Assembly: GCF_007859655.1 (NCBI RefSeq)
Contig: NZ_CP042304.1
Coordinates: 3,970,501 to 4,034,500 of the forward strand
Direction of reading: 5' to 3'
DNA length: 64,000 bases
Source: Devosia ginsengisoli
GTDB lineage: Bacteria > Pseudomonadota > Alphaproteobacteria > Rhizobiales > Devosiaceae
The notes under the pieces were generated by a model, which saw only the letters and a program-made list of their open reading frames with translations, was not told where the DNA came from and made no database searches. Positions 1 through 64,000 of this stretch are shown here, in pieces. Every line of letters begins with the position of its first letter. The stretch's first letter is position 1. Made by a program: the position numbers and the translations under genes.

Positions 1-696
1 CCGGACCGTGGGGGGATGCAGGCGCTCGATCAGCAGATCCACCATATGACCAATATAGGAACCGGGCAGCCGCGCCAGATAGGGCATGGGCTCGATCCCT
101 TCCCGGTCGAGGCTGAAGAGCGGCTCGCGCCCATTGGCATTGGGGGCGCTAACCGGGATGATCTGCTCGAGCCCCAATACGCGGAAATCGAACTCGGGTC
201 GGTCGAAGACCGTCGGGATTTCGGGGGAGCAGTAGCTGAGGAAGAAATCGACCTGCCCCTGCTGCAGCGCGATGCCGTCTTCGCTCCAACTGCGCGAAGA
301 GAGCATTAGCGGGATGATCTCCGGCATCAGCGCCTTCTTGCGGGTGATCCATTGTGGATAGAAGGACTGGGCAAGGCTGCTGGCCGACGAGAACATGACC
401 TCATTCTGGCCCTTGCCCTCGAGTTGTGCCGCATTTTCCAGCGCCAGGCGCACGCTTTCGACAATGGCCTCGCTGTCCCGATAGAGCTGTTCGCCCAAGG
501 GTGTCAGTGTTACCGGCAAATGCTTGCGCTGCACCAATTCGCCACCAAACACCTGCTCCAGCGAGCGGATACGCTTAGAAAAAGCTGACTGGCTGATGCT
601 GCGCCGCCGTGCGGACAGGCTGAAACTACGCGTCTCCACGAGGGTGCGGAAATCCTCGATCCAGTTCAGGTCCATGCCGAGTTTGGGTCCGTCCAT
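1..696 (-). CDS. LysR-type transcriptional regulator (C-terminus cut by window edge)
   Basis: DNA-binding regulator of the LysR family; 232 codons are visible and the 3' end lies beyond the left edge. The N-terminal winged helix-turn-helix is clear: DLNWIEDFRTLVETRSFSLS near residues 9-28, then SQSAFSKRIRSLE, then the linker VTLTPLGEQLY. The effector-binding domain follows. The ATG at 696 gives MDGPKLG before a second ATG at 675 (MDLNWIEDF). The second start fits the usual LysR N-terminus better, but neither has a strong ribosome site. It is divergent from the MmgE/PrpD-importer operon starting at 802 and is the obvious candidate to control it. The effector is unknown. Confidence 0.88.
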   Translation of the reverse strand, partial: MDGPKLGMDLNWIEDFRTLVETRSFSLSARRRSISQSAFSKRIRSLEQVFGGELVQRKHLPVTLTPLGEQLYRDSEAIVESVRLALENAAQLEGKGQNEVMFSSASSLAQSFYPQWITRKKALMPEIIPLMLSSRSWSEDGIALQQGQVDFFLSYCSPEIPTVFDRPEFDFRVLGLEQIIPVSAPNANGREPLFSLDREGIEPMPYLARLPGSYIGHMVDLLIERLHPPTVR

Positions 697-705
697 GCAC
701 TTTTT

Positions 706-721
706 GGAATAACACTATTCC
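706..721. promoter_or_regulatory. Perfect 16-bp palindrome, candidate LysR box
   Basis: GGAATAACACTATTCC has perfect 6-bp arms around ACAC and contains a T-N11-A spacing (T710, A722). It lies 10 bp in front of the LysR start and about 80 bp before the divergent operon, the classical place for LysR binding. No binding data; assignment is from position and symmetry. Confidence 0.45.
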
Positions 722-801
722 ATATATGGGTTGGAACCCAGGTGCAAACCCACGCTAGGCTTTTCTCCAAGCTGCATTCCACCGGAGAAAAAGTTCTACC
801 A

Positions 802-2181
802 ATGCCCGCCTCGACCGAAATGGCCGCTCCCAGCAATGTCAGCGAAATCATACCGATGGCCGACTATGCCGCCAGGGCTCTGTCTCTCGCGCTACCGGAC
901 GCCGTGGTCGAAAAAGCCAAGCACCATATCCTCGATACGCTCTGCGCCATGATTACCGGGGTGCATCTGGACGTGGGCAAGATGGCGCTCTCCTATTCGC
1001 AGACGCTGGGCGCGGTCGAAGGCGCCAGTGTCGTGGGCAGTCCGCGCCTGCTGCATCCGGCCGACGCGGCCATGATCAACGGCATCATCGCCCATGCCGA
1101 CGAGACCGATGACAGCCATCCCGCCGCCATCGGGCATCCCGGTTGCGCCATCGTGCCGGCGGCGCTGGCAGCGGCCGAGCATAATGGCCGCTCGGGCGCT
1201 GACTTCCTCAAGGCGGTGGTGCTGGGCTACGACTATTATGCCCGCATGAACCTGGCGCTGGGGCCCAACCATATCTATGCCCGCGGCCACGGTCCCTATT
1301 CCATCGGCGGTAGCTGGGGCGCGGCCGCGGCGGCGGGCGCGCTTTATGGCATCGACCGGGAGCGGCTGCGCTATGTCTTCTCAAACGTCGCGCAGCAGAC
1401 CTCTGGCATTGCCACCTGGATGCGCGATGTCGACCACATGGAAAAGGCCTTCCACTTCGGCGGCCTACCGGCGCGCAATGGCGTCGCTGCCGCCTCGATG
1501 ATCGCCCATGGCTTCAACGGCACCGACGACGTCATGCATGGCCGCGGCAATTTCATGGATGCATTCTCCGACGCGCCGCAGCGCGCGCTTCTCGCCGACG
1601 GGCTGGGGTCGCGCTTCGAAATCATGCTGACCAATATCAAGAAATGGTGCGTCGGCTCGCCCATCCAGGCGGCCCTGGATTCCCTCGAATATCTCATGGA
1701 ACACGAAGGCGTCAGCCGGGACAATGTGATCTCGATGGAGGCTCTTTTGCCCAGCCACGTGGTCGATGTGGTTGAGGATCGTGGTGTTCCCGACATCAAT
1801 TGCCGGCACTGCCTCGCCCTGATGCTGGTCGATGACGGCTTCGGCTTCCATGCCTCGCACGATTATTCCCGCCTCACCGATCCAGCGGTCGTGGCGATGA
1901 AGGCCAAAATCGCCCTTCTGCCCTCCGACGAGCTGGCCGAGGCCAAGCCGATCCGCCAGGCCATCGTGCGGGCGCGGCTTGCCGACGGCCGTCAGGTCGA
2001 GCGGCGGACTTATGCGGTCAGGGGCGTGGTGGAACATCCCATGGAACGCCCGGACATCATCCGCAAGGCGCGCGACCTGGTTGGCCCGATCCTGGGCGAG
2101 CGAACCAATACCCTCATCGAAACCGTCTTCGGGCTTGAGGACATCCCGGATATCCGGACCCTCCGGCTTTTCCTCCAATAG
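802..2181 (+). CDS. MmgE/PrpD family protein
   Basis: Member of the MmgE/PrpD family, which includes 2-methylcitrate dehydratase and cis-aconitate decarboxylase; cytosolic. The family signature is seen in HADETDDSHPAAIGHPG (about residues 95-111), in YDYYARMNLALGP, and in the C-terminal VVEHPMERPDIIRKARDL. The length (459 aa) is normal for the family. The frame is open back to a GTG at 742, but ATG 802 follows GGAG at 784-787 and begins a typical N-terminus, so 802 is preferred. It is the first gene of an operon with a peptide-type ABC importer, suggesting dehydration or isomerisation of an imported acid. The actual substrate cannot be read from sequence. Confidence 0.85.
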   Translation: MPASTEMAAPSNVSEIIPMADYAARALSLALPDAVVEKAKHHILDTLCAMITGVHLDVGKMALSYSQTLGAVEGASVVGSPRLLHPADAAMINGIIAHADETDDSHPAAIGHPGCAIVPAALAAAEHNGRSGADFLKAVVLGYDYYARMNLALGPNHIYARGHGPYSIGGSWGAAAAAGALYGIDRERLRYVFSNVAQQTSGIATWMRDVDHMEKAFHFGGLPARNGVAAASMIAHGFNGTDDVMHGRGNFMDAFSDAPQRALLADGLGSRFEIMLTNIKKWCVGSPIQAALDSLEYLMEHEGVSRDNVISMEALLPSHVVDVVEDRGVPDINCRHCLALMLVDDGFGFHASHDYSRLTDPAVVAMKAKIALLPSDELAEAKPIRQAIVRARLADGRQVERRTYAVRGVVEHPMERPDIIRKARDLVGPILGERTNTLIETVFGLEDIPDIRTLRLFLQ

Positions 2182-2206
2182 ATTGACATAGAGAAAGGTG
2201 CCCACG

Positions 2207-3808
2207 ATGTCATTTCTAGACTCTTCTCGCATGTATCTGGCGCGGACCGCCTCAAGCCTCATCCTGCTCGCTGCGCTCGGAGCCGCCCCAGCCCTGGCGC
2301 AGGAATTGGTCATGGGCATGGCGTCCGCCCCCACCTCGATCGACCCGCATTTCCACGCCAACAGCTCCAACATTTCCATGACGGGCCAGGTCTTCGAGGG
2401 CCTGACCTGGAAGGACGAGTTCATGCAGCCTCATGCCAGCCTAGCTGAAAGCTGGCACGTGACCGAGGATGGCGTGTGGACCTTCCACCTCCGCCAGGGC
2501 GTGACCTTCCACAATGGCGAACCCTTCACCGCCGATGACGTGGTGTTCACCTTCGACCGCCTGCCCACCATCACCGACAGCCCCAGCCCTTTCACCGCCC
2601 GGCTGGCCGATATCGAGTCCTACCGTGCCATCGACGAGCACACGCTCGAAGTCGTCACCAAGGGCGCAGCGCCGAACCTTCCGATCAACCTGGCCGACGT
2701 GCAGATCGTCTCGCGCGCCGTGGGCGAGGGCAAGACGACCGACGACTATGTCACGGGCGAAGCCATGATCGGCACCGGCCCCTACAAGTTCGTGTCGGCA
2801 CGGATCGGGGAAGTCTACGAATTTGCCCGCAATGACGATTATTGGGGCGAAACGCCAGCCTGGGAAACGGTTACCCAGCGCGTCATCGGCTCCGACCCGG
2901 CACGCGTCGCTGCGCTGCTGTCGGGCGATGTCGACCTGATCTCGGACGTGCCGGTCACCGACTTCGCCACCATCGAAGCCAATCCCGACATGCGCCTGTG
3001 GTCGACCGGGACCAGCAGCATCGCCTTCATCGCGCTCGACGTCGAGCATGAAAAGCCCATTCCGGGCCAGGCGACCGACCTTGCCGGCAACGACCTGCCG
3101 GTCAATCCGATGCTCGACCAGCGCGTACGTCATGCCCTTTCCATGGCCATCGACCGTGTGGGCTTGGTGGAACGCGGGCTCAGCAACGATGCTTACCCGG
3201 CCAGCCAGTTGGTGCCCGAGGGCATGTTCGGCTTCAATCCCGACATTCCAGTCGAGCCCTTCGACCTCGAAGGCGCCAAGGCGCTCCTGGCCGAGGCCGG
3301 TTATCCCGACGGTTTCAAGGTCGTGCTCTCGACGTCCAATGACGACACGATGCGCGCCCGGGCCGTCCAGGCGGTGGCGCAGATGTGGACCCGCGCCGGC
3401 GTGCAGACCACGGTGGAAACCATGCCGCATGCGGTCTTCATCCCCAAGACCAATGACTTCGAATATGCCCATATGATCCATTCCTGGGGCACTTCGACCG
3501 GCGAGGCGGCCTACACGCTGCGTGGCATTGCGGGCACGCGCGACCACGAGAATGGCATCGGTACCTCCAATCGCGGCCGCTATTCCAATCCGGAAGTCGA
3601 CACCCTGGTGGTCGAAGCCTCCTCCACCGTGGACGACGCCGTACGTGAAGAACTGCTGCAGCGTGCCATGGCCATGGTGGTCACCGAGGACTATGGGTTG
3701 ATCCCGCTCTACAACCGCAAGGCGACCTGGGCCTCCAACGCCTCGGTGGTCTATACGCCCTCGCGGGCCAATGTGAGCAACGCGCTCTTCGCCCGCCCGG
3801 CTGAATAG
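2207..3808 (+). CDS. ABC transporter solute-binding protein, family 5 (Dpp/Opp type)
   Basis: Periplasmic solute-binding protein of family 5, which captures dipeptides, oligopeptides, opines or similar ligands for the permeases that follow. The signal peptide runs from MSFLDSSRMYLARTASSLIL to cleavage after ALAQ. Family hallmarks are SIDPHFHANSSN near the mature N-terminus, WTFHLRQGVTFHNGEPFTAD, and VRHALSMAIDR in the second lobe. The length (533 aa) is normal. ATG 2207 has GAGAAAGG eight bases upstream; a GTG at 2198 is in frame but lies on that site. A GC-rich hairpin separates it from the permease genes. The ligand is unknown. Confidence 0.9.
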   Translation: MSFLDSSRMYLARTASSLILLAALGAAPALAQELVMGMASAPTSIDPHFHANSSNISMTGQVFEGLTWKDEFMQPHASLAESWHVTEDGVWTFHLRQGVTFHNGEPFTADDVVFTFDRLPTITDSPSPFTARLADIESYRAIDEHTLEVVTKGAAPNLPINLADVQIVSRAVGEGKTTDDYVTGEAMIGTGPYKFVSARIGEVYEFARNDDYWGETPAWETVTQRVIGSDPARVAALLSGDVDLISDVPVTDFATIEANPDMRLWSTGTSSIAFIALDVEHEKPIPGQATDLAGNDLPVNPMLDQRVRHALSMAIDRVGLVERGLSNDAYPASQLVPEGMFGFNPDIPVEPFDLEGAKALLAEAGYPDGFKVVLSTSNDDTMRARAVQAVAQMWTRAGVQTTVETMPHAVFIPKTNDFEYAHMIHSWGTSTGEAAYTLRGIAGTRDHENGIGTSNRGRYSNPEVDTLVVEASSTVDDAVREELLQRAMAMVVTEDYGLIPLYNRKATWASNASVVYTPSRANVSNALFARPAE

Positions 3809-3818
3809 CGACAAATCG

Positions 3819-3846
3819 GGGGCAGGGCGTCGCGGGCGCCCGCCCC
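3819..3846 (+). other. GC-rich intercistronic hairpin after the solute-binding protein gene
   Basis: GGGGC(A)GGGCG at 3819-3829 pairs with CGCCCGCCCC at 3837-3846: ten pairs with one bulged A and a 7-base loop. No T run follows, so it is not a classical terminator. Such hairpins often stabilise the upstream binding-protein message relative to the permease part. Confidence 0.6.
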
Positions 3847-3883
3847 TTCCACCCCTCTTGCGACCGGCAAGCGAAGGCACGTC

Positions 3884-4858
3884 ATGACCGAAATGATCAT
3901 CCGCAGGCTGCTGCAGTCTGTCGTGACGCTGCTGGTTCTGAGCTTCATTACCTTTGCCGGTATCTACCTGATCGGCAATCCCATGGAAGTGCTGGCCGAT
4001 GAATCGGCCACTGCGGCGCAGATCCAGGCCGCGACCGAACGGCTCGGGCTCGATCAGCCGCTCTGGGTGCAATATTGGCACTATATGGAACGGCTCTTTG
4101 CGGGTGATTTCGGCCGCTCCTATGTCACCAGCCTGCCCGTCTCCACCATGATCCTGCAGCGCCTGCCCGCCACGCTGGAAATGACTGTCACCTCGCTGCT
4201 CATTTCGGTCGGCATCGGCCTGCCGCTGGGAGTTGTCGCTGGGGTATTTCCCAAAAGCCCCTGGTCGCGTGGCGGAAGCGTGCTGTCGGTGCTGGGATTC
4301 AGCCTGCCCAATTTCTGGTTCGGCCTCATGCTGCTGCTCTGCCTTGCCGTGTGGTTTCCCATCCTGCCCGCCATCGGCCGCGGCCAGACGGTCGAGGTCA
4401 ACGGCGTCGCCTGGAGCTTCCTGACCCAGGACGGGCTGGCGCATCTGGCCATGCCGGCGCTGACCCTGGCCATCGGCAACATGGCGCTGATGTTCCGGCT
4501 GGCAAAGTCGGGCATGCAGGAAGTCATGCTGCTCGACTATATCAAGCTGGCGCGCATCAAGGGTCTGCCCTCGCGCCGTATTGTAGTCGTCCACGCCCTG
4601 CGCAATGTGATGATCCCGATCATCACCATTGTCGGGCTAGAGATCGGCGGCCTGATCGCTGGTTCCATCATCACCGAAACCGTCTTCGCCTGGCCCGGCA
4701 TCGGCAAGCTGCTGATCGATTCCATCAACATGCTCGACCGGCCGGTGGTCGTCGCCTACATGCTCATCTTCACCTTCACCTTCGTGCTCATCAACCTCAT
4801 CGTCGACATCTGCTACATCGTGCTCGACCCGCGGACCCGCGAGGCGCTGCAAGGATGA
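3884..4858 (+). CDS. ABC transporter permease, DppB/OppB type
   Basis: Inner-membrane permease of the binding-protein-dependent family, 324 aa. It begins with the DppB-type first helix (RRLLQSVVTLLVLSFITFAG), followed by a periplasmic segment containing RLGLDQPLWVQYWHYMERL, then a cluster of five hydrophobic segments. The cytoplasmic EAA-like loop reads DYIKLARIKGLPSRRI with HALRNVMIPIIT just after it, the region that contacts the ATPases. Its 3' end overlaps the next permease gene by four bases (ATGA), a sign of translational coupling. It pairs with the DppC-type protein at 4855-5766 and the ATPases at 5763-7765. Confidence 0.93.
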   Translation: MTEMIIRRLLQSVVTLLVLSFITFAGIYLIGNPMEVLADESATAAQIQAATERLGLDQPLWVQYWHYMERLFAGDFGRSYVTSLPVSTMILQRLPATLEMTVTSLLISVGIGLPLGVVAGVFPKSPWSRGGSVLSVLGFSLPNFWFGLMLLLCLAVWFPILPAIGRGQTVEVNGVAWSFLTQDGLAHLAMPALTLAIGNMALMFRLAKSGMQEVMLLDYIKLARIKGLPSRRIVVVHALRNVMIPIITIVGLEIGGLIAGSIITETVFAWPGIGKLLIDSINMLDRPVVVAYMLIFTFTFVLINLIVDICYIVLDPRTREALQG

Positions 4859-5766
4859 CATCCACTCCTCTCGCCCGCCCCGCCATGCGCTTTTCCGAGC
4901 GGCCGCTGGGCCGGTTCTGGCGCGAATATTCCCAGAGCCATGCCGCCGTCTTCGGTCTGGTCATGACCCTGATCCTGATCGCTGTCGCGTTCCTTGCGCC
5001 CCTCATCGCGCCGCAGGACCCATACGACCTGATGCAGGTCGATTTCATGGACAGCGAACTGCCGCCCGGGGCCATAGGCGGGGCGGGGCAGACCTATGTG
5101 TTGGGCACGGACGCCAATGGGCGCGACATGCTCTCGGCCCTCTTATTCGGGCTGCGGGCCAGCTTCATGGTGGCGCTGTCGAGCCTGGGCATCGCCCTGG
5201 TTTTCGGCACGCTGATGGGGCTGGTATCGGCCTATGCCGGGCGCTGGGTGGATTCGCTCATCATGCGCATCGTCGATATCCAGATGAGCTTTCCCACCAT
5301 TCTCGTCGCCATGATGCTGATGGTGACCTTCGGGCGCGGCATCGACAAGACGATCTTCGCGCTGGCCGTGGTGCAATGGGCCTATTTCGCCCGCAATGTC
5401 CGCGCCTCGGCCCTGGTGGAACGGAGCCGCGAATATGTGCTGGCGGCGCAACTGGCGCAAGTTCCCACCTTCCGCATCCTGTGGCGCCATATCCTGCCCA
5501 ATTGCCTGCCGCCGCTCATGGTCATCGCCTCGATCCAGCTTGCCTCGGCCGTATCGATCGAAGCATCCCTGTCCTTTCTCGGGCTGGGCATGCCGGTCAC
5601 TCAGCCTTCGCTGGGCATGCTGATCTCCAATGGCTTCGGCTATCTTCTGGGCGGCAAATACTGGATCAGCGTTGCCCCGGGCATCGCGCTCGGCCTCACC
5701 GTCTTTTCCCTCAGCCTCATGTCCGATCGGCTGCGCGACATGTTCAATCCGAGGTTGAAGCGATGA
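4855..5766 (+). CDS. ABC transporter permease, DppC/OppC type
   Basis: Second permease of the importer, 303 aa. DppC-type features: a short cytoplasmic N-terminus ending in RFWREYSQSHAAV, a first membrane helix (FGLVMTLILIAVAFLAPLIA), the motif LGTDANGRDMLSALLFG, and the EAA loop SREYVLAAQLAQVPTFRIL followed by RHILPNCLPPLMV. The C-terminus ends in the common SLMSDRLRDMFNPRLK. The start ATG overlaps the stop of the previous gene, and its own stop overlaps the next start, so the importer genes are tightly coupled. Confidence 0.93.
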   Translation: MTSTPLARPAMRFSERPLGRFWREYSQSHAAVFGLVMTLILIAVAFLAPLIAPQDPYDLMQVDFMDSELPPGAIGGAGQTYVLGTDANGRDMLSALLFGLRASFMVALSSLGIALVFGTLMGLVSAYAGRWVDSLIMRIVDIQMSFPTILVAMMLMVTFGRGIDKTIFALAVVQWAYFARNVRASALVERSREYVLAAQLAQVPTFRILWRHILPNCLPPLMVIASIQLASAVSIEASLSFLGLGMPVTQPSLGMLISNGFGYLLGGKYWISVAPGIALGLTVFSLSLMSDRLRDMFNPRLKR

Positions 5767-6764
5767 ACCGGCCCCTGCTCGAAGTGCGCAACCTGCAGAC
5801 ACATTTTCTCACCAGTATGGGCGCGATCCGCGCCGTCGACGATGTGAGCTTCGCGCTGCAGCGCGGCGAGGTTCTGGGCCTGGTCGGCGAATCCGGCTCG
5901 GGCAAGACCATTACCGGCTATTCCATCCTGGGCGTGGTGGACGAGCCGGGCCAGATCGTCGGCGGCGAGATCGTGCTGCGCGATGCCGAGGATCGGGAAG
6001 TGGTGCTCAACCATCTGGGCGAAAAGCAGCTGCGGCGCCTGCGCGGCAACCGCATCGCGATGATCATGCAGGATCCCATGATGTCGCTCAATCCGTCGCT
6101 GCGCATCGGCACCCAGCTCGTCGAGACGGTGCTGGCTCATCGCCAGGTGTCGCGGTCCGAGGCGGAGCGCCGCGCCGTGGACGTGATGCGCCGGGTCGGC
6201 ATTCCCGATCCCGAACAGCGCATACAGGCTTTTCCGCATGAATTCTCCGGCGGCATGCGGCAGCGCATCGCCATCGCCATCGCGCTCATTAACGAGCCGG
6301 ACCTGATCATCGCTGACGAGCCGACCACAGCGCTGGACGTCACCACGCAGGTGCAAATCCTGGTCGAGGTGCAGAAGCTCGCGCGCGACACCGGCACGGC
6401 CTGGATCTGGATCACCCACGACCTGGCGGTGGTCGCGGGCCTGGCCCAGCATGTCGCCGTCATGTATGCGGGCAAGGTAGTAGAATTCGGTGCCACCGAA
6501 GACCTGCTCGACCATCCCCGCCATCCCTATACGCGCGGATTGATCGCCTCCATTCCCGGCGAGGGCGAGCTGGCCTCCGGCCGGCGTCTGCACCAGATCC
6601 CCGGCAATACGCCGTCCCTGCTCAACCTGCCCGAAGGCTGCGCCTTTCGCACCCGCTGCGACCGGGCCGGCGCGCAATGCGACATCCAGCCCATGCTGGA
6701 AACCAGTCCCGCCGGGAATCGCGCCTTGCGCTGTTGGCACCCATTGGAAGGGCAATCACCATGA
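5763..6764 (+). CDS. ABC transporter ATP-binding protein, DppD/OppD type
   Basis: ATPase subunit of the first peptide-type importer, 333 aa. Walker A is GESGSGKT at residues 42-49, the signature is FSGGMRQRIAIAIAL, and Walker B is [13 protein letters not shown]; the switch histidine lies in WIWITHDLAVVAG. The C-terminal extension FRTRCDRAGAQC is typical of the oligopeptide ATPase group. It should dimerise with the DppF-like protein encoded next. The start overlaps the permease stop (ATGA). Confidence 0.93.
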   Translation: MNRPLLEVRNLQTHFLTSMGAIRAVDDVSFALQRGEVLGLVGESGSGKTITGYSILGVVDEPGQIVGGEIVLRDAEDREVVLNHLGEKQLRRLRGNRIAMIMQDPMMSLNPSLRIGTQLVETVLAHRQVSRSEAERRAVDVMRRVGIPDPEQRIQAFPHEFSGGMRQRIAIAIALINEPDLIIADEPTTALDVTTQVQILVEVQKLARDTGTAWIWITHDLAVVAGLAQHVAVMYAGKVVEFGATEDLLDHPRHPYTRGLIASIPGEGELASGRRLHQIPGNTPSLLNLPEGCAFRTRCDRAGAQCDIQPMLETSPAGNRALRCWHPLEGQSP

Positions 6765-7765
6765 CGCCCGACGCAAAAATCGAGTCCCTGCTCGAAATGC
6801 GGGGCATCGAGCATATCTTTGGCCGCCGCGAGGACTGGGTCGACAAGGGCGTCCGGCTGATCCGCGGCAAGCGGACCGCCCCGGCCCGCGTCCGGGCTCT
6901 CAACGGCGTCGATCTCACGCTGCGCAAGGGCGAGGTGCTTGGCATTGCCGGTGAATCGGGGTGCGGCAAATCCACATTGGGCCGCGCCATGGTCGGGCTG
7001 ATGCATCCCACAGGCGGCAGCGTGACCTATCGCGGTCAGCCGGTGATGCGCGGGCGCCGACCCCGCCACCTCAAGTTGCAGATGATCTTTCAGGATTCAG
7101 GCTCCGTCCTCAACCCCCGCCTGCGGGTCAAGGAACTGATCGGGGAAGGGCCGATCCTGCATGGATTGCTGGCGCGCCGGGACCTCGAAGACTTCGTCGC
7201 CGACCAGCTCGAAACGGTCGGCATGGCGCCCGATGTCATGAACCGTTATCCGCACCAGTTTTCGGGCGGGCAGCGCCAGCGCATCAATATCGCCCGTGTC
7301 CTGGCCCTCCAGCCGGAAACCATCGTCTGCGACGAATCGGTGGCCGCGCTCGACGTTTCCATCCAGGCGCAGATCCTCAACCTGTTCATGGACCTCAAGG
7401 ACAGGTTCGGGCTTACCTATGCCTTCATCAGCCACGACCTGGGCGTGCTCCGCCACATCTCGGACCGCATCATGGTAATGTATCTGGGCCGGGTGGTGGA
7501 GGAAGGGCCGGCGGCAGAGGTCTTCGCCAATCCGCGCCATCCCTATACGCGCGCGCTGCTCGAAAACGCCCCGCGGCTCTCGCGCCGCAACCAGACCTTC
7601 CAGGCTGTACCAGGCGAGGTGCCTTCGCCCCTCAACATGCCCAGCGGCTGCGCTTTCCACACGCGCTGCGCGCTGCGGCGTCCCGAATGCAGCCTTTCCG
7701 TTCCAAACCTGATAGGCAGCGGAGCGCACCGCCACGCCTGTCCTATCGTGGAGGCCGCAGCATGA
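6761..7765 (+). CDS. ABC transporter ATP-binding protein, DppF/OppF type
   Basis: Second ATPase of the importer, 334 aa. Walker A is GESGCGKS at residues 64-71, the signature is [15 protein letters not shown], and the C-terminal [11 protein letters not shown] is the family extension. Walker B reads [12 protein letters not shown], with serine in place of the usual proline after the catalytic DE; this is a mild change and not obviously inactivating. The N-terminus carries a longer insert ([17 protein letters not shown]) common in F-type subunits. ATG overlaps the preceding stop. Confidence 0.92.
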
Positions 7766-9312
7766 GCGCCGAACGCTGGCACGACACCAATAGCGCGGAC
7801 CTGATCGGTACCCGGGCGGAGCGGGCGCAATTGTTCGAGCATCTGGTAGCGGCGACCCTGCGGCGGCAGGCCATCTCGCCGGCCAAGAACCGCATCTTTG
7901 ATATCGACGTCACACGGGACATGGGCCGGCATCGCGATGCCTTGCTGGATGCCGCGACGCCGGCCGAGCTCTGGTATGCGCTCAACCTGCTGTCCAATAC
8001 GCGGCGCGATCGGCATTTGCAGGTGGAAGCCGTGCCCGGGGGCATCATGCCGCCGGCCGATATCGAGGCCCGAAAGATCCGCAATTACGGCGCGCTCGAC
8101 ACCAATGGAGCGCCGCGCCTGGATATCGAATTGGCCACCGATTTCGGCGGCGACCGACCCCGGCTCTTCCTTGCTGGCATGGCGCCGGGCCTGGCGCTCC
8201 CTGCCGGCCTGGAGGTTGGGGCATTCCTCACCGCGGTCGATGGTCTGCCCTTCGCCGATTATGTGGCGAGGATCGAGCCCTACCATTGCTACTCGACGCC
8301 GACCTTCTTCTGGTACCACCTGCCGCATCACATCGTGCGGCAGGGGAGCGAGCTTCCCGCGCACAGCAAACAGTTGCGGCTGAGCTTCGAAACGGCCTCG
8401 GGCCCCGTCGAGATCAGGCTGCCATATCGGGACCCGCAGTCTTTTATTCCGCCCAAGCCTACCCGCTATGCCGGCTGGTCCTGCCTCGGCGAATGGGAAA
8501 GCTGCCGCCTGCATCTGGCGCCGGGCGCCGCCGTCATCGCCCTGGAATGGCTCGGCTTCGGCCCCACCCTTTGCGCCGATGTCGATGCGCTGATGGCGCT
8601 CTGCATTGCGCAGAATCTTCTGGGCCATGGCCTGATCTTCGACGCCAGCATCAGTCGCGGCGGCGACTATGGCGGCTATCTGCTGCGCGTCCTCGCCAAG
8701 GCCCGCTTCCAGATCAATCTGGGCGATCTGCGGCGCTGCGACGCCATTCCCGGCATTATCGATGAGGTGCTGGCCGAGGATGACGAAGCTCTCGCCTCCG
8801 GGCGGCTCAACCAGGGACAGGTGGCTGCGACAGGCTGGCGCAAACGCTGGCTGCTCGAGGCGGTGCTGCCCTCGCTGCCCGAGGGCGGCTCCACCCCCGC
8901 CGTGCCCTTCAAATGCGCCCATCAGCCCATGGACGGCGATGGCTGGCTCGAACCGGCGGAGACCCATTTCACCGGTCCGATGGTCATGCTCACCATGCCG
9001 TTCGGCGGCTCGCATATCGACCAGGTCGCGGCCCAGATCGCCGACAACCGGATGTGCATCGCCCATATCGGCATGCCGCTGGGGGGCTTTTCGAAAACCT
9101 GGGTCGGCACCGAGATATTGCGCCTGCCCTCGGGCCAACCCATCGCCGCCTTCCAGTGGAGCTGCGGCAATACCATCCGCCCCAATGGCGAGGTGCTGGA
9201 GAGCAATCCGGCCATGCCGGACCGACCATATCCGGTGATGCGCGACAATTTCACCACCCACCACGCCGAGATGCTCGACCAGGCCTGCGCTTTGCTGCTG
9301 GGTCGTGACTGA
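7762..9312 (+). CDS. S41-like (tail-specific/C-terminal-processing) protease family protein
   Basis: A 516-aa protein without a signal peptide that I read as a divergent S41 peptidase. A PDZ-like stretch is GAFLTAVDGLPFADYVARIE (residues 153-172). The core strand of the family (usually IIDLRGNGGG) is represented by LIFDASISRGGDYGG (291-305). A serine in PFGGSHIDQVAAQIADN (S417) sits where the catalytic serine is expected, followed by IGMPLGGFSKTW. The C-terminal RPNGEVLESNPAMPDRPYPV resembles the S41 tail before the last helix. It overlaps the ATPase gene by four bases, so it belongs to the importer operon and may process the imported ligand. Family assignment is from motif order only; the catalytic lysine is not located. 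Confidence 0.55.
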   Translation: MSAERWHDTNSADLIGTRAERAQLFEHLVAATLRRQAISPAKNRIFDIDVTRDMGRHRDALLDAATPAELWYALNLLSNTRRDRHLQVEAVPGGIMPPADIEARKIRNYGALDTNGAPRLDIELATDFGGDRPRLFLAGMAPGLALPAGLEVGAFLTAVDGLPFADYVARIEPYHCYSTPTFFWYHLPHHIVRQGSELPAHSKQLRLSFETASGPVEIRLPYRDPQSFIPPKPTRYAGWSCLGEWESCRLHLAPGAAVIALEWLGFGPTLCADVDALMALCIAQNLLGHGLIFDASISRGGDYGGYLLRVLAKARFQINLGDLRRCDAIPGIIDEVLAEDDEALASGRLNQGQVAATGWRKRWLLEAVLPSLPEGGSTPAVPFKCAHQPMDGDGWLEPAETHFTGPMVMLTMPFGGSHIDQVAAQIADNRMCIAHIGMPLGGFSKTWVGTEILRLPSGQPIAAFQWSCGNTIRPNGEVLESNPAMPDRPYPVMRDNFTTHHAEMLDQACALLLGRD

Positions 9313-9345
9313 ACACGAATTCTGACGCCATCGGGACCCACTTCC

Positions 9346-10548
9346 ATGTCCACAATAGCTCCAGTCCAAGCGCACGCCCCGCATCTCGCCTGCGGTTCCG
9401 AGGCGCTGCGCGCGCTGTTTCCGGCCTTGGCCCGCACCACCTATCTGTCGATCTGCGACAAGACGATCCTCGCCGATCCGGTGCGCGGCAGTGTCGAGAC
9501 ATTCCTCGATCGCCTGGCGCAGGCCTCGGCCAATCGCGTGGATCACGAGGAAATGGTCACGGCCTCGCGCCGAAAATTCGCCCGGCTGGTTGGTGCAGGC
9601 GAGGACGAGATTGCGGTCATGCGCAATGTCTCTGACGGGATCAACAGCATCGCCACGGCCTTTCCCCTCGCGGAGGGCGACAATGTACTGCTGGCCTTGG
9701 GCGCCGAGCATCCCAACAATATCTATCCCTGGCTGCACCAGCAGCGCCGCGGCATCGAATTGCGCAACATTCCCGCTTCCGAGGGCCATATAGATGTCGG
9801 CGCCCTCGTATCAGCCATGGACGCACGCACCAGGCTGGTTTCGGTCGCGTCGGTGAGTTTTGCCCCCGGGGAGCGCACCGACTTGATGGCGCTGGGCACC
9901 GAATGCCGCAAGCGGGGAATCTTCCTCCTTGTCGACGGCGTGCAGTCGGCCGGCATCCTCCATCACGACTTCGGGCAGGAACCGATCGACGGCTTCGCGT
10001 CTTCGACCAGCAAAGGGCTGCTCGGTCTCTATGGCTATGGCTTCCTCTACGTGCGCCGGGCCTGGCTGGACCGGCTGATGCCCGTCCATATGTCGCGCAC
10101 TGGCGTCAGCGCCGACAACGACGATGCCTCCGCCATGGGCGATCTGCGCTATACCCCTCGTCCCGATGCCCAGCGCTTCGAGCTGGGCAGCTACAATCTC
10201 GCTGGCGCTTATGCCGCGGATGCTGCGTTGGATCTTATCCTGGGTCTTGGCACCAAGGCGATCGAAGCCCATGTGCTGGCCTTGGCCGAAGAGTTGCGCG
10301 AAGGGCTGCAACGTCTCGGCCTGCCGGTCTTCATCCCGCGCCTGCCCGCACATTTGGTCACGGTGGGGACGGTCGATGCCGGCGGCCACGGCTATTCCAC
10401 CGATCCTGTTATCACGCGCTACCATGGCCGGCTGGCGGACGCCGGTATCGTCAGCACCATACGTCGTGGTCAGCTCCGCATGGGTTTGCACGCCTATAGC
10501 AACCGCGCAGATATCGAGGCCGTACTGCAATGTGTCGGTCGCTCCTGA
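9346..10548 (+). CDS. Class V aminotransferase (PLP-dependent; cysteine desulfurase/isopenicillin N epimerase-like)
   Basis: Fold-type I PLP enzyme of the class V aminotransferase superfamily, 400 aa, cytosolic. The cofactor-binding aspartate is in LLVDGVQSAG (D197) and the Schiff-base lysine in SSTSKGLLGLYG (K223). The N-terminal half contains VMRNVSDGINSIATAF for phosphate binding and ALGAEHPNNIYPW. No cysteine lies in a desulfurase loop, so an epimerase or lyase role is more likely than sulfur transfer. It is the last gene of the operon that begins at 802. The neighbouring S41-like protease and peptide importer suggest an amino acid or peptide-derived substrate. Confidence 0.85.
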   Translation: MSTIAPVQAHAPHLACGSEALRALFPALARTTYLSICDKTILADPVRGSVETFLDRLAQASANRVDHEEMVTASRRKFARLVGAGEDEIAVMRNVSDGINSIATAFPLAEGDNVLLALGAEHPNNIYPWLHQQRRGIELRNIPASEGHIDVGALVSAMDARTRLVSVASVSFAPGERTDLMALGTECRKRGIFLLVDGVQSAGILHHDFGQEPIDGFASSTSKGLLGLYGYGFLYVRRAWLDRLMPVHMSRTGVSADNDDASAMGDLRYTPRPDAQRFELGSYNLAGAYAADAALDLILGLGTKAIEAHVLALAEELREGLQRLGLPVFIPRLPAHLVTVGTVDAGGHGYSTDPVITRYHGRLADAGIVSTIRRGQLRMGLHAYSNRADIEAVLQCVGRS

Positions 10549-10632
10549 CCTCGATATCATCCTGATTGCCGAGGATGGGCGGGCGACCGACATGGAACGT
10601 ATCGGCGCCCAGGTGGGGCTGCATCCGACCAA

Positions 10633-11118
10633 CTATCCATGCAATTCGAAAATAGCCTCGATCTCTACCGTCGCCTGCATGGGGAGCGATCCCATCCCTA
10701 CCGCGGAGCGGGCATGAATGCCGGCCTCGCCGAAAATGTCGGCGAACAGATCGGAACAGCCGTCGATGACGGCGGGATGATCGGCAAAGTCCGGCGTCGC
10801 CCGCACCATGCCGAACAATTTGCTGACGCCGGCCACCTGGTCCAGGCTGCCGATCGCATCGCGCGCCACGGCCAGCAAGGCCAAACCCGCCAGCCGTGCG
10901 TGGTCATAGGCCTCCGCGCGCGAGATATCGTCGCCCACCACGCCGGTGATCGGCGCGCCATCCCGGCCGCGGGGAATCTGTCCCGACAGATAGAGCGTCT
11001 GGCCGATGCGTTTGGCATTGGCGAAACGCGCCACCGGCTTGGGGGAGGTCGGCAATTCGATGCGCAAGGCGGCAAGCCGTTCTTCGTTGGTCATGTGGGC
11101 GCGGCTGTCCATATCCAT
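10633..11118 (-). CDS. RidA/YjgF family protein (enamine/imine deaminase-like)
   Basis: Small RidA-family protein, 161 aa, last gene of the (-) importer operon. Family features are LYLSGQIPRG (about residues 44-53), a central helix AYDHARLAGLALLAVARDAIGSLDQV, and the conserved C-terminus GSLPMQATVEIEAIFE. The canonical arginine of active RidA proteins (R in ARxAV) may correspond to ARSAVGMGSLP. Members hydrolyse enamine or imine intermediates, so here it may clean up a deamination product of the imported substrate. ATG 11118 almost abuts the ATPase stop at 11121; ATG 11094 (MTNEERL) is an alternative start. Confidence 0.85.
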   Translation of the reverse strand: MDMDSRAHMTNEERLAALRIELPTSPKPVARFANAKRIGQTLYLSGQIPRGRDGAPITGVVGDDISRAEAYDHARLAGLALLAVARDAIGSLDQVAGVSKLFGMVRATPDFADHPAVIDGCSDLFADIFGEAGIHARSAVGMGSLPMQATVEIEAIFELHG

Positions 11119-11120
11119 GA

Positions 11121-12092
11121 TTAAAGTTCGTTGCGGCGCAGGCATGCCACGCTGTGGCCATTGCCCAGCGCCTCGAGCATCGGCACAGCCTGGGCACATT
11201 GCGGTGCAGCATGGGGGCAGCGCGTGCGGAACACGCAGCCCGATGGCGGCGAAATAGGGCTGGGAATGTCGCCCTTGAGCACCTGGCGCGGCGCCCGGGG
11301 CGCCATGCTCGGAACCGGCGAGGTGGCGATGAGCGCCCGCGTATAGGGGTGGGTCGGATTGCCGTAGATCGCCTGGCGCGGCCCGCTTTCCACCACCCGC
11401 CCCAGATACATGACGATGACTTCGTCGCACAGATATTCGACCACCGAGAGATCGTGCGAGATGAAGAGCATGGTCAGGCCTAGGCTCTGCTGGAGGTCCT
11501 GCAGCAAGTTGAGGATTTGCGCCTGTACTGAGACGTCCAGCGCCGATACCGGCTCGTCCGCGACGATGAATTCGGGCTCGACGGCCAAGGCCCGGGCGAT
11601 CCCGATACGCTGGCGCTGGCCGCCGGAAAATTCGTGCGGGAAGCGGCCGGCATGGTCGCCCGACAGTCCGACCTGTTCCAGCAATTGCCGGATACGCTCC
11701 CGCCTGGCGTGGCCGGACAGCCTGGTATGGGTAACCAGCGCCTCCCCCAGAATGGCTTCGACGCGCATGGTGGGGTTGAGGCTGGAATAGGGATCCTGAA
11801 AAACGATCTGCATGCGCTTGCGATAGGCATGCATGTCGCGTTTCGAGAGGCGGAAAATATCGGTCTCGCCGAACAGCGCCGCGCCGGCGGTAGGCTCGAC
11901 CAGCCGCAGCAGGGTGCGCCCCACCGTCGTCTTGCCCGAGCCGGATTCCCCGACCAGGCCGACAATCGTGCCCTTGCGGATGGAGAAGCTGACATCCTCC
12001 ACAGCATGAACGACAGCGCCGCCGGCCGCCGGAAACAGCTTCTGCAGGCCCTTCACTTCGAGCAAAGGCGCCGCATATCCAGCATTATTCAT
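11121..12092 (-). CDS. ABC transporter ATP-binding protein, DppF/OppF type
   Basis: ATPase of the second peptide-type importer, 323 aa. It has Walker A GESGSGKT, signature [15 protein letters not shown], Walker [14 protein letters not shown] and the C-terminal [12 protein letters not shown] extension. ATG 12092 lies inside the last codons of the upstream ATPase gene, with GAGGTCC as a plausible ribosome site. The frame is open much further upstream, but that part is a shadow of the DppD-like gene. It works with the D-type ATPase at 12085-13116. Confidence 0.93.
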
Positions 12093-13116
12093 GGCTGAGG
12101 ACCTCATGGCGAATGCAGCGCGTCCAGCCATCGCCGGAAGCGACCAGCGCCGGGTGGGTCGTGCGGCAGGCCGGAGTGACATAGCCGCAGCGCGGTGCAA
12201 AGACACAACCGGTGCGGGGCGCGGTGACTGGTGGCACGCTGCCGGGAATGGCCAGCAGGCGGCGACGTTCGTCACCTGTTGCGGCCAGGGCCGCATTGGG
12301 CGTGGCCGCCAGCAGACCCTTGGTATAGGGGTGGCGCTGCTGCGCGAAAATGCTGGCCACGGGGCCCTTCTCGACCACTTGGCCGGCATACATGACGACG
12401 AGTTCGTCGGCGATCTCGGCCACGACGCCCAGATTATGCGTGATGAACAGGATGGACATCTGGTAGCGGCTCTGCAGGCGCTTGAGCAGGTCGATGATCT
12501 GCGCCTGAATGGTGACGTCGAGCGCGGTGGTCGGTTCATCGGCAATCAGCAGCCGCGGGCGGCAGGCCAGCGCCATGGCGATCATCACGCGCTGCCGCAT
12601 GCCGCCCGACATCTGGTGCGGGTAGTCATGCACCCGTTTCGCCGCCGCCGGCATTTCGACGGTCTCCAGCAGTTCGACGACGCGGTGCATGGCGGCCGCG
12701 CGGTCGATCCGCTCGTGCAGCGTGATCATCTCCGCGATCTGGTCGCCGACGGTAAAGAGCGGATTGAGGCTCGACATCGGCTCCTGGAAGATCATGGCGA
12801 TTTCGGAGCCGCGCATGCGCCGCATCTGGGCGTCGCTGGCTTTGGCCAGATCGGTCACCGTTCCCGCGCGATCGCGATAGAGGATTTCTCCGCCGACGAT
12901 GCGGCCGGGCGCTGCCAGCAGCCGCATGATGGACAGGCTGGTCACCGACTTTCCTGATCCCGATTCCCCCACCACGGCCACCGTCCGGTTGTCGGGCACG
13001 TCGATGCTGACGCCATCGACGGAACGGGCCGTGGAATTGCGGAAGACGAAATGGGTCTTCAGGTCGCGCACCGACAGGGCAAGGCTTTGATCCATTGCGA
13101 GAGCAGCTGTCGCCAT
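12085..13116 (-). CDS. ABC transporter ATP-binding protein, DppD/OppD type
   Basis: D-type ATPase of the second importer, 343 aa. Motifs in order: Walker [26 protein letters not shown] (Q-loop), FSGG-type signature [15 protein letters not shown], Walker [14 protein letters not shown], switch FITHNLGVV, and the Cys-containing tail [15 protein letters not shown] 13116 has AAGGA six bases upstream. Its start overlaps the permease stop by one base and its 3' end overlaps the next ATPase gene. Confidence 0.93.
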
Positions 13117-13979
13117 TACATGTCCTTGCGCAGTTTGGGGTCGAGAATGTCGCGCAGGCCATCGCCGAGCAGTTGCAGCGACAGCACGGCGGCAACGACC
13201 GCCAGCCCCGGCGTGACCAGCACCCAGGGCGCCTGGTCGGCATAGGTGCGCGCCTCGTTGATCATGGCGCCCCAGGTCGGCACGTCGGGGGAGGTGCCGA
13301 CGCCCAGGAAGGACAGTCCCGCCTCGGCCAGCATGGCATTGGCGAAGATGAAGGTGGCCTGCACCAGAATAGGCGAGGTGAGGTTCCGCAAGACATGGCG
13401 TACCACGATGCGCGGGGTCGAAACGCCAAGGGCAATCGCCGCCTCGACATAAGTCAGTTGGCGGATGATCAGCGTCGAGGCCCGCACCACACGGGCGACG
13501 CGCGGCGCATAGACGATGCCGAGCGCGATGACGACATTGGTTGTCGATGGCCCCAAAGCGGCCACGAGCGAGATGGCCAGCAACACATCGGGAAACGCCA
13601 TCATGGCATCGGTCAGACGGGCGATGGGGCCATCGAGACGCTTGAAGAACCCGGCCATGACGCCCATCGTCACGCCCAGCACCACGGCCAGCACGACAAC
13701 CATCAGGCTGACAAGGAGCGATGTGCGGCCCGCATGCAGCAGGCGGGCGAACAGATCCCGCCCCAGATCGTCGGTGCCGAGTAGATGGACGCCGAGCGGC
13801 GGCTGCAACCGCGAGGCCAACGACAGCCTGGTCGGCGAAAAGGGTGTCAGGAGTGGCGCCGCGACCAGCGCCAGCACGATGGCGATAAACAGCGCCAGCC
13901 CCATCACCGCCATACGGTTGCCGAGCAGCGGCCGCAGCCAGGTGGCGCCGAAGCGCCTGTTATGGATCAGGGATGCCAT
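13116..13979 (-). CDS. ABC transporter permease, DppC/OppC type
   Basis: Second permease of the (-) importer, 287 aa. It shows the DppC first helix (AVMGLALFIAIVLALVAAPL), the motif LLGTDDLGRDLFARLLHAG, the EAA-like loop with YVEAAIALGVSTPRIVVRHVL, and the end LQLLGDGLRDILDPKLRK. A single-base overlap links it to the ATPase gene, and its start overlaps the stop of the DppB-type gene (TGATG). Confidence 0.93.
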   Translation of the reverse strand: MASLIHNRRFGATWLRPLLGNRMAVMGLALFIAIVLALVAAPLLTPFSPTRLSLASRLQPPLGVHLLGTDDLGRDLFARLLHAGRTSLLVSLMVVVLAVVLGVTMGVMAGFFKRLDGPIARLTDAMMAFPDVLLAISLVAALGPSTTNVVIALGIVYAPRVARVVRASTLIIRQLTYVEAAIALGVSTPRIVVRHVLRNLTSPILVQATFIFANAMLAEAGLSFLGVGTSPDVPTWGAMINEARTYADQAPWVLVTPGLAVVAAVLSLQLLGDGLRDILDPKLRKDM

Positions 13980-14980
13980 CAGTAGCGCACCCGCGGATCA
14001 ACGATGAGATAGAGCATGTCGATGATGAAGTTGATGAGCACATAGAGGCCGGCAATGATCAGCAAAGCGCCCTGGATCACCGGATAGTCGCGGCGCGATA
14101 CCGCCGACACGACCAGGTTGCCGATGCCGGGCAGGCCGAACACCGTTTCGGTGACCACGGCGCCGGAGATCAGCACGGCGGCGGTAAGCCCGATGACCGT
14201 GATGATGGGGATCAGCGCATTCTTGAGCGCATGCCGCAGGATCACGCGGAATTCCGACATGCCCTTGGAGCGGGCGGTCCGCACATAGTCCTCGCCCAGA
14301 ACGTCGAGCATCGCGGCGCGGGTGAAGCGGATGATTAGCGCGGAACTGACCACGCCAAGCGCAACGGCGGGCAGCACCAGGTGATAGAGCCGATCGCCGA
14401 ATGATGCGCCCGGCCCGCCATAGCCAGATACCGGGAACCAGCCCAGCCGCACCGAGAATAGCTGCATCAGCATGAGCGACAGCCAGAAGCCCGGAATGCT
14501 GGCGGCCAGCATGGCCAGAGTCGTGATCCCCTGGTCGAAGAGCGAGCCACGGCGATAGGCCGAAATGATGCCGACCGGCAGGGCGATGACGCAGGCGATG
14601 GCCAGCGCGAAGACCGTCAGGAAAAAGGTCGGTTCCGCCCGGCTCCAGATGGCGGTCAGAACGGGCTGCCCGAGGAAGATGGATTCCCCCAGATCGCCCT
14701 GCAGCATCTGCTGGACGTAGACCAGATACTGCAATGGCAGCGGGGCATCGAGCCCCAGCCGGGCGCGCAATGCCGCGATATCGGCGGCGCTGGCATCTGG
14801 CCCGAGCATGATCGCAGCCGGATCGCCGGGGGTTACCCGCACGATCAGGAAGACGATGGTGACGACGAGAAACATCACCGCCGCCATGCCGACAATGCGC
14901 ATCAGGATGTAGCGCAACGTGCCGTTGAGCGGGCGGGCGCGTCGTTTGCCGCCAATGGCGGTATCGGCCGGCGCGGTCAT
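13979..14980 (-). CDS. ABC transporter permease, DppB/OppB type
   Basis: First permease of the second importer, 333 aa. It begins RYILMRIVGMAAVMFLVVTI (first helix) followed by RVTPGDPAAIMLG and LRARLGLDAPLPLQYLVYV, all typical of DppB. The cytoplasmic loop is DYVRTARSKGMSEFRVILRHAL with NALIPIITVIG after it. The start ATG overlaps the creatininase-family stop by four bases, so the enzyme and transporter genes are one transcription unit. Confidence 0.93.
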   Translation of the reverse strand: MTAPADTAIGGKRRARPLNGTLRYILMRIVGMAAVMFLVVTIVFLIVRVTPGDPAAIMLGPDASAADIAALRARLGLDAPLPLQYLVYVQQMLQGDLGESIFLGQPVLTAIWSRAEPTFFLTVFALAIACVIALPVGIISAYRRGSLFDQGITTLAMLAASIPGFWLSLMLMQLFSVRLGWFPVSGYGGPGASFGDRLYHLVLPAVALGVVSSALIIRFTRAAMLDVLGEDYVRTARSKGMSEFRVILRHALKNALIPIITVIGLTAAVLISGAVVTETVFGLPGIGNLVVSAVSRRDYPVIQGALLIIAGLYVLINFIIDMLYLIVDPRVRY

Positions 14981-15813
14981 CGTGCACCCGGTCCGGGGAA
15001 AGGCGCAGTGGCCAGGGCTGAACCCGAGCGCAGGTCGAGCGCCATGAACTCGGCATAGAAGGCGGCGAGATTGTCGCTGATCGCTTCGATCAGCGCGTTT
15101 CCGGTCTGCAGCGTGGCTGTGGCGGGATCGCCCTCATAGCCGGCATGGTCGGCTCCGAAAATGGGCGGCCACCAGGCCTCGCCGCGACCGACTGCACCGG
15201 CTTCGCCGCGCACTGCCGGACTGGCCAGCAGCGGAGGCAATCCCGCAGCGCGTTCGGCAATCAGGGCCTGCGCGTCGCCGCTGGTCAGTGCCAGCATGAG
15301 CGCGGTTTCCATTTCGCAGGCATGGCCGACCATCTTGCGCTGGCCGTGCAACAGGGCGGCGATCGCGTCATGGGCAATGCCCCAATAATCGGCAAGGCCG
15401 ACTTGGCGCCCGGCGGCAATCAATTCCGTCGTCAGGGCGCCCAGGGGCGCCCGATTGCCGCCATGGCCATTGATGATGAGCTGCCGCCGGAAGCCGGCAT
15501 GTTCGACGCTGGCGGTGATATCGGCGACCAGCGCATTGAAGGTTTCGAGGCGCAGGGTCAGGGTACCGGGCCAACTGCGGTGATGGGGCGAGAATGTCAC
15601 CTGCACTGTCGGCAGCACCAGGACGGGCACGCTGGCGCGCCGGGCCGCCGCCAGGGCCAGATGGCCCACGGCCATCATATCGGTGCCGACGGGCAGATGG
15701 CCGGCATGCTGTTCGACGGCGCCGGTGGGAATGACCACCAATGCGCCCTGGTCGCGCGCTTCGGCGATCTCGTCGCGCGTGAGGTCGCTCCACAGGCATG
15801 AGCGTAGGGACAT
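14977..15813 (-). CDS. Creatininase family amidohydrolase
   Basis: Member of the creatininase/creatinine amidohydrolase family, 278 aa, a metal-dependent hydrolase acting on cyclic or linear amides. Metal-binding motifs are visible: IPTGAVEQHAGHLPVGTD near the N-terminus (E, H and D ligands), FSPHHRSWPGTLTL, INGHGGN, and HACEMETALML with the further glutamate ligand. ATG 15813 follows AGGAA at normal spacing; a TTG at 15828 is in frame but has no ribosome site. It lies between the enolase-family gene and the importer permeases. Family members include creatininase and formamide hydrolases, so the substrate here stays open. Confidence 0.88.
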   Translation of the reverse strand: MSLRSCLWSDLTRDEIAEARDQGALVVIPTGAVEQHAGHLPVGTDMMAVGHLALAAARRASVPVLVLPTVQVTFSPHHRSWPGTLTLRLETFNALVADITASVEHAGFRRQLIINGHGGNRAPLGALTTELIAAGRQVGLADYWGIAHDAIAALLHGQRKMVGHACEMETALMLALTSGDAQALIAERAAGLPPLLASPAVRGEAGAVGRGEAWWPPIFGADHAGYEGDPATATLQTGNALIEAISDNLAAFYAEFMALDLRSGSALATAPFPGPGAR

Positions 15814-15824
15814 GGCTGGATTCC

Positions 15825-16979
15825 TCAATAAGCCGGCTTTTCGGTGAACCAGCCGGGACGCTGGTCGTCGAGATAGGCCATGGGCACATGCGTGATGCGG
15901 AATTGTTCGAGACGGTCGAGATCGACCTCGACCCCCAGGCCGGGGCCGGTGGGAACGCGCATGCTGCCTTCGGCGAGCACGTGGCGCTCGGTCACGATGT
16001 CCTGGCCGATATAGGCGTATTCGCAGTCGATCGGGATCGTCATGTTGGGGATGCTGCCGGCCAGATGGAGATAGGCCGCCTGCGACAGGCCCAGTTCACC
16101 GCCCGAATGCAGCGTCACCGGAATACCGCTCGCTTCGGCCACGGCCGCGGCCTTTATGCAGGGCCAGAGGCCGCCGGTCTCGTGCGGATCCAGCAGGATC
16201 ACATCGGCGGCGCCTAGCCGCACGATATTGCCGACATCGGTCAGGTCATAGGCGCTTTCGTCCAGCGCGACCGGTATGGCCTGGCTCTGCCGCAAATGCG
16301 CATGCCCGGTCAGGTCGCTCAGCTCGAGCGGCTGCTCGATATAGGTAAGGTCGTATTCCGCGAGCTTGGCGAGTTGGCGCTTGGCCGTGCCGATGGCCCA
16401 GGCGCCGTTGACATCGGCGCGCAGTGCCAGGCCGTCACCCAGGACCTCGCGCGTGGTCCGTACCGTGGTGATATCGGACGCCTCGTCCAGCCCGAGTTTG
16501 ACCTTGAACGTGCGGTATCCCAGTTCCTTGAAGGCCTGGGTGCGCTCCCGCATGGTCTGGGCCGAACCGGCCGCGAGAAAGGCGGCAATCTCGACCTTGT
16601 CGCGGTAGAGCCCGCCCCATAGCGCATGCAGCGGCAGGTTGGCATATTTGCCCAGCGCGTCCCACATCGCCATCTCGACAGCGTTGATAGCCATGACGGC
16701 GGCGCGCTTGTGGTGGTAATAGCCGGCGCCGAGCACATGCCGATGCAGCTTTTCGGCATCCTGGATGGAGCGGCCGATCGCCAGCTTCGAGACCACGTTT
16801 TCCAGGACTGGCTCGATGAAATCGAGTAGGCAGATGGTTTCGCCATAGCCTTTGATACCGCTCTCGGTGGTAATCTCCACCACGAGGCGCGTGGTGCCGC
16901 CGCGCCTGCCCGAACCCCACAGCACTTCGGTGGAAAAGGGGACATGGACAAGCCAGTGCCGGACGGTCTGGATTTTCAT
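15825..16979 (-). CDS. Mandelate racemase/muconate lactonizing enzyme family protein
   Basis: Enolase-superfamily enzyme, 384 aa. The capping domain is at the N-terminus (MKIQTVRHWLVHVPF). In the barrel are the K-x-K base motif (FKVKLGLD), metal ligands in LRADVNGAW (D) and YIEQPL (E), and the third ligand in VALDESAYD. At the position of the sixth-strand lysine of muconate lactonizing enzymes the sequence is ILLDPHETGG, so that lysine is absent and the second catalytic group must differ. ATG 16979 starts a normal N-terminus; upstream in-frame codons are filler. It is the second gene of the operon, after the binding protein. Reaction likely racemisation, dehydration or cycloisomerisation of a carboxylate; unknown substrate. 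Confidence 0.85.
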   Translation of the reverse strand: MKIQTVRHWLVHVPFSTEVLWGSGRRGGTTRLVVEITTESGIKGYGETICLLDFIEPVLENVVSKLAIGRSIQDAEKLHRHVLGAGYYHHKRAAVMAINAVEMAMWDALGKYANLPLHALWGGLYRDKVEIAAFLAAGSAQTMRERTQAFKELGYRTFKVKLGLDEASDITTVRTTREVLGDGLALRADVNGAWAIGTAKRQLAKLAEYDLTYIEQPLELSDLTGHAHLRQSQAIPVALDESAYDLTDVGNIVRLGAADVILLDPHETGGLWPCIKAAAVAEASGIPVTLHSGGELGLSQAAYLHLAGSIPNMTIPIDCEYAYIGQDIVTERHVLAEGSMRVPTGPGLGVEVDLDRLEQFRITHVPMAYLDDQRPGWFTEKPAY

Positions 16980-17010
16980 GGGCGATGCTCGTGGCTTTGG
17001 CGGGAAGGGT

Positions 17011-17034
17011 GGTGCGGGCCGTGCGGCCCGCACC
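17011..17034 (-). other. Perfect GC-rich hairpin after the solute-binding protein gene
   Basis: GGTGCGGGCC and GGCCCGCACC form a perfect 10-bp stem around GTGC in the 63-bp gap between the binding-protein gene and the enolase-family gene. No T run follows on the coding strand, so an mRNA-stabilising or attenuating role fits better than full termination. Confidence 0.65.
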
Positions 17035-17042
17035 GGATCATG

Positions 17043-18569
17043 TCACTGCGTGACGGAAGTGTTCCAGAAATATGGCCAGGGTGCCTTTACCAGGCCCTCG
17101 AGGCGCTTGGATTTGGCGGCCAGGGCGCTGAAGTCGCCGATCTTGATGAAGGGCACTTCATCATAGATGACGCGCTGCACCTCGGCCCACTTCTCCACGC
17201 GCTTGGCCGGATCGAGCTCGGCATTGAAGGCGTCCATGGCGGTGGTGCGAGCTTCGCTTTCCCACCAGCCCGGCGCGGTGGGCGAGAGCAGGTTGATGAT
17301 GCCGGGCTCGGGCAGGAAGGAACTATGGGTGATATAGATGTCCCACAGATCGGGATTGCCCCGGCGCTCGGAGAGCGTTGCCCAATCGACCACGTCCATC
17401 TCGACGGCAAAGCCGGCCTGTTTGAGATATTCCGCCGCGACCTGCGCCATCTTGTAGTGGAATTCATACTGGCGGCTGGTCAGGATGCGGAGCGGAGCAC
17501 CCTCCTTGCCGGCCTCGGCGAGCATGGACCTGGCCGCGTCGGGATCGCCCAGATTATAGGCCCCGTCCACGCCGGCATCGCTGTGCCACACGAAGGTGGA
17601 CGGATACATCGAGCCGTTGAGGCTGTAGGCACTGGGATCGCCAAAGGCGGCGATCAGCATGTCTTCCATGTTCAGCGCCGTGCGGATGGCCCGGCGCACC
17701 TCGATATCGGCAGCCGAACCGGCCTTCTTGTTCAGCACGAAGACCGGCCAACCGAAGGATTCGAGCAGGACGGGCTCGACATTGGCCTGGTCCTGGAAAC
17801 GAGCAGCCGCTTCGATGGGCAGCGAGGACACATAGTCATACTGGCCCGCCAGCGCCGCCTCGATACGGGTGCTGGCATCGGGAACTGGCAGGAAACGCAG
17901 CTCGTCGACCTCGGCGATGCGTGCGCCGCCATAGCCGTTCGGCGCCTCGGCGCGCGGGCTGTAATCCTCGAATTTCAGGAGCTGGATATACTGGTCGGGC
18001 TTGCGCTCGCCGAGCTTGAACGGCCCGGTGCCGATGAATTCGACCAGCGGGTCGGCCAGCTTTTCCTCCGGCATGATCACGGCGGCGCTGTTGGTGAAGG
18101 ACAGCAGCGCGAGGAACGAGCCAGAGGGCTTGTTCAGCTTGATGCGAACCGTCTCGGCATCGACCGCCTCGATCGCCTCGATGCTCTCGGATACCAGCTT
18201 GGCGCGCGATGCGGTGGCCAGCCAGCGGTTCAGCGAGGCGACCACGTCGGCCGAATCCATCGCCGAGCCGTCATGAAAGGTGATGCCGGAGCGCAGCTTG
18301 ATGAGATATTCGGTACCATCTGCGCTGATCTGCGGCATATCCTGCGCCAGCATCGGCGTCAGGCCGTAATTCGCGTCGAACGTGAAGAGGGTTTCGAAAA
18401 TGTGCTGCGTGACATCGCCCACCAGATCGGTCGTCGTGCTCATCGGATCGAGCGTCGGCAATTCGCCGACGGTCGCGACATTGATGGCATCGCCCTGCGC
18501 CAACGCCGGCGCGGCCGATGCCATCAGCAGAGCCGCCAATGCGACCGTGGTCGCTTGCCTGTACCCCAT
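17043..18569 (-). CDS. ABC transporter solute-binding protein, family 5 (Dpp/Opp type)
   Basis: Periplasmic ligand-binding component of the second importer, 508 aa and first gene of the (-) operon. The signal peptide is MGYRQATTVALAALLMASAA, with cleavage after PALAQ. Mature-protein hallmarks are TVGELPTLDPMSTTTDLVGD, LRSGITFHDGSAMDSADVVA, and VRRAIRTALNMEDML in lobe two. Two adjacent ATG codons (18572 and 18569) follow AGGGAG; the second has better spacing. Codons upstream to 18653 are in frame but lack support. It is divergent from an IclR regulator, with a repeat-rich AT stretch between them. Confidence 0.9.
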   Translation of the reverse strand: MGYRQATTVALAALLMASAAPALAQGDAINVATVGELPTLDPMSTTTDLVGDVTQHIFETLFTFDANYGLTPMLAQDMPQISADGTEYLIKLRSGITFHDGSAMDSADVVASLNRWLATASRAKLVSESIEAIEAVDAETVRIKLNKPSGSFLALLSFTNSAAVIMPEEKLADPLVEFIGTGPFKLGERKPDQYIQLLKFEDYSPRAEAPNGYGGARIAEVDELRFLPVPDASTRIEAALAGQYDYVSSLPIEAAARFQDQANVEPVLLESFGWPVFVLNKKAGSAADIEVRRAIRTALNMEDMLIAAFGDPSAYSLNGSMYPSTFVWHSDAGVDGAYNLGDPDAARSMLAEAGKEGAPLRILTSRQYEFHYKMAQVAAEYLKQAGFAVEMDVVDWATLSERRGNPDLWDIYITHSSFLPEPGIINLLSPTAPGWWESEARTTAMDAFNAELDPAKRVEKWAEVQRVIYDEVPFIKIGDFSALAAKSKRLEGLVKAPWPYFWNTSVTQ

Positions 18570-18585
18570 CATACTCTCCCTTGAT

Positions 18586-18625
18586 TTCTGTACGTAATTG
18601 CGTATAGAATTTCGTAATAACAGAA
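18586..18625. promoter_or_regulatory. Repeat-rich operator candidate between importer operon and iclR-type gene
   Basis: In the divergent gap, CGTAAT occurs at 18593-18598 and again at 18613-18618 (20 bp apart, two helical turns), flanked by an inverted repeat TTCTGT (18586-18591) / ACAGAA (18620-18625). The AT-rich block lies just upstream of the binding-protein gene. IclR binding is inferred from position only. Confidence 0.35.
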
Positions 18626-18674
18626 TGCTAGCGGGCAGCCCTTGCGCTGTCAATATGTTGAAAGGTGACGAAGC

Positions 18675-19430
18675 ATGGCGCGTGTCAGCGGCATCGAGCG
18701 AACGATCCAGATTTTCGATCTGCTGGAATCAACCGGTCGTGCAATGAATGGGTCGGCAATTGCCAAGGGGGTCGGCGCCTCGGCCTCCACCATCTATCCG
18801 ATCATCGACGAACTACTGGAGCGCCAGTTGCTGGCGCGTGCGGAGGGCAGCGATGTCTGGCTCGGGCCGCGGCTTTACCGCTATGGCCTCGCCTATGGAA
18901 ATGCGCTCGATATCGTCCGGATCGCGACGCCGGTCATGCGCGACATGTGCCAGCGCATCGGCGAAACGGTGCAGCTCTGCGGCAGGGATGGCGGCATGAT
19001 GACCATTCTGGGGATGGAAGAGGCCGACGGGCATTTCCGCGTCAGCTCGCGTGTCGGGTCGCGCGTGCCCCTGAACTGGACGGCGTCCGGTCGGCTGCTG
19101 GTCGGCCACCTGCCGCCCGCGCAGCGGCTTGAGATTTTCGCTGCCAGCGCACTGGATTCGCCCAGCGGCCGCGCCGCTACCGACCCTGATACTTTGTCGG
19201 CCGAAGCGGGTGAGGCCTTTCTCGCGCGCCTTTCGGTCCAGCTGAGCGAGTCCGAATTCGCCGTGGCCTGTGTCGCCTCACCCATCTGCGACGCGGCGGG
19301 GGCCTGCGTGGCGACGGTCGCGATTGTGCTTCCAGAGCAGCGGCTGATGGCGACCCGTGAAAAATACGTGCAGGAAGTCCTGCTGGCCTCGCGCCAGATT
19401 GAGCGCGGATTTGGCGTGTTCAGTTCGTAG
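18675..19430 (+). CDS. IclR family transcriptional regulator
   Basis: Regulator of the IclR family, 251 aa. The N-terminal winged helix-turn-helix reads GIERTIQIFDLLESTGRAMN then KGVGASASTIYPIIDELLER (about residues 6-52). The C-terminal effector domain contains VQLCGRDGGMMTILGMEEA, VPLNWTASGRLLVGHLP (the family's A-S-G-K/R-x-L-L region) and IVLPEQRLMATREKYVQ. ATG 18675 has AAGG/TGA upstream at normal spacing. It is divergent from the importer-creatininase operon and most likely controls it in response to the imported compound or a product. Confidence 0.9.
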   Translation: MARVSGIERTIQIFDLLESTGRAMNGSAIAKGVGASASTIYPIIDELLERQLLARAEGSDVWLGPRLYRYGLAYGNALDIVRIATPVMRDMCQRIGETVQLCGRDGGMMTILGMEEADGHFRVSSRVGSRVPLNWTASGRLLVGHLPPAQRLEIFAASALDSPSGRAATDPDTLSAEAGEAFLARLSVQLSESEFAVACVASPICDAAGACVATVAIVLPEQRLMATREKYVQEVLLASRQIERGFGVFSS

Positions 19431-19579
19431 CGAGCAATATGCAGTATCGGCTTTCGTGAAATCTCTGAATAAACCGGACCGTCCGCTTCCCGCCCCGAAA
19501 TCGCCAGGCGGTGATTGCCGTCATATGCCATCTGTTAAGACGCTTGCTCCAATATGAATTGGCGGGAAGGTGCGGAAGA

Positions 19580-19993
19580 ATGGCGAAAAAGAAACAGAGC
19601 TCGAACGCCATTGGCTGGGTAATCCTCGGACTCATAGCGTTTGGCATTTTTCAGTTCGGGATCCAGGGAAAACCAGATCGGGGCGCGAGTTCCGCACCGC
19701 AGTCGGCAACCTCTGTCTCCACAACGCAATCGCATTCTGTGTCGACGCCGCTCAACGTGCCGCGCTTTGTCAATGTCGCGTCGCTCAACGTTCGCCACTC
19801 TCCGAGCGTGTCGGGTGAGCTGATCATGACGCTTCCCCGCGGAACCTCGTTGAGAGTGCTGGACCGGCAGGATGGATGGCTTCTTGTAGACTTGAGCCCC
19901 ACACTCGAAGGCTGGGTTACAGAGCGCCTCACCACAGTCCAGGGCCCGGCGCCGCGCTATATACCGCCCGCGCCAATGATAGGTTCGAGGTAG
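19580..19993 (+). CDS. Membrane-anchored SH3-domain protein
   Basis: A 137-aa protein with a short basic N-terminus (MAKKKQSS), one membrane helix (AIGWVILGLIAFGIFQFGI), a Ser/Thr-rich linker, and a bacterial SH3 (SH3_3) domain. The domain is recognised by SLNVRHSPSVSGELIMTLPR and LDRQDGWLLVDLSPTLEGWV. Such domains bind peptidoglycan or proteins in the periplasm. The frame extends upstream to 19511, but ATG 19580 begins the charged-then-hydrophobic N-terminus and is preferred. It stands alone between the IclR gene and the sulfur cluster. A link to either is not shown. Confidence 0.75.
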   Translation: MAKKKQSSNAIGWVILGLIAFGIFQFGIQGKPDRGASSAPQSATSVSTTQSHSVSTPLNVPRFVNVASLNVRHSPSVSGELIMTLPRGTSLRVLDRQDGWLLVDLSPTLEGWVTERLTTVQGPAPRYIPPAPMIGSR

Positions 19994-20030
19994 CCGGGTC
20001 GGGTTACAGCGCAAAGCCGCGGACCGGTCG

Positions 20031-20612
20031 TCAGCGACTGATATTCAGGGACGACGTGACCTCAAGGCTCCGGTCCTCCCGCACGGCGCGGATATCGCCT
20101 TCACCAGCATGGCTCGTCAGCTTTGCGTCGCGATCGCGGATCAACTGTGCGATCTCGGGCTGATACTGCCGCAGCACGGCGGTCAGCCAGCGATTGACCA
20201 GATAGGACGGCTTGGCGAGTTCCATGTCAAAGCGTGGCAATAGCGCAATGGTCGGCTCGGCATCGAGCCAAGTGTCGCCGACCACCCACTGGTTGACCGT
20301 GAACAGCCGATGGAGCTTGCCATAGGCGTCGACGCCGACGGCAACCAGATGGTGCACGGGGCCTTGGGCGCCATCGGGGCGGACGAAGCAATGATAGTGC
20401 CCGTGCTCGATGTCGTCGGCCGGTGGCAGGTGGCAGTGGTAGTACCATTGCCCACCACTTTCGGGATCGAAGACATCGCCGGGCGGATAGTGTTCCCAGG
20501 CCGCGACAGGCGCATCGCGCAGGGTTTCGCGCAGGACGTTCTCGGCCGACTTGGCAAGAAGGCGTTCGCAAAAGGCTGCTTCCTGAGCCGCCCGCTCGCG
20601 TTCTGCGTCCAT
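20031..20612 (-). CDS. Conserved-looking hypothetical protein with His/Cys cluster
   Basis: A 193-aa soluble protein with no signal peptide that I do not firmly recognise. The N-terminal third is helical and charged (DAERERAAQEAAFCERLLAK). The middle carries a dense His/Cys segment: GGQWYYHCHLPP, then HGHYHCFVRPDG, then PVHHLVAVGVDAYGK and FTVNQWVVGD. This could be a metal site. ATG 20612 is preceded by a strong AGGAGG. It lies nine bases downstream of the cysteine-repeat gene, on the same strand as the YeeE transporter, so it is probably co-transcribed in the sulfur cluster. Confidence 0.7.
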   Translation of the reverse strand: MDAERERAAQEAAFCERLLAKSAENVLRETLRDAPVAAWEHYPPGDVFDPESGGQWYYHCHLPPADDIEHGHYHCFVRPDGAQGPVHHLVAVGVDAYGKLHRLFTVNQWVVGDTWLDAEPTIALLPRFDMELAKPSYLVNRWLTAVLRQYQPEIAQLIRDRDAKLTSHAGEGDIRAVREDRSLEVTSSLNISR

Positions 20613-20621
20613 GCCGACCTC

Positions 20622-21014
20622 CTATTGTGCCCCTGCCGCGCAGGGATTGACCGCTGCACAGGGTGCACCAGCCGCACAAGGATTGGCGACCGGCGCCGGC
20701 GCCGCAGCCGCACAGGGCGCAGCGGCGGGCGCACCAGCAGCGCACGGATTCGCCGGGGCCACAGCAGCGCAAGGATTTGCCGGTGCCCCAGCGGCGCAGG
20801 GATTGCCAGCCGCGCATGGGTTTGCGACCGGCGCAGCGGCCGCGCAGGAGTTGCCGGCGGCGCAAGGGTTGCCTGCAGCGCAGGGATTCGCGGCTGCTGC
20901 TGCCGCTGGGACCGGGGCCGGTGCTCGAACCGAGCTGCTGACGTGATCGGCAGCGACAGCGGCGGTCGCGACGAGGGCTGCAGCCCCGAAAAGCAAGGTG
21001 TTGCGTGCGCTCAT
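20622..21014 (-). CDS. Exported Ala/Pro/Cys-repeat protein (NPCAA repeats)
   Basis: A 130-aa protein of unknown function. Residues 1-22 form a signal peptide (MSARNTLLFGAAALVATAAV, cleavage near VAA-DH). The mature part is almost only Ala, Pro, Asn, Gly and Cys. It has eleven cysteines, eight in NPCAA units and the others in NSC or APC variants, mostly every 5-8 residues. The only charged mature residues (D, H, R) lie close to the cleavage site. Its ATG overlaps the stop of the YeeE/YedE transporter gene (ATGA), so the two are translationally coupled. This regular array of periplasmic thiols beside thiosulfate-type transport and rhodanese genes suggests sulfane-sulfur carriage or soft-metal binding. 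That is inference; no catalytic motif exists. Confidence 0.72.
   Translation of the reverse strand: MSARNTLLFGAAALVATAAVAADHVSSSVRAPAPVPAAAAAANPCAAGNPCAAGNSCAAAAPVANPCAAGNPCAAGAPANPCAAVAPANPCAAGAPAAAPCAAAAPAPVANPCAAGAPCAAVNPCAAGAQ
20637..20900 (-). repeat. Imperfect coding tandem repeats of about 15-27 bases (NPCAA units)
   Basis: On the (-) strand the DNA repeats AAYCCYTGCGCNGC-type units with variable spacers. The units are degenerate at the third codon position while the amino acids stay constant, which argues for selection on the protein and not a recent slippage expansion. Confidence 0.6.
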
Positions 21015-22222
21015 TTCCGCTTGAATCCATCAAGGCCAAAGACCGGCCGAAGGGCGATGCCACCAAGGCTGCCGACAAAGGCCGCGGCAAACCACAGCCA
21101 GCCATGCACGCTGCCCGAGGCAATGCCACTGAACAGCGCGCCGATATTGCAGCCGAAGCTGAGGCGTGCGCCATAGCCCATCAGCATCCCGCCAATGGCC
21201 GCGGCCAGCAGCGACAGGAAGGGCAAAGCCGCCTTAGGCGCAAACTTGCCGGCAAGACCCGCGGCAAGAGCGGCGCCGAGGATCAGGCCGAAATCCATGA
21301 CCGAGGTGGAATCTTCCAGCACACTGGACTGCAGGGCCTGCGCCTGCGCCGGCCAGGTCCAGAATTCCCAGGTGGCCACCGGGACGCCGACGGCCTGGGC
21401 GATCTTGGCGCCCCAGAGGCCAAAGCCATAGGTGATCGACCACGGATGGCCGGCGACCAACAAGGTCAGGATATTGAGCCCGGCCAGCGCCAGGCCGGCG
21501 CCAACCAATGGCCAGGGGCCATGCAGCAGGCGCGCCCAGCCGCTTGCGGCCGGAGCCTTGATGGTTTCAAGCGCGCCATGCCGGCGACGTTCCACGAGCA
21601 CGGTAATAAGTGCCACGGCGCCGAGGCCAGCCAGCGTGACGAGAAGGGCCAGGGGAACGCCGAGACTGGTACCAAGAGCGATGGCAGGCAGCGAAGGTTG
21701 GGTCAGCCAGAAGGGCAGATGTGCTGTGCCCAGGAGCGCGCCGACGATGAAAAATGCGAGGGTCACCAGCATGCGGGAACTGCCGCCGCCGACGGTGAAG
21801 AGAGTACCCGAACCGCAACCGCCGCCCAACTGCATGCCGAGGCCGAACATGGCTGCACCAAGCAATACCGAAACGCCAACCGGCGCGGTGGCGCCGGCTA
21901 GCGGCTGGCCGAAGGGATTGCCCAGGGTCAGGAGAGGAATGAACGCCAGCGCCGCCACGCCGATCATCACCATCTGGGCGCGCATGGCATGACCGCGCCC
22001 TTCGACCACCATACGGCGCCAGCCACCGGTAAAGCCGAAAGACGCGTGATAGAGCGTCAGGCCCATCAGGCTGCCGATTAGAAACAGTGCCGCTTGCCGC
22101 AGGTCGGCGAGCTGCCAGATGGCAAGCGTGCCGAAGGCCAGAGCAAGGCTTGTGAACCATACCGGGCCGCGATCGAAGGGAATGGGTGCCGGACGCAGCT
22201 GGCCAGCGGTCGTGTCAGTCAT
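21011..22222 (-). CDS. YeeE/YedE family sulfur-compound transporter
   Basis: Polytopic inner-membrane protein, 403 aa, of the YeeE/YedE (TsuA-like) family that imports thiosulfate or related sulfur species. Two family cysteine motifs are present: GMQLGGGCGSGTLFTVGGG in the first half and RLSFGCNIGALFSGIASGS in the second, the cysteines thought to pass the sulfur compound through the pore. About nine to ten hydrophobic segments are visible. ATG 22222 follows GAGGC; a GTG one codon upstream is less likely. It is followed by the overlapping NPCAA-repeat gene and preceded by a sulfurtransferase, all on the same strand. Confidence 0.88.
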   Translation of the reverse strand: MTDTTAGQLRPAPIPFDRGPVWFTSLALAFGTLAIWQLADLRQAALFLIGSLMGLTLYHASFGFTGGWRRMVVEGRGHAMRAQMVMIGVAALAFIPLLTLGNPFGQPLAGATAPVGVSVLLGAAMFGLGMQLGGGCGSGTLFTVGGGSSRMLVTLAFFIVGALLGTAHLPFWLTQPSLPAIALGTSLGVPLALLVTLAGLGAVALITVLVERRRHGALETIKAPAASGWARLLHGPWPLVGAGLALAGLNILTLLVAGHPWSITYGFGLWGAKIAQAVGVPVATWEFWTWPAQAQALQSSVLEDSTSVMDFGLILGAALAAGLAGKFAPKAALPFLSLLAAAIGGMLMGYGARLSFGCNIGALFSGIASGSVHGWLWFAAAFVGSLGGIALRPVFGLDGFKRK

Positions 22223-22245
22223 CACATGCCTCGATAGAGAACGAA

Positions 22246-22270
22246 TTGCCCGGACTCATCGCCCGGGCAA
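22246..22270 (-). other. Stem-loop between sulfurtransferase and transporter genes
   Basis: TTGCCCGG (22246-22253) pairs perfectly with CCGGGCAA (22263-22270) around a 9-base loop. On the (-) strand it is followed by TTCGTTCT, a weak T-rich tail, so partial termination or message processing between the two genes is possible. Confidence 0.4.
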
Positions 22271-22295
22271 GCTTGTTATGGATATCTCAGATCAC

Positions 22296-23213
22296 TCAGT
22301 TGGTGACAACCGGGCGGCTCGGATCGGAGGTCCAATCGGACATGGAACCATCATAAAGCCGCACATTTGGCAGGCCCTCGACTTCCGACAGGCCGAACCA
22401 GGCGATCGACGCCAGATGGCCGGTATTGCAGAAGGCGATGAAGCCGTCGCTATCGGCCACGCCAGCATCCTTGGCCAGCTTCGCGATGATGTCGGCGCTG
22501 GCAAAGGCCGGCTTGTCCGCGTCATAGAACTTGTCGAAGTTGATATTGATGGCCGACGGAATGTGACCCAGCGCCTGCACCGTATTGGTCTTTTCCTGGC
22601 CGATGAACTGGGCGACCGAACGGGCGTCGACGAGGTTGACGTCGCTAGCGATGGCTTCGTTCACTTCAGCCACTTCGGCGCGCAGTTCCGGACGGAATTC
22701 GGCGTCGAACGTGGCGGCGACCGGGGTCACGGCATCGGTCGAGAGTTCGCCATTGGCCTTGGCCCAGGCAGCATAGCCGCCATCAAGGATCGATACATTG
22801 TCATGTCCGTAGACCTTGAAGGTCCAGTAAACGCGGGTCGCGCCGCCGAAATCGGACGCGTTTGCGCCACCGGTGAGGATGACGACATGGCTGTCATTGC
22901 TGACGCCGAGGCCCGAAACCAGCGTCTCGATGGCCTCCTCAGTGGGCAGCAGGCCAGGAACGTTGCCAACCTTGGCGCGCCAGCCGGAAGCAGCATAGGG
23001 CGCAGCGACGGCGCCCGGCACGTGGCCGGCAGCATAGAGGTCGCCGGCATCGGTCGCATCGCGGATGTCCAGCACGACGAGGCTTTCATTCCCCAGATGC
23101 TGGGCGAGCCAGGCGGCATCGACCAAAGGCTGGTCGGTCAGGCGCTCGGCATGGGCAGCGCCGGTCAGGATCAGGGCGGCGGCCATGGCGGCGCCAGCGA
23201 GTTTGAGATGCAT
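22296..23213 (-). CDS. Periplasmic thiosulfate/3-mercaptopyruvate sulfurtransferase (two rhodanese domains)
   Basis: Sulfurtransferase of 305 aa with a signal peptide (MHLKLAGAAMAAALILTGAA, cleavage after AHA). It has two rhodanese domains: residues about 28-155 (LVVLDIRDATDAGDLYAAGH, no cysteine, structural) and about 180-300 with the catalytic cysteine C262 in FIAFCNTGHLAS. ATG 23213 has AGGAG upstream; the frame runs on upstream without support. It would move sulfane sulfur from thiosulfate or a persulfide to a thiol acceptor in the periplasm. It sits upstream of the YeeE transporter on the same strand and is divergent from the thioredoxin-CcdA genes. Confidence 0.9.
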   Translation of the reverse strand: MHLKLAGAAMAAALILTGAAHAERLTDQPLVDAAWLAQHLGNESLVVLDIRDATDAGDLYAAGHVPGAVAAPYAASGWRAKVGNVPGLLPTEEAIETLVSGLGVSNDSHVVILTGGANASDFGGATRVYWTFKVYGHDNVSILDGGYAAWAKANGELSTDAVTPVAATFDAEFRPELRAEVAEVNEAIASDVNLVDARSVAQFIGQEKTNTVQALGHIPSAININFDKFYDADKPAFASADIIAKLAKDAGVADSDGFIAFCNTGHLASIAWFGLSEVEGLPNVRLYDGSMSDWTSDPSRPVVTN

Positions 23214-23418
23214 CGGAGACTCCTTGAAGGCGAAATTTGAACTGGCAGCAATATCGCACGCTTGCTGTTCCAGCGCGGCCCAAGCAGTTCCAAAGCGTTG
23301 GCGGCGGAGAAAAAATCTATCTAGCCGATCAAGATTAGTTCGAAGGAATGTTCTTCCCGCCCGCTGGGCAGCCAGCCAATGAGCGGCGATACTTGGCGCA
23401 CAAGCAGAGTGTAGCCGT

Positions 23419-23850
23419 ATGACCCGAGCCATGTTGACCCTTCCCCGCCTTGCCCTTGCCGTGGCTCTGGCCCTCGCTCCGGTGCCAGGCTGGGCGCAGC
23501 AAGAAGCTGGGTCTGTTACCGAGCAAGCGGCGCCACGAGCGACGGTGCTGAGCTTTGAGACTGAAGCGCAGCTTAATGCGCTCGCCTCGGAGGGCACGAC
23601 GGTCGTGTTCTTTTATGCAGCTTGGTGCCCCAATTGCCGAGCCACCATCGCCGAGCTCAATGCGCGGTGGGCAGAAGTGAATCCGGACCTGACGGTCGTC
23701 ATTGCCGACTATGACGCGGAAACCGCGCTCAAGGGCAAGTTCGGCGTGACCTATCAGGACACTTTCGTGTTGCTCGACACCGAAGGGAATTCCGTCAAGT
23801 CGTGGAATGCTGGCGGGGTCGATGGCCTCAATGCCAACAGTGCCAGCTAG
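23419..23850 (+). CDS. Secreted thioredoxin-family protein
   Basis: A 143-aa periplasmic thioredoxin. The signal peptide is MTRAMLTLPRLALAVALALA, with cleavage after GWAQ. The redox motif is in VVFFYAAWCPNCRATIAEL (C70-P-N-C73), followed by the thioredoxin strand LTVVIADYDAE and the cis-proline-type segment YQDTFVLLDTEG. It overlaps nothing and is 9 bases upstream of a CcdA-like gene. That pairing supports electron supply from the membrane protein to this thioredoxin, which could in turn reduce persulfides on the neighbouring rhodaneses. ATG 23431 is an alternative start. Confidence 0.88.
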   Translation: MTRAMLTLPRLALAVALALAPVPGWAQQEAGSVTEQAAPRATVLSFETEAQLNALASEGTTVVFFYAAWCPNCRATIAELNARWAEVNPDLTVVIADYDAETALKGKFGVTYQDTFVLLDTEGNSVKSWNAGGVDGLNANSAS

Positions 23851-23859
23851 ACGCCGCAC

Positions 23860-24582
23860 ATGCTGCTGACCATAGGTTTTGCCTTTCTGGCCGGTGTGAT
23901 CACCGTGCTGTCGCCCTGCGTCCTGCCGCTGCTGCCGATCATTCTGAGCTCCGGCGCGCAAGAGGGGCGGGCGCGGCCCGTTGGGCTGATTGTGGGCTTC
24001 GTTGGCGCCTTCACCGCTGCCACACTGGCCCTTAGCTACCTCGTGCGATCGCTCGGCGTGCCGCCCGATCTCAATCGCATCCTTGCGGGTACAGTGTTGA
24101 TCGCGCTGGGCCTGGTGCTCGCCATTCCCCTGCTGCACCGGGGCTTTGAGCGGTTTGCGGGGATAGTCGTCAGCCGCATGCCCGTGCCGCAGAACGGCTC
24201 GGGTTTTGGCGGTGGCCTGGTCATCGGCGCCGGACTGGGCCTGGCCTGGAGCCCATGCGTCGGTCCCATCATGGCTTCCGTGATCACACTGGCGCTGAAC
24301 CAGCAGGTGGATGCAGCGGCCGTGGCAGTCACCCTGGCATTTTCATTGGGCACAGCGCTGCCAATGGCCGCCATCATGCTTGGCGGCCGGCAATTGACGC
24401 GACGACTGGGCTGGTTCCAGGCCAATGCCGGGCGCATCCAGCAGGTGCTCGGCGGTCTGCTGGTGTTGACCGGTCTCGCGATCTTCCTGGGTTGGGACCG
24501 CCAGATCCAGATATTGCTGCTGACCTGGTTTCCCGACTGGGAACTGGCCCTGACAGGCTGGGAGCCCCGCCCGGATCTTTGA
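23860..24582 (+). CDS. CcdA/DsbD-type membrane thiol-disulfide electron transporter
   Basis: Polytopic membrane protein of 240 aa in the CcdA family, carrying reductant from cytosolic thioredoxin to periplasmic thiol proteins. The two redox cysteines are in the paired motifs VLSPCVLPLLPIILSS (near residue 20) and AWSPCVGPIMASV (near residue 132). Six or seven membrane helices are visible. The gene is adjacent to the secreted thioredoxin and upstream of the three-domain rhodanese, forming a (+) unit inside the sulfur cluster. A cytochrome c maturation role is the other possibility, but no ccm genes are nearby. Confidence 0.88.
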   Translation: MLLTIGFAFLAGVITVLSPCVLPLLPIILSSGAQEGRARPVGLIVGFVGAFTAATLALSYLVRSLGVPPDLNRILAGTVLIALGLVLAIPLLHRGFERFAGIVVSRMPVPQNGSGFGGGLVIGAGLGLAWSPCVGPIMASVITLALNQQVDAAAVAVTLAFSLGTALPMAAIMLGGRQLTRRLGWFQANAGRIQQVLGGLLVLTGLAIFLGWDRQIQILLLTWFPDWELALTGWEPRPDL

Positions 24583-24714
24583 GTATTCTTTCGGCAGGCG
24601 GCTGGGCAAAAAATCCTGCCGCTTCACGTTGCAAGAACGCAATCCTATCCGTTGAAATTGACGACCAATCGAGTCGAGTATCATCGGGTCGCCAAATCGG
24701 AAAGGATTGCCATC

Positions 24715-26004
24715 GTGGCCCAGCTTGGAAACCGCTCGCTTCTTACCACCGCTCTTGCCGCAATATCGCTTCATGCTCTCGCTTTGGGGGCGGCTCCCCT
24801 CGCCGTGGCACTCGTCACCGCTCCGAGCCAGGCACAGTCGGCAGCGGTCAACATCATCACCGGCCAGCCCGAATTCGAGAGCCTGTTGAATGACGGCGCC
24901 AAGCTCATCGACGTGCGCTCGGCTGCCGCCTATGCCGAAGGGCATGTGGCTGGCGCGATCAATCTGCCCTGGCAGGCGCTCAATGTCTCGGAGACCGATG
25001 GCATCCGCAATGAATTTGCCAGTGACGCGACTTTCGAAGAGCTGCTGGGCAAGGCAGGGCTCAGCTATGACGACACCATCCTGATCTACGATACCAACGC
25101 CTTGCCCGGCCGCGCCTATGTCGCCTTTGTCTATGCGGGTTTCGACAAGGTCCATGTCCTCGATGGTGGCATAGGAGTCTGGCAGGGCGAGCTCAGCACC
25201 GAGCCGGTCGAGGTCGCTGCAACGCCGTTCAGGCTCGAGCGCAAGAACGATATTCGCGTCTCCAAGGACTACGTGGCCAGCAAGGTCGGCGACGCCAATG
25301 CGGTGATCATCGATGGCCGGAACGGCGACGCCTATGCCGATGGCCACATCCCGGGCGCGCAGACGCTGCCGGCGTCGAGCCTTCTGACGCCCGCGGCAAC
25401 GCTGCAATCCGAGCCGGTATTGCTCGAGCTGCTCAACACTGCCGGCGTCAGCCCGGATCGGGAGGTCGTGTCCTACTGCGGTAGCGGCGTCGCGGCGGCC
25501 AACAATTATCTGGCGCTGCGCAATCTGGGCTACCAGAACGTGGTGCTTTACGACGCAAGCTGGGACGAGTGGAGCCGCGATCCACGCTCGGGCCAGCAAC
25601 TGGCCCTCGCCAACTACACCTTCGAAGGCTCGGACACTTCTGCGGATGTCGGTCCGCAATTCCTTGACGAAGCTGCGGTCAAGGCCCTGGCGCAGGATCC
25701 AAATGTCGTGGTGCTGGATGTTCGCGCACCATCAGACTATGCGGCCGGCCATATCCCCGGCTCGATCAACCTGTTCTGGGACCAGACCCTCGATGCCGAC
25801 CGCGTGCTGCTGCCGGTGGAACAGTTGCAAAAGCTTTATGCCGATGCCGGCGTAACGCCCGACAAGCGCGTGGTGCTGTTCACGCGGGGCGGCCAGCAAC
25901 TCTCACACAGCTTCACCGTGCTGAGCATCCTGGGCTTCTCTGATGTGGATTTCTTCACTGGCAAGTTCGAGGGCTGGGAAAACGGCGCCTTCAAGCGCAC
26001 GTAA
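24715..26004 (+). CDS. Periplasmic protein with three rhodanese domains, one active
   Basis: A 429-aa exported protein with a long signal region (to PSQAQSA, residue 43). Three rhodanese domains follow. Domain 1 (about 48-160) has the CH2A-type LIDVRSAAAYAEGHVAGAIN but Asp126 where the active cysteine belongs (ILIYDTNALPG). Domain 2 (about 178-290) has the intact loop SYCGSGVAA with C255. Domain 3 (about 315-425) has LDVRAPSDYAAGHIPGSIN but LFTRGGQQLS, with no cysteine. The GTG at 24715 has GGAAAGG nine bases upstream and is preferred over a TTG at 24652. It probably transfers or binds sulfane sulfur, with domains 1 and 3 as binding or dimer surfaces. Confidence 0.85.
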   Translation: MAQLGNRSLLTTALAAISLHALALGAAPLAVALVTAPSQAQSAAVNIITGQPEFESLLNDGAKLIDVRSAAAYAEGHVAGAINLPWQALNVSETDGIRNEFASDATFEELLGKAGLSYDDTILIYDTNALPGRAYVAFVYAGFDKVHVLDGGIGVWQGELSTEPVEVAATPFRLERKNDIRVSKDYVASKVGDANAVIIDGRNGDAYADGHIPGAQTLPASSLLTPAATLQSEPVLLELLNTAGVSPDREVVSYCGSGVAAANNYLALRNLGYQNVVLYDASWDEWSRDPRSGQQLALANYTFEGSDTSADVGPQFLDEAAVKALAQDPNVVVLDVRAPSDYAAGHIPGSINLFWDQTLDADRVLLPVEQLQKLYADAGVTPDKRVVLFTRGGQQLSHSFTVLSILGFSDVDFFTGKFEGWENGAFKRT

Positions 26005-26233
26005 CGCGGAGTGCATAGGCGGGCGCGCAGGCGCTTGCCCGTGCACTCACCAAAAGCCCTAAAGGGCCAAGGGGGATTTGCTCCCGGCCGAATTCGAGCG
26101 CTCGAAAGGCGACGCGCGGTCCCTTTCAGGCCTGACCACAGGCGCACCACGCTGGAGGAACTGCTAGCCTGGGCGCAGGCTCGATAATTAGATGAAATCA
26201 TCTTAGTCGACTGCCGGATCGCGCGGCGGGCGT
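26005..26233. other. Gap between convergent genes; 14-bp perfect palindrome, no gene seen
   Basis: 229 bases separate the three-domain rhodanese and the convergent isomerase gene. TTCGAGCGCTCGAA at 26093-26106 is a perfect palindrome without a loop, and AGCCTG/CAGGCT forms a small stem near 26170. Neither has a T run, so I do not call a terminator. Confidence 0.3.
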
Positions 26234-27052
26234 TCAAAGCAGGTCGCGAAGCGTCTGGAGATCGTCCAGAACCGCCTCAAGACGATTGTCGGGGGAAAAT
26301 TCGATCATTGCATATCGGGGCAATGCCCGGTCAGGAGTGCTCGCCGCCAGGTCTAGCAGTGGCTTCCAGTAATTCCGGTGGTCGCGCAGGGGCATCCGCA
26401 CGTGGTCCCGGGTCCAGCAGAAGACGTGCAGGTGGCTGAGCCGGGGCAAAACCGATCTCAGGGCACCAGTCGCTTCGGCGATCGGCTGGCCATAGTCCGG
26501 TTGCCAATGGGTCAGTAGATTGTCTCGCCCGACGCGCTGCATCAGGTCCAGTGTTTCCGCTGCAGTATGCGTGAAGGTCCCGGGGTGGAACTCTAGGGAT
26601 AGCTGGAGGCCACTGGCAGCGGCCAGGTCGCAGAAGTCGATAAGGTCGGATACGACGCGAGACAGTAGGGCAGTACGGGCGGCGCCGGGCTCCAGGCCGG
26701 TTGTTCGTTCCGTCCAGATACGCAGGAGCGGCGTTCTAAGAGCCTCCGCGCTGGCGAGGCAGGCAGCGAATTCTTCGCGCGCTCCGTCGGCCCCGGCGGC
26801 TACATATGTGCCATAGCTCGGAATGGCGAGGCCGGCCGACCGGCACAGTTGCGCTACGCGCCGGGCGCTGTCGAGGTCGCCCGGCGGGACATGCTTGCGT
26901 GCCTCCCATTCGATGCCCTTCGCGCCGCCGGTCACGGCGCAGTCGATGACCTGTTCAGGATCGAGATGGCGCAAGGCAACCGAGCACAGGCCGGGTGCGA
27001 GGGGCAGCGGAGTACCGGAGTGTGCGGGCCGCGATGGGGTCGTGGTCACCAT
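26234..27052 (-). CDS. Sugar phosphate isomerase/epimerase-like TIM-barrel protein
   Basis: A 272-aa protein of the xylose isomerase-like TIM-barrel family. Supporting strands are APGLCSVALRHLDPEQVIDC, TGGAKGIEWEARKH, QLSLEFHPGTFTHTAAETLD (E and H metal ligands), LLTHWQPDYGQP, and RLSHLHVFCWTRDH, with MIEFSPDN near the end. Members isomerise or epimerise sugars and related polyols using a divalent metal. It is the last gene of the long (-) operon, nine bases after a D-2-hydroxyacid dehydrogenase. ATG 27052 is the only well-placed start. The substrate is unknown. Confidence 0.8.
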   Translation of the reverse strand: MVTTTPSRPAHSGTPLPLAPGLCSVALRHLDPEQVIDCAVTGGAKGIEWEARKHVPPGDLDSARRVAQLCRSAGLAIPSYGTYVAAGADGAREEFAACLASAEALRTPLLRIWTERTTGLEPGAARTALLSRVVSDLIDFCDLAAASGLQLSLEFHPGTFTHTAAETLDLMQRVGRDNLLTHWQPDYGQPIAEATGALRSVLPRLSHLHVFCWTRDHVRMPLRDHRNYWKPLLDLAASTPDRALPRYAMIEFSPDNRLEAVLDDLQTLRDLL

Positions 27053-27061
27053 GGCTTTGTC

Positions 27062-28072
27062 TCAGGCGAGGCGGTCGAGCTGGTCGAGCGGAACGCGGCC
27101 GGGGATGGGCGCGCCGGCAAGAAAGGCCTCGATGGCGTCGATCATGGCGGCGCCGTGACGCCACAGTTCGATCGAGCCCGAGCCGGCAATATGCGGCGTC
27201 AGCAGCAGGTTGGGCAGGTTCCAGAGCGGGCTGTCGGCCGCCGGCACTTCGGGCCAGGTCGTGTCGATGATCGCGTGGATATGCCCGCGCTGCAGCGCCG
27301 CTATCAGGGCCCTCTCGTCCACCAGGGCGCCCCTGGCGGTATTGATCAGGGTTGCGCCAGGCCTCATCGAGTTTATCAGTCGCGCATCGATCATATGTTC
27401 GGTCTCGGGCAGCAGCGGCGCATGCAGCGAGACAGTGTCGGCGCTTTCGAACAAGTGGTCGAGCGTGACCTTCGTGACGCCCATGTCATGCGCATCCGGC
27501 TCGGTCAGGAAGGGGTCTGCGACGATCACGTCGAGATCGAAGGGCTGCAGCATCTTTGCCACCAGCCGGCCGATGGTCGATGCTCCGACCAGTCCGACCA
27601 TGCGCCGATAATTGCCCAAAATGCCCGAGCGTCCGAGCACCGCCTTGCGCCCCTGCCTTATGTCGGCATAGGTGCGGGCCATTTCCAATATGCGCTTGTT
27701 GGCAAACAGGATGGCGGCCAGCGAATATTCGGCCACCGGAACGGCATTCTGTGCCGCGCAACTGCTGACGGCGATGTCGCTGCGGAGCCCGCCTTCGGGC
27801 AGGTAAGATTTGACGGAGCCACCCGCATGGGCGACGAGCCCGAGCTGGGGCAGGGCGGCGACGATTTCCGTCGTGAGCCGCGGTGTAGGCCAGCCGGTGA
27901 GGATGATGCGGGCGTCGGCGGGCAGGACATCGGCGCCGGCCTTCAGATCGATGCTGATCGGCGTCACCAACCGGCCGAGCGCGGCTTCCTCCTCCGGCCC
28001 GAAGATTTGCTGGCGATAGGCCTCGCTGAAAGCGAGCAGGGCGACCGGCCGATTTATCCCGGTATCGAGCAT
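27062..28072 (-). CDS. D-isomer specific 2-hydroxyacid dehydrogenase family protein
   Basis: NAD(P)-dependent dehydrogenase, 336 aa. The nucleotide fold has GLVGASTIGRLVAKML (a G-x-x-x-x-G-x-x variant, with A-S in place of the usual G-x) and a following acidic VIVADPF. Catalytic residues are the arginine in LINTARGALVDERAL, the glutamate expected near the region IIDTTWPEVPAADS, and the histidine in LLTPHIAGSGSIE. The protein would oxidise a 2-hydroxyacid or reduce a 2-oxoacid. It is in the operon downstream of the NitT/TauT-type importer, separated from it by a hairpin. Confidence 0.88.
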   Translation of the reverse strand: MLDTGINRPVALLAFSEAYRQQIFGPEEEAALGRLVTPISIDLKAGADVLPADARIILTGWPTPRLTTEIVAALPQLGLVAHAGGSVKSYLPEGGLRSDIAVSSCAAQNAVPVAEYSLAAILFANKRILEMARTYADIRQGRKAVLGRSGILGNYRRMVGLVGASTIGRLVAKMLQPFDLDVIVADPFLTEPDAHDMGVTKVTLDHLFESADTVSLHAPLLPETEHMIDARLINSMRPGATLINTARGALVDERALIAALQRGHIHAIIDTTWPEVPAADSPLWNLPNLLLTPHIAGSGSIELWRHGAAMIDAIEAFLAGAPIPGRVPLDQLDRLA

Positions 28073-28120
28073 GGCTTGTAATATCCTTGAGGACCCGCGC
28101 CTCGCTCAGAACCTGCCTGG

Positions 28121-28148
28121 CCGGAGGCGAGCCATGGCCCGCCTCCGG
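28121..28148 (-). other. GC-rich hairpin after the NMT1-like binding-protein gene
   Basis: CCGGAGGCG (28121-28129) pairs perfectly with CGCCTCCGG (28140-28148) around a 10-base loop, just after the binding-protein stop on the (-) strand. No T run follows. It matches the placement of hairpins after the three family 5 binding-protein genes. Confidence 0.6.
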
Positions 28149-28155
28149 TCCAATG

Positions 28156-29139
28156 CTAGTTGGGGTAGTTGATCGACGTGTCGATGAAGTCGTTGGTGAA
28201 GGCCGTTGCCGGATCATAGGCCGTGATGGTGAAGGCTTCGGCGACGAGACCATAGTCGGCGGCGACGCGGTCGCCATCGAAAGCGCCTACCGGCAGGGTG
28301 TTGCCGGTGCCGGGTATGACCTTCGAGGCGAATTCGAGTTCGCGGGCGGCGTCCTCGGCCCTCATGCTGACGGCACTCGACAGGGCCTGGCTGCAGGGCT
28401 CGGGCGTGGCGAGGCAGAAGGCGAAGGCGCGCTGCGTGGTCTGCACCATGCCCTTTACCAGCTCGGCCTTTTCGGCGATCGCCTTGCCATTGGCGAAGTA
28501 GGTGAGCCCATAGGGGTTGAGCCCGTGATCGCGGAGCAGCGCGAAGCCGAGATCGTCGCCGAACACGTCTTCATAGACGAAGTGCACGCTATACATATGA
28601 GTGGTGGCGTCGATGGCGCCCGATTGTAGCGCAGCGACCTTGGCGGTGGGCTGGATATTGACCCATTCCACGGAGTCGGTCTCGATGCCCATGGCCCGCG
28701 AGATCGGGCCCCAGAACTGGCGGGCGGCATCCGAGGCCGGCGCGCCGAGCTTGTGGCCGGCAAGGTCGGCAACATTTTCGATGCCGCTGCTCTTCTTCCA
28801 GTAGATGCCGTTGGCGCTGTCATTATAGGCGACGAAGACGCCGACGATATCGCTGCCCTCGCCCCGGAACTGGAGCGCGGTGGGCATGTCGATGATCGCC
28901 ATGTCTACCTGGCCGACGCCGAGCGCCGTGGCGGCCGCGCCCGAGCCGTTGCCCTGGATGATTTCGAGATCGACGCCGGCCTCGTTGAACCAGCCCTCCT
29001 GCAGGGCATAGTAGAGTGGCGCGTGGTCGCCGCCGGCCTTCCAGTTGAGCATCAGCTTGAGCGGCTCGGCCGACATGGCGCTGCTGCTCATCAATACGGA
29101 TGCCAGGACGGCACTGGTCGTCGCGATAGTTCTGATCAT
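28156..29139 (-). CDS. ABC transporter solute-binding protein, NMT1/THI5-like (NitT/TauT family)
   Basis: Periplasmic binding protein of 327 aa. The signal peptide is MIRTIATTSAVLASVLMSSS with cleavage after AMSA. The mature N-terminus LKLMLNWKAGGDHAPLYYAL and EGWFNEAGVDLEI are the hallmark of the NMT1/THI5-like group that binds pyrimidine precursors, riboflavin or aromatic acids; GVGQVDMAIIDMPTAL follows. ATG 29139 has GGGAGGAAC upstream. The cognate ATPase and permease genes lie directly upstream in the operon. The enzymes of the operon suggest a catabolised ligand, but its identity is not readable. Confidence 0.9.
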   Translation of the reverse strand: MIRTIATTSAVLASVLMSSSAMSAEPLKLMLNWKAGGDHAPLYYALQEGWFNEAGVDLEIIQGNGSGAAATALGVGQVDMAIIDMPTALQFRGEGSDIVGVFVAYNDSANGIYWKKSSGIENVADLAGHKLGAPASDAARQFWGPISRAMGIETDSVEWVNIQPTAKVAALQSGAIDATTHMYSVHFVYEDVFGDDLGFALLRDHGLNPYGLTYFANGKAIAEKAELVKGMVQTTQRAFAFCLATPEPCSQALSSAVSMRAEDAARELEFASKVIPGTGNTLPVGAFDGDRVAADYGLVAEAFTITAYDPATAFTNDFIDTSINYPN

Positions 29140-29175
29140 GAGGTTCCTCCCAAAGGGTCTGAAAACCTGCCGGCC

Positions 29176-29955
29176 TCACTCCATGCCAAGCAGGGCGTAG
29201 ATTTTCCTGGTGTAGTCGCCGAACTTCTCGCTGGTCTTGATTGCCAAGGTGCGGGGTTCGGGGAGATCGATGTCGAAATGCGCGGCCATACGGGCCGGGC
29301 CGGCGGTCAGCACCGCCACCTGCGAGCCGAGAAACACGGCTTCCTGGATGCCGTGCGTGACGAACAGGATGGTCTTGCCGCTCTGCTTCCAAATGCGCAT
29401 GAGTTCGAGGTTCATGCGCTCGCGGGTCAAGGCGTCGAGCGCGCCGAACGGCTCATCCATGAGGATCAGCTTGGGATCGTGCACCAGCGAACGGGCGATG
29501 GCGGCGCGCTGCTGCATGCCGCCCGAAAGCTGCTGCGGATAGGCGTCAGCGAATTTTTCGAGCCCGACCATGTCCAGCAGGTCGCGGGCACGCTCGCGGC
29601 TCGCCGCGCGCGGCAGGCCGAGGATTTCGGCCGGCAGCATGACATTGTCGAGAATGGTGCGCCATTTCAGCAGCAGCGCCTGCTGGAACACCATGCCGAT
29701 ATCGCGGCCGGGGGTGAAGGGCGACTGCGCATTGCCGATTTCGACAGTGCCGCCATCATGGCCGTGCAGGCCCGCGAGTATCTTCAGCAGCGTGGACTTG
29801 CCGCAGCCCGATGGACCGACGATCGAAACCAGCTCGCCCTCGGCGATGTCGAGCGTGACATCGGAGACGGCAAGAAACTCCTTGCCGCCGAACTTGTAGA
29901 CCTTGCGCACGCCTTCGAGGTGCATGAAGGCCGGACGGGTGGAGGCGGCGGTCAT
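29176..29955 (-). CDS. ABC transporter ATP-binding protein, NitT/TauT type (SsuB-like)
   Basis: ATPase subunit of 259 aa for the NMT1-type importer. Walker A is [17 protein letters not shown], the Q-loop is GMVFQQALLLKWRTI, the signature is LSGGMQQRAAIARSL, and Walker B is LILMDEPFGALDALTRE. The switch histidine is in FVTHGIQEAVFLG. These are all canonical for the nitrate/sulfonate/taurine class. Its start overlaps the permease stop by four bases. Confidence 0.93.
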   Translation of the reverse strand: MTAASTRPAFMHLEGVRKVYKFGGKEFLAVSDVTLDIAEGELVSIVGPSGCGKSTLLKILAGLHGHDGGTVEIGNAQSPFTPGRDIGMVFQQALLLKWRTILDNVMLPAEILGLPRAASRERARDLLDMVGLEKFADAYPQQLSGGMQQRAAIARSLVHDPKLILMDEPFGALDALTRERMNLELMRIWKQSGKTILFVTHGIQEAVFLGSQVAVLTAGPARMAAHFDIDLPEPRTLAIKTSEKFGDYTRKIYALLGME

Positions 29956-30710
29956 GCGGACATCCCCTTGCGCGAGACGAAGATATATTCGAGCAGCGCC
30001 ACGAGGCCGTAGAGCAGCACGCCGAGCCCGGTGATCAGGATCAGCGCCATCATCATGGCGGAGGTGTTGAGAGCGTTCTGCTGGATGAGCAGGAAGTAGC
30101 CGAGGCCGCTATCGGAGGCGATGAACTCGCCCACCACGGCGCCGGCAACCGCCAGCACGGCGGCCACCTTCATGCCCGAAAAGACGAAGGGCAGTGCACC
30201 GGGCAGCTGGATTTTGGAGAAGATCTGCCAGCGATTGCCCTTCAGCGAACGCACCAGGTTGATGAGGTCGGGCTCGACCTCCATCAGGCCGCGATGGGTG
30301 GTGAGCACGATGGGGAAGAAGCAGATCGTGAAGGCGATCAGCATATTGGGCACGATACCGTAGCTGAACCAGATGATGAACAGCGGCGCCATGGCCACCT
30401 TGGGCACCATATTGAGGGTCACCAGCAGCGGCATCAGCGCGGCGTTGAGCGGCGGAATCCATACGAACAGCACGGCGAGCGCTATGCCGACCAGCGTGGC
30501 GATGGCATAGCCGCCGAAAATCTCGGCCGCGGTGACCCAGATGTGGCGGAACCAGTTATAGGACGGCTCGGCCAGCGCCATTGCCGTCTCGATCGGGCCG
30601 GGCAGGATGTAGGACGGCACCTGCCCTATGGTCACCGCCAATTGCCAAAGCACCACGAAGCCGACATGGGCCAGGATAGCGTAGAGATAGCCCCGTATGA
30701 ATTTGGGCAT
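29952..30710 (-). CDS. ABC transporter permease, NitT/TauT type (SsuC-like)
   Basis: Permease of 252 aa with about six hydrophobic segments, starting LYAILAHVGFVVLWQLAVTI. The family's cytoplasmic loop is LINLVRSLKGNRWQIFSKIQLPGALPF, which contacts the ATPase, and GAVVGEFIASDSGLGYFLLI follows, typical of this class. It sits four bases downstream of the epimerase-like gene and overlaps the ATPase gene. Confidence 0.93.
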   Translation of the reverse strand: MPKFIRGYLYAILAHVGFVVLWQLAVTIGQVPSYILPGPIETAMALAEPSYNWFRHIWVTAAEIFGGYAIATLVGIALAVLFVWIPPLNAALMPLLVTLNMVPKVAMAPLFIIWFSYGIVPNMLIAFTICFFPIVLTTHRGLMEVEPDLINLVRSLKGNRWQIFSKIQLPGALPFVFSGMKVAAVLAVAGAVVGEFIASDSGLGYFLLIQQNALNTSAMMMALILITGLGVLLYGLVALLEYIFVSRKGMSA

Positions 30711-30713
30711 CGC

Positions 30714-31775
30714 CTAGAACTCACCTGACCGGACTTCGAACTTGGACGGCTTGCCGAGCGTCGGCTTGCCGGACTTCACCCAATCGGTGACCCAGCGGAC
30801 CATCGGATCGATGGAGACGACCGGGTTGCCCATAAGGCCGTTCGCATGGTCGCAATTGACCAGCAGGCAGCTCTCGGCCTCCTCATTGGCGAATTTCGGT
30901 TCGATGCCGAAAGCCTCGCCGAACCGGTTGGCGAGATAGCGAATGCTGAGCGCCTCCGGGCCACCGACATTGATCGGGCTGGCCGGGGTTTCGCAATGCG
31001 CCAGCATGCGCAGGAACTGCGCATTGGCATCGCCCTGCCACATGACATTGGCGTGGCTGGTGGCGAGCGGCACCGGCTTGCCGGCAAACACCCAGCTGGC
31101 CACTTCCTGCATCACGCCGTAGCGCGGATCGATGGCATAGACGAAGCGCATGATGCGGCCGGGCGTGTCGTATTTCCTGGAGAAATACTGGAAGGTGCGC
31201 TCGCGGCCGACCACCGAGTTGGCATATTCACCGGGCCGCGCCATCGGCAGGTCGCGCTCGGTGACGCCGCCATGCAGCGGGTTGGACCAAGGATAGACGT
31301 GGATGGTCGAGAACGACACGACGCGCGAGTCGCGGAACGCCTCGGCGGTGATCTGCGGCGCGATAGTGTTCATCGCCCACAGGAAATCCTCGCGGCCGCG
31401 ATAGTCGAATTTCAGCCCGGCCATGTAGATGACATTGGGCACCTTGGGCAAGGCGTTCACCGCATCGCGGTCGAGCAGGTCGCAGCGGATGGTCTCGATG
31501 CCCCAGGAATTGAGGCGGGCCTCGAGCCCTTCCTCGGAAAAGCGCGACACGCCGATGACGCGCTTGTCGGGCGCCGCCTTCTTGGCCATACGCGCCATGG
31601 TGACGCCGATCTTGCCGCCGACGCCGAGGATCATGATGTCGCCGTCGAGCGCGTTGAGGTCGTCGATGACGCCCTGGGTCGGCACCGACATGAAATCTTC
31701 GAGGTGATCGACATCGACGAAGTGTTCCGGCAGTGCGTCGGCAGTCAGGATGTTGGGGACAGCAGGGCGAGACAT
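30714..31775 (-). CDS. NAD-dependent epimerase/dehydratase family protein (extended SDR-like)
   Basis: A 353-aa protein with a Rossmann start at IMILGVGGKIGVTMARMA (G-x-G-G-x-x-G) preceded by about 50 N-terminal residues. Downstream are NVIYMAGLKFDYRG, VVSFSTIHVYPWSNPLHGG (the serine/threonine-rich strand of extended SDRs) and EYANSVVGRERTFQYFSRKY. In the last, a tyrosine is near but a clean Y-x-x-x-K is not seen (Y-A-N-S-V), so catalysis may be altered. ATG 31775 follows AAGGA; upstream in-frame codons are not supported. Located between the DapA-like gene and the importer. Confidence 0.82.
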   Translation of the reverse strand: MSRPAVPNILTADALPEHFVDVDHLEDFMSVPTQGVIDDLNALDGDIMILGVGGKIGVTMARMAKKAAPDKRVIGVSRFSEEGLEARLNSWGIETIRCDLLDRDAVNALPKVPNVIYMAGLKFDYRGREDFLWAMNTIAPQITAEAFRDSRVVSFSTIHVYPWSNPLHGGVTERDLPMARPGEYANSVVGRERTFQYFSRKYDTPGRIMRFVYAIDPRYGVMQEVASWVFAGKPVPLATSHANVMWQGDANAQFLRMLAHCETPASPINVGGPEALSIRYLANRFGEAFGIEPKFANEEAESCLLVNCDHANGLMGNPVVSIDPMVRWVTDWVKSGKPTLGKPSKFEVRSGEF

Positions 31776-31795
31776 GGGTGATCCTTGTTCTTGAA

Positions 31796-32893
31796 TCAGG
31801 CGACGAGCGGCAGGTCCTGCCCGCGATCGGACAGCCAGCGTTCGAGATTGTTGGCGACGAAACTGTCGTCGTTCATTTCGGGATATTGCCGATAGACGCG
31901 GTCGATCTCTTCGGACTGGCCGGGGCTCAGTACCTCGGCCGGGTCGAGGCACCAGATGCCTTCGACCAGTCCCTGCCGGCGCAGCACGTCCAGGCACCCG
32001 GGGATGCAGCCGCGCAGATTGTTGCTGGCGTCATAGATGGCGGCATTGCAATCGGTGACGATGGAATCGAGCGCCAGCAGATCGGGCGACACCGGCGCAT
32101 CGTCGGGCACGGCATGGATGCGGCCGAGCATGGCGACGGCCGGGCGCACCCAGACGCTCCAGTGGCCGAGCAGGCCCCCGCGGATGCGGGCGCGCCGTTC
32201 GCTGCTTCCATCATCGGAGCGCACGACGAACGGCACCATCAGGTCGAGGCCGATATGGTCGTCATTGCCGGTATAGAGCGTGATGCGATCACCGGCGCCG
32301 GCATCGTAGACGGCGCGGATGATATCGAGCGTGCGATAACGGTTGAACGGCGCCATCTTGATGGCGACGACATTGTCGATGCCGGCGAAGCGGCGCCAGA
32401 AATCGTAGGAGAGATGGAAGCCGCCGACTTCGGGCAGCAGTGCGAAACCGACGATCGGCATCTCGCGCGCGACGCGCTGGCAATGCTCGAATATTTCGTC
32501 TTCGCTTGCGCCCTTGAAGCGAGCAAGGTTGAGCAAAGCGGCGTGGTAGCCCAGGCCCCGCGCCGTATCGATCTCGGCCAGCGCCTGTTCGGTGCGCCCA
32601 GTGACACCGGCGATGAGCAGACGGTCGGCGCCACCCCAGTCGCGCATGGTCTCGGCGGCGAGTTCGAGCACCGGGGCATAGAGCCCCTTCTCGCGAATGG
32701 CGAATTGGGTGGTATGGACGCCCACCGCCACGCCGCCCGCACCGGCATCGGCATAATAGCGGGTGATGGCGCGCTGGCGTGTGCGGTCGAACTGGCGCGA
32801 CGCGTCGAGCACCAGCGGATGCGCCGGCAGCACCGTGCCTTTGCGCAAGGCGGCCAAAGCCGCGGCAGGAATGTCGGAAACAGTGCGGTGCAT
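31796..32893 (-). CDS. Dihydrodipicolinate synthase (DapA)-family protein
   Basis: A 365-aa TIM-barrel protein resembling the DHDPS/N-acetylneuraminate lyase class I aldolases. Evidence is ITRYYADAGAGGVAVGVHTT near the N-terminus, LLIAGVTGRTEQALAEI, and the putative Schiff-base lysine in NVVAIKMAPFNRYRTLDI. It is longer than DapA (about 290 aa) because of an extra C-terminal part. The glycine-rich GTTGE motif is replaced by GVHTTQFA, so the substrate is probably not an ordinary 2-oxoacid like pyruvate. ATG 32893 has AAGGAG eight bases upstream; the GTG at 32902 overlaps that site. Confidence 0.8.
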   Translation of the reverse strand: MHRTVSDIPAAALAALRKGTVLPAHPLVLDASRQFDRTRQRAITRYYADAGAGGVAVGVHTTQFAIREKGLYAPVLELAAETMRDWGGADRLLIAGVTGRTEQALAEIDTARGLGYHAALLNLARFKGASEDEIFEHCQRVAREMPIVGFALLPEVGGFHLSYDFWRRFAGIDNVVAIKMAPFNRYRTLDIIRAVYDAGAGDRITLYTGNDDHIGLDLMVPFVVRSDDGSSERRARIRGGLLGHWSVWVRPAVAMLGRIHAVPDDAPVSPDLLALDSIVTDCNAAIYDASNNLRGCIPGCLDVLRRQGLVEGIWCLDPAEVLSPGQSEEIDRVYRQYPEMNDDSFVANNLERWLSDRGQDLPLVA

Positions 32894-32907
32894 GTGGCTC
32901 ACTCCTT

Positions 32908-34500
32908 CTAGCCCGCCAGGCGCGCGGTGGGGGCGTCTTCGGTAAACAGCGCGGCATCCATCGTCTTCATCGGCTCGGCGATGCGGACCGGGGCGAAATC
33001 CATCTGCTCAAGCACATCGCGGCGCAGGTCAATGCCCGACGCCACCTCGATCAGCACGAGGCCATCTTCCGCCACGTCGAACACGGCGCGCTCGGTGATG
33101 ATGCGGGCCGTCTGGCCGCGATCGCGTACTCCGGCGAAGACATCGTAGGTAATGGAATCGGCGGCCGGCACGAATTTACGCACCTTGCCCTCCCTGTTCA
33201 CGGTCAGCCCGTGCGGACCATAGCTGGCATCGAGGCCAGCGGTGGTGAACGTGCCGGCGAAAACCAGCCGTTTCGCATTCTGCGCGATATCGATAAAGCC
33301 GCCGGCGCCCGGGTTGGCCGCGCCGAACTTGGACACATTGACCACGCCGCGCGCATCGAACTGCGCGAAGGATAGCGCCGCGAAGCTGCACAGCCCACCG
33401 TCGATGACGTCGAACTGCGTCAGCCCGTCGACAATGGCATCGGGATTGATGTTGGCCGAGAACTGCCAACCCGGCATGACGATGCCGCCATAGGCGCCAT
33501 GCTCGGTGGTGGCGGGGTAGTCGTAGATGGCGTCGCCATCGAACAGCCCCTGCTCCGCCATCACCAGCGGCACATCGGTGGCGGCGCCGAAGCCGTAGAT
33601 GGCGAGCTCGCCGCGCCGCACCTCCTGCGCCACGCGACGGGCGATGATCTTGTCGAGCGACATATGGGTGAGCGGCAGATGCGCCGCGGCCATGCGCTTG
33701 CCGGAGAAATAGGCTTCCTCATACGGCGTGTCGGTTGTCATCATCATGTTCTCGTCGACCACGATGGAATCGACAAGAATGCCGGGTAGGCGCACATGGC
33801 TCGCCGGCCGCTGGTCGACGATACGGCGGACCTGCGCGATGACGCGCCCGCCGCTGGCCTTGGCCGCGATGGCGAGGGCGAGATTGGCGGTGGTGAGCGG
33901 TTCGTCTTCCCATGACAGGTTGCCGTGCCGGTCGGCACTGGCGGCGCGGATGATGGCGACGTCGATCGGCCAGGTCGGATAATAAAGCAAATCCTCGCCG
34001 TCGATCTCGATGCGGCGGATCAGGTCATCCTGCGCCTTCTCGGTGAACTTGCCGCCGCCATGGCGCGGGTCGGCATAGGTGCCGAGGCCGACGCGGGTAA
34101 TATAGCCGGGGCTCTTGCGTGCAACTTCGCGCAGCCAGTGCATGCTGGCGCCGATGGGCCAGGAATAGGCCTCGATGCGGTTCTCGCGGATCAGCCGCAT
34201 CAGCTCCGGCCGCTTGCCTGTGACGGGATCGACGGGGTTGATGAAGGAGCCTGAAACGATGCGCTTCATCAGCCCTTCGCGGGCGACATGGTCCATGCCC
34301 TTGATGCCCATGGCGTCGCCGGTGCCGCAGGGAAAATAGAATGTCAGGTCACGCGGGCCGGCCGTTTCGGCGAAACGCTGGCCGAGGGCACGCAGTACCG
34401 AGTCGGGGGTGACCCAGCCGATGACACCGGCGCTGGCAACAGTGGCCCCGTCGGGAATGCCGGCTACGGCGGCGCTGGCGGAAACTATCTTGTTCATCAT
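32908..34500 (-). CDS. Fused-subunit CoA-transferase (family I, YdiF/propionate CoA-transferase-like)
   Basis: CoA-transferase of 530 aa, with the two domains in one chain. The N-terminal domain has the glycine-rich GWVTPDSVLRALGQRF and LTFYFPCGTGDAMGI. The C-terminal domain has the family's catalytic-glutamate loop in YPATTEHGAYGGIVMPG (E-x-G-x-x-G). FDARGVVNVSKFG and GAGGFIDIAQNAKRL are also typical. It would move CoA between carboxylates, activating a substrate for the co-encoded crotonase. Two adjacent ATG codons lie in the stop of the crotonase gene (overlap of four bases). Codons further upstream to 34767 are a shadow of that gene. Confidence 0.88.
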   Translation of the reverse strand: MMNKIVSASAAVAGIPDGATVASAGVIGWVTPDSVLRALGQRFAETAGPRDLTFYFPCGTGDAMGIKGMDHVAREGLMKRIVSGSFINPVDPVTGKRPELMRLIRENRIEAYSWPIGASMHWLREVARKSPGYITRVGLGTYADPRHGGGKFTEKAQDDLIRRIEIDGEDLLYYPTWPIDVAIIRAASADRHGNLSWEDEPLTTANLALAIAAKASGGRVIAQVRRIVDQRPASHVRLPGILVDSIVVDENMMMTTDTPYEEAYFSGKRMAAAHLPLTHMSLDKIIARRVAQEVRRGELAIYGFGAATDVPLVMAEQGLFDGDAIYDYPATTEHGAYGGIVMPGWQFSANINPDAIVDGLTQFDVIDGGLCSFAALSFAQFDARGVVNVSKFGAANPGAGGFIDIAQNAKRLVFAGTFTTAGLDASYGPHGLTVNREGKVRKFVPAADSITYDVFAGVRDRGQTARIITERAVFDVAEDGLVLIEVASGIDLRRDVLEQMDFAPVRIAEPMKTMDAALFTEDAPTARLAG

Positions 34501-35252
34501 CGACCCGAAAACCTTGCAAGGACGGCCTGCGCGGAAATCGAGCCGGCATCCTGCTGAAAATGTTGTGACGCGACGGCATCGAGCCGCTCCGCATCGAGCC
34601 GGAGGCCGGCGAAATAGCGCTTGGCCGAGACCACCGCCGAAGCCGGCCGACCGGCCAGCCGCTTGCCCATGGCGATGGCCTTTGCCAGCGCCTCGCCCGG
34701 CGCAGTGACTGCATCGGCGAGGCCGAGGCGATGCGCCTCCGTGCCGTCGCAATCGAAGGCGTCCCACACCATGGCGCGGGCCCGCACCAGGCCGACGCGG
34801 GCGACCAGCGCCTCGAGGCCCCAGGGCGGCAGCCAGCCATTGGCGACTTCCGGCATCGACCAGCGGACATTACTGGCGCTGACAACCAGGTCGCAGCTCA
34901 GCGCCAGAATGCAGCCACCACCCAGCGCATAACCTTCGACGGCAGCGATCACCGGCACATCCAGTTCTCCGATGCCGCGAGCGATGGCAGCCGTGGCGGC
35001 CTCATGTTCGGCCATGCCGGCGGCATTGAGGCCACCCAGCTCCTTGAGGTCGCTACCGGCACAGAAGGCGGGCGGCGCTCCGGTGAGCACCACGGCCCGG
35101 ATCTCTGGATCGGCGGCCGCATCGGCGAAAGCCTCCGCCAGACGCAGCATGCCCTCGGTGCCGAGCGCATTGCGGCGCTGCGGCCGGTTGAGCGTGACGA
35201 TGCGGCAGGCCTCGTCATCGGCAATCAGGATCGGCGGCGGGCTGTCACTCAT
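34497..35252 (-). CDS. Enoyl-CoA hydratase/isomerase (crotonase) family protein
   Basis: Crotonase-fold protein of 251 aa. It has VTLNRPQRRNALGTEG, the CoA-binding FCAGSDLKELGG, the oxyanion-hole GYALGGGCILALSCDL, and SMPEVANGWLPPWG carrying the first catalytic-region glutamate. Where hydratases place the second glutamate (around the next helix) the sequence is AMVWDAFDCDG, so ordinary hydration may not be its reaction; isomerase, lyase or decarboxylase roles are alternatives. Its start overlaps the FAD oxidoreductase stop and its stop overlaps the CoA-transferase start. Confidence 0.87.
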   Translation of the reverse strand: MSDSPPPILIADDEACRIVTLNRPQRRNALGTEGMLRLAEAFADAAADPEIRAVVLTGAPPAFCAGSDLKELGGLNAAGMAEHEAATAAIARGIGELDVPVIAAVEGYALGGGCILALSCDLVVSASNVRWSMPEVANGWLPPWGLEALVARVGLVRARAMVWDAFDCDGTEAHRLGLADAVTAPGEALAKAIAMGKRLAGRPASAVVSAKRYFAGLRLDAERLDAVASQHFQQDAGSISAQAVLARFSGR

Positions 35253-36619
35253 GCGTCGAGCCTCGCGCCGTCACGGTTGAGCAGCAGGCGCAGGTCGCGC
35301 CCCGCGATAGCGCGTGGGGCGATGCCGTCGCGCACCGCTAGCACGGCTGCGTGGCCGATGGCGTGGCCATAGCTGAAGCATTGCGCCGTCACGCGCGCCG
35401 AAGCGACCGCTTCATGCTCCGCAGACAGGCACCGGCCGGCGACCAGCAGGTTCTCGCCCCGCTGCGGCACGAAGCAGCCATAGGGAATTTCATAAACGTC
35501 ATCGAGCAGCCATTCGACACGCGGCTTGCTGCCGGAATGCAGTTCGATCGGCCAGGGGGAACGGGCGATGCCATCGCCGAATTTGCGGCCGGCGAGAATG
35601 TCGCCATTGGCCAGCTTGGCAACGCCTTCGACCTGCCGCGTCTGGCGGACGCCGACCTGCACGCCGGTGTCGTTGACGAAGGAGTTTTCGCAGCCGGCAA
35701 GCCGGTCGCGGAAGAAGCGGGCATATTCCCGCATCTGGCGGCGGCCTTCGAGTTCGGCCTCGCTGAAATCCTGGTAAAACAGCGGATTAAGTTCGCGGCC
35801 GTCAGCGCCGGTGATGCGGGTGCAATTGCACAGCAGCTCGTCCGGGCGCGTGGTGGTGAACAGCCAGATTTTGCTGCGCGGCAAACGATAGGCGCCGGTC
35901 GCATTGGCGTCAGCGATCATGGCGCTGATCGCGGGCGGCATGATGGTATCGGTGCCATAGGCGGCGGTGAAAGCCTCGACATCGACATTGCCGAGGCGGA
36001 AGATCATGGTCGGATTCTGTACGCGGCCATTGTCGCCGACAAAGTTCGGCAGGCCGGCCATGGCAACGAGATCGGCGTCGCCCGATGCATCAATGGTCTG
36101 GCGCGCGCGGATGTCGAGCGGCCCCTGCTTGGACCAGGCGATGACGCCAGCCACCGCTTCGCCGCCCTCGAGCAGAACCTCGACGGCGACGGCATGGTAG
36201 ATGACGGTGACGCCGGCGGCAGCCAGCATTTCGTCGGCGGTTTCGCGCCACATCAGCGGGTCATGCACGCGGGTAAAGGTCTTGCCATAGCGCAGGGGCT
36301 CGCTGAGCCCACCGCGCGCCGCAAGCGCCGCGACGAATTCCTCGGCAAAGCCGAAGACCACCTGCTCGGGGCCGCGATCGGAGTCGCTTGCCGCATAGAG
36401 GCCGCAGACCGTGCCCGAAAGGCCGGCGACGGCGCCGCCACCACAGAAACCATAGCGTTCGAGCAGCGTGACCCGGAGTCCGGCGCGCGCCGCGGTGACC
36501 GCCGCTGCGACACCGGCCGCGCCGCCGCCCACGACCAGAAGGTCGGTGTCGATCCGCGTCATGGCGCGATGGTCGGTTGCTACAGCCGCCACAAGCCCCT
36601 CCCAGGTCCTCATATCCAT
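35249..36619 (-). CDS. FAD-dependent oxidoreductase (FAD_oxidored family)
   Basis: Flavoprotein of 456 aa with an N-terminal dinucleotide fold, DLLVVGGGAAGVAAAVTAARAG (start near residue 26), then ERYGFCGGGAVAGLSGTVCG, TIDASGDADLVAMAGLPNFV, and the C-terminal FAD contact NLLVAGRCLSAEHEAVASAR. This family is widespread in catabolic operons with unknown oxidation reactions. The start is uncertain: ATG 36619 lies inside a palindrome, and ATG 36562 (MTRIDTDLL) begins right before the FAD fold. It is the first gene of the ten-gene (-) operon, facing a GntR regulator. A similar protein is encoded at 37409-38809. Confidence 0.87.
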   Translation of the reverse strand: MDMRTWEGLVAAVATDHRAMTRIDTDLLVVGGGAAGVAAAVTAARAGLRVTLLERYGFCGGGAVAGLSGTVCGLYAASDSDRGPEQVVFGFAEEFVAALAARGGLSEPLRYGKTFTRVHDPLMWRETADEMLAAAGVTVIYHAVAVEVLLEGGEAVAGVIAWSKQGPLDIRARQTIDASGDADLVAMAGLPNFVGDNGRVQNPTMIFRLGNVDVEAFTAAYGTDTIMPPAISAMIADANATGAYRLPRSKIWLFTTTRPDELLCNCTRITGADGRELNPLFYQDFSEAELEGRRQMREYARFFRDRLAGCENSFVNDTGVQVGVRQTRQVEGVAKLANGDILAGRKFGDGIARSPWPIELHSGSKPRVEWLLDDVYEIPYGCFVPQRGENLLVAGRCLSAEHEAVASARVTAQCFSYGHAIGHAAVLAVRDGIAPRAIAGRDLRLLLNRDGARLDA

Positions 36620-36634
36620 CTGACATATCAGATG
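36617..36634. promoter_or_regulatory. 18-bp palindrome, candidate GntR operator
   Basis: CATCTGACATATCAGATG has perfect 7-bp arms (CATCTGA/TCAGATG) around CATA. It overlaps the first possible start of the FAD oxidoreductase and lies about 75 bp before the divergent GntR gene, so binding would block the (-) operon. Assignment is by symmetry and position. Confidence 0.5.
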
Positions 36635-36708
36635 TTGATTTATTGCCTACCAATTGATGCGGAGCGTGTCAAACGGTATGTTCGACGCAAATCAGCGTGA
36701 GGACAGGT

Positions 36709-37377
36709 ATGATCGCCAGCGACCGGGACGAACCCGAACTCATTTCCGATGCGGCCTATGCGGCTATCCAGAATCTGATCGTGACCGGTCGGCTGCGTGG
36801 CGGATCGATGATCTCCGAAAACGAACTGCGTGAGCAGCTGAACTGTGGTCGCACCCCCATCCGCGAGGCGCTGCAGCGGCTGAAGCTGGAGGGTTTTGTT
36901 GAGATTCATCCGCGTCGCGGCGTGCTGGTGACCACGATCGACATTCGTCAGCAGCTGGAGCTGCTGGAAGTCCGGCGGCCACTGGAAGACACGATGGTAC
37001 GCCTGGCCGCGCGTCGCGCCACGCCCGAGCAGCGCCAGCAGATGCGGCAACTGGCCGACGAGCTGGAAGCGGCGGTGAGTCGCGACGACCGAGACAAATA
37101 TTTCGGCATCAACCGTGCTACCCATGAGATCGAGGCCGAGGCGACCAAGAACTCGATGCTCATCAAGACCGTCAGACAGGTGCACACACTGTCACGGCGG
37201 TTCTGGTATTCATTCATCACCGCTTCGGACAGTTTCGCCGAGGCCGCGGTGTTTCATTGCGGGGTGCTGCGTTCGATCGCGGAAGGCGACGGCGATGCCG
37301 CCGCCGCCAATGCCGGCAAGCTGATGGACTATCTGGAGCGCGTGACGCGCGAGGCCATCGAGCGCGCGCTGGACTGA
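36709..37377 (+). CDS. GntR family transcriptional regulator (FadR/FCD subfamily)
   Basis: Regulator of 222 aa. The N-terminal winged helix-turn-helix reads AAYAAIQNLIVTGRLRGGSM, ISENELREQLNCGRTPIREA and LQRLKLEGFVEIHPRRGVLV. The helical FCD ligand-binding domain follows (EVRRPLEDTMVRLAARRATP, RATHEIEAEA, FHCGVLRSIAEGDG), where Asp/His residues usually hold a metal and carboxylate ligand. ATG 36709 has GAGG six bases upstream; a GTG at 36697 is less likely. It is divergent from the ten-gene operon and probably represses it. Confidence 0.9.
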   Translation: MIASDRDEPELISDAAYAAIQNLIVTGRLRGGSMISENELREQLNCGRTPIREALQRLKLEGFVEIHPRRGVLVTTIDIRQQLELLEVRRPLEDTMVRLAARRATPEQRQQMRQLADELEAAVSRDDRDKYFGINRATHEIEAEATKNSMLIKTVRQVHTLSRRFWYSFITASDSFAEAAVFHCGVLRSIAEGDGDAAAANAGKLMDYLERVTREAIERALD

Positions 37378-37408
37378 TATTGTCCTGACAGGGGCGCGCC
37401 CGCTCTCG

Positions 37409-38809
37409 TTAGTAAGTCCCGTCGAGCACCGCGCCCTGCTCCTTCAGGCGCGCACGAAGATCGCCGATGGGCAAATCGCGCAGACTGCCGGCCTGGGTAG
37501 AGCTTGTCAGCGCGGCGGCCGTGCCAACCGCCTGTCCCATCGCCATGCAGGTGCCCATGACGCGGGCAGATCCATGTGCTTCGCGCGAGGCAGAGAAGCA
37601 GCGGCCAGCCATCATCACATTCTCAAGGCCCTTGGCGACCAGCGCGCCGAACGGAATGTCATATGAGCCGCCATTGGGGATCGGTTGGCGCAGCTGATCG
37701 CGGCCCGAGCCATGGATGTCGATGTGATGGCAGCCCTTGGCAACGCCGTCATCGCGCTTGCGGGCCGTCAGGACATCCTCCGCGGTCAGCACTTCGTCGC
37801 CGATGATGCGCCGGGTCTCGCGAATGCCCACGCGCGGCGCGATGCCGGAATATACCGCCTCCTCGAAGCCCGGCACGGCGGCACGCAGGAAGCCAGCGCT
37901 GGTCCATACCTGGTCCATCAGGTCGGGCAGGGCCTTCGACAACTGGTCGGTCCGGGTGGCATCCACATTGGCGATGCGCGTCGTATTGCAGTAGATTTCG
38001 CGCCGCGCCATTGAGACCGGTCCGATGCCGATAAGCGCTGTCTCGTGCAGCAGGCCATCGGCAATGGCGCCCTGGATCAGGGGACCGTTGGCGACGAAGA
38101 ACACTTTGGGGAAGCCCTGATCGACGAGGCGGCGCACCTGCTCATCGCGCGGGATATCGGCGTAATAGGGGTTCTCGGCGACGGCCACGTTCTCGGGGTG
38201 CTCGGCGACGAAATTCATCAGCCGACCGACATCGACGCCGGCCATGCGGAATACCAGGCTGACAGGCTGGAATTCCGTTCCATCCTTGGCGCCCTTTTCG
38301 TATTGCGCGCCGGCCATTACCGCCAGATCGCCGTCTCCTGAGGCATCGATGAAGGTCTTGGCGCGGACCAGGGTGCGCTGGTTCTTGTTGAGCACGACAA
38401 TGCTGGTGACGGTGCCGTTCTGCACCACGACATCTTCGGCAAAGGTATAGAGCAGCAGATCGACATTGGCGCGCCGCACCACGTTCATGACGGCGATCTT
38501 CATGATTTCCGGATCGACGCAGACGACCCAGATCGTGCGCCAGTCATAAAAGTGACCGACATAGCCGCCCAGGCGCTGTGCCTCTTCGAAGATTTCACGC
38601 GAGACGCCGCCAACGACCCATTCGCCCCGGGTCGAGATGCATCCGTCGATGGGCAGGCCGCTGAGCATTTCACCGCCAAGCATCGGGCCGGCTTCCACCA
38701 GCAGCGTGCGGGCGCCGTTGCGGGACGAAGCGACTGCCGCGGCCACGCCGGCGGCTCCGCCGCCCAGCACCACGACATCGTAGTCCACCTGATTCAGCCG
38801 CTGCGCCAT
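37409..38809 (-). CDS. FAD-dependent oxidoreductase (FAD_oxidored family), second copy
   Basis: Flavoprotein of 466 aa related in layout to the protein at 35249-36619. The FAD fold is YDVVVLGGGAAGVAAAVASS, followed by EAGPMLGGEMLSGLPIDGCI, TFIDASGDGDLAVMAGAQYE, and the C-terminal NVMMAGRCFSASREAHGSAR. ATG 38809 has AGGAG six bases upstream, so the in-frame GTG at 38827 is not needed. It is transcribed alone from a region with a FadR-type palindrome, with its GntR regulator gene just upstream. The substrate is unknown. Confidence 0.87.
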   Translation of the reverse strand: MAQRLNQVDYDVVVLGGGAAGVAAAVASSRNGARTLLVEAGPMLGGEMLSGLPIDGCISTRGEWVVGGVSREIFEEAQRLGGYVGHFYDWRTIWVVCVDPEIMKIAVMNVVRRANVDLLLYTFAEDVVVQNGTVTSIVVLNKNQRTLVRAKTFIDASGDGDLAVMAGAQYEKGAKDGTEFQPVSLVFRMAGVDVGRLMNFVAEHPENVAVAENPYYADIPRDEQVRRLVDQGFPKVFFVANGPLIQGAIADGLLHETALIGIGPVSMARREIYCNTTRIANVDATRTDQLSKALPDLMDQVWTSAGFLRAAVPGFEEAVYSGIAPRVGIRETRRIIGDEVLTAEDVLTARKRDDGVAKGCHHIDIHGSGRDQLRQPIPNGGSYDIPFGALVAKGLENVMMAGRCFSASREAHGSARVMGTCMAMGQAVGTAAALTSSTQAGSLRDLPIGDLRARLKEQGAVLDGTY

Positions 38810-38841
38810 CCATCGCTCCTTCGCCACACTTGCAAATATAC

Positions 38842-38856
38842 AATGGTTGGACCATT
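38842..38856. promoter_or_regulatory. FadR-type palindrome upstream of second FAD oxidoreductase
   Basis: AATGGTTGGACCATT has perfect 6-bp arms around TGG and contains the TGGT...ACCA core known for FadR-subfamily GntR operators. It is 33 bp before ATG 38809 and downstream of the GntR gene at 38913-39650, the probable binder. Confidence 0.55.
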
Positions 38857-38912
38857 ATACCAATGCGCGAACGAGGTCAAACGAGGCCGTGACGCAGGCA
38901 GTGCCGAGGAGA

Positions 38913-39650
38913 TCAGTCCGAGATGTCGTCGAAATACCGCTGTCTGATACGGTCCAGCAGCCGCCGCATACCCGCTGCCGCCCCGGCAGAATCGCGCTTT
39001 TCGAGTGCGGCGAGAATCTGCTTGCGGTCGGCCAGGGCGAGCACGTGATGCTGGGGTGTGACCACGCGGGAGGCGATCTTCTTCCACATCGCGCTGCCGC
39101 GCAGCCGCCACAGGTCGCGGATGGTGTCGACAAAGATGCTATTGCGCGAGGCGACCGCGACCACGTCGTGAAATGCCTGCCGGTTCATCTCGGCGGTCGG
39201 CCCCTCGATATCGGCATCCATGGCGGCAACGAGTTCCCTGAGCCGCCCCAGTTCCTCCTCACTGATATTCCGCGCAGCATCCTCCGCAGCGGCGCATTCG
39301 ACCAGCATGCGCATGCGGAACTGTTCATGCGGACCGGGGCCGGGATCGTCGCCGCGTTCCCAGGGCAGAGTGCTCGAGGTCAGGCGGGCGCGTACATAGG
39401 TGCCGTCGCCGACCAGAACCTCGATAATGCCCATGGTTTCAAGCGCGATCATTGCCTCGCGCACCGTAGTGCGGCTCACCTGGAACTGCTGCGTCAGGTC
39501 GCGCTCCGGCGGCAACCTTGCGCCAGGTTCGAGCGGTGTTTTCTGGATGTAATTGGCTATCTCGCGCGCCACCGCGACATAGAGGCGTGGCATTGCCACG
39601 GGCTTGAAGCCAGCGGCGGTGATGCCGGGTGTGGTGATGTTGCTTGGCAT
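38913..39650 (-). CDS. GntR family transcriptional regulator (FadR subfamily)
   Basis: Regulator of 245 aa. The DNA-binding domain is YVAVAREIANYIQKTPLEPG, RLPPERDLTQQFQVSRTTVR and EAMIALETMGIIEVLVGDGT, a close match to the FadR-type pattern. The C-terminal FCD domain starts at MRMLVECAAAEDAARNISEE and includes QAFHDVVAVASRNSIFVDTI, which carries the usual Asp/His pair. It lies between the citrate synthase-like gene and the FAD oxidoreductase, all on the (-) strand, with a TGGT-ACCA palindrome downstream in front of the oxidoreductase. Confidence 0.9.
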   Translation of the reverse strand: MPSNITTPGITAAGFKPVAMPRLYVAVAREIANYIQKTPLEPGARLPPERDLTQQFQVSRTTVREAMIALETMGIIEVLVGDGTYVRARLTSSTLPWERGDDPGPGPHEQFRMRMLVECAAAEDAARNISEEELGRLRELVAAMDADIEGPTAEMNRQAFHDVVAVASRNSIFVDTIRDLWRLRGSAMWKKIASRVVTPQHHVLALADRKQILAALEKRDSAGAAAGMRRLLDRIRQRYFDDISD

Positions 39651-39692
39651 GGGACTGAGGTTCCAAAATCGCGAAAGGGCACGAACCAGGCA

Positions 39693-40937
39693 CTAGCCCG
39701 CTTCAAGAACAGGTTGCGGGCCGACATAGATCGACTTGAGCCGGGGCAGGCTCTGGGAAGCGTCATACTCTTCCATTGCATGGGCCACCCAGCCGGCGAT
39801 GCGGGCGCAGTTGAAAATCAACTCGCCCGAGCCATGCTGCATCCCGGCGCAATGCACCAGGGCGGCGATCGAGAAGCCTATATTGGGGGGCTCGCGCCCG
39901 CGCTGGCTTTGGATGTCGATGATTTCATCGAGCAGGCGCACTTCCTCGACCGCTTCGCGGCTATCGCGCAGCAGTTGAAGGATGAGGCGGGCCCGTGGAT
40001 CGCCATTCGGGTAGGCGCGATGTCCGAAGCCTTGCATTTCGCGGCCGTCGCGCAGCTTGTCGCCCACCAGCTGTCCCACATCCGGCCGCTCGTTGAGGCC
40101 GAACAGGTCCCGCTCGATGGACAGGGTGGAGGCGCTCTGCACTGCGCCGCCGCCGCTGCTCAACCCCACTGCAATGACCGAATAGATGTCGGCGCGCACC
40201 GCAGCGGCCAGGCGCACGGCAGCGGTGGAGGGGGCGCCGAGATCGTGGTCAGCCGCCAGCACCAGGATCGCGTCGAGCGCAGCGAGCAGTCCGGGCGTCG
40301 CACGCCGTGGACTCGTCCGGCTCCAGAGCAGCGCTGCAATACTGGTATCGACCGGGGCCGACAGCATGTCCATCGCCGACAGCAAGCGCACCATCAGTCG
40401 CGCCGCCTTGCGCGTTACCTGCTCGGGGCTGGTGTCGTGACGCAGCGGATCCTCGGCGCCGGCGAATGGTACCAGGCACTTGAAGCGCTCAAGCGGCAGG
40501 GCGCTCCTGTTCATCAGGGCGCCGATCGCGCTGAGCGTCGGCTCGTGTACCGCAGCCGGAAAAATCGACCGACCGGCAGCGTTGAAATCCCCCTGCCACA
40601 GCAGCAGGACCACATCTTCGAAACAGTATTGCCGAGCCAGAGTGCAAGCGGGCAGGCCGCGATAATGCGGCTCGCCGCCGACGATCGCCGTAATCGAGGA
40701 TTTGAATATCGGCGAGACCGCTTGCGGCGCCGGCGCCTTGCGGCCGCGCACCGCAAGCGCCTCGACCTCGGCGGGGTCATAGAGGCTCTCGGCATTGCCG
40801 GTGCTGCCGTGTTTGGTGAGCAGGCCGCGCGACACATAGGCGTAGACGGTGTCTTTCTTCACCCCCAGCCGCGCGGCAACGTCCGAGGCGGTCAACAGCG
40901 AATTACCAAGGCTACTATCGTGTGGCGTGTCCGACAT
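39693..40937 (-). CDS. Citrate synthase-like protein with N-terminal helix-turn-helix, catalytic residues missing
   Basis: A 414-aa fusion. The N-terminal ~60 residues are an excisionase/MerR-like HTH (LTASDVAARLGVKKDTVYAY, VSRGLLTKHG), followed by a citrate synthase fold. Conserved substrate regions are LAADHDLGAPSTAAVR (H231) and MQGFGHRAYPNGDPRA (H306). The other two catalytic positions are changed: the usual G-x-x-H-G-G-A loop reads GLSSGGGAV (serine 261 for His), and the usual N-V-D-F reads PNIGFSIAAL (glycine 354 for Asp). ATG 40937 follows GAGGG; a TTG at 40955 is in frame. It may be a ligand sensor or a non-classical synthase/lyase. The gene is divergent from the third importer operon. 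Confidence 0.8.
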   Translation of the reverse strand: MSDTPHDSSLGNSLLTASDVAARLGVKKDTVYAYVSRGLLTKHGSTGNAESLYDPAEVEALAVRGRKAPAPQAVSPIFKSSITAIVGGEPHYRGLPACTLARQYCFEDVVLLLWQGDFNAAGRSIFPAAVHEPTLSAIGALMNRSALPLERFKCLVPFAGAEDPLRHDTSPEQVTRKAARLMVRLLSAMDMLSAPVDTSIAALLWSRTSPRRATPGLLAALDAILVLAADHDLGAPSTAAVRLAAAVRADIYSVIAVGLSSGGGAVQSASTLSIERDLFGLNERPDVGQLVGDKLRDGREMQGFGHRAYPNGDPRARLILQLLRDSREAVEEVRLLDEIIDIQSQRGREPPNIGFSIAALVHCAGMQHGSGELIFNCARIAGWVAHAMEEYDASQSLPRLKSIYVGPQPVLEAG

Positions 40938-40964
40938 CGCGACCCTCAGGCTCAATCAGGAATA

Positions 40965-40979
40965 TTGATTTATAATCAA
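40965..40979. promoter_or_regulatory. Palindrome in the divergent promoter region of the third importer
   Basis: TTGATTTATAATCAA has perfect 6-bp arms around TAT, and further TCAATC/GATTGA elements flank it (40952-40957 and 40980-40985). It lies between the citrate synthase-like gene (-) and the importer (+), so it could serve both. The binder is not known. Confidence 0.4.
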
Positions 40980-41034
40980 GATTGACGGCTTAGCAATAGG
41001 TCTGATCAATACAGTCAACCAATGGGAGGAACAG

Positions 41035-42597
41035 ATGATTACAATTTCTCGCAGGCAACTGCTCGTCGGTACCGCGGCTTCGGCCATTCTCGCGGCGACC
41101 GGTCTTCCGGTGCTTGCCCAGCAGGATGTGCAGCGCGGCGGTACGATCGTTCGAGCCGACGTTCTCGCCGCTGACAGTCTCGATCCGCATCTGGCCAGCG
41201 CCCGCTCGGGCAGCATGTCGCTGGTCTTCGACTCGCTCTTCAGCTACCGCCTGAAGGAAGGTACCACGGACCAGTTCGAACTGGGTTTCGCGCTCGCTAC
41301 CGCCTATGAGGAAACCGGCGAGAAGGCCGCGCGTCTCACGATCCGTCCGGATGTCAAATTCCACGATGGTTCGGCACTCACCGCCGACGTCGTGAAGTGG
41401 AATCTCGAGCGGGCGCGTGACCACGAGAAATCCTCGGTGAAGGTCGCCGTGGCCGAGCTCGCAGGCGTCACCGTGGTCGATGATCACACGCTCGATCTCG
41501 AATTCGAAACGCCGCAGCCGCTCTTTACCCTCACCATGACGCCGGGTAACGCGACCAACGTATTCATCGTGTCCAGGGAGGCTGCCGAGGCGGCCGGCGA
41601 CGACGCGTTCGGGCGCAAGCCGGTCGGCAGTGGCCCGTATATGGTGGAAAACTGGCTGGTCGACGATCGTCTGGAGCTAACGGCTTTTGCCGGCCATTGG
41701 GAATCCGGTCTCGACGGCAAGGCGCTTCCCTATGCCGACAAGTTCGTGGTGCGCTTGATGCCCGACCAGTCGGTGGCGGCGCTGGAACTCCGTGCCGGCA
41801 ACGTCCACATCATCGACCCCCTCGATCAGGACCTGGACAGCCTCGCCGCGGCTGGAATCCAGATCTACGCCGTGCCGGGCACCGAGACCGGCCAGCCGAG
41901 CTTCTACATCAGCTCCAAAGCCGATGCGGAAACGCCCTTCGCCCACGATGTCCGGTTGCGGCAGGCGCTGCAGCACGCAGTCGATCGCGAGTCGATGGCC
42001 GCCGCACTGACGTTTGGCCGCGGACAGGCCCACTATTACTGGGGCTGGTATCCTGGCGTTCCCGGCTATGACGAAAGCCTGCCGCGCTACGAATACAATC
42101 CGGAAAAGGCCCGGCAGCTTCTGACCGAGGCGGGCCATGCCGATGGCGTCGCGCTCACCGTCAAGGTCATCAACCGGCCCAAGGACCTGCAGCCGCTCGA
42201 AATCATGCAGGCCATGCTCGGCGAAGTCGGCATCACGCTCAACATCGAGACCATGGACCGTACGCCATGGGTGGAGTCGGGGCGGACGGGCAATTTCGAG
42301 GCCCTGTCGCATGGCAATACCGCGCTGGTCGATCCGCTGTTCCGGCGTGAAACCATGACGGGCTCGGACGCCAATTGGGCGGGCTATTCCAATCCCGAAG
42401 TGGATGCGCTGTGGGAGGAGGCTTCCCGGACCGGGGACGAGAGCGCGCGGGCGGAGATCTATAAGAAGATCCAGGTCATCCTCCACGACGATGCCTATCA
42501 CTTCATCGCATTCAGGGCACCCAAGATGCTGGCCCTGGCATCCGGGCTGAGCGGCGTCGATTCAGGCTACAACCTCCGCTACGCTCGGCTTGCCTAA
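41035..42597 (+). CDS. ABC transporter solute-binding protein, family 5 (Dpp/Opp type), Tat-like signal
   Basis: Periplasmic binding protein of 520 aa for the third importer. The N-terminus ITISRRQLLVGTAASAILAA contains a twin-arginine motif (SRRQLL), so export by Tat is likely, with cleavage after PVLAQ. Family marks are ADSLDPHLASARSGSMSLVF, LTIRPDVKFHDGSALTADVV, and VRLRQALQHAVDRESMAAAL. The C-terminal lobe ends GLSGVDSGYNLRYARL. ATG 41035 follows GGGAGGAAC. It is the first gene of a (+) operon with permeases, two enzymes and ATPases; the ligand is unknown. Confidence 0.9.
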   Translation: MITISRRQLLVGTAASAILAATGLPVLAQQDVQRGGTIVRADVLAADSLDPHLASARSGSMSLVFDSLFSYRLKEGTTDQFELGFALATAYEETGEKAARLTIRPDVKFHDGSALTADVVKWNLERARDHEKSSVKVAVAELAGVTVVDDHTLDLEFETPQPLFTLTMTPGNATNVFIVSREAAEAAGDDAFGRKPVGSGPYMVENWLVDDRLELTAFAGHWESGLDGKALPYADKFVVRLMPDQSVAALELRAGNVHIIDPLDQDLDSLAAAGIQIYAVPGTETGQPSFYISSKADAETPFAHDVRLRQALQHAVDRESMAAALTFGRGQAHYYWGWYPGVPGYDESLPRYEYNPEKARQLLTEAGHADGVALTVKVINRPKDLQPLEIMQAMLGEVGITLNIETMDRTPWVESGRTGNFEALSHGNTALVDPLFRRETMTGSDANWAGYSNPEVDALWEEASRTGDESARAEIYKKIQVILHDDAYHFIAFRAPKMLALASGLSGVDSGYNLRYARLA

Positions 42598-42608
42598 CGC
42601 CATCTCCG

Positions 42609-42636
42609 CCGGACCCCGCCTTTGCGCGGGGCCCGG
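42609..42636 (+). other. GC-rich hairpin after the solute-binding protein gene
   Basis: CCGGACCCCGC (42609-42619) pairs with GCGGGGCCCGG (42626-42636) with one A-C mismatch and a 6-base loop, 12 bases after the binding-protein stop. No T run follows. It is the same arrangement as in the first two family 5 operons. Confidence 0.6.
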
Positions 42637-42684
42637 CACGCGCCACCTCCGCGGCGTCGGAACGCGGATCGATCAGGTTGTCCA

Positions 42685-43635
42685 ATGTTAGCTTATCTAG
42701 CGCGCCGTCTGGCCGCTGCGGCAGTCGTTGTCGTGCTTGTCAGCATCATCGCTTTCGGCATCGTCTCGGTGCTGCCCGGTGACACCGCCGCCGCTCTTCT
42801 GGGTGAAGAGGGCGCACGCGATGCCACGCGCTACGAGGCGCTGCGCGTTGAACTCGGCCTGGACCAGCCGATTCCCGTGCGCTACGCGAACTGGGTGGCG
42901 GGCGTGGTGACCGGCGATCTCGGCCAGTCCATGCGCACCGGCGAAGACATCGGACCGGGTATCCTCGCGCGGGCGCTGCCCACGGTGCAGCTTGCGATCA
43001 TGGCCATCATCATCTCGGTGGTGATCGCCATTCCGGTGGGCGTGATCTCAGCCGTCTATTACCGGCGCCTGCCCGACAATGTCGGAACGCTGTTCGCGCT
43101 CACGGCTATCGCGACGCCCGGCTTCTGGTTCGGTATCATGCTCATCCTGTTGTTCAGTGTGACACTGCGCTGGCTGCCGCCCTCGGGCTACCTGCCCTTT
43201 TTCTCAAACCCGATCGGCTCGCTTCAGCTCATGATCATGCCCGCTCTGGCGCTGGCCACCGGCTTCACCGGTGTCCTGATCCGGCAGGTGCGTTCCTCGG
43301 TGCTCGAAGTGCTGAACGAGGATTACATCACCACCGCACGCAGCAAGGGGCTGTCGCCCACCACCGTGCTTTTCGGCCATGCCCTGCGCAATGCCCTGCT
43401 GCCGGTGGTGACGCTGATCGGCCTCCAGATCGGCGGCCTGTTCGGCGGCGCCGCAACAGTCGAAACCGTGTTTTCCATTCCCGGCCTCGGTCGTCTTGCG
43501 GTGGATTCCATCTTCTTCAGAGACTTCACCATGATCCAGGCGCTGATGCTGGTACTCGCGCTCACCGTGCTTGTCGCCAGCCTGCTGACCGACCTCGTCT
43601 ATTCGCGTATCGACCCGAGGATCCGTCGTGGCTAA
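42685..43635 (+). CDS. ABC transporter permease, DppB/OppB type
   Basis: Permease of 316 aa. The first helix AYLARRLAAAAVVVVLVSII is followed by VLPGDTAAALLGEEGA and LRVELGLDQPIPVRYANWVA, typical of DppB. The cytoplasmic loop DYITTARSKGLSPTTVLFGH with ALRNALLPVVT contacts the ATPases. ATG 42685 starts the basic-then-hydrophobic N-terminus; the frame is open upstream through the hairpin region but that is not coding. Its end overlaps the next permease gene by eight bases. Confidence 0.92.
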   Translation: MLAYLARRLAAAAVVVVLVSIIAFGIVSVLPGDTAAALLGEEGARDATRYEALRVELGLDQPIPVRYANWVAGVVTGDLGQSMRTGEDIGPGILARALPTVQLAIMAIIISVVIAIPVGVISAVYYRRLPDNVGTLFALTAIATPGFWFGIMLILLFSVTLRWLPPSGYLPFFSNPIGSLQLMIMPALALATGFTGVLIRQVRSSVLEVLNEDYITTARSKGLSPTTVLFGHALRNALLPVVTLIGLQIGGLFGGAATVETVFSIPGLGRLAVDSIFFRDFTMIQALMLVLALTVLVASLLTDLVYSRIDPRIRRG

Positions 43636-44482
43636 TGCAACCTCCTCATCGTTCCCGCGTCCCCGAATGCGCTTCAACGGCCTTGCCGTGCTGGGCTTCG
43701 GCCTGCTCGCAATCCTTGTGGTCTGTGCCCTGTTCGCACCCTGGGTCGCGCCCTACGATCCAAACGCGCAGGACTATCGCGCCGTGCTGCAGGCGCCTTC
43801 GGCGGCCCATTGGCTGGGCACCGACCATACCGGCCGGGACATGCTGTCGCGGCTGATCTACGGCAGCCGGGTGGCCCTCAGCATAGGCTTCACCGCTGTT
43901 GGCGTGGCAGTGCTGGTCGGTGGCCTGCTCGGTCTGGTCGCCGGCTATGCCAGGGGCATCGTCGACGAAGCCATCATGCGCGTGATGGACGCGCTGCTGT
44001 CCTTCCCGTCGGTACTCCTCGCACTCGGCATCATGGCAGCGCTCGGTCCGGGCATCACCACAATCATCATCGCCATCGCTATTGCCGACATGCCCATGTT
44101 CGCGCGCATAACCCGTTCGCAGGTGCTCAGTGTGCGCGAGCGGGACTTCGTGATCGCCACCCGCGCGCTCGGTGCAGGGCCGCTGCGCATCATCTTCCGC
44201 CATATCGTGCCGCATATCACCGGCCCGGTCGCGGTGATGGCTACGATCGCGGTCGGCCATGCCATCCTGACCGAGGCGGCACTTTCCTTCCTCGGCCTCG
44301 GCATCCAGCCGCCGACCTCCAGCTGGGGCGCCATGATGCGCAACGGCTTCTCCTACATGGAGCGCGCGCCCTGGCTCGCGGCCTTTACCGGCCTCTCCAT
44401 CCTGCTCACCGTTCTCGCTCTCAACCTCGCCGGCGACGTCCTCCGCGACCGGCTCGATCCGCGCGGCGAATCCCGCCGCTAA
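43628..44482 (+). CDS. ABC transporter permease, DppC/OppC type
   Basis: Permease of 284 aa starting at a GTG (43628) that overlaps the previous gene. DppC marks are the first helix NGLAVLGFGLLAILVVCALF, LGTDHTGRDMLSRLIYGSRV, EAIMRVMDALLSFPSVLLAL, the loop RDFVIATRALGAGPLRIIFR with HIVPHITGPVAV, and the end LNLAGDVLRDRLDPRGE. It pairs with the DppB-type protein just upstream. Confidence 0.92.
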   Translation: MANATSSSFPRPRMRFNGLAVLGFGLLAILVVCALFAPWVAPYDPNAQDYRAVLQAPSAAHWLGTDHTGRDMLSRLIYGSRVALSIGFTAVGVAVLVGGLLGLVAGYARGIVDEAIMRVMDALLSFPSVLLALGIMAALGPGITTIIIAIAIADMPMFARITRSQVLSVRERDFVIATRALGAGPLRIIFRHIVPHITGPVAVMATIAVGHAILTEAALSFLGLGIQPPTSSWGAMMRNGFSYMERAPWLAAFTGLSILLTVLALNLAGDVLRDRLDPRGESRR

Positions 44483-44500
44483 CTCACCAGGCAGCCAGTC

Positions 44501-45910
44501 ATGAAGATTACCGAAATTCGTACCCAGCTATTCGAGTACCCCATAAAGCGCCGCCGCGGCGACGCGCATGACCCGGGTGGTCGTTCCCATCAGAACGGTG
44601 CCCTGGTGGAGATACTCACCGATACCGAGCATCGCGGCTTCGCCATCGGTTCCGTCAACTCCGTCTTCGGCATCGCTCGCCTCAAGCGAGTCCTGATCGG
44701 CGCGGACCCGCGCCAGAATGCGGGCCTGTGGCAGAGCATGGTCAATACCATCTTCAAGAGCGGTAACAATGGCGTCCTGAACGAGGGGCTGGCGGCCCTC
44801 GACATCGCTCTGTGGGACCTCAAGGCCAAGAGCTATGGCGAGCCGCTGTGGCGTCTCCTGGGCGCGAAGAGCAACCGCGTCCTTGCCTATGCCAGCGGCG
44901 GTGACATGCCGCTTAATGACGAACAGCTCACCGCCTTCTATGGCCACATGGCCAGCCTTGGTTTTCGCGCGGCAAAGCTGAAGATCGGCCTCGATATCGA
45001 GGAGGATGCCCACCGCCTTGCCCTGGTTCGCGATGTGATGACGGTAAAGGGCAAACCGCCCGCCTTGATGGTCGATGCCAGCGAATACTGGAGCGCCAAG
45101 CAGGCCGTGCGCCGGATCGCCCGGCTTGAACAGGAGTTCGACCTAACCTGGGTCGAGGAGCCTGTGCAGCGGGCGGACTATCGTGGGCTCGCCAAGGTAT
45201 CGAGCCATATCAGGGCGCCCGTCTGTGCCGGTGAAAATCTCAAGAACGTCCTCGAATTCCAGACCTATATCGAGCACGGCTCGGCCGATATTGTACAGGT
45301 CGGTCGCATGATGAGCGGCTTTACCGGGGCGATGCAGGTGGGCAACCTCGCCTATGCCAATGGCCTGCCCTGTGCCGGCTCGGACTCCGAATGCAAGGTG
45401 TTCGCGCATGTCGCGGCGGCACTGCCCAACCACATGATCCTCGAAGTGCATGACGATGAGGTCGAGGAGCCGATGCTCAAGGCCGACAACTGGATCGAGG
45501 ACGGCCATGTGGTGCTCGGCGACAGTCCCGGCCTCGGGATGACGGTCGACTGCGATATTCTCAAGGCGCATGCCGTCGAAGCACCGCGTCCTGGTCGTTC
45601 CGGCGCCGGCTGGTCCGGCCGTCGGCCCGGTGCGGGATTGATGGAAGTGCCCGCGACGGACGAGGAACGACGCATTGCCGCGCTGCCGGCGGGGGAGACG
45701 CATGATGCAGACCAGTCCCCGCGTTTCGGACGACGTGCTGGAAATGATCGGCAGGCTTGGCGCTGCAACCGCATTCTATCTCCTGCACATGCGGGGCGTC
45801 GGCCGCAAATATGGAGCCGGCCCGATCGCAATGAATGGCGTGGCCTCGCTGGCGCCCGGCCGCAAGCTGGTGGGTCGCGCGGTCACCCTGCGCTACCTGC
45901 CCTCCCGTGA
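44501..45910 (+). CDS. Mandelate racemase/muconate lactonizing enzyme family protein, stop displaced by frame change
   Basis: Enolase-superfamily enzyme. The capping part begins MKITEIRTQLFEYPIK. Barrel motifs are AKLKIGLDIEE (K-x-K), LMVDASEYWS (metal Asp), TWVEEPVQ (metal Glu) and PVCAGENLKN (third metal ligand); a sixth-strand lysine is absent (IVQVGRMMSG). The natural end is near residue 400, at GAGLMEVPATDEERRIAALP. As read, the frame goes on to 469 codons, overlapping the next gene by about 200 bases in another frame with Arg/Pro-rich filler. A run of five G at 45691-45695 lies at the transition. One extra base there would give a stop at 45703-45705 overlapping the RraA-like start, so a sequence error or small mutation is likely. 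Confidence 0.82.
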   Translation: MKITEIRTQLFEYPIKRRRGDAHDPGGRSHQNGALVEILTDTEHRGFAIGSVNSVFGIARLKRVLIGADPRQNAGLWQSMVNTIFKSGNNGVLNEGLAALDIALWDLKAKSYGEPLWRLLGAKSNRVLAYASGGDMPLNDEQLTAFYGHMASLGFRAAKLKIGLDIEEDAHRLALVRDVMTVKGKPPALMVDASEYWSAKQAVRRIARLEQEFDLTWVEEPVQRADYRGLAKVSSHIRAPVCAGENLKNVLEFQTYIEHGSADIVQVGRMMSGFTGAMQVGNLAYANGLPCAGSDSECKVFAHVAAALPNHMILEVHDDEVEEPMLKADNWIEDGHVVLGDSPGLGMTVDCDILKAHAVEAPRPGRSGAGWSGRRPGAGLMEVPATDEERRIAALPAGETHDADQSPRFGRRAGNDRQAWRCNRILSPAHAGRRPQIWSRPDRNEWRGLAGARPQAGGSRGHPALPALP

Positions 45911-46468
45911 AGATTTGCAGTCGGAAATCGCGACCAGTACCGGCGCCGACGGCATGAATGCCACGCCGCGTTGGCGGGTCATCGAGACCTGCGGCCCCGG
46001 CGACATCCTCGTGTCGGATGCCATGGGGCAGGGCGGTACATCCACTGGCGGCGAGATCGTCTATGGTCGCCTGTTCCAGCGCGGTGCTGCCGGCATCGTC
46101 ACCGACGGTGCCGTGCGCGACGCGCAGGCCACGATCGATCTCGGCTGGCCGGTCTATGCCGGCGGGCGCGCCACGATGATCGGCGAAACCAGCATGCTCC
46201 CCTATGAATATAATGTGCCCGTGCAGTGTGGCGGCGTACTCGTTCGCCCCGGTGATGTCATTCTCGGTGACGATGACGGCGTGGTGGTGATCGCTGCCGC
46301 CTTTGCCGAGGAGATTGCGCAAGCGGGTCGCGACCATGAGGGGATCGAGCAGTCGATCCTGGCAAATATGCACGAGGAGAATGATTCCCCGTCCCGCTTC
46401 TATCCCTTCAATGCCAGCACGATGGCTATGCACAGCGCACGACAGGCAAAAGCCGATGGAGCAGAAGG

Positions 46469-46472
<4 letters not shown>
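45702..46472 (+). CDS. RraA-like protein (4-hydroxy-4-methyl-2-oxoglutarate aldolase/oxaloacetate decarboxylase family)
   Basis: A 256-aa member of the RraA-like fold. Residues typical of the aldolase branch are present: the loop GDILVSDAMGQGGTSTGGEI and GAAGIVTDGAVRDAQATIDL, whose adjacent R-D pair binds metal and substrate. RPGDVILGDDDGVVVIAA is the conserved C-terminal strand. Two adjacent ATG codons (45702, 45705) follow GGGGGAG. The C-terminus is longer than in simple RraA proteins. It would split or decarboxylate a 2-oxoacid made by the upstream enolase-family enzyme. Its stop overlaps the GTG of the next ATPase gene. Confidence 0.85.
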
Positions 46473-47553
<1,081 letters not shown>

Positions 47554-47557
<4 letters not shown>

Positions 47558-48549
47558 CCGATCCCATCCTCGATATCCGCAATCTCACCGTGCACTTCGG
47601 TCAGATCGCCGCGGTGAACGATGTCAGTCTGACATTGCGCCGCGGTGAAACGCTGGGGCTTGTCGGCGAAAGCGGCTCGGGCAAATCAACCGCCAGCCGC
47701 GCCATTCTCCAGATCAACCGGGCCAGTTCGGGCGAAGTGCGCTTCGACGGCGAGGAACTGGTATCGGCGCGCGGCAGCCGGCTCAAGGCGCTGCGACGGC
47801 GAATGCAGATGGTGTTCCAGGATCCGCGCTCGTCGCTCGATCCGCGCATGACGGTGGGCGCCCTGCTCGAAGAGCCCTTGGTTATCTTCGGCGTCGGCAC
47901 CCGCGCTTCGCGAAAAACCAAAGTGGCCGAGATGCTGCATCTGGTCGGTCTCGATCCAGCGGTAAGCAGCCGCTACCCACATGAATTCTCCGGCGGACAG
48001 GCGCAGCGCATCGCCATTGCCCGCGCGCTCATCCTCGAGCCGGAGCTGATCATCGCCGACGAACCGGTATCCGCCCTCGATGTGTCGATCCAGGCGCAGA
48101 TCATCAATCTGCTGGCCAAGCTGCGCGCCCAGCTCAATCTCTCGATGCTGTTCATTGCGCATGACCTGGCAGTGGTGCGGCACATCTCCGACCGTGTGGC
48201 GGTCATGTATCTCGGCCGCGTGGTGGAACTCGCCGATCGCGACCGTCTCTATGCTGCACCGGCGCATCCCTACACGCGGGCACTGCTCTCCGCAGTTCCG
48301 GTGCCCGATCCCTCGGTGGAAGTTCACCGTCGCCGCGAGATCCTGACCGGCGAGATGCCCAGTTCCGGCCGGCTCCCCTCCGGCTGTGCCTTCCGGAGCC
48401 GCTGCCCGCTTCACAAGACGCTGGGTCAGCCCGAAATCTGCACGACAGTACTGCCCCCGCTGCTTGAACTCACGCCGGGGCAATCAGCCGCGTGCCACTT
48501 CGCCGACCAGACGGCGGCAGGCCGGATACAGCACGGAGCTTCCGCCTGA
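47554..48549 (+). CDS. ABC transporter ATP-binding protein, DppF/OppF type
   Basis: F-type ATPase of 331 aa and last gene of the third importer operon. It has Walker [15 protein letters not shown]-loop QMVFQDPRSSLDPRMT, signature FSGGQAQRIAIARAL, Walker [14 protein letters not shown], switch FIAHDLAVVRH, and the tail FRSRCPLHKTLGQPEIC. ATG overlaps the previous stop (ATGA). Split of the importer genes by two enzyme genes supports a common substrate for transport and catabolism. Confidence 0.92.
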
Positions 48550-48921
48550 GCAACCAGCCGGCAACGGAGCCGCAACTGCAGCGCTTACTAAGAGTGAACG
48601 GCGTTAGCACCAGTATTTGGTGATCATGGAAGGCCGTGGCGCCATAGGGCGATTCTGGCAACAAAGCCGTCCGCTGCAGCGCCGCGCCCTGCGAGGGCGG
48701 TCCGATTATTCGGATTTCCGGTTGACTTGGTATGCAAAATGGATACTGAATATCGCATGCCTTTGAGGCAGCGATAGAGCATGGTTGGTTAAGCTGTCGG
48801 CCCGAGGGCGTATCGCCTGCTGCGCCGTTGTCAGGGACGTAACCTGTTCGCGGTCTCAAGGCGATGTGGATATGCAATCTCGTCAAAGAGAATGCGATCA
48901 CTATTCGGGTAGGAGGTCGAA
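48550..48921. other. 372-base gap; holds a promoter/operator, no convincing gene
   Basis: No coding stretch with a ribosome site or recognisable protein is visible. The useful content is a TTGACT element and 17-bp palindrome at 48722-48746 and a long leader to the flavoprotein start at 48922. A (-) open frame crossing the gap has no family resemblance. Confidence 0.5.
48722..48746 (+). promoter_or_regulatory. TTGACT element plus 17-bp GntR-type palindrome
   Basis: TTGACT at 48722-48727 is followed after two bases by GTATGCAAAATGGATAC (48730-48746), an imperfect palindrome of the form GTATNCA-N3-TGGATAC. The same combination occurs at 62332-62358 and a third site at 61029-61045, so a shared regulator is likely. 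Confidence 0.55.
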
Positions 48922-50086
48922 TTGTCAGCAGTTGAACCGTCAGGGTCCGTCGGCGCGGTTTCCAGGGTATTGATCGTTGGCGGCGGGGTCAGTGGGCTGG
49001 CCCTGGCCAACGGCCTGACGGCCGCTGGAGTGCATGTCGAAGTGGCCGAGCGGAATCCCAGGACCTCCGGATCGGCTATCGGCCTCTGGAGCTTCTCGAT
49101 CAGGGCGTTGGAACAGCTCGGGCTCAAGGATGAATTGCTGGCGTCCGGCGCTATCTCCGAGAAGTTGGAAAATTTTGATGCCAGGGGCAATCTGACCAAG
49201 GTCGTCGATTATGCCGAGATTCCCATTGCGCCGGGTCAGCCAGGCCAGGTGATGATCAGCCGGCCGGATTTGGCTGCTATGCTGGACCGGAACGCCCGTG
49301 CGCGTGGCGCGCATATCAAGCACCATGTGACCTTCGAAACCGTTCGGGAAACGCAGGACGGCGTCGAAGTCACCTTCACCGACGGCACCAGCGGCAAATA
49401 CGACCTGCTCGTGGGTGCCGACGGCGTATTTTCTACGGTCCGGCGCGACGTGCTCGACATCCAGCAGGCGCCGCGGCGCGCTGCGAACGGCACCTGGCAG
49501 GCTACCGTGCCCAACAAGGATATAGCCGTAAAAAATCCCAGCCTCTGGTCGGGCGAGGGGTTCAGGTCCTTCCAGCTCTATCCCAGCGGGCGCGACCGTT
49601 GCGCCATCTCGCTCAGCGATATTCTGCTCGAACGTCCCCCCTACGCCCGAGGCGGAAAAGGAGCGGGCATGCGAATTGCTGACACATTTCGATGTGCCCG
49701 AGGCCAGATATGTCCAGCAACTCGTGGAAACGGGTGAAGTGGTGATGGAATTCCGCCGCGTGCACTGGCTGTTGGTACAGCCTCCATGGTTCAGTGATCG
49801 CGTGGTGCTGGTTGGCGATGCGGTGCATGCCGCGCCGCCTAACCTGGGAGGCGGTGCCAGCATGGCAATCGAAGATGCAGCGGTATTGACCGATGCCCTG
49901 ACCCGCCATGCCGACCTGCCGAATGCGCTGCGCAATTATATGACGCGTCGCTGGGCCAGGATCGAGAACATCTATCACAAGTCCTATCAGGCCAAGACGA
50001 TGTCGAGCGTCGATCCCCGCAAATACTTCTCGGTAAATTCTCCGATCCTGCGCGAAGCGCTCGCTTCGCTCACCATCGAGCCCTGA
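48922..50086 (+). pseudogene. FAD-dependent monooxygenase, frameshifted (or sequence error)
   Basis: Aromatic-ring-hydroxylase-type flavoprotein split between two frames. The first part (from TTG 48922, preceded by AGGAGG) carries VLIVGGGVSGLALANGLTAA, RPDLAAMLDRNARARGAHIK and LLVGADGVFSTVRRDVL. The second frame carries SDRVVLVGDAVHAAPPNLGG (the GD motif) and ASMAIEDAAVLTDAL to the stop at 50086. The frames join at a run of six C at 49636-49641; with five C the protein would read through as ERPPTPEAEKERACELLTHF, giving about 387 aa, the normal family length. Without that the first frame stops at 49737. Strong motifs on both sides suggest a recent event or an assembly error. Confidence 0.82.
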
Positions 50087-50161
50087 GAACGGCACATCGG
50101 CCGCAACCCCTATTCAACTTGCCGGTGGTCTCACAGCCATGGGGCGAAGGAGCCAATAGTC

Positions 50162-51295
50162 ATGATCGTCGCAAAATATCTGGTCATCGGAGCGGGCCTT
50201 TCGGGCGCTGCCATTGCCTGGCGGTTAGCGCAGACCGGGGCGGAAGTCGCTATTCTGGAACAGGACCTGCCGGCATCCGTGCAGGGCAGCTCGCATGGTT
50301 CTTCGCGAATTTTCCGCTACACACATCATGAAGGCCGTTTTACCGGCCTGGCCAAGCGCGCGCGGGCCGGGTGGGAAGAACTCGAAATCGAATCCGGCAA
50401 CAAGATCATGCATGCCAATGGCGCCCTGGACTTTGGTGCGGCATGCGATATTCCGGCACTTGCCCGGGCGCTCGAAGCAGAATCCATCGAGCACGAGGTA
50501 TTGTCAGCCGCCGCTGCCAGCCAGAGATGGCCGACCATCCGTTTCGATACCGACGCCCTCTGGCATCCGGGCGCTGCGGTTGTGGATACGGAAGTTGGCG
50601 TGTGGAACATGATCGGGTTGGCGCAAGGCCTTGGCGCCCAGCTCGTGACCGAGTTCACGGTGTCGAGCGTGGAGCGGACGCGGACCGGCTACCGGGTGAG
50701 CGCCGAGGACGGCCGAGTGGCGGAAGGCAGCGAAGTGATCGTCGCCACGGGCGGACGGCTATCCGAATTGCTGCGCATTGCGCCCGTACCGCGCAGCCTG
50801 CATGCTGCCATCGAGTCCATCGAAGTGCTTCAGCAGCATGTGTTCCACTTTCCCTACCAGAAGCCGATCGGATGGGACGAAAGCCTCTGGCCATCGGTCA
50901 TTCACAAAGCCATTGGGCGGGAAATTCACAGCCTTCCGGGCCGCCGCGACGCCGGTTATGCCGGTCAGAAAATCTACCAGTTCAACAGTGGCAGGGCGAT
51001 TGGCTCCGCTGTGCGACAGGACGTCTTTGTCGACGGCCACGATCGCGATCACATGGCTGAATATGTCGAACGCCAATTCCCCGGCCTTGGCACCGAAGCC
51101 TATGCAGAGGGCCATTGCATGGCTGCCAATACGCCGGGTGGCACGCTGGTATTGGAGCGTGACGAGGGCTTCACCATTGTTTCGCCAAGCGCCAGCCACG
51201 GGGCCAGCCTTGCACCGCTCATCGGCGAATTCGTGGCGGATCTGGTGCGGGGAAATCTCGTTTCCGATACGCTTCTCCGCGCCGATCAGGTCTGA
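50162..51295 (+). CDS. FAD-dependent oxidoreductase, DAO family (monomeric sarcosine/N-methyltryptophan oxidase-like)
   Basis: Flavoprotein oxidase of 377 aa. The N-terminus KYLVIGAGLSGAAIAWRLAQ is the FAD fold, and SSHGSSRIFRYTHHEGRF matches the S-x-H-G-x-S-R-x-x-R motif of monomeric sarcosine and N-methyltryptophan oxidases. A cysteine in EGHCMAANTPGGTLVLERDE lies where those enzymes bind FAD covalently. It would oxidise a secondary or tertiary amine to an imine. ATG 50162 has AAGGAG upstream. It follows the monooxygenase gene on the same strand, and a strong terminator comes after it. Confidence 0.85.
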   Translation: MIVAKYLVIGAGLSGAAIAWRLAQTGAEVAILEQDLPASVQGSSHGSSRIFRYTHHEGRFTGLAKRARAGWEELEIESGNKIMHANGALDFGAACDIPALARALEAESIEHEVLSAAAASQRWPTIRFDTDALWHPGAAVVDTEVGVWNMIGLAQGLGAQLVTEFTVSSVERTRTGYRVSAEDGRVAEGSEVIVATGGRLSELLRIAPVPRSLHAAIESIEVLQQHVFHFPYQKPIGWDESLWPSVIHKAIGREIHSLPGRRDAGYAGQKIYQFNSGRAIGSAVRQDVFVDGHDRDHMAEYVERQFPGLGTEAYAEGHCMAANTPGGTLVLERDEGFTIVSPSASHGASLAPLIGEFVADLVRGNLVSDTLLRADQV

Positions 51296-51333
51296 TACGG
51301 CTGCCCGGCCACGATAGAGGGCTCTCGGAATCC

Positions 51334-51368
51334 CGGCCTCCCGTTTCTGGCGGGAGGCCGTTTTATTT
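51334..51368 (+). terminator. Strong rho-independent terminator
   Basis: CGGCCTCCCG and CGGGAGGCCG form a perfect 10-bp stem around TTTCTGG, followed by TTTTATTT. It lies 38 bases after the DAO-family stop and ends that transcript. Confidence 0.92.
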
Positions 51369-51399
51369 GGTCGCGCGGCGCTGCGCCGGCGCGGAAAAG

Positions 51400-51430
51400 C
51401 CGCCGAAAACTCGCTGCTTCGGCGGTTTTT
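51400..51430. terminator. Bidirectional terminator facing the purU end
   Basis: CCGCCGAA (51400-51407) and TTCGGCGG (51418-51425) form a stem with TTTTT on the (+) side and AAAAG before it, which reads CTTTT on the (-) side. It can end the soxB-purU transcript arriving from the right and back up the (+) terminator. Confidence 0.8.
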
Positions 51431-51462
51431 CGAACAACATCAGTGAATGGCCGCGGGTCAGC

Positions 51463-52347
51463 CTAGCCCATCCGCTCCGATGCATAAGATCCGGGAGAGG
51501 CCGGGAAGACGATGGTGCGGTTGCCATTGAGGAACACCCGGCGATGGATATGGGCGTGGACGGCCCGTGCCAGCACCTGGCTCTCCACATCCCGGCCGAG
51601 GGAAACGTAGTCGCCCGGGCTTTGCGCGTGGGTGACCTGAACAATGTCCTGCTCGATGATTGGCCCCTCATCAAGATCTGAGGTGACGTAATGCGAGGTC
51701 GCTCCGATCAGTTTGACGCCGCGTTCATGGGCCTGCTTGTAGGGATTGGCGCCCTTGAAGCTCGGCAGGAAGGAGTGGTGGATATTGATGATCCGCCCCG
51801 ACATCTTCTTGCACATGGTATCGGACAGCACCTGCATATAGCGGGCCAGAACGATGAGTTCCGCGCCGGTCTCTTCGACAATGCGCATCTGCGCCGCTTC
51901 GGCCTCCGCCTTGTTGGCCTTCGTCACGTTGATGTAATGGAAGGGGATGTCATGGTTCACGACCACCTTCTGGTAATCGAGGTGATTGGAGATGACCGCG
52001 ACGATGTCGATGGGCAGCGCGCCGATTCTCCAGCGGTAGAGCAGGTCGTTGAGGCAGTGGCCGAAGCGCGACACCATGATGACCGCCTTCATCCGTTCTG
52101 CCGAGTCGGAGAAGGCATAGGTCATGTCGAAGCGTTCGGCGATGCCGGTGAAATTGCTGGTCAGCGTGGAGAGGTCCGTCTCGAGCTCGGGCTTGAAGCT
52201 GATCCGCATGAAGAATCTGCCGGATTCGAAATCATCGAACTGGGAGCTGTCGATGATGTTGCAGCCGGCCTCGGCCAGATAGGTGGTGATGGCTGCGACA
52301 ATGCCCCGGGTCGACGGGCATGTGACCGTGAAAACATACTTTGTCAT
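51463..52347 (-). CDS. purU: Formyltetrahydrofolate deformylase
   Basis: PurU releases formate from 10-formyltetrahydrofolate, 294 aa. The N-terminal ACT domain (TVTCPSTRGIVAAITTYLAE, IIDSSQFDDFESGRFFMRIS) precedes the formyltransferase-like domain with MVSRFGHCLNDLLYRWRIG, LIVLARYMQVLS, INIHHSFLPSFKGANPY (Asn and His catalytic residues) and ATSHYVTSDLDEGPIIEQD (catalytic Asp). ATG 52347 follows AAGGA; in-frame codons up to 52434 overlap folD and are not needed. As last gene of the sarcosine oxidase operon it disposes of one-carbon units released by demethylation. Confidence 0.95.
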   Translation of the reverse strand: MTKYVFTVTCPSTRGIVAAITTYLAEAGCNIIDSSQFDDFESGRFFMRISFKPELETDLSTLTSNFTGIAERFDMTYAFSDSAERMKAVIMVSRFGHCLNDLLYRWRIGALPIDIVAVISNHLDYQKVVVNHDIPFHYINVTKANKAEAEAAQMRIVEETGAELIVLARYMQVLSDTMCKKMSGRIINIHHSFLPSFKGANPYKQAHERGVKLIGATSHYVTSDLDEGPIIEQDIVQVTHAQSPGDYVSLGRDVESQVLARAVHAHIHRRVFLNGNRTIVFPASPGSYASERMG

Positions 52348-52384
52348 TTCATTCCTTGCAGGAGTTTTGCGCCCATTCGAGCGG

Positions 52385-53287
52385 CTAGAGACCAAGCTCC
52401 GCCAGACCTGCCGGTTCGGGCAGGTGATGCGCACGGCAGCAGGCCGTGACCGTATTGAGCAGCAAGCAGGCGATAGTCATTGGACCCACGCCGCCCGGGA
52501 CTGGCGTTATGGCGCCGGCAACTTCTGCCGCTTCGGCAAAGTTCACATCACCCACCAGTCGTGTCCTGCCGTCGCGGGTAACGCGGTTGATGCCGACATC
52601 GATGACCGTGGCGCCGGGTTTGATCCAGTCGCCTCGGACCATTTCCTGCCTGCCGATAGCAGCGACCAGTATGTCGGCGCCACCAATGATGCTGGGGAGG
52701 TCCCTGGTGCGGCTATGCGCGATCGTCACCGTGCAGTGCTCGCGCAGCAACAACTGCGCCATGGGTTTACCCACGATGTTGGAGCGCCCGACGATGACCG
52801 CATGCGAACCCGCCAGCCCGCCCTTGTGAAACTGCCGCAGCAGCAGCAGGCAGCCCAGGGGCGTGCAGGGCACCATGGATTTCTGACCAACGCTTAGCTG
52901 CCCGACATTGGAAATGTGGAAGCCGTCGACATCCTTTGTCGGATCAATCGCCCCCAGCACCGCATTGGCGTCGATATGCGCCGGCAGCGGTAATTGCACG
53001 AGTATTCCATGCACCGCGGGATCGGCGTTCAGCCGTTGTACGACCGCCAGCAGTTCCGCTTGGGAGGTGGCCGCATCGAGCCGCGTTTCAAAGCTGCGTA
53101 TGCCGCACTCGCCGGCCTGCTTTGCCTTGTTGCGCACATAGACCTCCGATGCGGGGTCTTCGCCGACCAGGACGACGGCCAGCCCCGGCACTATATCGTG
53201 ATCGGCCTTCAACACGGCCACGTGGGTCGTCACCTGCGCGCGCAGGGTGGCGGCGAAGGCCTTGCCATCGATGGTGGTCGCGGTCAT
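52385..53287 (-). CDS. folD: Bifunctional methylenetetrahydrofolate dehydrogenase/methenyltetrahydrofolate cyclohydrolase
   Basis: FolD converts 5,10-methylene- to 10-formyltetrahydrofolate, 300 aa. Motifs: the Y-x-x-x-K active site in [44 protein letters not shown], the NADP fold [19 protein letters not shown], and the C-terminal [17 protein letters not shown]. It overlaps soxG by four bases. Placed between soxG and purU it handles the methylene-tetrahydrofolate made by the sarcosine oxidase. Confidence 0.96.
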
Positions 53288-53940
53288 TCGTCCGAGGCCC
53301 GCAATTCTTCCAGCCGGAAGTCGGCATCGATCTCCGCTGTTGTTGCCAGCAACACGTCCAGCACGAACTGGCTGGACGCAATATCGACGAAGATGTCGTA
53401 TGAGAGCGCTCCAAACCGGTCGAGCCGGGCAATAACGGCGTCCTGATGCAGGGCACGGGTTTGCGCGACCTGACCCACCTTCAGGGCCTGTGCCCGGAAA
53501 TCAGCCATGGACAGGCGGGCCATCAACAGAGCGGCGTCCTTGCCGGAGACGATGAACCAGGCCCATCCCTCATCGCGATAGGCGTCATAGCCTTTCGCGA
53601 CCATATCGCTGGCGCGCCAGGCAGCACGCAGTTCCCGCACACGGCTTCCGTTGCCACCGGCCGGGGCGGTGAGCAACATGTCTTGCTGGCCAAGCCGGAG
53701 AACGCTCGTTCCGTCGGGCAGGGTCAGCACCGTGTTCACCTTTTCGGGCAAGGCGACGCCTTGGGCCGACAGCCATTCGGCGGCACCGAGACCCCGCAAG
53801 CCGAACCGTTCGCCGCTCGTGCAGTCGAGTACGATGTTTCCTGCGGTGCCGGGCGCTTTATGCGCCGGCAGCAGACCGGCAAGCGGCGTCGTGCGGCGTG
53901 CAACGTTTGTCGCCGACATCTGGTTTGAGCCAAGAGCCAT
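53284..53940 (-). CDS. soxG: Sarcosine oxidase subunit gamma
   Basis: Gamma subunit of the heterotetrameric sarcosine oxidase complex, 218 aa. Family features are [20 protein letters not shown], the central [12 protein letters not shown] and the C-terminal [20 protein letters not shown] with [15 protein letters not shown] before it. It is a GcvT-like fold fragment without catalytic residues, as usual. The assignment rests on its place directly after soxA as well as on sequence. ATG 53940 lies two bases before the soxA stop; ATG 53919 (MSATNVARR) is an alternative. Confidence 0.85.
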
Positions 53941-53941
53941 C

Positions 53942-56836
53942 TCAAATCTCCTGCCGCTTGTTCTCGGGATCGTAGAAAGGCGCGGCGATAACCCGGGCAT
54001 TCACCTCGGTGCCGCAGAGACCGCGCAGCAGCATTGTTCCACCGGGCGCAGCCTGTTCAGGATGCGCATAGGCCAGGCCGATCCACTTGCCCAGCGTTGG
54101 GGAATAAGCGGTCGACGTCACGAAGCCTGAGGGCTGTCCGTCGTGCAGGATCAGGCAGGATTCGGCCAGGCGAATGCCATGGTCCTTGGGTAATTCGAAA
54201 CCGCATAGCTTGCGCTTCAGGCCGAGATTGTTGCGCGCCTCGACGGCCGTCTTGCCCAGAAACCTTTCCTTGGTTCTGGACAAGGCCCATTCCATGCCCA
54301 GTTCCGCCGGACTTGAAATCGCGTCGGTGTCCTGGCCGATGATGATGTGGCCCTTTTCTAGGCGCAGGATGCGCGAGGCCTCGAGGCCGTAGGGTTCCAG
54401 ACCATGGACATCTCCCACCTCCTTCAGCCGCCGCCAGAGCGCCAGCCCATAGGATTGCGGGACATGCAGTTCATAGCTCAGTTCGCCCGTGAAGCCGATG
54501 CGCATGACATGGGCGGGGTATCCGCCGATCATTCCGACGCGGCCATGCAGATAGGGGAAGGCCTCGGCCGAAAGATCGATATCGCCACCCAGCGCTTCGA
54601 GCACGTGACGGGCGCGCGGGCCGGTCACGTTGATCGCGGCAAAGGCCGAGGTGACGTTCTGGATGTCGACCCGCATGCCCCATTGCGCATTGAGAAACAG
54701 CATCTGGCTGAACACGCGCGCCACGGCGCCTGTAGTCGCGGTCACGTAGAATTCGGTTTCCGATACCCGGTAGGCGACTCCGTCATCGATGATCGAACCC
54801 ATATCGTTCAGCATCAGGCAGTAGCGCACGCGCCCCACCGGCTGCTTGGCGTGAGCCATGGTATAGATGCGGTCGAGGAAGATGGCGGCATCGGGCCCCC
54901 GGATGGCCAGCTTGCCCAGGGTCGAAACATCCAGCATGCCGACACCATTACGCACCAGGTTTACCTCACGCGCGATGGTTTCGGCGATGGAGCCCTTGCC
55001 CTGATAGTAGAGCGGCCGCCACCAATTGCCGGTGGGTGTCAGCTTTGCCCGGTCGGCGACATGCTCGGCATGCATCGGGGTGTGCCGATATGGCGTGTGC
55101 TGGGGCCCAGCGAGCAAACCCAGCTTTTCCGGGCCGAAGGGTGGGCGCGAAGTGGTAATGCCCACATCGGCGACCTTGCGGCTGGTCATGTCCGCTACGA
55201 TCCTGGCTGTGGCCAGCGCGGAATGCCGCCCCTGCGAGGGACCCATGCCCACGGTCGAATAGCGCTTGACGAGTTCCAGCTCGCTATAGCCATCGGCTAT
55301 CGCATTCTTGATGTCCTTGACCTGCAGGTCCTCGTCGAAATCGACGAAATCGCGACCCCGAGGATGAGATCCTATGTCCCAGAACGGGTTCATGCCGCGA
55401 GCAAAGGCATCGGCAATGGCCTCGGGTTCGCTGATCGTGTATCCCGCGCCAGCTGCAGCACGGGCACCGGCAATCTCACCACTGCGCAATACGGCGCGTA
55501 GTTCGAAATAGCCCGCTGCCGACCCCGCCAGATGCATGGTCTCGGGTACGTTGCTCAGCACGAACTGACTGCCCTCCTCGTCGTAACCCAGTTTTGCACC
55601 GGCCTGGAGGGGCAGTTGGTAGGACGGCGTATAGCCTGCCGCGATCACGAAGGCATCGCAGGGGAGGATCTGCGTGCCGGTTCCGGGAGCCTCGAAGCGA
55701 ACGGCGCGGACATGACGGTTGCCTGCCGTGCCCAGGGTCTCGATGACTTTGCAGTTCGTCACAATACGCACGCCATGATCGGCAAGCCGCTGGGCCGAAG
55801 CCGCACAGGACGGCACGCCGGAAGGATCGAGAACCGCCGCCAGTTGCACGCCCGCATCGATAAGGTCGAGTGCGGCGAGATAGCCGTCGCGATTGCCGGC
55901 GAAGACAATGGCCTGCTTACCCGGAGCCACGGCATAGTGACGCATCAGCCGCTGTGCCGCCGATGCCAGCATGATGCCGGGCAGGTCATTGTTCCGGAAA
56001 ATGAGCGGCTGGCCATGGGATCCGGCAGCGATGACTACCTGGTTGGCGCGAACTCGATAGAGGCAATTGCCATGGAGTACCGGCAGCCAATTGTCGGCAA
56101 ACCAGCCATTGCAGGTAGCATCGGTGAAGATGCGCAGGTTTTTCAGCTGCGCAGCCTTTTCCCGCAAGGCGGCCAGCGCCTCGTCCGCTTCCTCGCGATC
56201 GGGCGCGAAGCGCGCATAGGTGAGCGACCCGCCGAGCTCGGGGTTGGGATCGACGAGGAGGACATCGGCGCCGGCTTCAGCGGCCTTGATGGCGGCCGAC
56301 AGTCCTGCCGGTCCCGCACCCACGACGAGCACGTCGGTGTGCAGGTTTTCCCTCGTATAGTCACCTTTGACTGCGTGCAGGTCGACCTTGCCGAGGCCCG
56401 ACGCCTTTCGGATAATCGGCTCCCAGAGCTTCAGCCAGGAACTCCTGTAGGGCCGAAAGAAGCTGCGATAGTAGAAGCCCACCGGCAGGAAGCGACCGAG
56501 CTTGTCCAGAACCGCCTTGTGGTCATTGTCGGCGGTGCCGGTAACGTTCTGGGCAATGACCTCGATACCCTCGGCGATGGGCCGAAGATCGGCGCGAACA
56601 TTCGGCTCGTCCGGCAATTGCACGAGCGTATTGGCATCCTGGCCCGCCATGGTCAGGATGCCGCGCGGGCGGTGATACTTGAATGAACGCGACAGAATCC
56701 AGCGATCCTCGCCGGCCATGGCCGAGGCGATGGTGTCGCCGGCAAAGCCGTGCACGGACTGGCGGTCGAAAGAAAATTGAATTTTGTGCGACCGGTCTAT
56801 GCGCGTTCCCCAGGGGGCAGTCAGACGTTCGCTCAT
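53942..56836 (-). CDS. soxA: Sarcosine oxidase subunit alpha
   Basis: Large subunit of heterotetrameric sarcosine oxidase, 964 aa. In order: an N-terminal ferredoxin-like domain without cysteines (KIQFSFDRQSVHGFAGDTIA to MAGQDANTLVQLPDEP, residues 18-78), the FAD/NAD domain with VLVVGAGPAGLSAAIKAAEA (GxGxxG at 173-178), a second half with VIAAGYTPSYQLPLQAGAKL, and a C-terminal GcvT-like aminomethyltransferase domain (about 590-964; GELSYELHVPQSYGLALWRR, LEPYGLEASRILRLEKGHII) that binds tetrahydrofolate. The GcvT part turns the released methylene into 5,10-methylenetetrahydrofolate, which FolD next uses. Full length for the family. The true amine could be sarcosine or a related N-methyl compound. 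Confidence 0.95.
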   Translation of the reverse strand: MSERLTAPWGTRIDRSHKIQFSFDRQSVHGFAGDTIASAMAGEDRWILSRSFKYHRPRGILTMAGQDANTLVQLPDEPNVRADLRPIAEGIEVIAQNVTGTADNDHKAVLDKLGRFLPVGFYYRSFFRPYRSSWLKLWEPIIRKASGLGKVDLHAVKGDYTRENLHTDVLVVGAGPAGLSAAIKAAEAGADVLLVDPNPELGGSLTYARFAPDREEADEALAALREKAAQLKNLRIFTDATCNGWFADNWLPVLHGNCLYRVRANQVVIAAGSHGQPLIFRNNDLPGIMLASAAQRLMRHYAVAPGKQAIVFAGNRDGYLAALDLIDAGVQLAAVLDPSGVPSCAASAQRLADHGVRIVTNCKVIETLGTAGNRHVRAVRFEAPGTGTQILPCDAFVIAAGYTPSYQLPLQAGAKLGYDEEGSQFVLSNVPETMHLAGSAAGYFELRAVLRSGEIAGARAAAGAGYTISEPEAIADAFARGMNPFWDIGSHPRGRDFVDFDEDLQVKDIKNAIADGYSELELVKRYSTVGMGPSQGRHSALATARIVADMTSRKVADVGITTSRPPFGPEKLGLLAGPQHTPYRHTPMHAEHVADRAKLTPTGNWWRPLYYQGKGSIAETIAREVNLVRNGVGMLDVSTLGKLAIRGPDAAIFLDRIYTMAHAKQPVGRVRYCLMLNDMGSIIDDGVAYRVSETEFYVTATTGAVARVFSQMLFLNAQWGMRVDIQNVTSAFAAINVTGPRARHVLEALGGDIDLSAEAFPYLHGRVGMIGGYPAHVMRIGFTGELSYELHVPQSYGLALWRRLKEVGDVHGLEPYGLEASRILRLEKGHIIIGQDTDAISSPAELGMEWALSRTKERFLGKTAVEARNNLGLKRKLCGFELPKDHGIRLAESCLILHDGQPSGFVTSTAYSPTLGKWIGLAYAHPEQAAPGGTMLLRGLCGTEVNARVIAAPFYDPENKRQEI

Positions 56837-56837
56837 T

Positions 56838-57089
56838 TCAGGCGGGCTTTCGATTGGGAAGGTAGGTTGCGACGATCTGGTCAGTGACGGTGTGCCGTTC
56901 GGCGATGAAGATCGTGTTGGAGGGCGTGTGGCGCCACCATTCCGTCAGCATGCCGAGCGGGTTCTCGACATAAAACAGTGCTTCCGTCAGTTGGTCGGGC
57001 AGCTCGGGATTTGCCGCGCGCACGGGGCCCAGATACTGGAATTCTATGATGTTGCGGGGCCCGTTGACCGGGCAGGTCAGAAGTTTCAT
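56838..57089 (-). CDS. soxD: Sarcosine oxidase subunit delta, zinc ligands reduced
   Basis: Small delta subunit, 83 aa, between soxB and soxA. The N-terminus MKLLTCPVNGPRNIIEFQYL matches the family, and so do GMLTEWWRHTPSNTIFIAER and DQIVATYLPNRKPA. In structurally known SoxD a zinc is held by Cys6, Cys9, His59 and Cys63. Here only Cys6 and the His (H54) are seen, and the other two cysteine positions read asparagine, so the classical zinc site is probably absent. A cysteine-poor SoxD form may be common in related operons; I recall this but cannot check it. Start ATG 57089. Confidence 0.88.
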   Translation of the reverse strand: MKLLTCPVNGPRNIIEFQYLGPVRAANPELPDQLTEALFYVENPLGMLTEWWRHTPSNTIFIAERHTVTDQIVATYLPNRKPA

Positions 57090-57099
57090 CCGTCCCTCC

Positions 57100-58341
57100 T
57101 TAGTGGCTCGCCGCCGTGGCGCCCATTTCGTTCAGCAGGGCGAAATTGTCGAACCGCCGCATGTCGAACGGTAGCAGGATGTCTGGCACGCGCCCGGTGG
57201 CGATGGTTTCGGCCATGCGTTTGCCCGCGACCGGCGTTGCCTTGAAGCCCCAGGTGCCCCAGCCACAATCGAGCCAGTAGTTGCGCATTGGCGAGGCGCC
57301 CATGATGGGGCTGTAGTCGGGCGTCATGTCGGTAATGCCGGCCCATTGGCGCAGCAGCTTGACCTTATGCAGGAAGGGGAAGAGGTGCAGCACGCCCTCG
57401 GCAAGGTGCTCCTTCTGATCAAGCGTCGAGCGGGTCGAAGCGAGCTGGTAGGGGTCGGAGCCCCCGCCGATGACGATCTCTCCGCGCGAGGACTGCACTA
57501 GGTAGGTATGCATGTTCGCCGATGAGAGCAGGATATCGAGGAAGGGCTTGAGCGGTTGGGTGACCATTGCCTGCAGCGGGAAGCAGCGGATGGGCAGCTT
57601 GAACCCCGCCATCTCCGCCACCTGGCCATTAAGGCCACCCACCGCCTGCAGCACCTGGCCCGCGGCGATCTCGCCGCGATCGGTCACCACGTGGGTAACC
57701 CGGTCGCCATCTTTCCTGAATCCGGTGACTGTCGTTCGCTGATGGATTTCGACCCCGCGTTCGGCGGCGCGCTTGGCATAGCCCCAGGCGACGGCATCGT
57801 GCCGGGCCGTGCCGCCATCGGCGTGCCAGAGGCCACCCATGACTTCATGCATTCCGCCTTCGTCGAGGTTCAGATGCGGGCACATCGCGCGCACCGTCTT
57901 TACATCGACAACCTCGGTACGGACGCCCATATGCTTGCCCATTTCGGCGCGCAGGTGGAAGCTGCGCATGGTCGCCTCGGAATGCGCCAGGGTGAGCTGC
58001 CCGCGCTGGGAGAACATGACGTTGAAGCCAAGGTCCTCCGACATGGTCTCAAACAGGCTCACCCCTTCCTTGTAGAAGCGGATGGACTCGGTGGTGAGGT
58101 AGTTCGACCGGATGGTGGTGGTGTTCCGCGCGGTATTGCCGCCCGCCAGATATCCCTTCTCGAGCACGGCGATATTGGTGATGCCATGCACGGTGCTGAG
58201 ATAGAAGGCGGCGGCCAGACCGTGTCCGCCGCCACCAACGATGACAACATCGTAGCTGGGCTTGAGATCGGGAGTCGCGGGAATGTCGCGGAATGAAGCA
58301 TGCCGCCCACGGAGGCCGTATTTCAGGAGGGTCAGGGGCAT
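57100..58341 (-). CDS. soxB: Sarcosine oxidase subunit beta
   Basis: FAD/FMN-containing beta subunit, 413 aa, which carries out amine oxidation. The FAD fold is YDVVIVGGGGHGLAAAFYLS (GGGGHG at 36-41) and GGNTARNTTTIRSNYLTTES follows. His173 in GGLWHADGGTARHDAVAWGY is placed where SoxB proteins bind FMN covalently. The C-terminus has RQWAGITDMTPDYSPIMGAS and YWLDCGWGTWGFKATPVAGK. It is the first gene of the operon soxB-soxD-soxA-soxG-folD-purU and is divergent from a LysR regulator. Confidence 0.95.
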   Translation of the reverse strand: MPLTLLKYGLRGRHASFRDIPATPDLKPSYDVVIVGGGGHGLAAAFYLSTVHGITNIAVLEKGYLAGGNTARNTTTIRSNYLTTESIRFYKEGVSLFETMSEDLGFNVMFSQRGQLTLAHSEATMRSFHLRAEMGKHMGVRTEVVDVKTVRAMCPHLNLDEGGMHEVMGGLWHADGGTARHDAVAWGYAKRAAERGVEIHQRTTVTGFRKDGDRVTHVVTDRGEIAAGQVLQAVGGLNGQVAEMAGFKLPIRCFPLQAMVTQPLKPFLDILLSSANMHTYLVQSSRGEIVIGGGSDPYQLASTRSTLDQKEHLAEGVLHLFPFLHKVKLLRQWAGITDMTPDYSPIMGASPMRNYWLDCGWGTWGFKATPVAGKRMAETIATGRVPDILLPFDMRRFDNFALLNEMGATAASH

Positions 58342-58468
58342 GGCAACCTTCGATATTTGCTCGATTTTCTTGGCTTAAATGAGCGCTATCGGAGAGCCTG
58401 GTACAAGCAATCAATCTTTACCCAATGACCCTGTTTTAGTAATGTCTCCAAAATCACACTGAGGTCTG

Positions 58469-59377
58469 ATGCGCCAGCTCCCCCACCTGAATTATCTGGA
58501 GGCCTTTGAAGCGGCGGCGCGGCATCTCAGCTTTACGATGGCCGCCGAAGAGCTGAACTGTACGCAGGCGGCGATCAGCCAGCGGGTGCGGGCACTGGAA
58601 CAGTTCTTTGCCAGGCCCCTCTTTCACCGGCGCAGCAACGGGCTGGAGCTCACCGAGGTGGGCGCCGCCTTTCTGCCCGGCATCACGGACGCGCTGGACC
58701 GGGCGGAAGTCGCCACCAGGGGGCTGCTTGGGACGCGCGCGGCGACCAGCGTGACGGTCTCGGCCCCGGTCAGTTTCGTGATGCTGTGGCTGTCGGGTAA
58801 TATCGGCCGGTTCTGCAGCGCTCACCCGCAGGTGGAATTGCGCCTCAACAGCACGATCTGGACCGATCCCAATGTGGAACTGGCCGATCTGAGTATTCTC
58901 ATTCTCGACCGCGCCCAATCGGTTGCCGGCGCGCAACGGCTGGGGCAGGAGCGCCTGATGCTGCTTTGCGATCCTGAAACCGCCCGAAGCGCCGGCACCA
59001 CGCCGGATGCCCAATGGTTCAATGCCAATCGTCTCGTCTATGTGCAGGGCACCATGGATTTTCTTGACCGATGGGCGGAAAGCCAGGGCATTGCCGTTGC
59101 GCCGGCGCAGCCGCCGCTCAAGACCGACAATGTCGCCACAGCGCTTGAGGCAGTAGCCAGCGCGGGCGGCATCGTGGCGACGATCTCCAGCTATGCGGCA
59201 GGCTATCTGGCGTCAGGTCGTCTCGTGGCTCCGTTCGGGCCGGGCGATATTTCCCCGCTCGCGCTGCATATCGTGCCCAATCAGCAACGGCGGCTGTCCA
59301 GGGCGGCTTCCGATTTCGTGCGCTGGATTTCTGCCGAGATCCCGACGATGGATCCCCAAACTTCCCTAATTTCGTGA
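58469..59377 (+). CDS. LysR-type transcriptional regulator (GcvA-like)
   Basis: Regulator of 302 aa. The N-terminal winged HTH is HLNYLEAFEAAARHLSFTMA then EELNCTQAAISQRVRALEQF, then RRSNGLELTEVGAAFLPGI. The C-terminal effector domain includes SAPVSFVMLWLSGNIGRFCS, NSTIWTDPNVELADLSILIL and VASAGGIVATISSYAAGYLA, resembling the GcvA group that controls glycine-related genes. ATG 58469 has GAGG four bases upstream. It is divergent from soxB with 127 bases between, so control of the sarcosine oxidase operon is the natural reading. Confidence 0.9.
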   Translation: MRQLPHLNYLEAFEAAARHLSFTMAAEELNCTQAAISQRVRALEQFFARPLFHRRSNGLELTEVGAAFLPGITDALDRAEVATRGLLGTRAATSVTVSAPVSFVMLWLSGNIGRFCSAHPQVELRLNSTIWTDPNVELADLSILILDRAQSVAGAQRLGQERLMLLCDPETARSAGTTPDAQWFNANRLVYVQGTMDFLDRWAESQGIAVAPAQPPLKTDNVATALEAVASAGGIVATISSYAAGYLASGRLVAPFGPGDISPLALHIVPNQQRRLSRAASDFVRWISAEIPTMDPQTSLIS

Positions 59378-59416
59378 CATATGTGACAACGCGCGGGTGT
59401 TACGATTAGGATCACA

Positions 59417-60193
59417 GTGGTGAGTTCTTCCAGAAGAATGGATGCAATGTCTGAACGCGACGGGTCACGGGTTACGCAAATACTGAGGGATTCGATCCTG
59501 AAGCTCGAGCTTCGTCCTGGGATCATCCTGGATGAAGTCGAAGTTGCCAATCGTCTCAACGTTTCCCGCACGCCCGTGCGTGAGGCAATCATTCAACTGG
59601 TCGCGGATGGACTGGTCGTGCGCCAGGGTCGCAAGGCCAAGGTTGCTCCGCTGGATTTCGATGATGTTCCGAAACTCTATGACGCCTTGTTGATTTCGAG
59701 CCGCCTTATCCATCGGCTGGCGGCCGAGAATCGCACCAAGCGGAATCTCAAGGAAATCGCCAAATATATGAAGGTGTTCGAGGATTCCGTCGTCAGCGGT
59801 AATGGCGTGGTCCGCTCGGAAGCCAACCACTCGTTCCATAAGGCGATTTCTGAAGCCTCTGGAAACAAATATGTTTCCGCATTTTATGAAAGCGCCCTGG
59901 TTGGCACCATCCGGCTGTCCCGCGCCTGCTTCTCGGACACTATAGAGTATGAAGATGGCGCTCTCGACCGCAGCCTACATGACCATCTCGCCGAAACCGT
60001 CAGACAGCACGCCGAAATCTACCAGGCGCTTGAAAATCACGACGTGTCGGCTGCAGACAAGCTCGCGGTTGATCACTACCTGCTGACCAAGAACAGGGTC
60101 GTCACGATCCTGTTCAGCCAGTCAGAGGCATTGTCGGCGATAACCGATCTGTCGCTGGACAGTTGGGAGCCAGATCTCGCTGCAGTGCCGTAG
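59417..60193 (+). CDS. GntR family transcriptional regulator (FCD subfamily)
   Basis: Regulator of 258 aa as drawn from GTG 59417 (AGGA lies five bases upstream); ATG 59438 and 59447 are alternatives. The DNA-binding domain reads VTQILRDSILKLELRPGIIL, DEVEVANRLNVSRTPVREAI and IQLVADGLVVRQGRKAKVAP. The FCD-type helical domain includes NHSFHKAISEASGNKYVSAF and HDHLAETVRQHAEIYQALEN. It is the best candidate to bind the three related 17-bp palindromes at 48730, 61029 and 62342, being between them and of the right family. Confidence 0.88.
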   Translation: MVSSSRRMDAMSERDGSRVTQILRDSILKLELRPGIILDEVEVANRLNVSRTPVREAIIQLVADGLVVRQGRKAKVAPLDFDDVPKLYDALLISSRLIHRLAAENRTKRNLKEIAKYMKVFEDSVVSGNGVVRSEANHSFHKAISEASGNKYVSAFYESALVGTIRLSRACFSDTIEYEDGALDRSLHDHLAETVRQHAEIYQALENHDVSAADKLAVDHYLLTKNRVVTILFSQSEALSAITDLSLDSWEPDLAAVP

Positions 60194-60211
60194 TGGCGGG
60201 GCTCGGGGTGC

Positions 60212-60970
60212 CTATCGCAGCAGGACGCCTGAAGCCATGAAGCCGCCATCCACATTGAGGATGTGGCCGTTGATATAGGCGGCCTCGTCCGAGGCGAGGA
60301 ACTGGATGGTCGCGGCAACCTCTTCCGGCTCGGCATAGCGCTGGGCGGGAATCTGGGCTTCCCAGATTGCCCGGTCTTTCGGGCCATGCACCTGAAGAAC
60401 CATCGGTGTGTTGACCGGGGTAGGGGCCACTGCATTCGCCGTTATGCCCTTGTCACCCAGTTCGGCCGCAAGCAGGCGCGTGAGCATGTCGACGCCCCCC
60501 TTGGTGCAGGAATAGGCTCCGCGCCCGGTATTGGCGATCTGGCCATTGACCGAGCTTACCGTGATGATCCGCCCCTTGCCCTTGGCGACCATTTGTCGTC
60601 CTGCAAACTGGCAGCAATTGAAGGTGCCCGTCAGGTTGACGGTCAGGATCCGCTCCCAGTCGGCCGGATCGAAATCAAGGATAAGTCCGGTCTTGACTAT
60701 GGCCGCGGAAGTGACCAGCACATCAGTGCCGCCCTGTTCGGCGATCTTGTCGAACGCTGCAGCCACAGCCTCGCGATCGGTGACATCGACCGTCATGGCT
60801 GCGACTTTTCCTTTGTCGGCCAGCCGGTCCATCGCCGCCCCAAGCGAGGCCTGCGACCAATCGAGGATGGTCACATTCGCTCCCGCCGCTGCAAATGCCG
60901 CCGCGCAGGCTTCACCGACCCCTCCTGCGCCACCCGTGATAACGACATTCCGGTCAACGAATTGAGTCAT
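60212..60970 (-). CDS. Short-chain dehydrogenase/reductase (3-oxoacyl reductase-like)
   Basis: Classical SDR of 252 aa. The cofactor motif is VVITGGAGGVGEACAAAFAA, followed by NVTILDWSQASLGAAMDRLA with the acidic residue that favours NAD(H). VSSVNGQIANTGRGAYSCTK contains the catalytic serine and the Y-x-x-x-K pair, and the C-terminus FLASDEAAYINGHILNVDGG is the usual end. It is divergent from the MFS gene with a GntR-type palindrome between, and convergent with the GntR gene. Substrate unknown. Confidence 0.92.
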   Translation of the reverse strand: MTQFVDRNVVITGGAGGVGEACAAAFAAAGANVTILDWSQASLGAAMDRLADKGKVAAMTVDVTDREAVAAAFDKIAEQGGTDVLVTSAAIVKTGLILDFDPADWERILTVNLTGTFNCCQFAGRQMVAKGKGRIITVSSVNGQIANTGRGAYSCTKGGVDMLTRLLAAELGDKGITANAVAPTPVNTPMVLQVHGPKDRAIWEAQIPAQRYAEPEEVAATIQFLASDEAAYINGHILNVDGGFMASGVLLR

Positions 60971-61028
60971 TGGCTTACCTTTGTGGGTCGGTGGTGAGCC
61001 GTTGCACTGCGCAGGCTCGAGTGTTACA

Positions 61029-61045
61029 GTATCCTTAGTGGATGC
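61029..61045. promoter_or_regulatory. 17-bp GntR-type palindrome between SDR and MFS genes
   Basis: GTATCCTTAGTGGATGC keeps the GTATNC-N4-TGGATRC pattern of the sites at 48730 and 62342. It lies 59 bases before the SDR start and 27 bases before the MFS start, so it could control both. It is the least exact of the three. Confidence 0.45.
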
Positions 61046-61072
61046 GGAAAAAACGTCAAGCGAGAAGCGTAG

Positions 61073-62299
61073 ATGAGCGTGATATCACAAGAAGCATCGC
61101 CTCGCCGCCGGATGCCTTTTTATGGCTGGGTGATCGTTGCGGCGGGCTTCAGCGCGCAGATGATCTCATCGCTTTCGATGCAGGGGCTTGCCACCTATAC
61201 CACGCCATTGCGCGCCGAATTCGGCTGGAGCCTGGGCGAAACGGCGCTCGGTCGTTCGCTTCAGACCTCGGACACCTTGCTAGGACCTATCTCCGGCATT
61301 CTGGTGGACCGCTTTGGCGCCCGGATCATGATGGCCGCCGGTACGCTGCTTTACTTCATCGCCTTTACCGTCCTTTCGCTGACCTCTGGCCTCGTCGAAT
61401 TCTATGTCGCCTGCCTCTTGATGGGGGTGGCCAATAGCCTGCTCGGCCTGCTGGTTGTCGCCCAGTTGATCAACGCCTGGTTCGTGACCCGGCGGGCGAC
61501 CGCAATGGGCTGCGCCGTGGCCGGCTTTGCCGTTTCCGGCTTTATCCTGTTGCCTTTCATGGTCTGGACGCAGGCGCAATTCGGCTGGCGCGCAACGGCA
61601 ATGGGCACCGGCATCATGATCGTGCTGGTGGGCCTGCCGCTGATGCTGATGGTCAGGAGCATGCCGGAGGAGATGGGATTGCGGCCACTCGGCGCTGACC
61701 CATCAACAGGCGAGAAAGGCGGGCATGTCGGTGGGCTCAGCCTGTCCGAAGCGATGCGGGGCCGCAACTTCTGGATATTGACCTTGGCAATGTCGTTTTC
61801 CGGGGTGCACCAGTTCGCTTTGATGGTCCACTTCTTTCCTTATGTCGAAGGTATCGATAGCCGGGTGATGGCCGGTTTGATCATTGCGCTGGTGAATGTC
61901 TTCAACCTGGCTGGCCGACTCCTTGGCGGCATAGTGGGAGATATGATGCCCAAGGGGCGGTTCCTGGCGTTGGGCGCGGCCGGGGCAGGACTGGGCATGA
62001 TGCTCCTGTCGGCCAGTTCGGGACTCGCCGCGGCGGCCGTCTTTGCGATTGTTTTCGGGTTCAGCTGGGGCAGTCGCACGGCGGTGTCGAGCGCACTGAC
62101 GGGAGAGCTGTTTGGCCGCAAGGCCTTCGGCAAGATTGCCGGCGTCTCGCAGGTCCTGGTGACCATCACCGCGATCGCCAGTCCCCTGGTCTATGGTGCC
62201 TTGGTGGACATGGGTGTCAGCTATGGGGTGATCTTTGCCGGCATGGCGGTCTGCACCCTGGTCGCAGCCTGGCTTTTCGCCTTGCTGCCGCGCCACTAA
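61073..62299 (+). CDS. MFS transporter (oxalate/formate antiporter-like family)
   Basis: Major facilitator permease of 408 aa with about twelve hydrophobic segments. The N-terminus RRRMPFYGWVIVAAGFSAQM is typical of the oxalate/formate and monocarboxylate group. The loop 2-3 motif is GPISGILVDRFGARIMMAAG, and the central cytoplasmic loop is around PLGADPSTGEKGGHVGGLSL. VNVFNLAGRLLGGIVGDMMP repeats the motif in the second half. It probably imports or exports an organic acid, partner to the SDR across the shared promoter. ATG 61073 begins the protein. Confidence 0.88.
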   Translation: MSVISQEASPRRRMPFYGWVIVAAGFSAQMISSLSMQGLATYTTPLRAEFGWSLGETALGRSLQTSDTLLGPISGILVDRFGARIMMAAGTLLYFIAFTVLSLTSGLVEFYVACLLMGVANSLLGLLVVAQLINAWFVTRRATAMGCAVAGFAVSGFILLPFMVWTQAQFGWRATAMGTGIMIVLVGLPLMLMVRSMPEEMGLRPLGADPSTGEKGGHVGGLSLSEAMRGRNFWILTLAMSFSGVHQFALMVHFFPYVEGIDSRVMAGLIIALVNVFNLAGRLLGGIVGDMMPKGRFLALGAAGAGLGMMLLSASSGLAAAAVFAIVFGFSWGSRTAVSSALTGELFGRKAFGKIAGVSQVLVTITAIASPLVYGALVDMGVSYGVIFAGMAVCTLVAAWLFALLPRH

Positions 62300-62331
62300 G
62301 GGCTTTGCTTCCGAGCAAGGCGCAGTTTAAC

Positions 62332-62358
62332 TTGACTGTAAGTATGCAATGTGGATAC
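62332..62358 (+). promoter_or_regulatory. TTGACT element plus 17-bp GntR-type palindrome
   Basis: TTGACT at 62332-62337 is followed after four bases by GTATGCAATGTGGATAC (62342-62358). Fifteen of 17 positions match the site at 48730-48746. It is about 90 bases before the ABC ATPase gene. The operator would occupy the space between -35 and -10, fitting repression. Confidence 0.6.
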
Positions 62359-62449
62359 TGGATCGAACGACGTCTGGTAGGACTTGCGAAACCCGCGATC
62401 TGCGCCGCATGCGCCAGTCGGACCCCAAACTTCAGAATAGGGCACATCT

Positions 62450-63622
62450 ATGAATGCTAGCGCAATTCAGACGGCCGACATGCGAAATGCCGCTTCCGGC
62501 ACGCGGTCGGTCTCGCGGGAAACAAGCCATAGTGTATCCGCCGAATTCGCCGGTGTGACCAAGTCGTTCGGGTCGGTCAAGGCGCTGGACAATATCGATC
62601 TGGCAATCGAGCCCGGGGAGTTTTTGACGCTTCTGGGGCCGAGCGGGTCGGGAAAGTCGACGCTGCTGACGTTGCTGGCAGGCTTTGATCAGCCGACGTC
62701 CGGCGCAATCAAGATCGGCGGGAAGGTGCAGACCCACGTGCCGCCGAACCGACGCAATCAGGGCATCGTGTTTCAAAGCTACGCCCTGTTCCCCCATATG
62801 AATGTGCATGACAATCTGGCCTATCCGCTCGCGGCGAGGGGCATTCGCGGAGCCGAGCGGGAGCAGCTGATTGTGCGGGCGCTCGAGCGCGTGCGGATGG
62901 AGGCATATGCCGAGCGTTATCCGAGCCAGTTGAGCGGTGGGCAACAACAGCGCGTTGCGCTGGCCCGCGCCATTGTCTTCAATCCGCCCCTGCTCCTGAT
63001 GGACGAGTCCCTGAGCGCTCTCGATCGCAATCTGCGCGAAGAGATGCAGTTTGAACTGAAAGAGCTGCACGAGCGCCTGAGCGCGACCATCGTCTTTGTG
63101 ACGCATGATCAGGCCGAGGCCGTTACGATGTCCGATCGTATCGCGGTGCTGAACAAGGGGCAACTGGTCCAGCTCGGTTCGCCGTCGGCCCTGTACAAGG
63201 AGCCGGCCAACAAATTTGTCGCCGGCTTTCTTGGCGAAGCAAATTTCATCGAGGGCGTCGTGGACAGCCATGATGGGGATTTTGTTCGGTTCACCACGAC
63301 CGCCGGGCACAGCCTTCTGGCCTCGAGCAGAAAGAAGCATGCCAAGGGAGAGCAAGTGGTCGCCATGGTGCGGCCCGAGGGCATCGAATGCGCCCTGACG
63401 CGTCCGGATGGCGGCGTGGCGGCAGGAGACTCCGTGAAGTCGATGCCGGCAGTGGTGGAGCGAGTCGTTTTCCTGGGAAATGCGCACCGCTACTGGCTGC
63501 GCGCAGGGGATCTGCAACTCATCATGACGGCCCCGTGCTCGGCCAGGACGCAAACACTGGCGTCTGGCGATCAGGTGGCCCTCTCCATTCACGCGCATGA
63601 TCTGAGGATCATTGAGGCCTGA
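62450..63622 (+). CDS. ABC transporter ATP-binding protein, spermidine/putrescine or iron(III) type
   Basis: ATPase of 390 aa in the PotA/FbpC class. About 30 extra residues precede the domain, which starts VTKSFGSVKALDNIDLAIEP. Walker A is LGPSGSGKSTLLTLLAG, Q-loop QGIVFQSYALFPHMNVHDNL, signature LSGGQQQRVALARAIV, Walker B LLLMDESLSALDRNLREEM (serine for the usual proline). The switch is FVTHDQAEAVTMSDR. A C-terminal TOBE-like domain contains AMVRPEGIECALTRPDGG. It is the first gene of an importer whose binding protein starts at 63710. Confidence 0.92.
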   Translation: MNASAIQTADMRNAASGTRSVSRETSHSVSAEFAGVTKSFGSVKALDNIDLAIEPGEFLTLLGPSGSGKSTLLTLLAGFDQPTSGAIKIGGKVQTHVPPNRRNQGIVFQSYALFPHMNVHDNLAYPLAARGIRGAEREQLIVRALERVRMEAYAERYPSQLSGGQQQRVALARAIVFNPPLLLMDESLSALDRNLREEMQFELKELHERLSATIVFVTHDQAEAVTMSDRIAVLNKGQLVQLGSPSALYKEPANKFVAGFLGEANFIEGVVDSHDGDFVRFTTTAGHSLLASSRKKHAKGEQVVAMVRPEGIECALTRPDGGVAAGDSVKSMPAVVERVVFLGNAHRYWLRAGDLQLIMTAPCSARTQTLASGDQVALSIHAHDLRIIEA

Positions 63623-63709
63623 TATCGCCATTGCCTGCATAAGGCGGGATCGGTTCGAAGAAACCGGCGCGCAACGGCAGTCACCATTTTAACTAGGAGG
63701 AGAACGAGA

Positions 63710-64000
63710 ATGACATTTCATTTGGGTAAGGCTGCGCTGGCCATATCACTGGTCAGCCTGACCATCGCCTCGGTGCAGGCGCAGGAATTGACCGTAACGG
63801 TCAGCGGCGGGGCATTTGCCGATGCGCTGATCGAGGCCTTCGTCAAGCCTTTCGAGGAAGAGACGGGCATCAAGGTCAATGCTGTGAAAGCCGAGATCGG
63901 ATCGCAGCGCTGGGGCCTGGCCGTCGAAACCAATACCGTCGACTGGGATGTCGGCCTCACCAATACCCTAACCGGTCCGCAACTGGCCGCCGCGGGCACG
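63710..64000 (+). CDS. ABC transporter solute-binding protein, family 1 / polyamine-like (cut by window edge)
   Basis: N-terminal 97 residues of a periplasmic binding protein. The signal peptide is HLGKAALAISLVSLTIASVQ with cleavage after AQA. The mature start ELTVTVSGGAFADALIEAFV followed by KPFEEETGIKVNAVKAEIGS is typical of the extracellular solute-binding class used with PotA-type ATPases. ATG 63710 has AGGAGG nine bases upstream. The rest, including the ligand site and any permeases, lies beyond the right edge. Confidence 0.88.
   Translation, partial: MTFHLGKAALAISLVSLTIASVQAQELTVTVSGGAFADALIEAFVKPFEEETGIKVNAVKAEIGSQRWGLAVETNTVDWDVGLTNTLTGPQLAAAGT

Follow-up and report, generated by a model that had tools for sequence, protein, structure and literature searches.

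Organization of the locus

The window considered here is the whole stretch of 64,000 nucleotides from Devosia ginsengisoli. Within it, a short cysteine-rich protein is encoded on the minus strand between the genes of a YeeE-type transporter and a DUF6969 protein, with rhodanese, thioredoxin-like, and CcdA-like genes nearby. The features are as follows.

20031..20612, minus strand: DUF6969 protein (PF22308, 243.3 bits in Pfam), cytoplasmic as judged by eye, with an invariant His cluster
20622..21014, minus strand: Pro-Cys array protein of 130 amino acids with 11 Cys in NPCAA, APCAA, and NSCAA units, defined by its open reading frame (ORF) and genus orthologues
20634..20888, minus strand: cysteine array, residues 43–127 of the array protein, defined by Pro-Cys conservation in 39 genus homologues
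20943..21014, minus strand: predicted N-terminal anchor or signal segment of the array protein, MSARNTLLFGAAALVATAAVAADH, based on conservation of LFG, an Ala-rich stretch, and Asp
21011..22225, minus strand: YeeE/TsuA-like sulfur transporter (PF04143) with Cys137 and Cys359, from Pfam and alignment to TsuA
22296..23213, minus strand: two-domain rhodanese (PF00581, two stretches) with a signal-peptide-like start
23419..23850, plus strand: thioredoxin-like protein with a CPNC motif (PF00085), divergent
23860..24582, plus strand: CcdA/DsbD-type membrane protein (PF13386, PF02683)
24652..26004, plus strand: three-domain rhodanese protein (PF00581, three stretches)

The cysteines of the array protein lie at residues 45, 51, 57, 67, 73, 82, 91, 101, 113, 119, and 125, and from residue 23 onward the chain comprises 47 Ala, 19 Pro, 11 Cys, 9 Asn, 7 Gly, 7 Val, and 4 Ser, with Asp, His, Arg, and Gln occurring once each. 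The ORF and its composition agree with the original prediction of a low-complexity chain with eleven cysteines at this position, and the overlap that had been claimed between its start codon and the transporter stop codon is seen in the sequence as ATGA, which supplies both the ATG and the TGA. A Pfam and NCBIfam scan covering ten window proteins recovered the flanking rhodaneses, thioredoxin, and CcdA as had been described, and matched the array protein to no family. The array protein is probably disordered and exported, its signal peptide being judged by eye. The DUF6969 gene begins 9 bases downstream of the array gene, and just past it, on the plus strand (19580–19993), lies a gene for a small SH3_3-domain protein.

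Conservation of the array across the genus

The YeeE orthologue was found in 44 of 61 genus genomes (45 counting a remote match in G052), and DUF6969 is present in exactly the same 44. The array protein as a query found only 23 of the 61, an undercount because the array repeats diverge. Gene neighborhoods were read in 40 of the 43 other genomes (all except G037, G040, and G059), and the array ORF was observed to begin at the YeeE stop or within about 20 bases of it in 39 of them, as the proposed coupling of the array to a YeeE-type transporter would have it; in the one remaining neighborhood (L078, also read as L236), the array is present with its start in another frame. A rhodanese gene accompanies the array in all 40 neighborhoods, a linked DUF6969 gene in 37, and the thioredoxin/CcdA pair in 10. 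In G001, G012, and G044, DUF6969 is unlinked, lying some 1.6 Mb distant or on a different contig, and each time near the same aminotransferase-like gene, so that the relocation was probably a single event. Near the relocated gene of G001, and away from YeeE, there is also a thioredoxin-like gene (PF00085; L228, 3167–3592). Contig C11 of G059 (L227) carries a second, different DUF6969 with NPC arrays, which could reflect contamination or transfer.

Conservation of the array gene across the genus is seen at the protein level. Pro precedes 248 of the 249 array cysteines in 39 homologues (156 APC, 55 NPC, and 34 SPC), and it is retained in L106, where the spacers are quite different (e.g., DLSYSPCSVAAPP). 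The number of cysteines per array ranges from 2 to 16, with 2–4 in 23 of the 39, and the spacers vary. Within 443 kb of sequence from the 40 neighborhoods, eight ORFs contain at least three NPC motifs, all of them array ORFs. Codons vary from unit to unit within the array gene, and third-base variation of this kind had been taken as a sign of selection on the cysteines. Among eight close homologues, Cys columns show synonymous differences in 45% and non-synonymous differences in 8% of comparisons, versus 31% and 49% for Gly and 27% and 53% for Val, with Cys and Pro being the least changed in amino acid while their codons drift; these values are indicative only, as the aligner favors Cys columns.

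The N-terminus of the genus homologues consists of LFG, then an Ala-rich stretch, and then a conserved Asp, mostly as Asp-His—an arrangement also kept in other families (L250, L258, L261, and L272). In L086 and L090, Val replaces the usual Ala ahead of the expected cleavage point. The segment looks like more than a disposable signal; judging from its sequence, it may remain membrane-embedded and hold the array close to YeeE.

The YeeE transporter and its wider context

The YeeE of the window belongs to the Sulf_transp family (237.9 bits, cut-off 27), and scores below the curated cut-offs of the NCBIfam TsuA models (59.7 bits versus 400, and 35.6 versus 645). Its cysteines are exactly two, and their motifs align with those of Cys91 and Cys293 in TsuA (6leo), residues called indispensable in an excerpt of PMC11582611. 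Both are present in all 39 genus YeeE sequences caught by the pattern, 34 of which have no other core cysteine. Thus, the protein resembles the transporter of the YeeE-YeeD (TsuA-TsuB) thiosulfate uptake system in its family and core cysteines, but differs in two respects: it lacks an equivalent of C22, the third cysteine of TsuA, which an excerpt of PMC11073785 ties to the YeeD interface, and no YeeD or TusA is among the ten window proteins scanned, two TusA-family matches being located elsewhere in the genome. SoxT transporters, studied in an alphaproteobacterium, are likewise YeeE-type proteins tied to sulfur handling, in a field of sulfur import termed poorly understood (PMC11582611); unlike in those systems, the scanned window proteins include no sox or shdr products, and a cysteine array and DUF6969 are found instead.

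Such a YeeE (E ≤ 1e-60) occurs in 37 of 337 genomes of the class. Among the matches listed, 29 loci were examined, with the window's own set aside and L257 being the same place as L250; an array was found at 6 of these loci and a DUF6969 match within 1.5 kb at 4 (that of L259 partial). An array or array-like protein with the same N-terminal anchor adjoins YeeE homologues of 62–71% identity. In detail, for the six loci with a YeeE of at least 61% identity, the LFG...DH anchor heads an array in L257, L261, and L272, and a variant of the anchor does so in L259; L258 has the anchor with three cysteines followed by DUF6969, and L260 shows neither array nor anchor. Two of the other 23 loci have a classic NPC array nearby.

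The set of rhodanese, YeeE, array, and DUF6969 genes recurs, rearranged, in other families. L231 contains YeeE, an array of SPC and NPC motifs, DUF6969, and rhodanese. L234 and L235, from one genus, contain two half-length Sulf_transp proteins, a four-NPC protein, DUF6969, a rhodanese-like protein, and an ArsR regulator, and further on a SoxCD-like pair, in which a cytochrome accompanies a molybdopterin oxidoreductase that carries a Mo-co dimer domain, these assignments having been checked against Pfam mainly in L234. L250 contains rhodanese, YeeE, and an array with the same N-terminal anchor; DUF6969 lies elsewhere in that genome, adjoining another NPC array and a gene resembling formylglycine-generating enzymes (FGE). 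The coupling with YeeE and rhodanese that had been proposed thus holds beyond the genus in L231, L234, L235, L250, L259, and L261.

DUF6969 as the most constant partner of Pro-Cys arrays outside the genus

Outside the genus, the most constant partner of the array is DUF6969, a gene that the original prediction had not mentioned. The window protein is a member of the family over residues 7–191 of 193 (cut-off 27 bits), with five to six invariant His residues, among them H59, H61, H72, H74, and H88, and no invariant Cys. Its AlphaFold model is confident; comparison with solved structures gave no confident match and named no enzyme relative. In the literature searched, where subscription papers fall mostly outside coverage, no paper on DUF6969 or on such Pro-Cys array repeats was found.

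At least 580 relatives were confirmed in a scan of genome contigs, and the best 80, biased toward one subfamily, were kept with flanks of up to 7 kb, often shorter. A flanking ORF with at least three NPC motifs was found at 61 of these 80 loci, including 31 of the 39 with full 7-kb flanks; at the other 19, of which 8 have full flanks, no array was seen. YeeE is present at 13 of the 80, and at 12 of the 61 bearing arrays. A YeeD-like role of DUF6969 is less likely because arrays dominate over YeeE at these loci and no Cys is invariant. Of 299 genomes drawn evenly from the phylum, 11 have DUF6969, and clustered NPCxxxNPC repeats, counted by hand, occur in 6 of these 11 versus 9 of the 288 DUF6969-negative genomes (Fisher p = 2e-6), or in 5 of 10 with the window's own genome removed (p = 2e-5), in tests that ignore relatedness. 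The link between DUF6969 and NPC arrays is therefore strong, but not obligatory, since the repeats also cluster in some genomes lacking DUF6969. YeeE was seen at none of the 13 additional array loci that were read in such genomes (L237–L249). Judged by the original refuting condition, homologues occurring mainly away from sulfur or metal genes, the outcome is mixed: within the genus the arrays adjoin YeeE and rhodanese genes, but outside it YeeE is found at a minority of the array-bearing DUF6969 loci. Among the loci from genomes where the search gave no DUF6969, L238, L240, and L242 encode short NPC arrays that have a signal-like start and either charged spacers or a charged tail.

Arrays fused to cytochromes

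A regular expression detected 58 heme-bearing array ORFs in the fetched loci, 32 of them SoxA/TsdA-like and 26 P460-like. All 27 aligned proteins of the SoxA/TsdA type, of the 32 found, match PF21342, and 23 of the 27 also match CCP_MauG, at best more weakly. It is only in these wider array proteins that PF21342, CxxCH, and a second conserved Cys are found, the array protein of the window having no CxxCH. Their best solved relative is 1h31 (E 5e-8), recorded as a diheme cytochrome c, which we take to be SoxA of Rhodovulum sulfidophilum; di-heme peroxidases follow, and then chains named SoxA. The invariant Cys76 of the 27-sequence alignment falls on a cysteine of 1h31 that is presumably a heme ligand. 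According to an excerpt of PMC4423706, TsdA acts via a cysteine S-thiosulfonate on the Cys ligand of its heme.

Up to about 40 NPC motifs precede a cytochrome P460-like domain in L118, L121, L124, L130, and similar loci; the P460 Pfam cut-off is exceeded in L130 and L121 and not in L108, and the L118 candidate matched no Pfam family. In L154, L175, L179, L182, and L185, a one-direction cassette contains an NPC-SoxA/TsdA-type cytochrome, DUF6969, DUF302, and YeeE (DUF302 confirmed by Pfam in L179 and L185, and YeeE in L175).

In SoxYZ, which operates with SoxAX, a periplasmic cysteine carries sulfane sulfur, and the array would work alike if it is a sulfur carrier; distant arrays are fused to cytochromes of the SoxA/TsdA type. 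The array protein differs in having no match to SoxY (PF13501), in having many cysteines instead of one, and in having no GGCGG arm, which we take to be the SoxY motif. A genome-wide search of the window's own genome found no SoxY or SoxA/TsdA family match, with the controls likewise matching nowhere.

A possible sulfane-sulfur array for YeeE

Our tentative preference is for an array of thiols, tethered in the periplasm, that keeps sulfane sulfur ready for YeeE and is served in the cytoplasm by DUF6969, its dedicated and probably metal-dependent partner. The link to sulfur is drawn from gene context. The analysis shows the gene content and its conservation, the co-occurrence of the genes, the constraint on Cys and Pro, the cysteines of the transporter, and the conserved His of DUF6969; we infer the chemistry, along with the export and tethering of the array, its loading with sulfur, the hand-over to YeeE, and the metal binding and activity of DUF6969. 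The array would be a disordered, probably membrane-tethered periplasmic tail presenting 2 to 16 Pro-Cys thiols beside YeeE. Sulfane sulfur would be loaded on these thiols by the two-domain rhodanese, or by spontaneous reaction with thiosulfate or polysulfide, and in distant relatives perhaps supplied by SoxA/TsdA-type heme domains. The array would then concentrate sulfane sulfur at the mouth of YeeE, which would carry sulfur inward along the Cys137/Cys359 pair, and in some members the divergent thioredoxin/CcdA pair would keep the array reduced. DUF6969 would serve Pro-Cys array proteins specifically, its most likely task being to mature or modify them ahead of export.

This sulfur reading is supported by the occurrence of YeeE and DUF6969 in identical genomes, even when unlinked, by the position of the array at the YeeE stop with a rhodanese always near, by the gene set beside ArsR and SoxC/SoxD-like genes in another family, by the arrays with the same anchor beside YeeE homologues of other families, by the SoxA/TsdA fusions together with the TsuA core cysteines kept in YeeE, and by the linkage of DUF6969 with NPC arrays at 61 of the best 80 of at least 580 loci and across genomes. 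Counting against it are the lack of an adjoining YeeE at most array loci outside the genus, the small number of cysteines—few for a store—in most genus homologues, the thioredoxin/CcdA pair in a minority of neighborhoods, the lack of an enzyme relative for DUF6969, the DUF6969 loci with no array seen and the DUF6969-negative genomes with repeats, the metal-related neighbors described below, and, weakly given its controls, the search of the window's own genome.

Metal, redox, and neutral alternatives

A serious rival, though in our estimate a rather unlikely one, is a copper or other soft-metal buffer, in which the exported array would chelate Cu(I), Zn, or Cd in the periplasm much as bufferins do, DUF6969 would load or modify the array, and the transporter would bring sulfur for repair. 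The chains are Cys-rich with an export-like start, and the best 80 DUF6969 loci include MNIO (PF05114) at 5, DUF2063 at 6, FGE-sulfatase proteins at 18, DUF302 at 12, and ECF sigma factors at 7, each in a minority of loci and with one or two members per cluster confirmed by Pfam. The FGE-sulfatase-like proteins lie beside DUF6969 and NPC arrays, for example in L124 (7632–8553) and L118 (3643–4588), in both of which PF03781 was confirmed; the signal-like start in L124 suggests a periplasmic, cysteine-oxidizing type of enzyme beside cysteine arrays. Like the present system, in which DUF6969 would be the modifying enzyme, bufferins and other MNIO-modified proteins pair an exported, Cys-repeat chain with an enzyme dedicated to modifying it and show an association with cytochromes and FGE, including fusions of bufferins with cytochrome c and FGE domains, and formylglycine-generating enzymes are called cuproenzymes (excerpt of PMC12452194). 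However, neither the array protein nor the nine other window proteins scanned are MNIO, DUF2063, a metal pump, or a metal regulator, the array motif is PC and not EGKCG, and DUF6969 has no confident match to a solved structure. Metallothioneins are defined by CxC/CC clusters, whereas the window array, which matches no Pfam family, spaces its cysteines by 6 residues or more and contains neither CxC nor CxxC. Where a sulfane-sulfur carrier and a metal sponge had both been proposed, the coupling to YeeE and rhodanese and the SoxA/TsdA fusions favor sulfur, while the MNIO/DUF2063, DUF302, and FGE neighbors keep metal alive.

It is improbable that the array acts simply as a thiol polymer, whether sacrificial as a redox buffer or structural as a disulfide-linked mesh, that thioredoxin/CcdA keeps reduced and that bears no sulfur or metal cargo: the divergent pair beside the operon, found in some genus neighborhoods, and the thioredoxin-like gene near the unlinked DUF6969 of G001 fit this idea, but the pair was not found in 30 of the 40 neighborhoods, which retain array, YeeE, and rhodanese. 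Functionless drift, in which a repeat tail behind a signal peptide lengthens and shortens, is very hard to credit, since, although repeat number, spacing, and spacers vary widely, down to three cysteines in L258 and no array in L260, the Pro before Cys is kept almost without exception, the N-terminal anchor persists from family to family, and the gene holds its place by YeeE throughout the genus.

Implications

The array and DUF6969 look like an undescribed form of sulfur or metal handling outside the inner membrane. The array falls in no known family and DUF6969 is classed simply as a domain of unknown function; our confidence in the mechanism is modest. The finding ties three unassigned elements together as one testable unit, namely the probably exported Pro-Cys array, the family DUF6969, and the clade of YeeE proteins with no adjacent YeeD. 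More speculatively, DUF6969 could possibly found a new class of multi-His metalloproteins that modify Pro-Cys motifs, or load metal or sulfur on them, in the cytoplasm before export; the exported NPC-array family of proteobacteria, free or fused to SoxA/TsdA-type or P460-type domains, would then be the product of an unrecognized pathway of maturation by which sulfur is charged at transporters and cytochromes. Should Pro-Cys motifs be the target of DUF6969, this protein would represent a new kind of protein-maturation factor, with at least 580 genomic instances.
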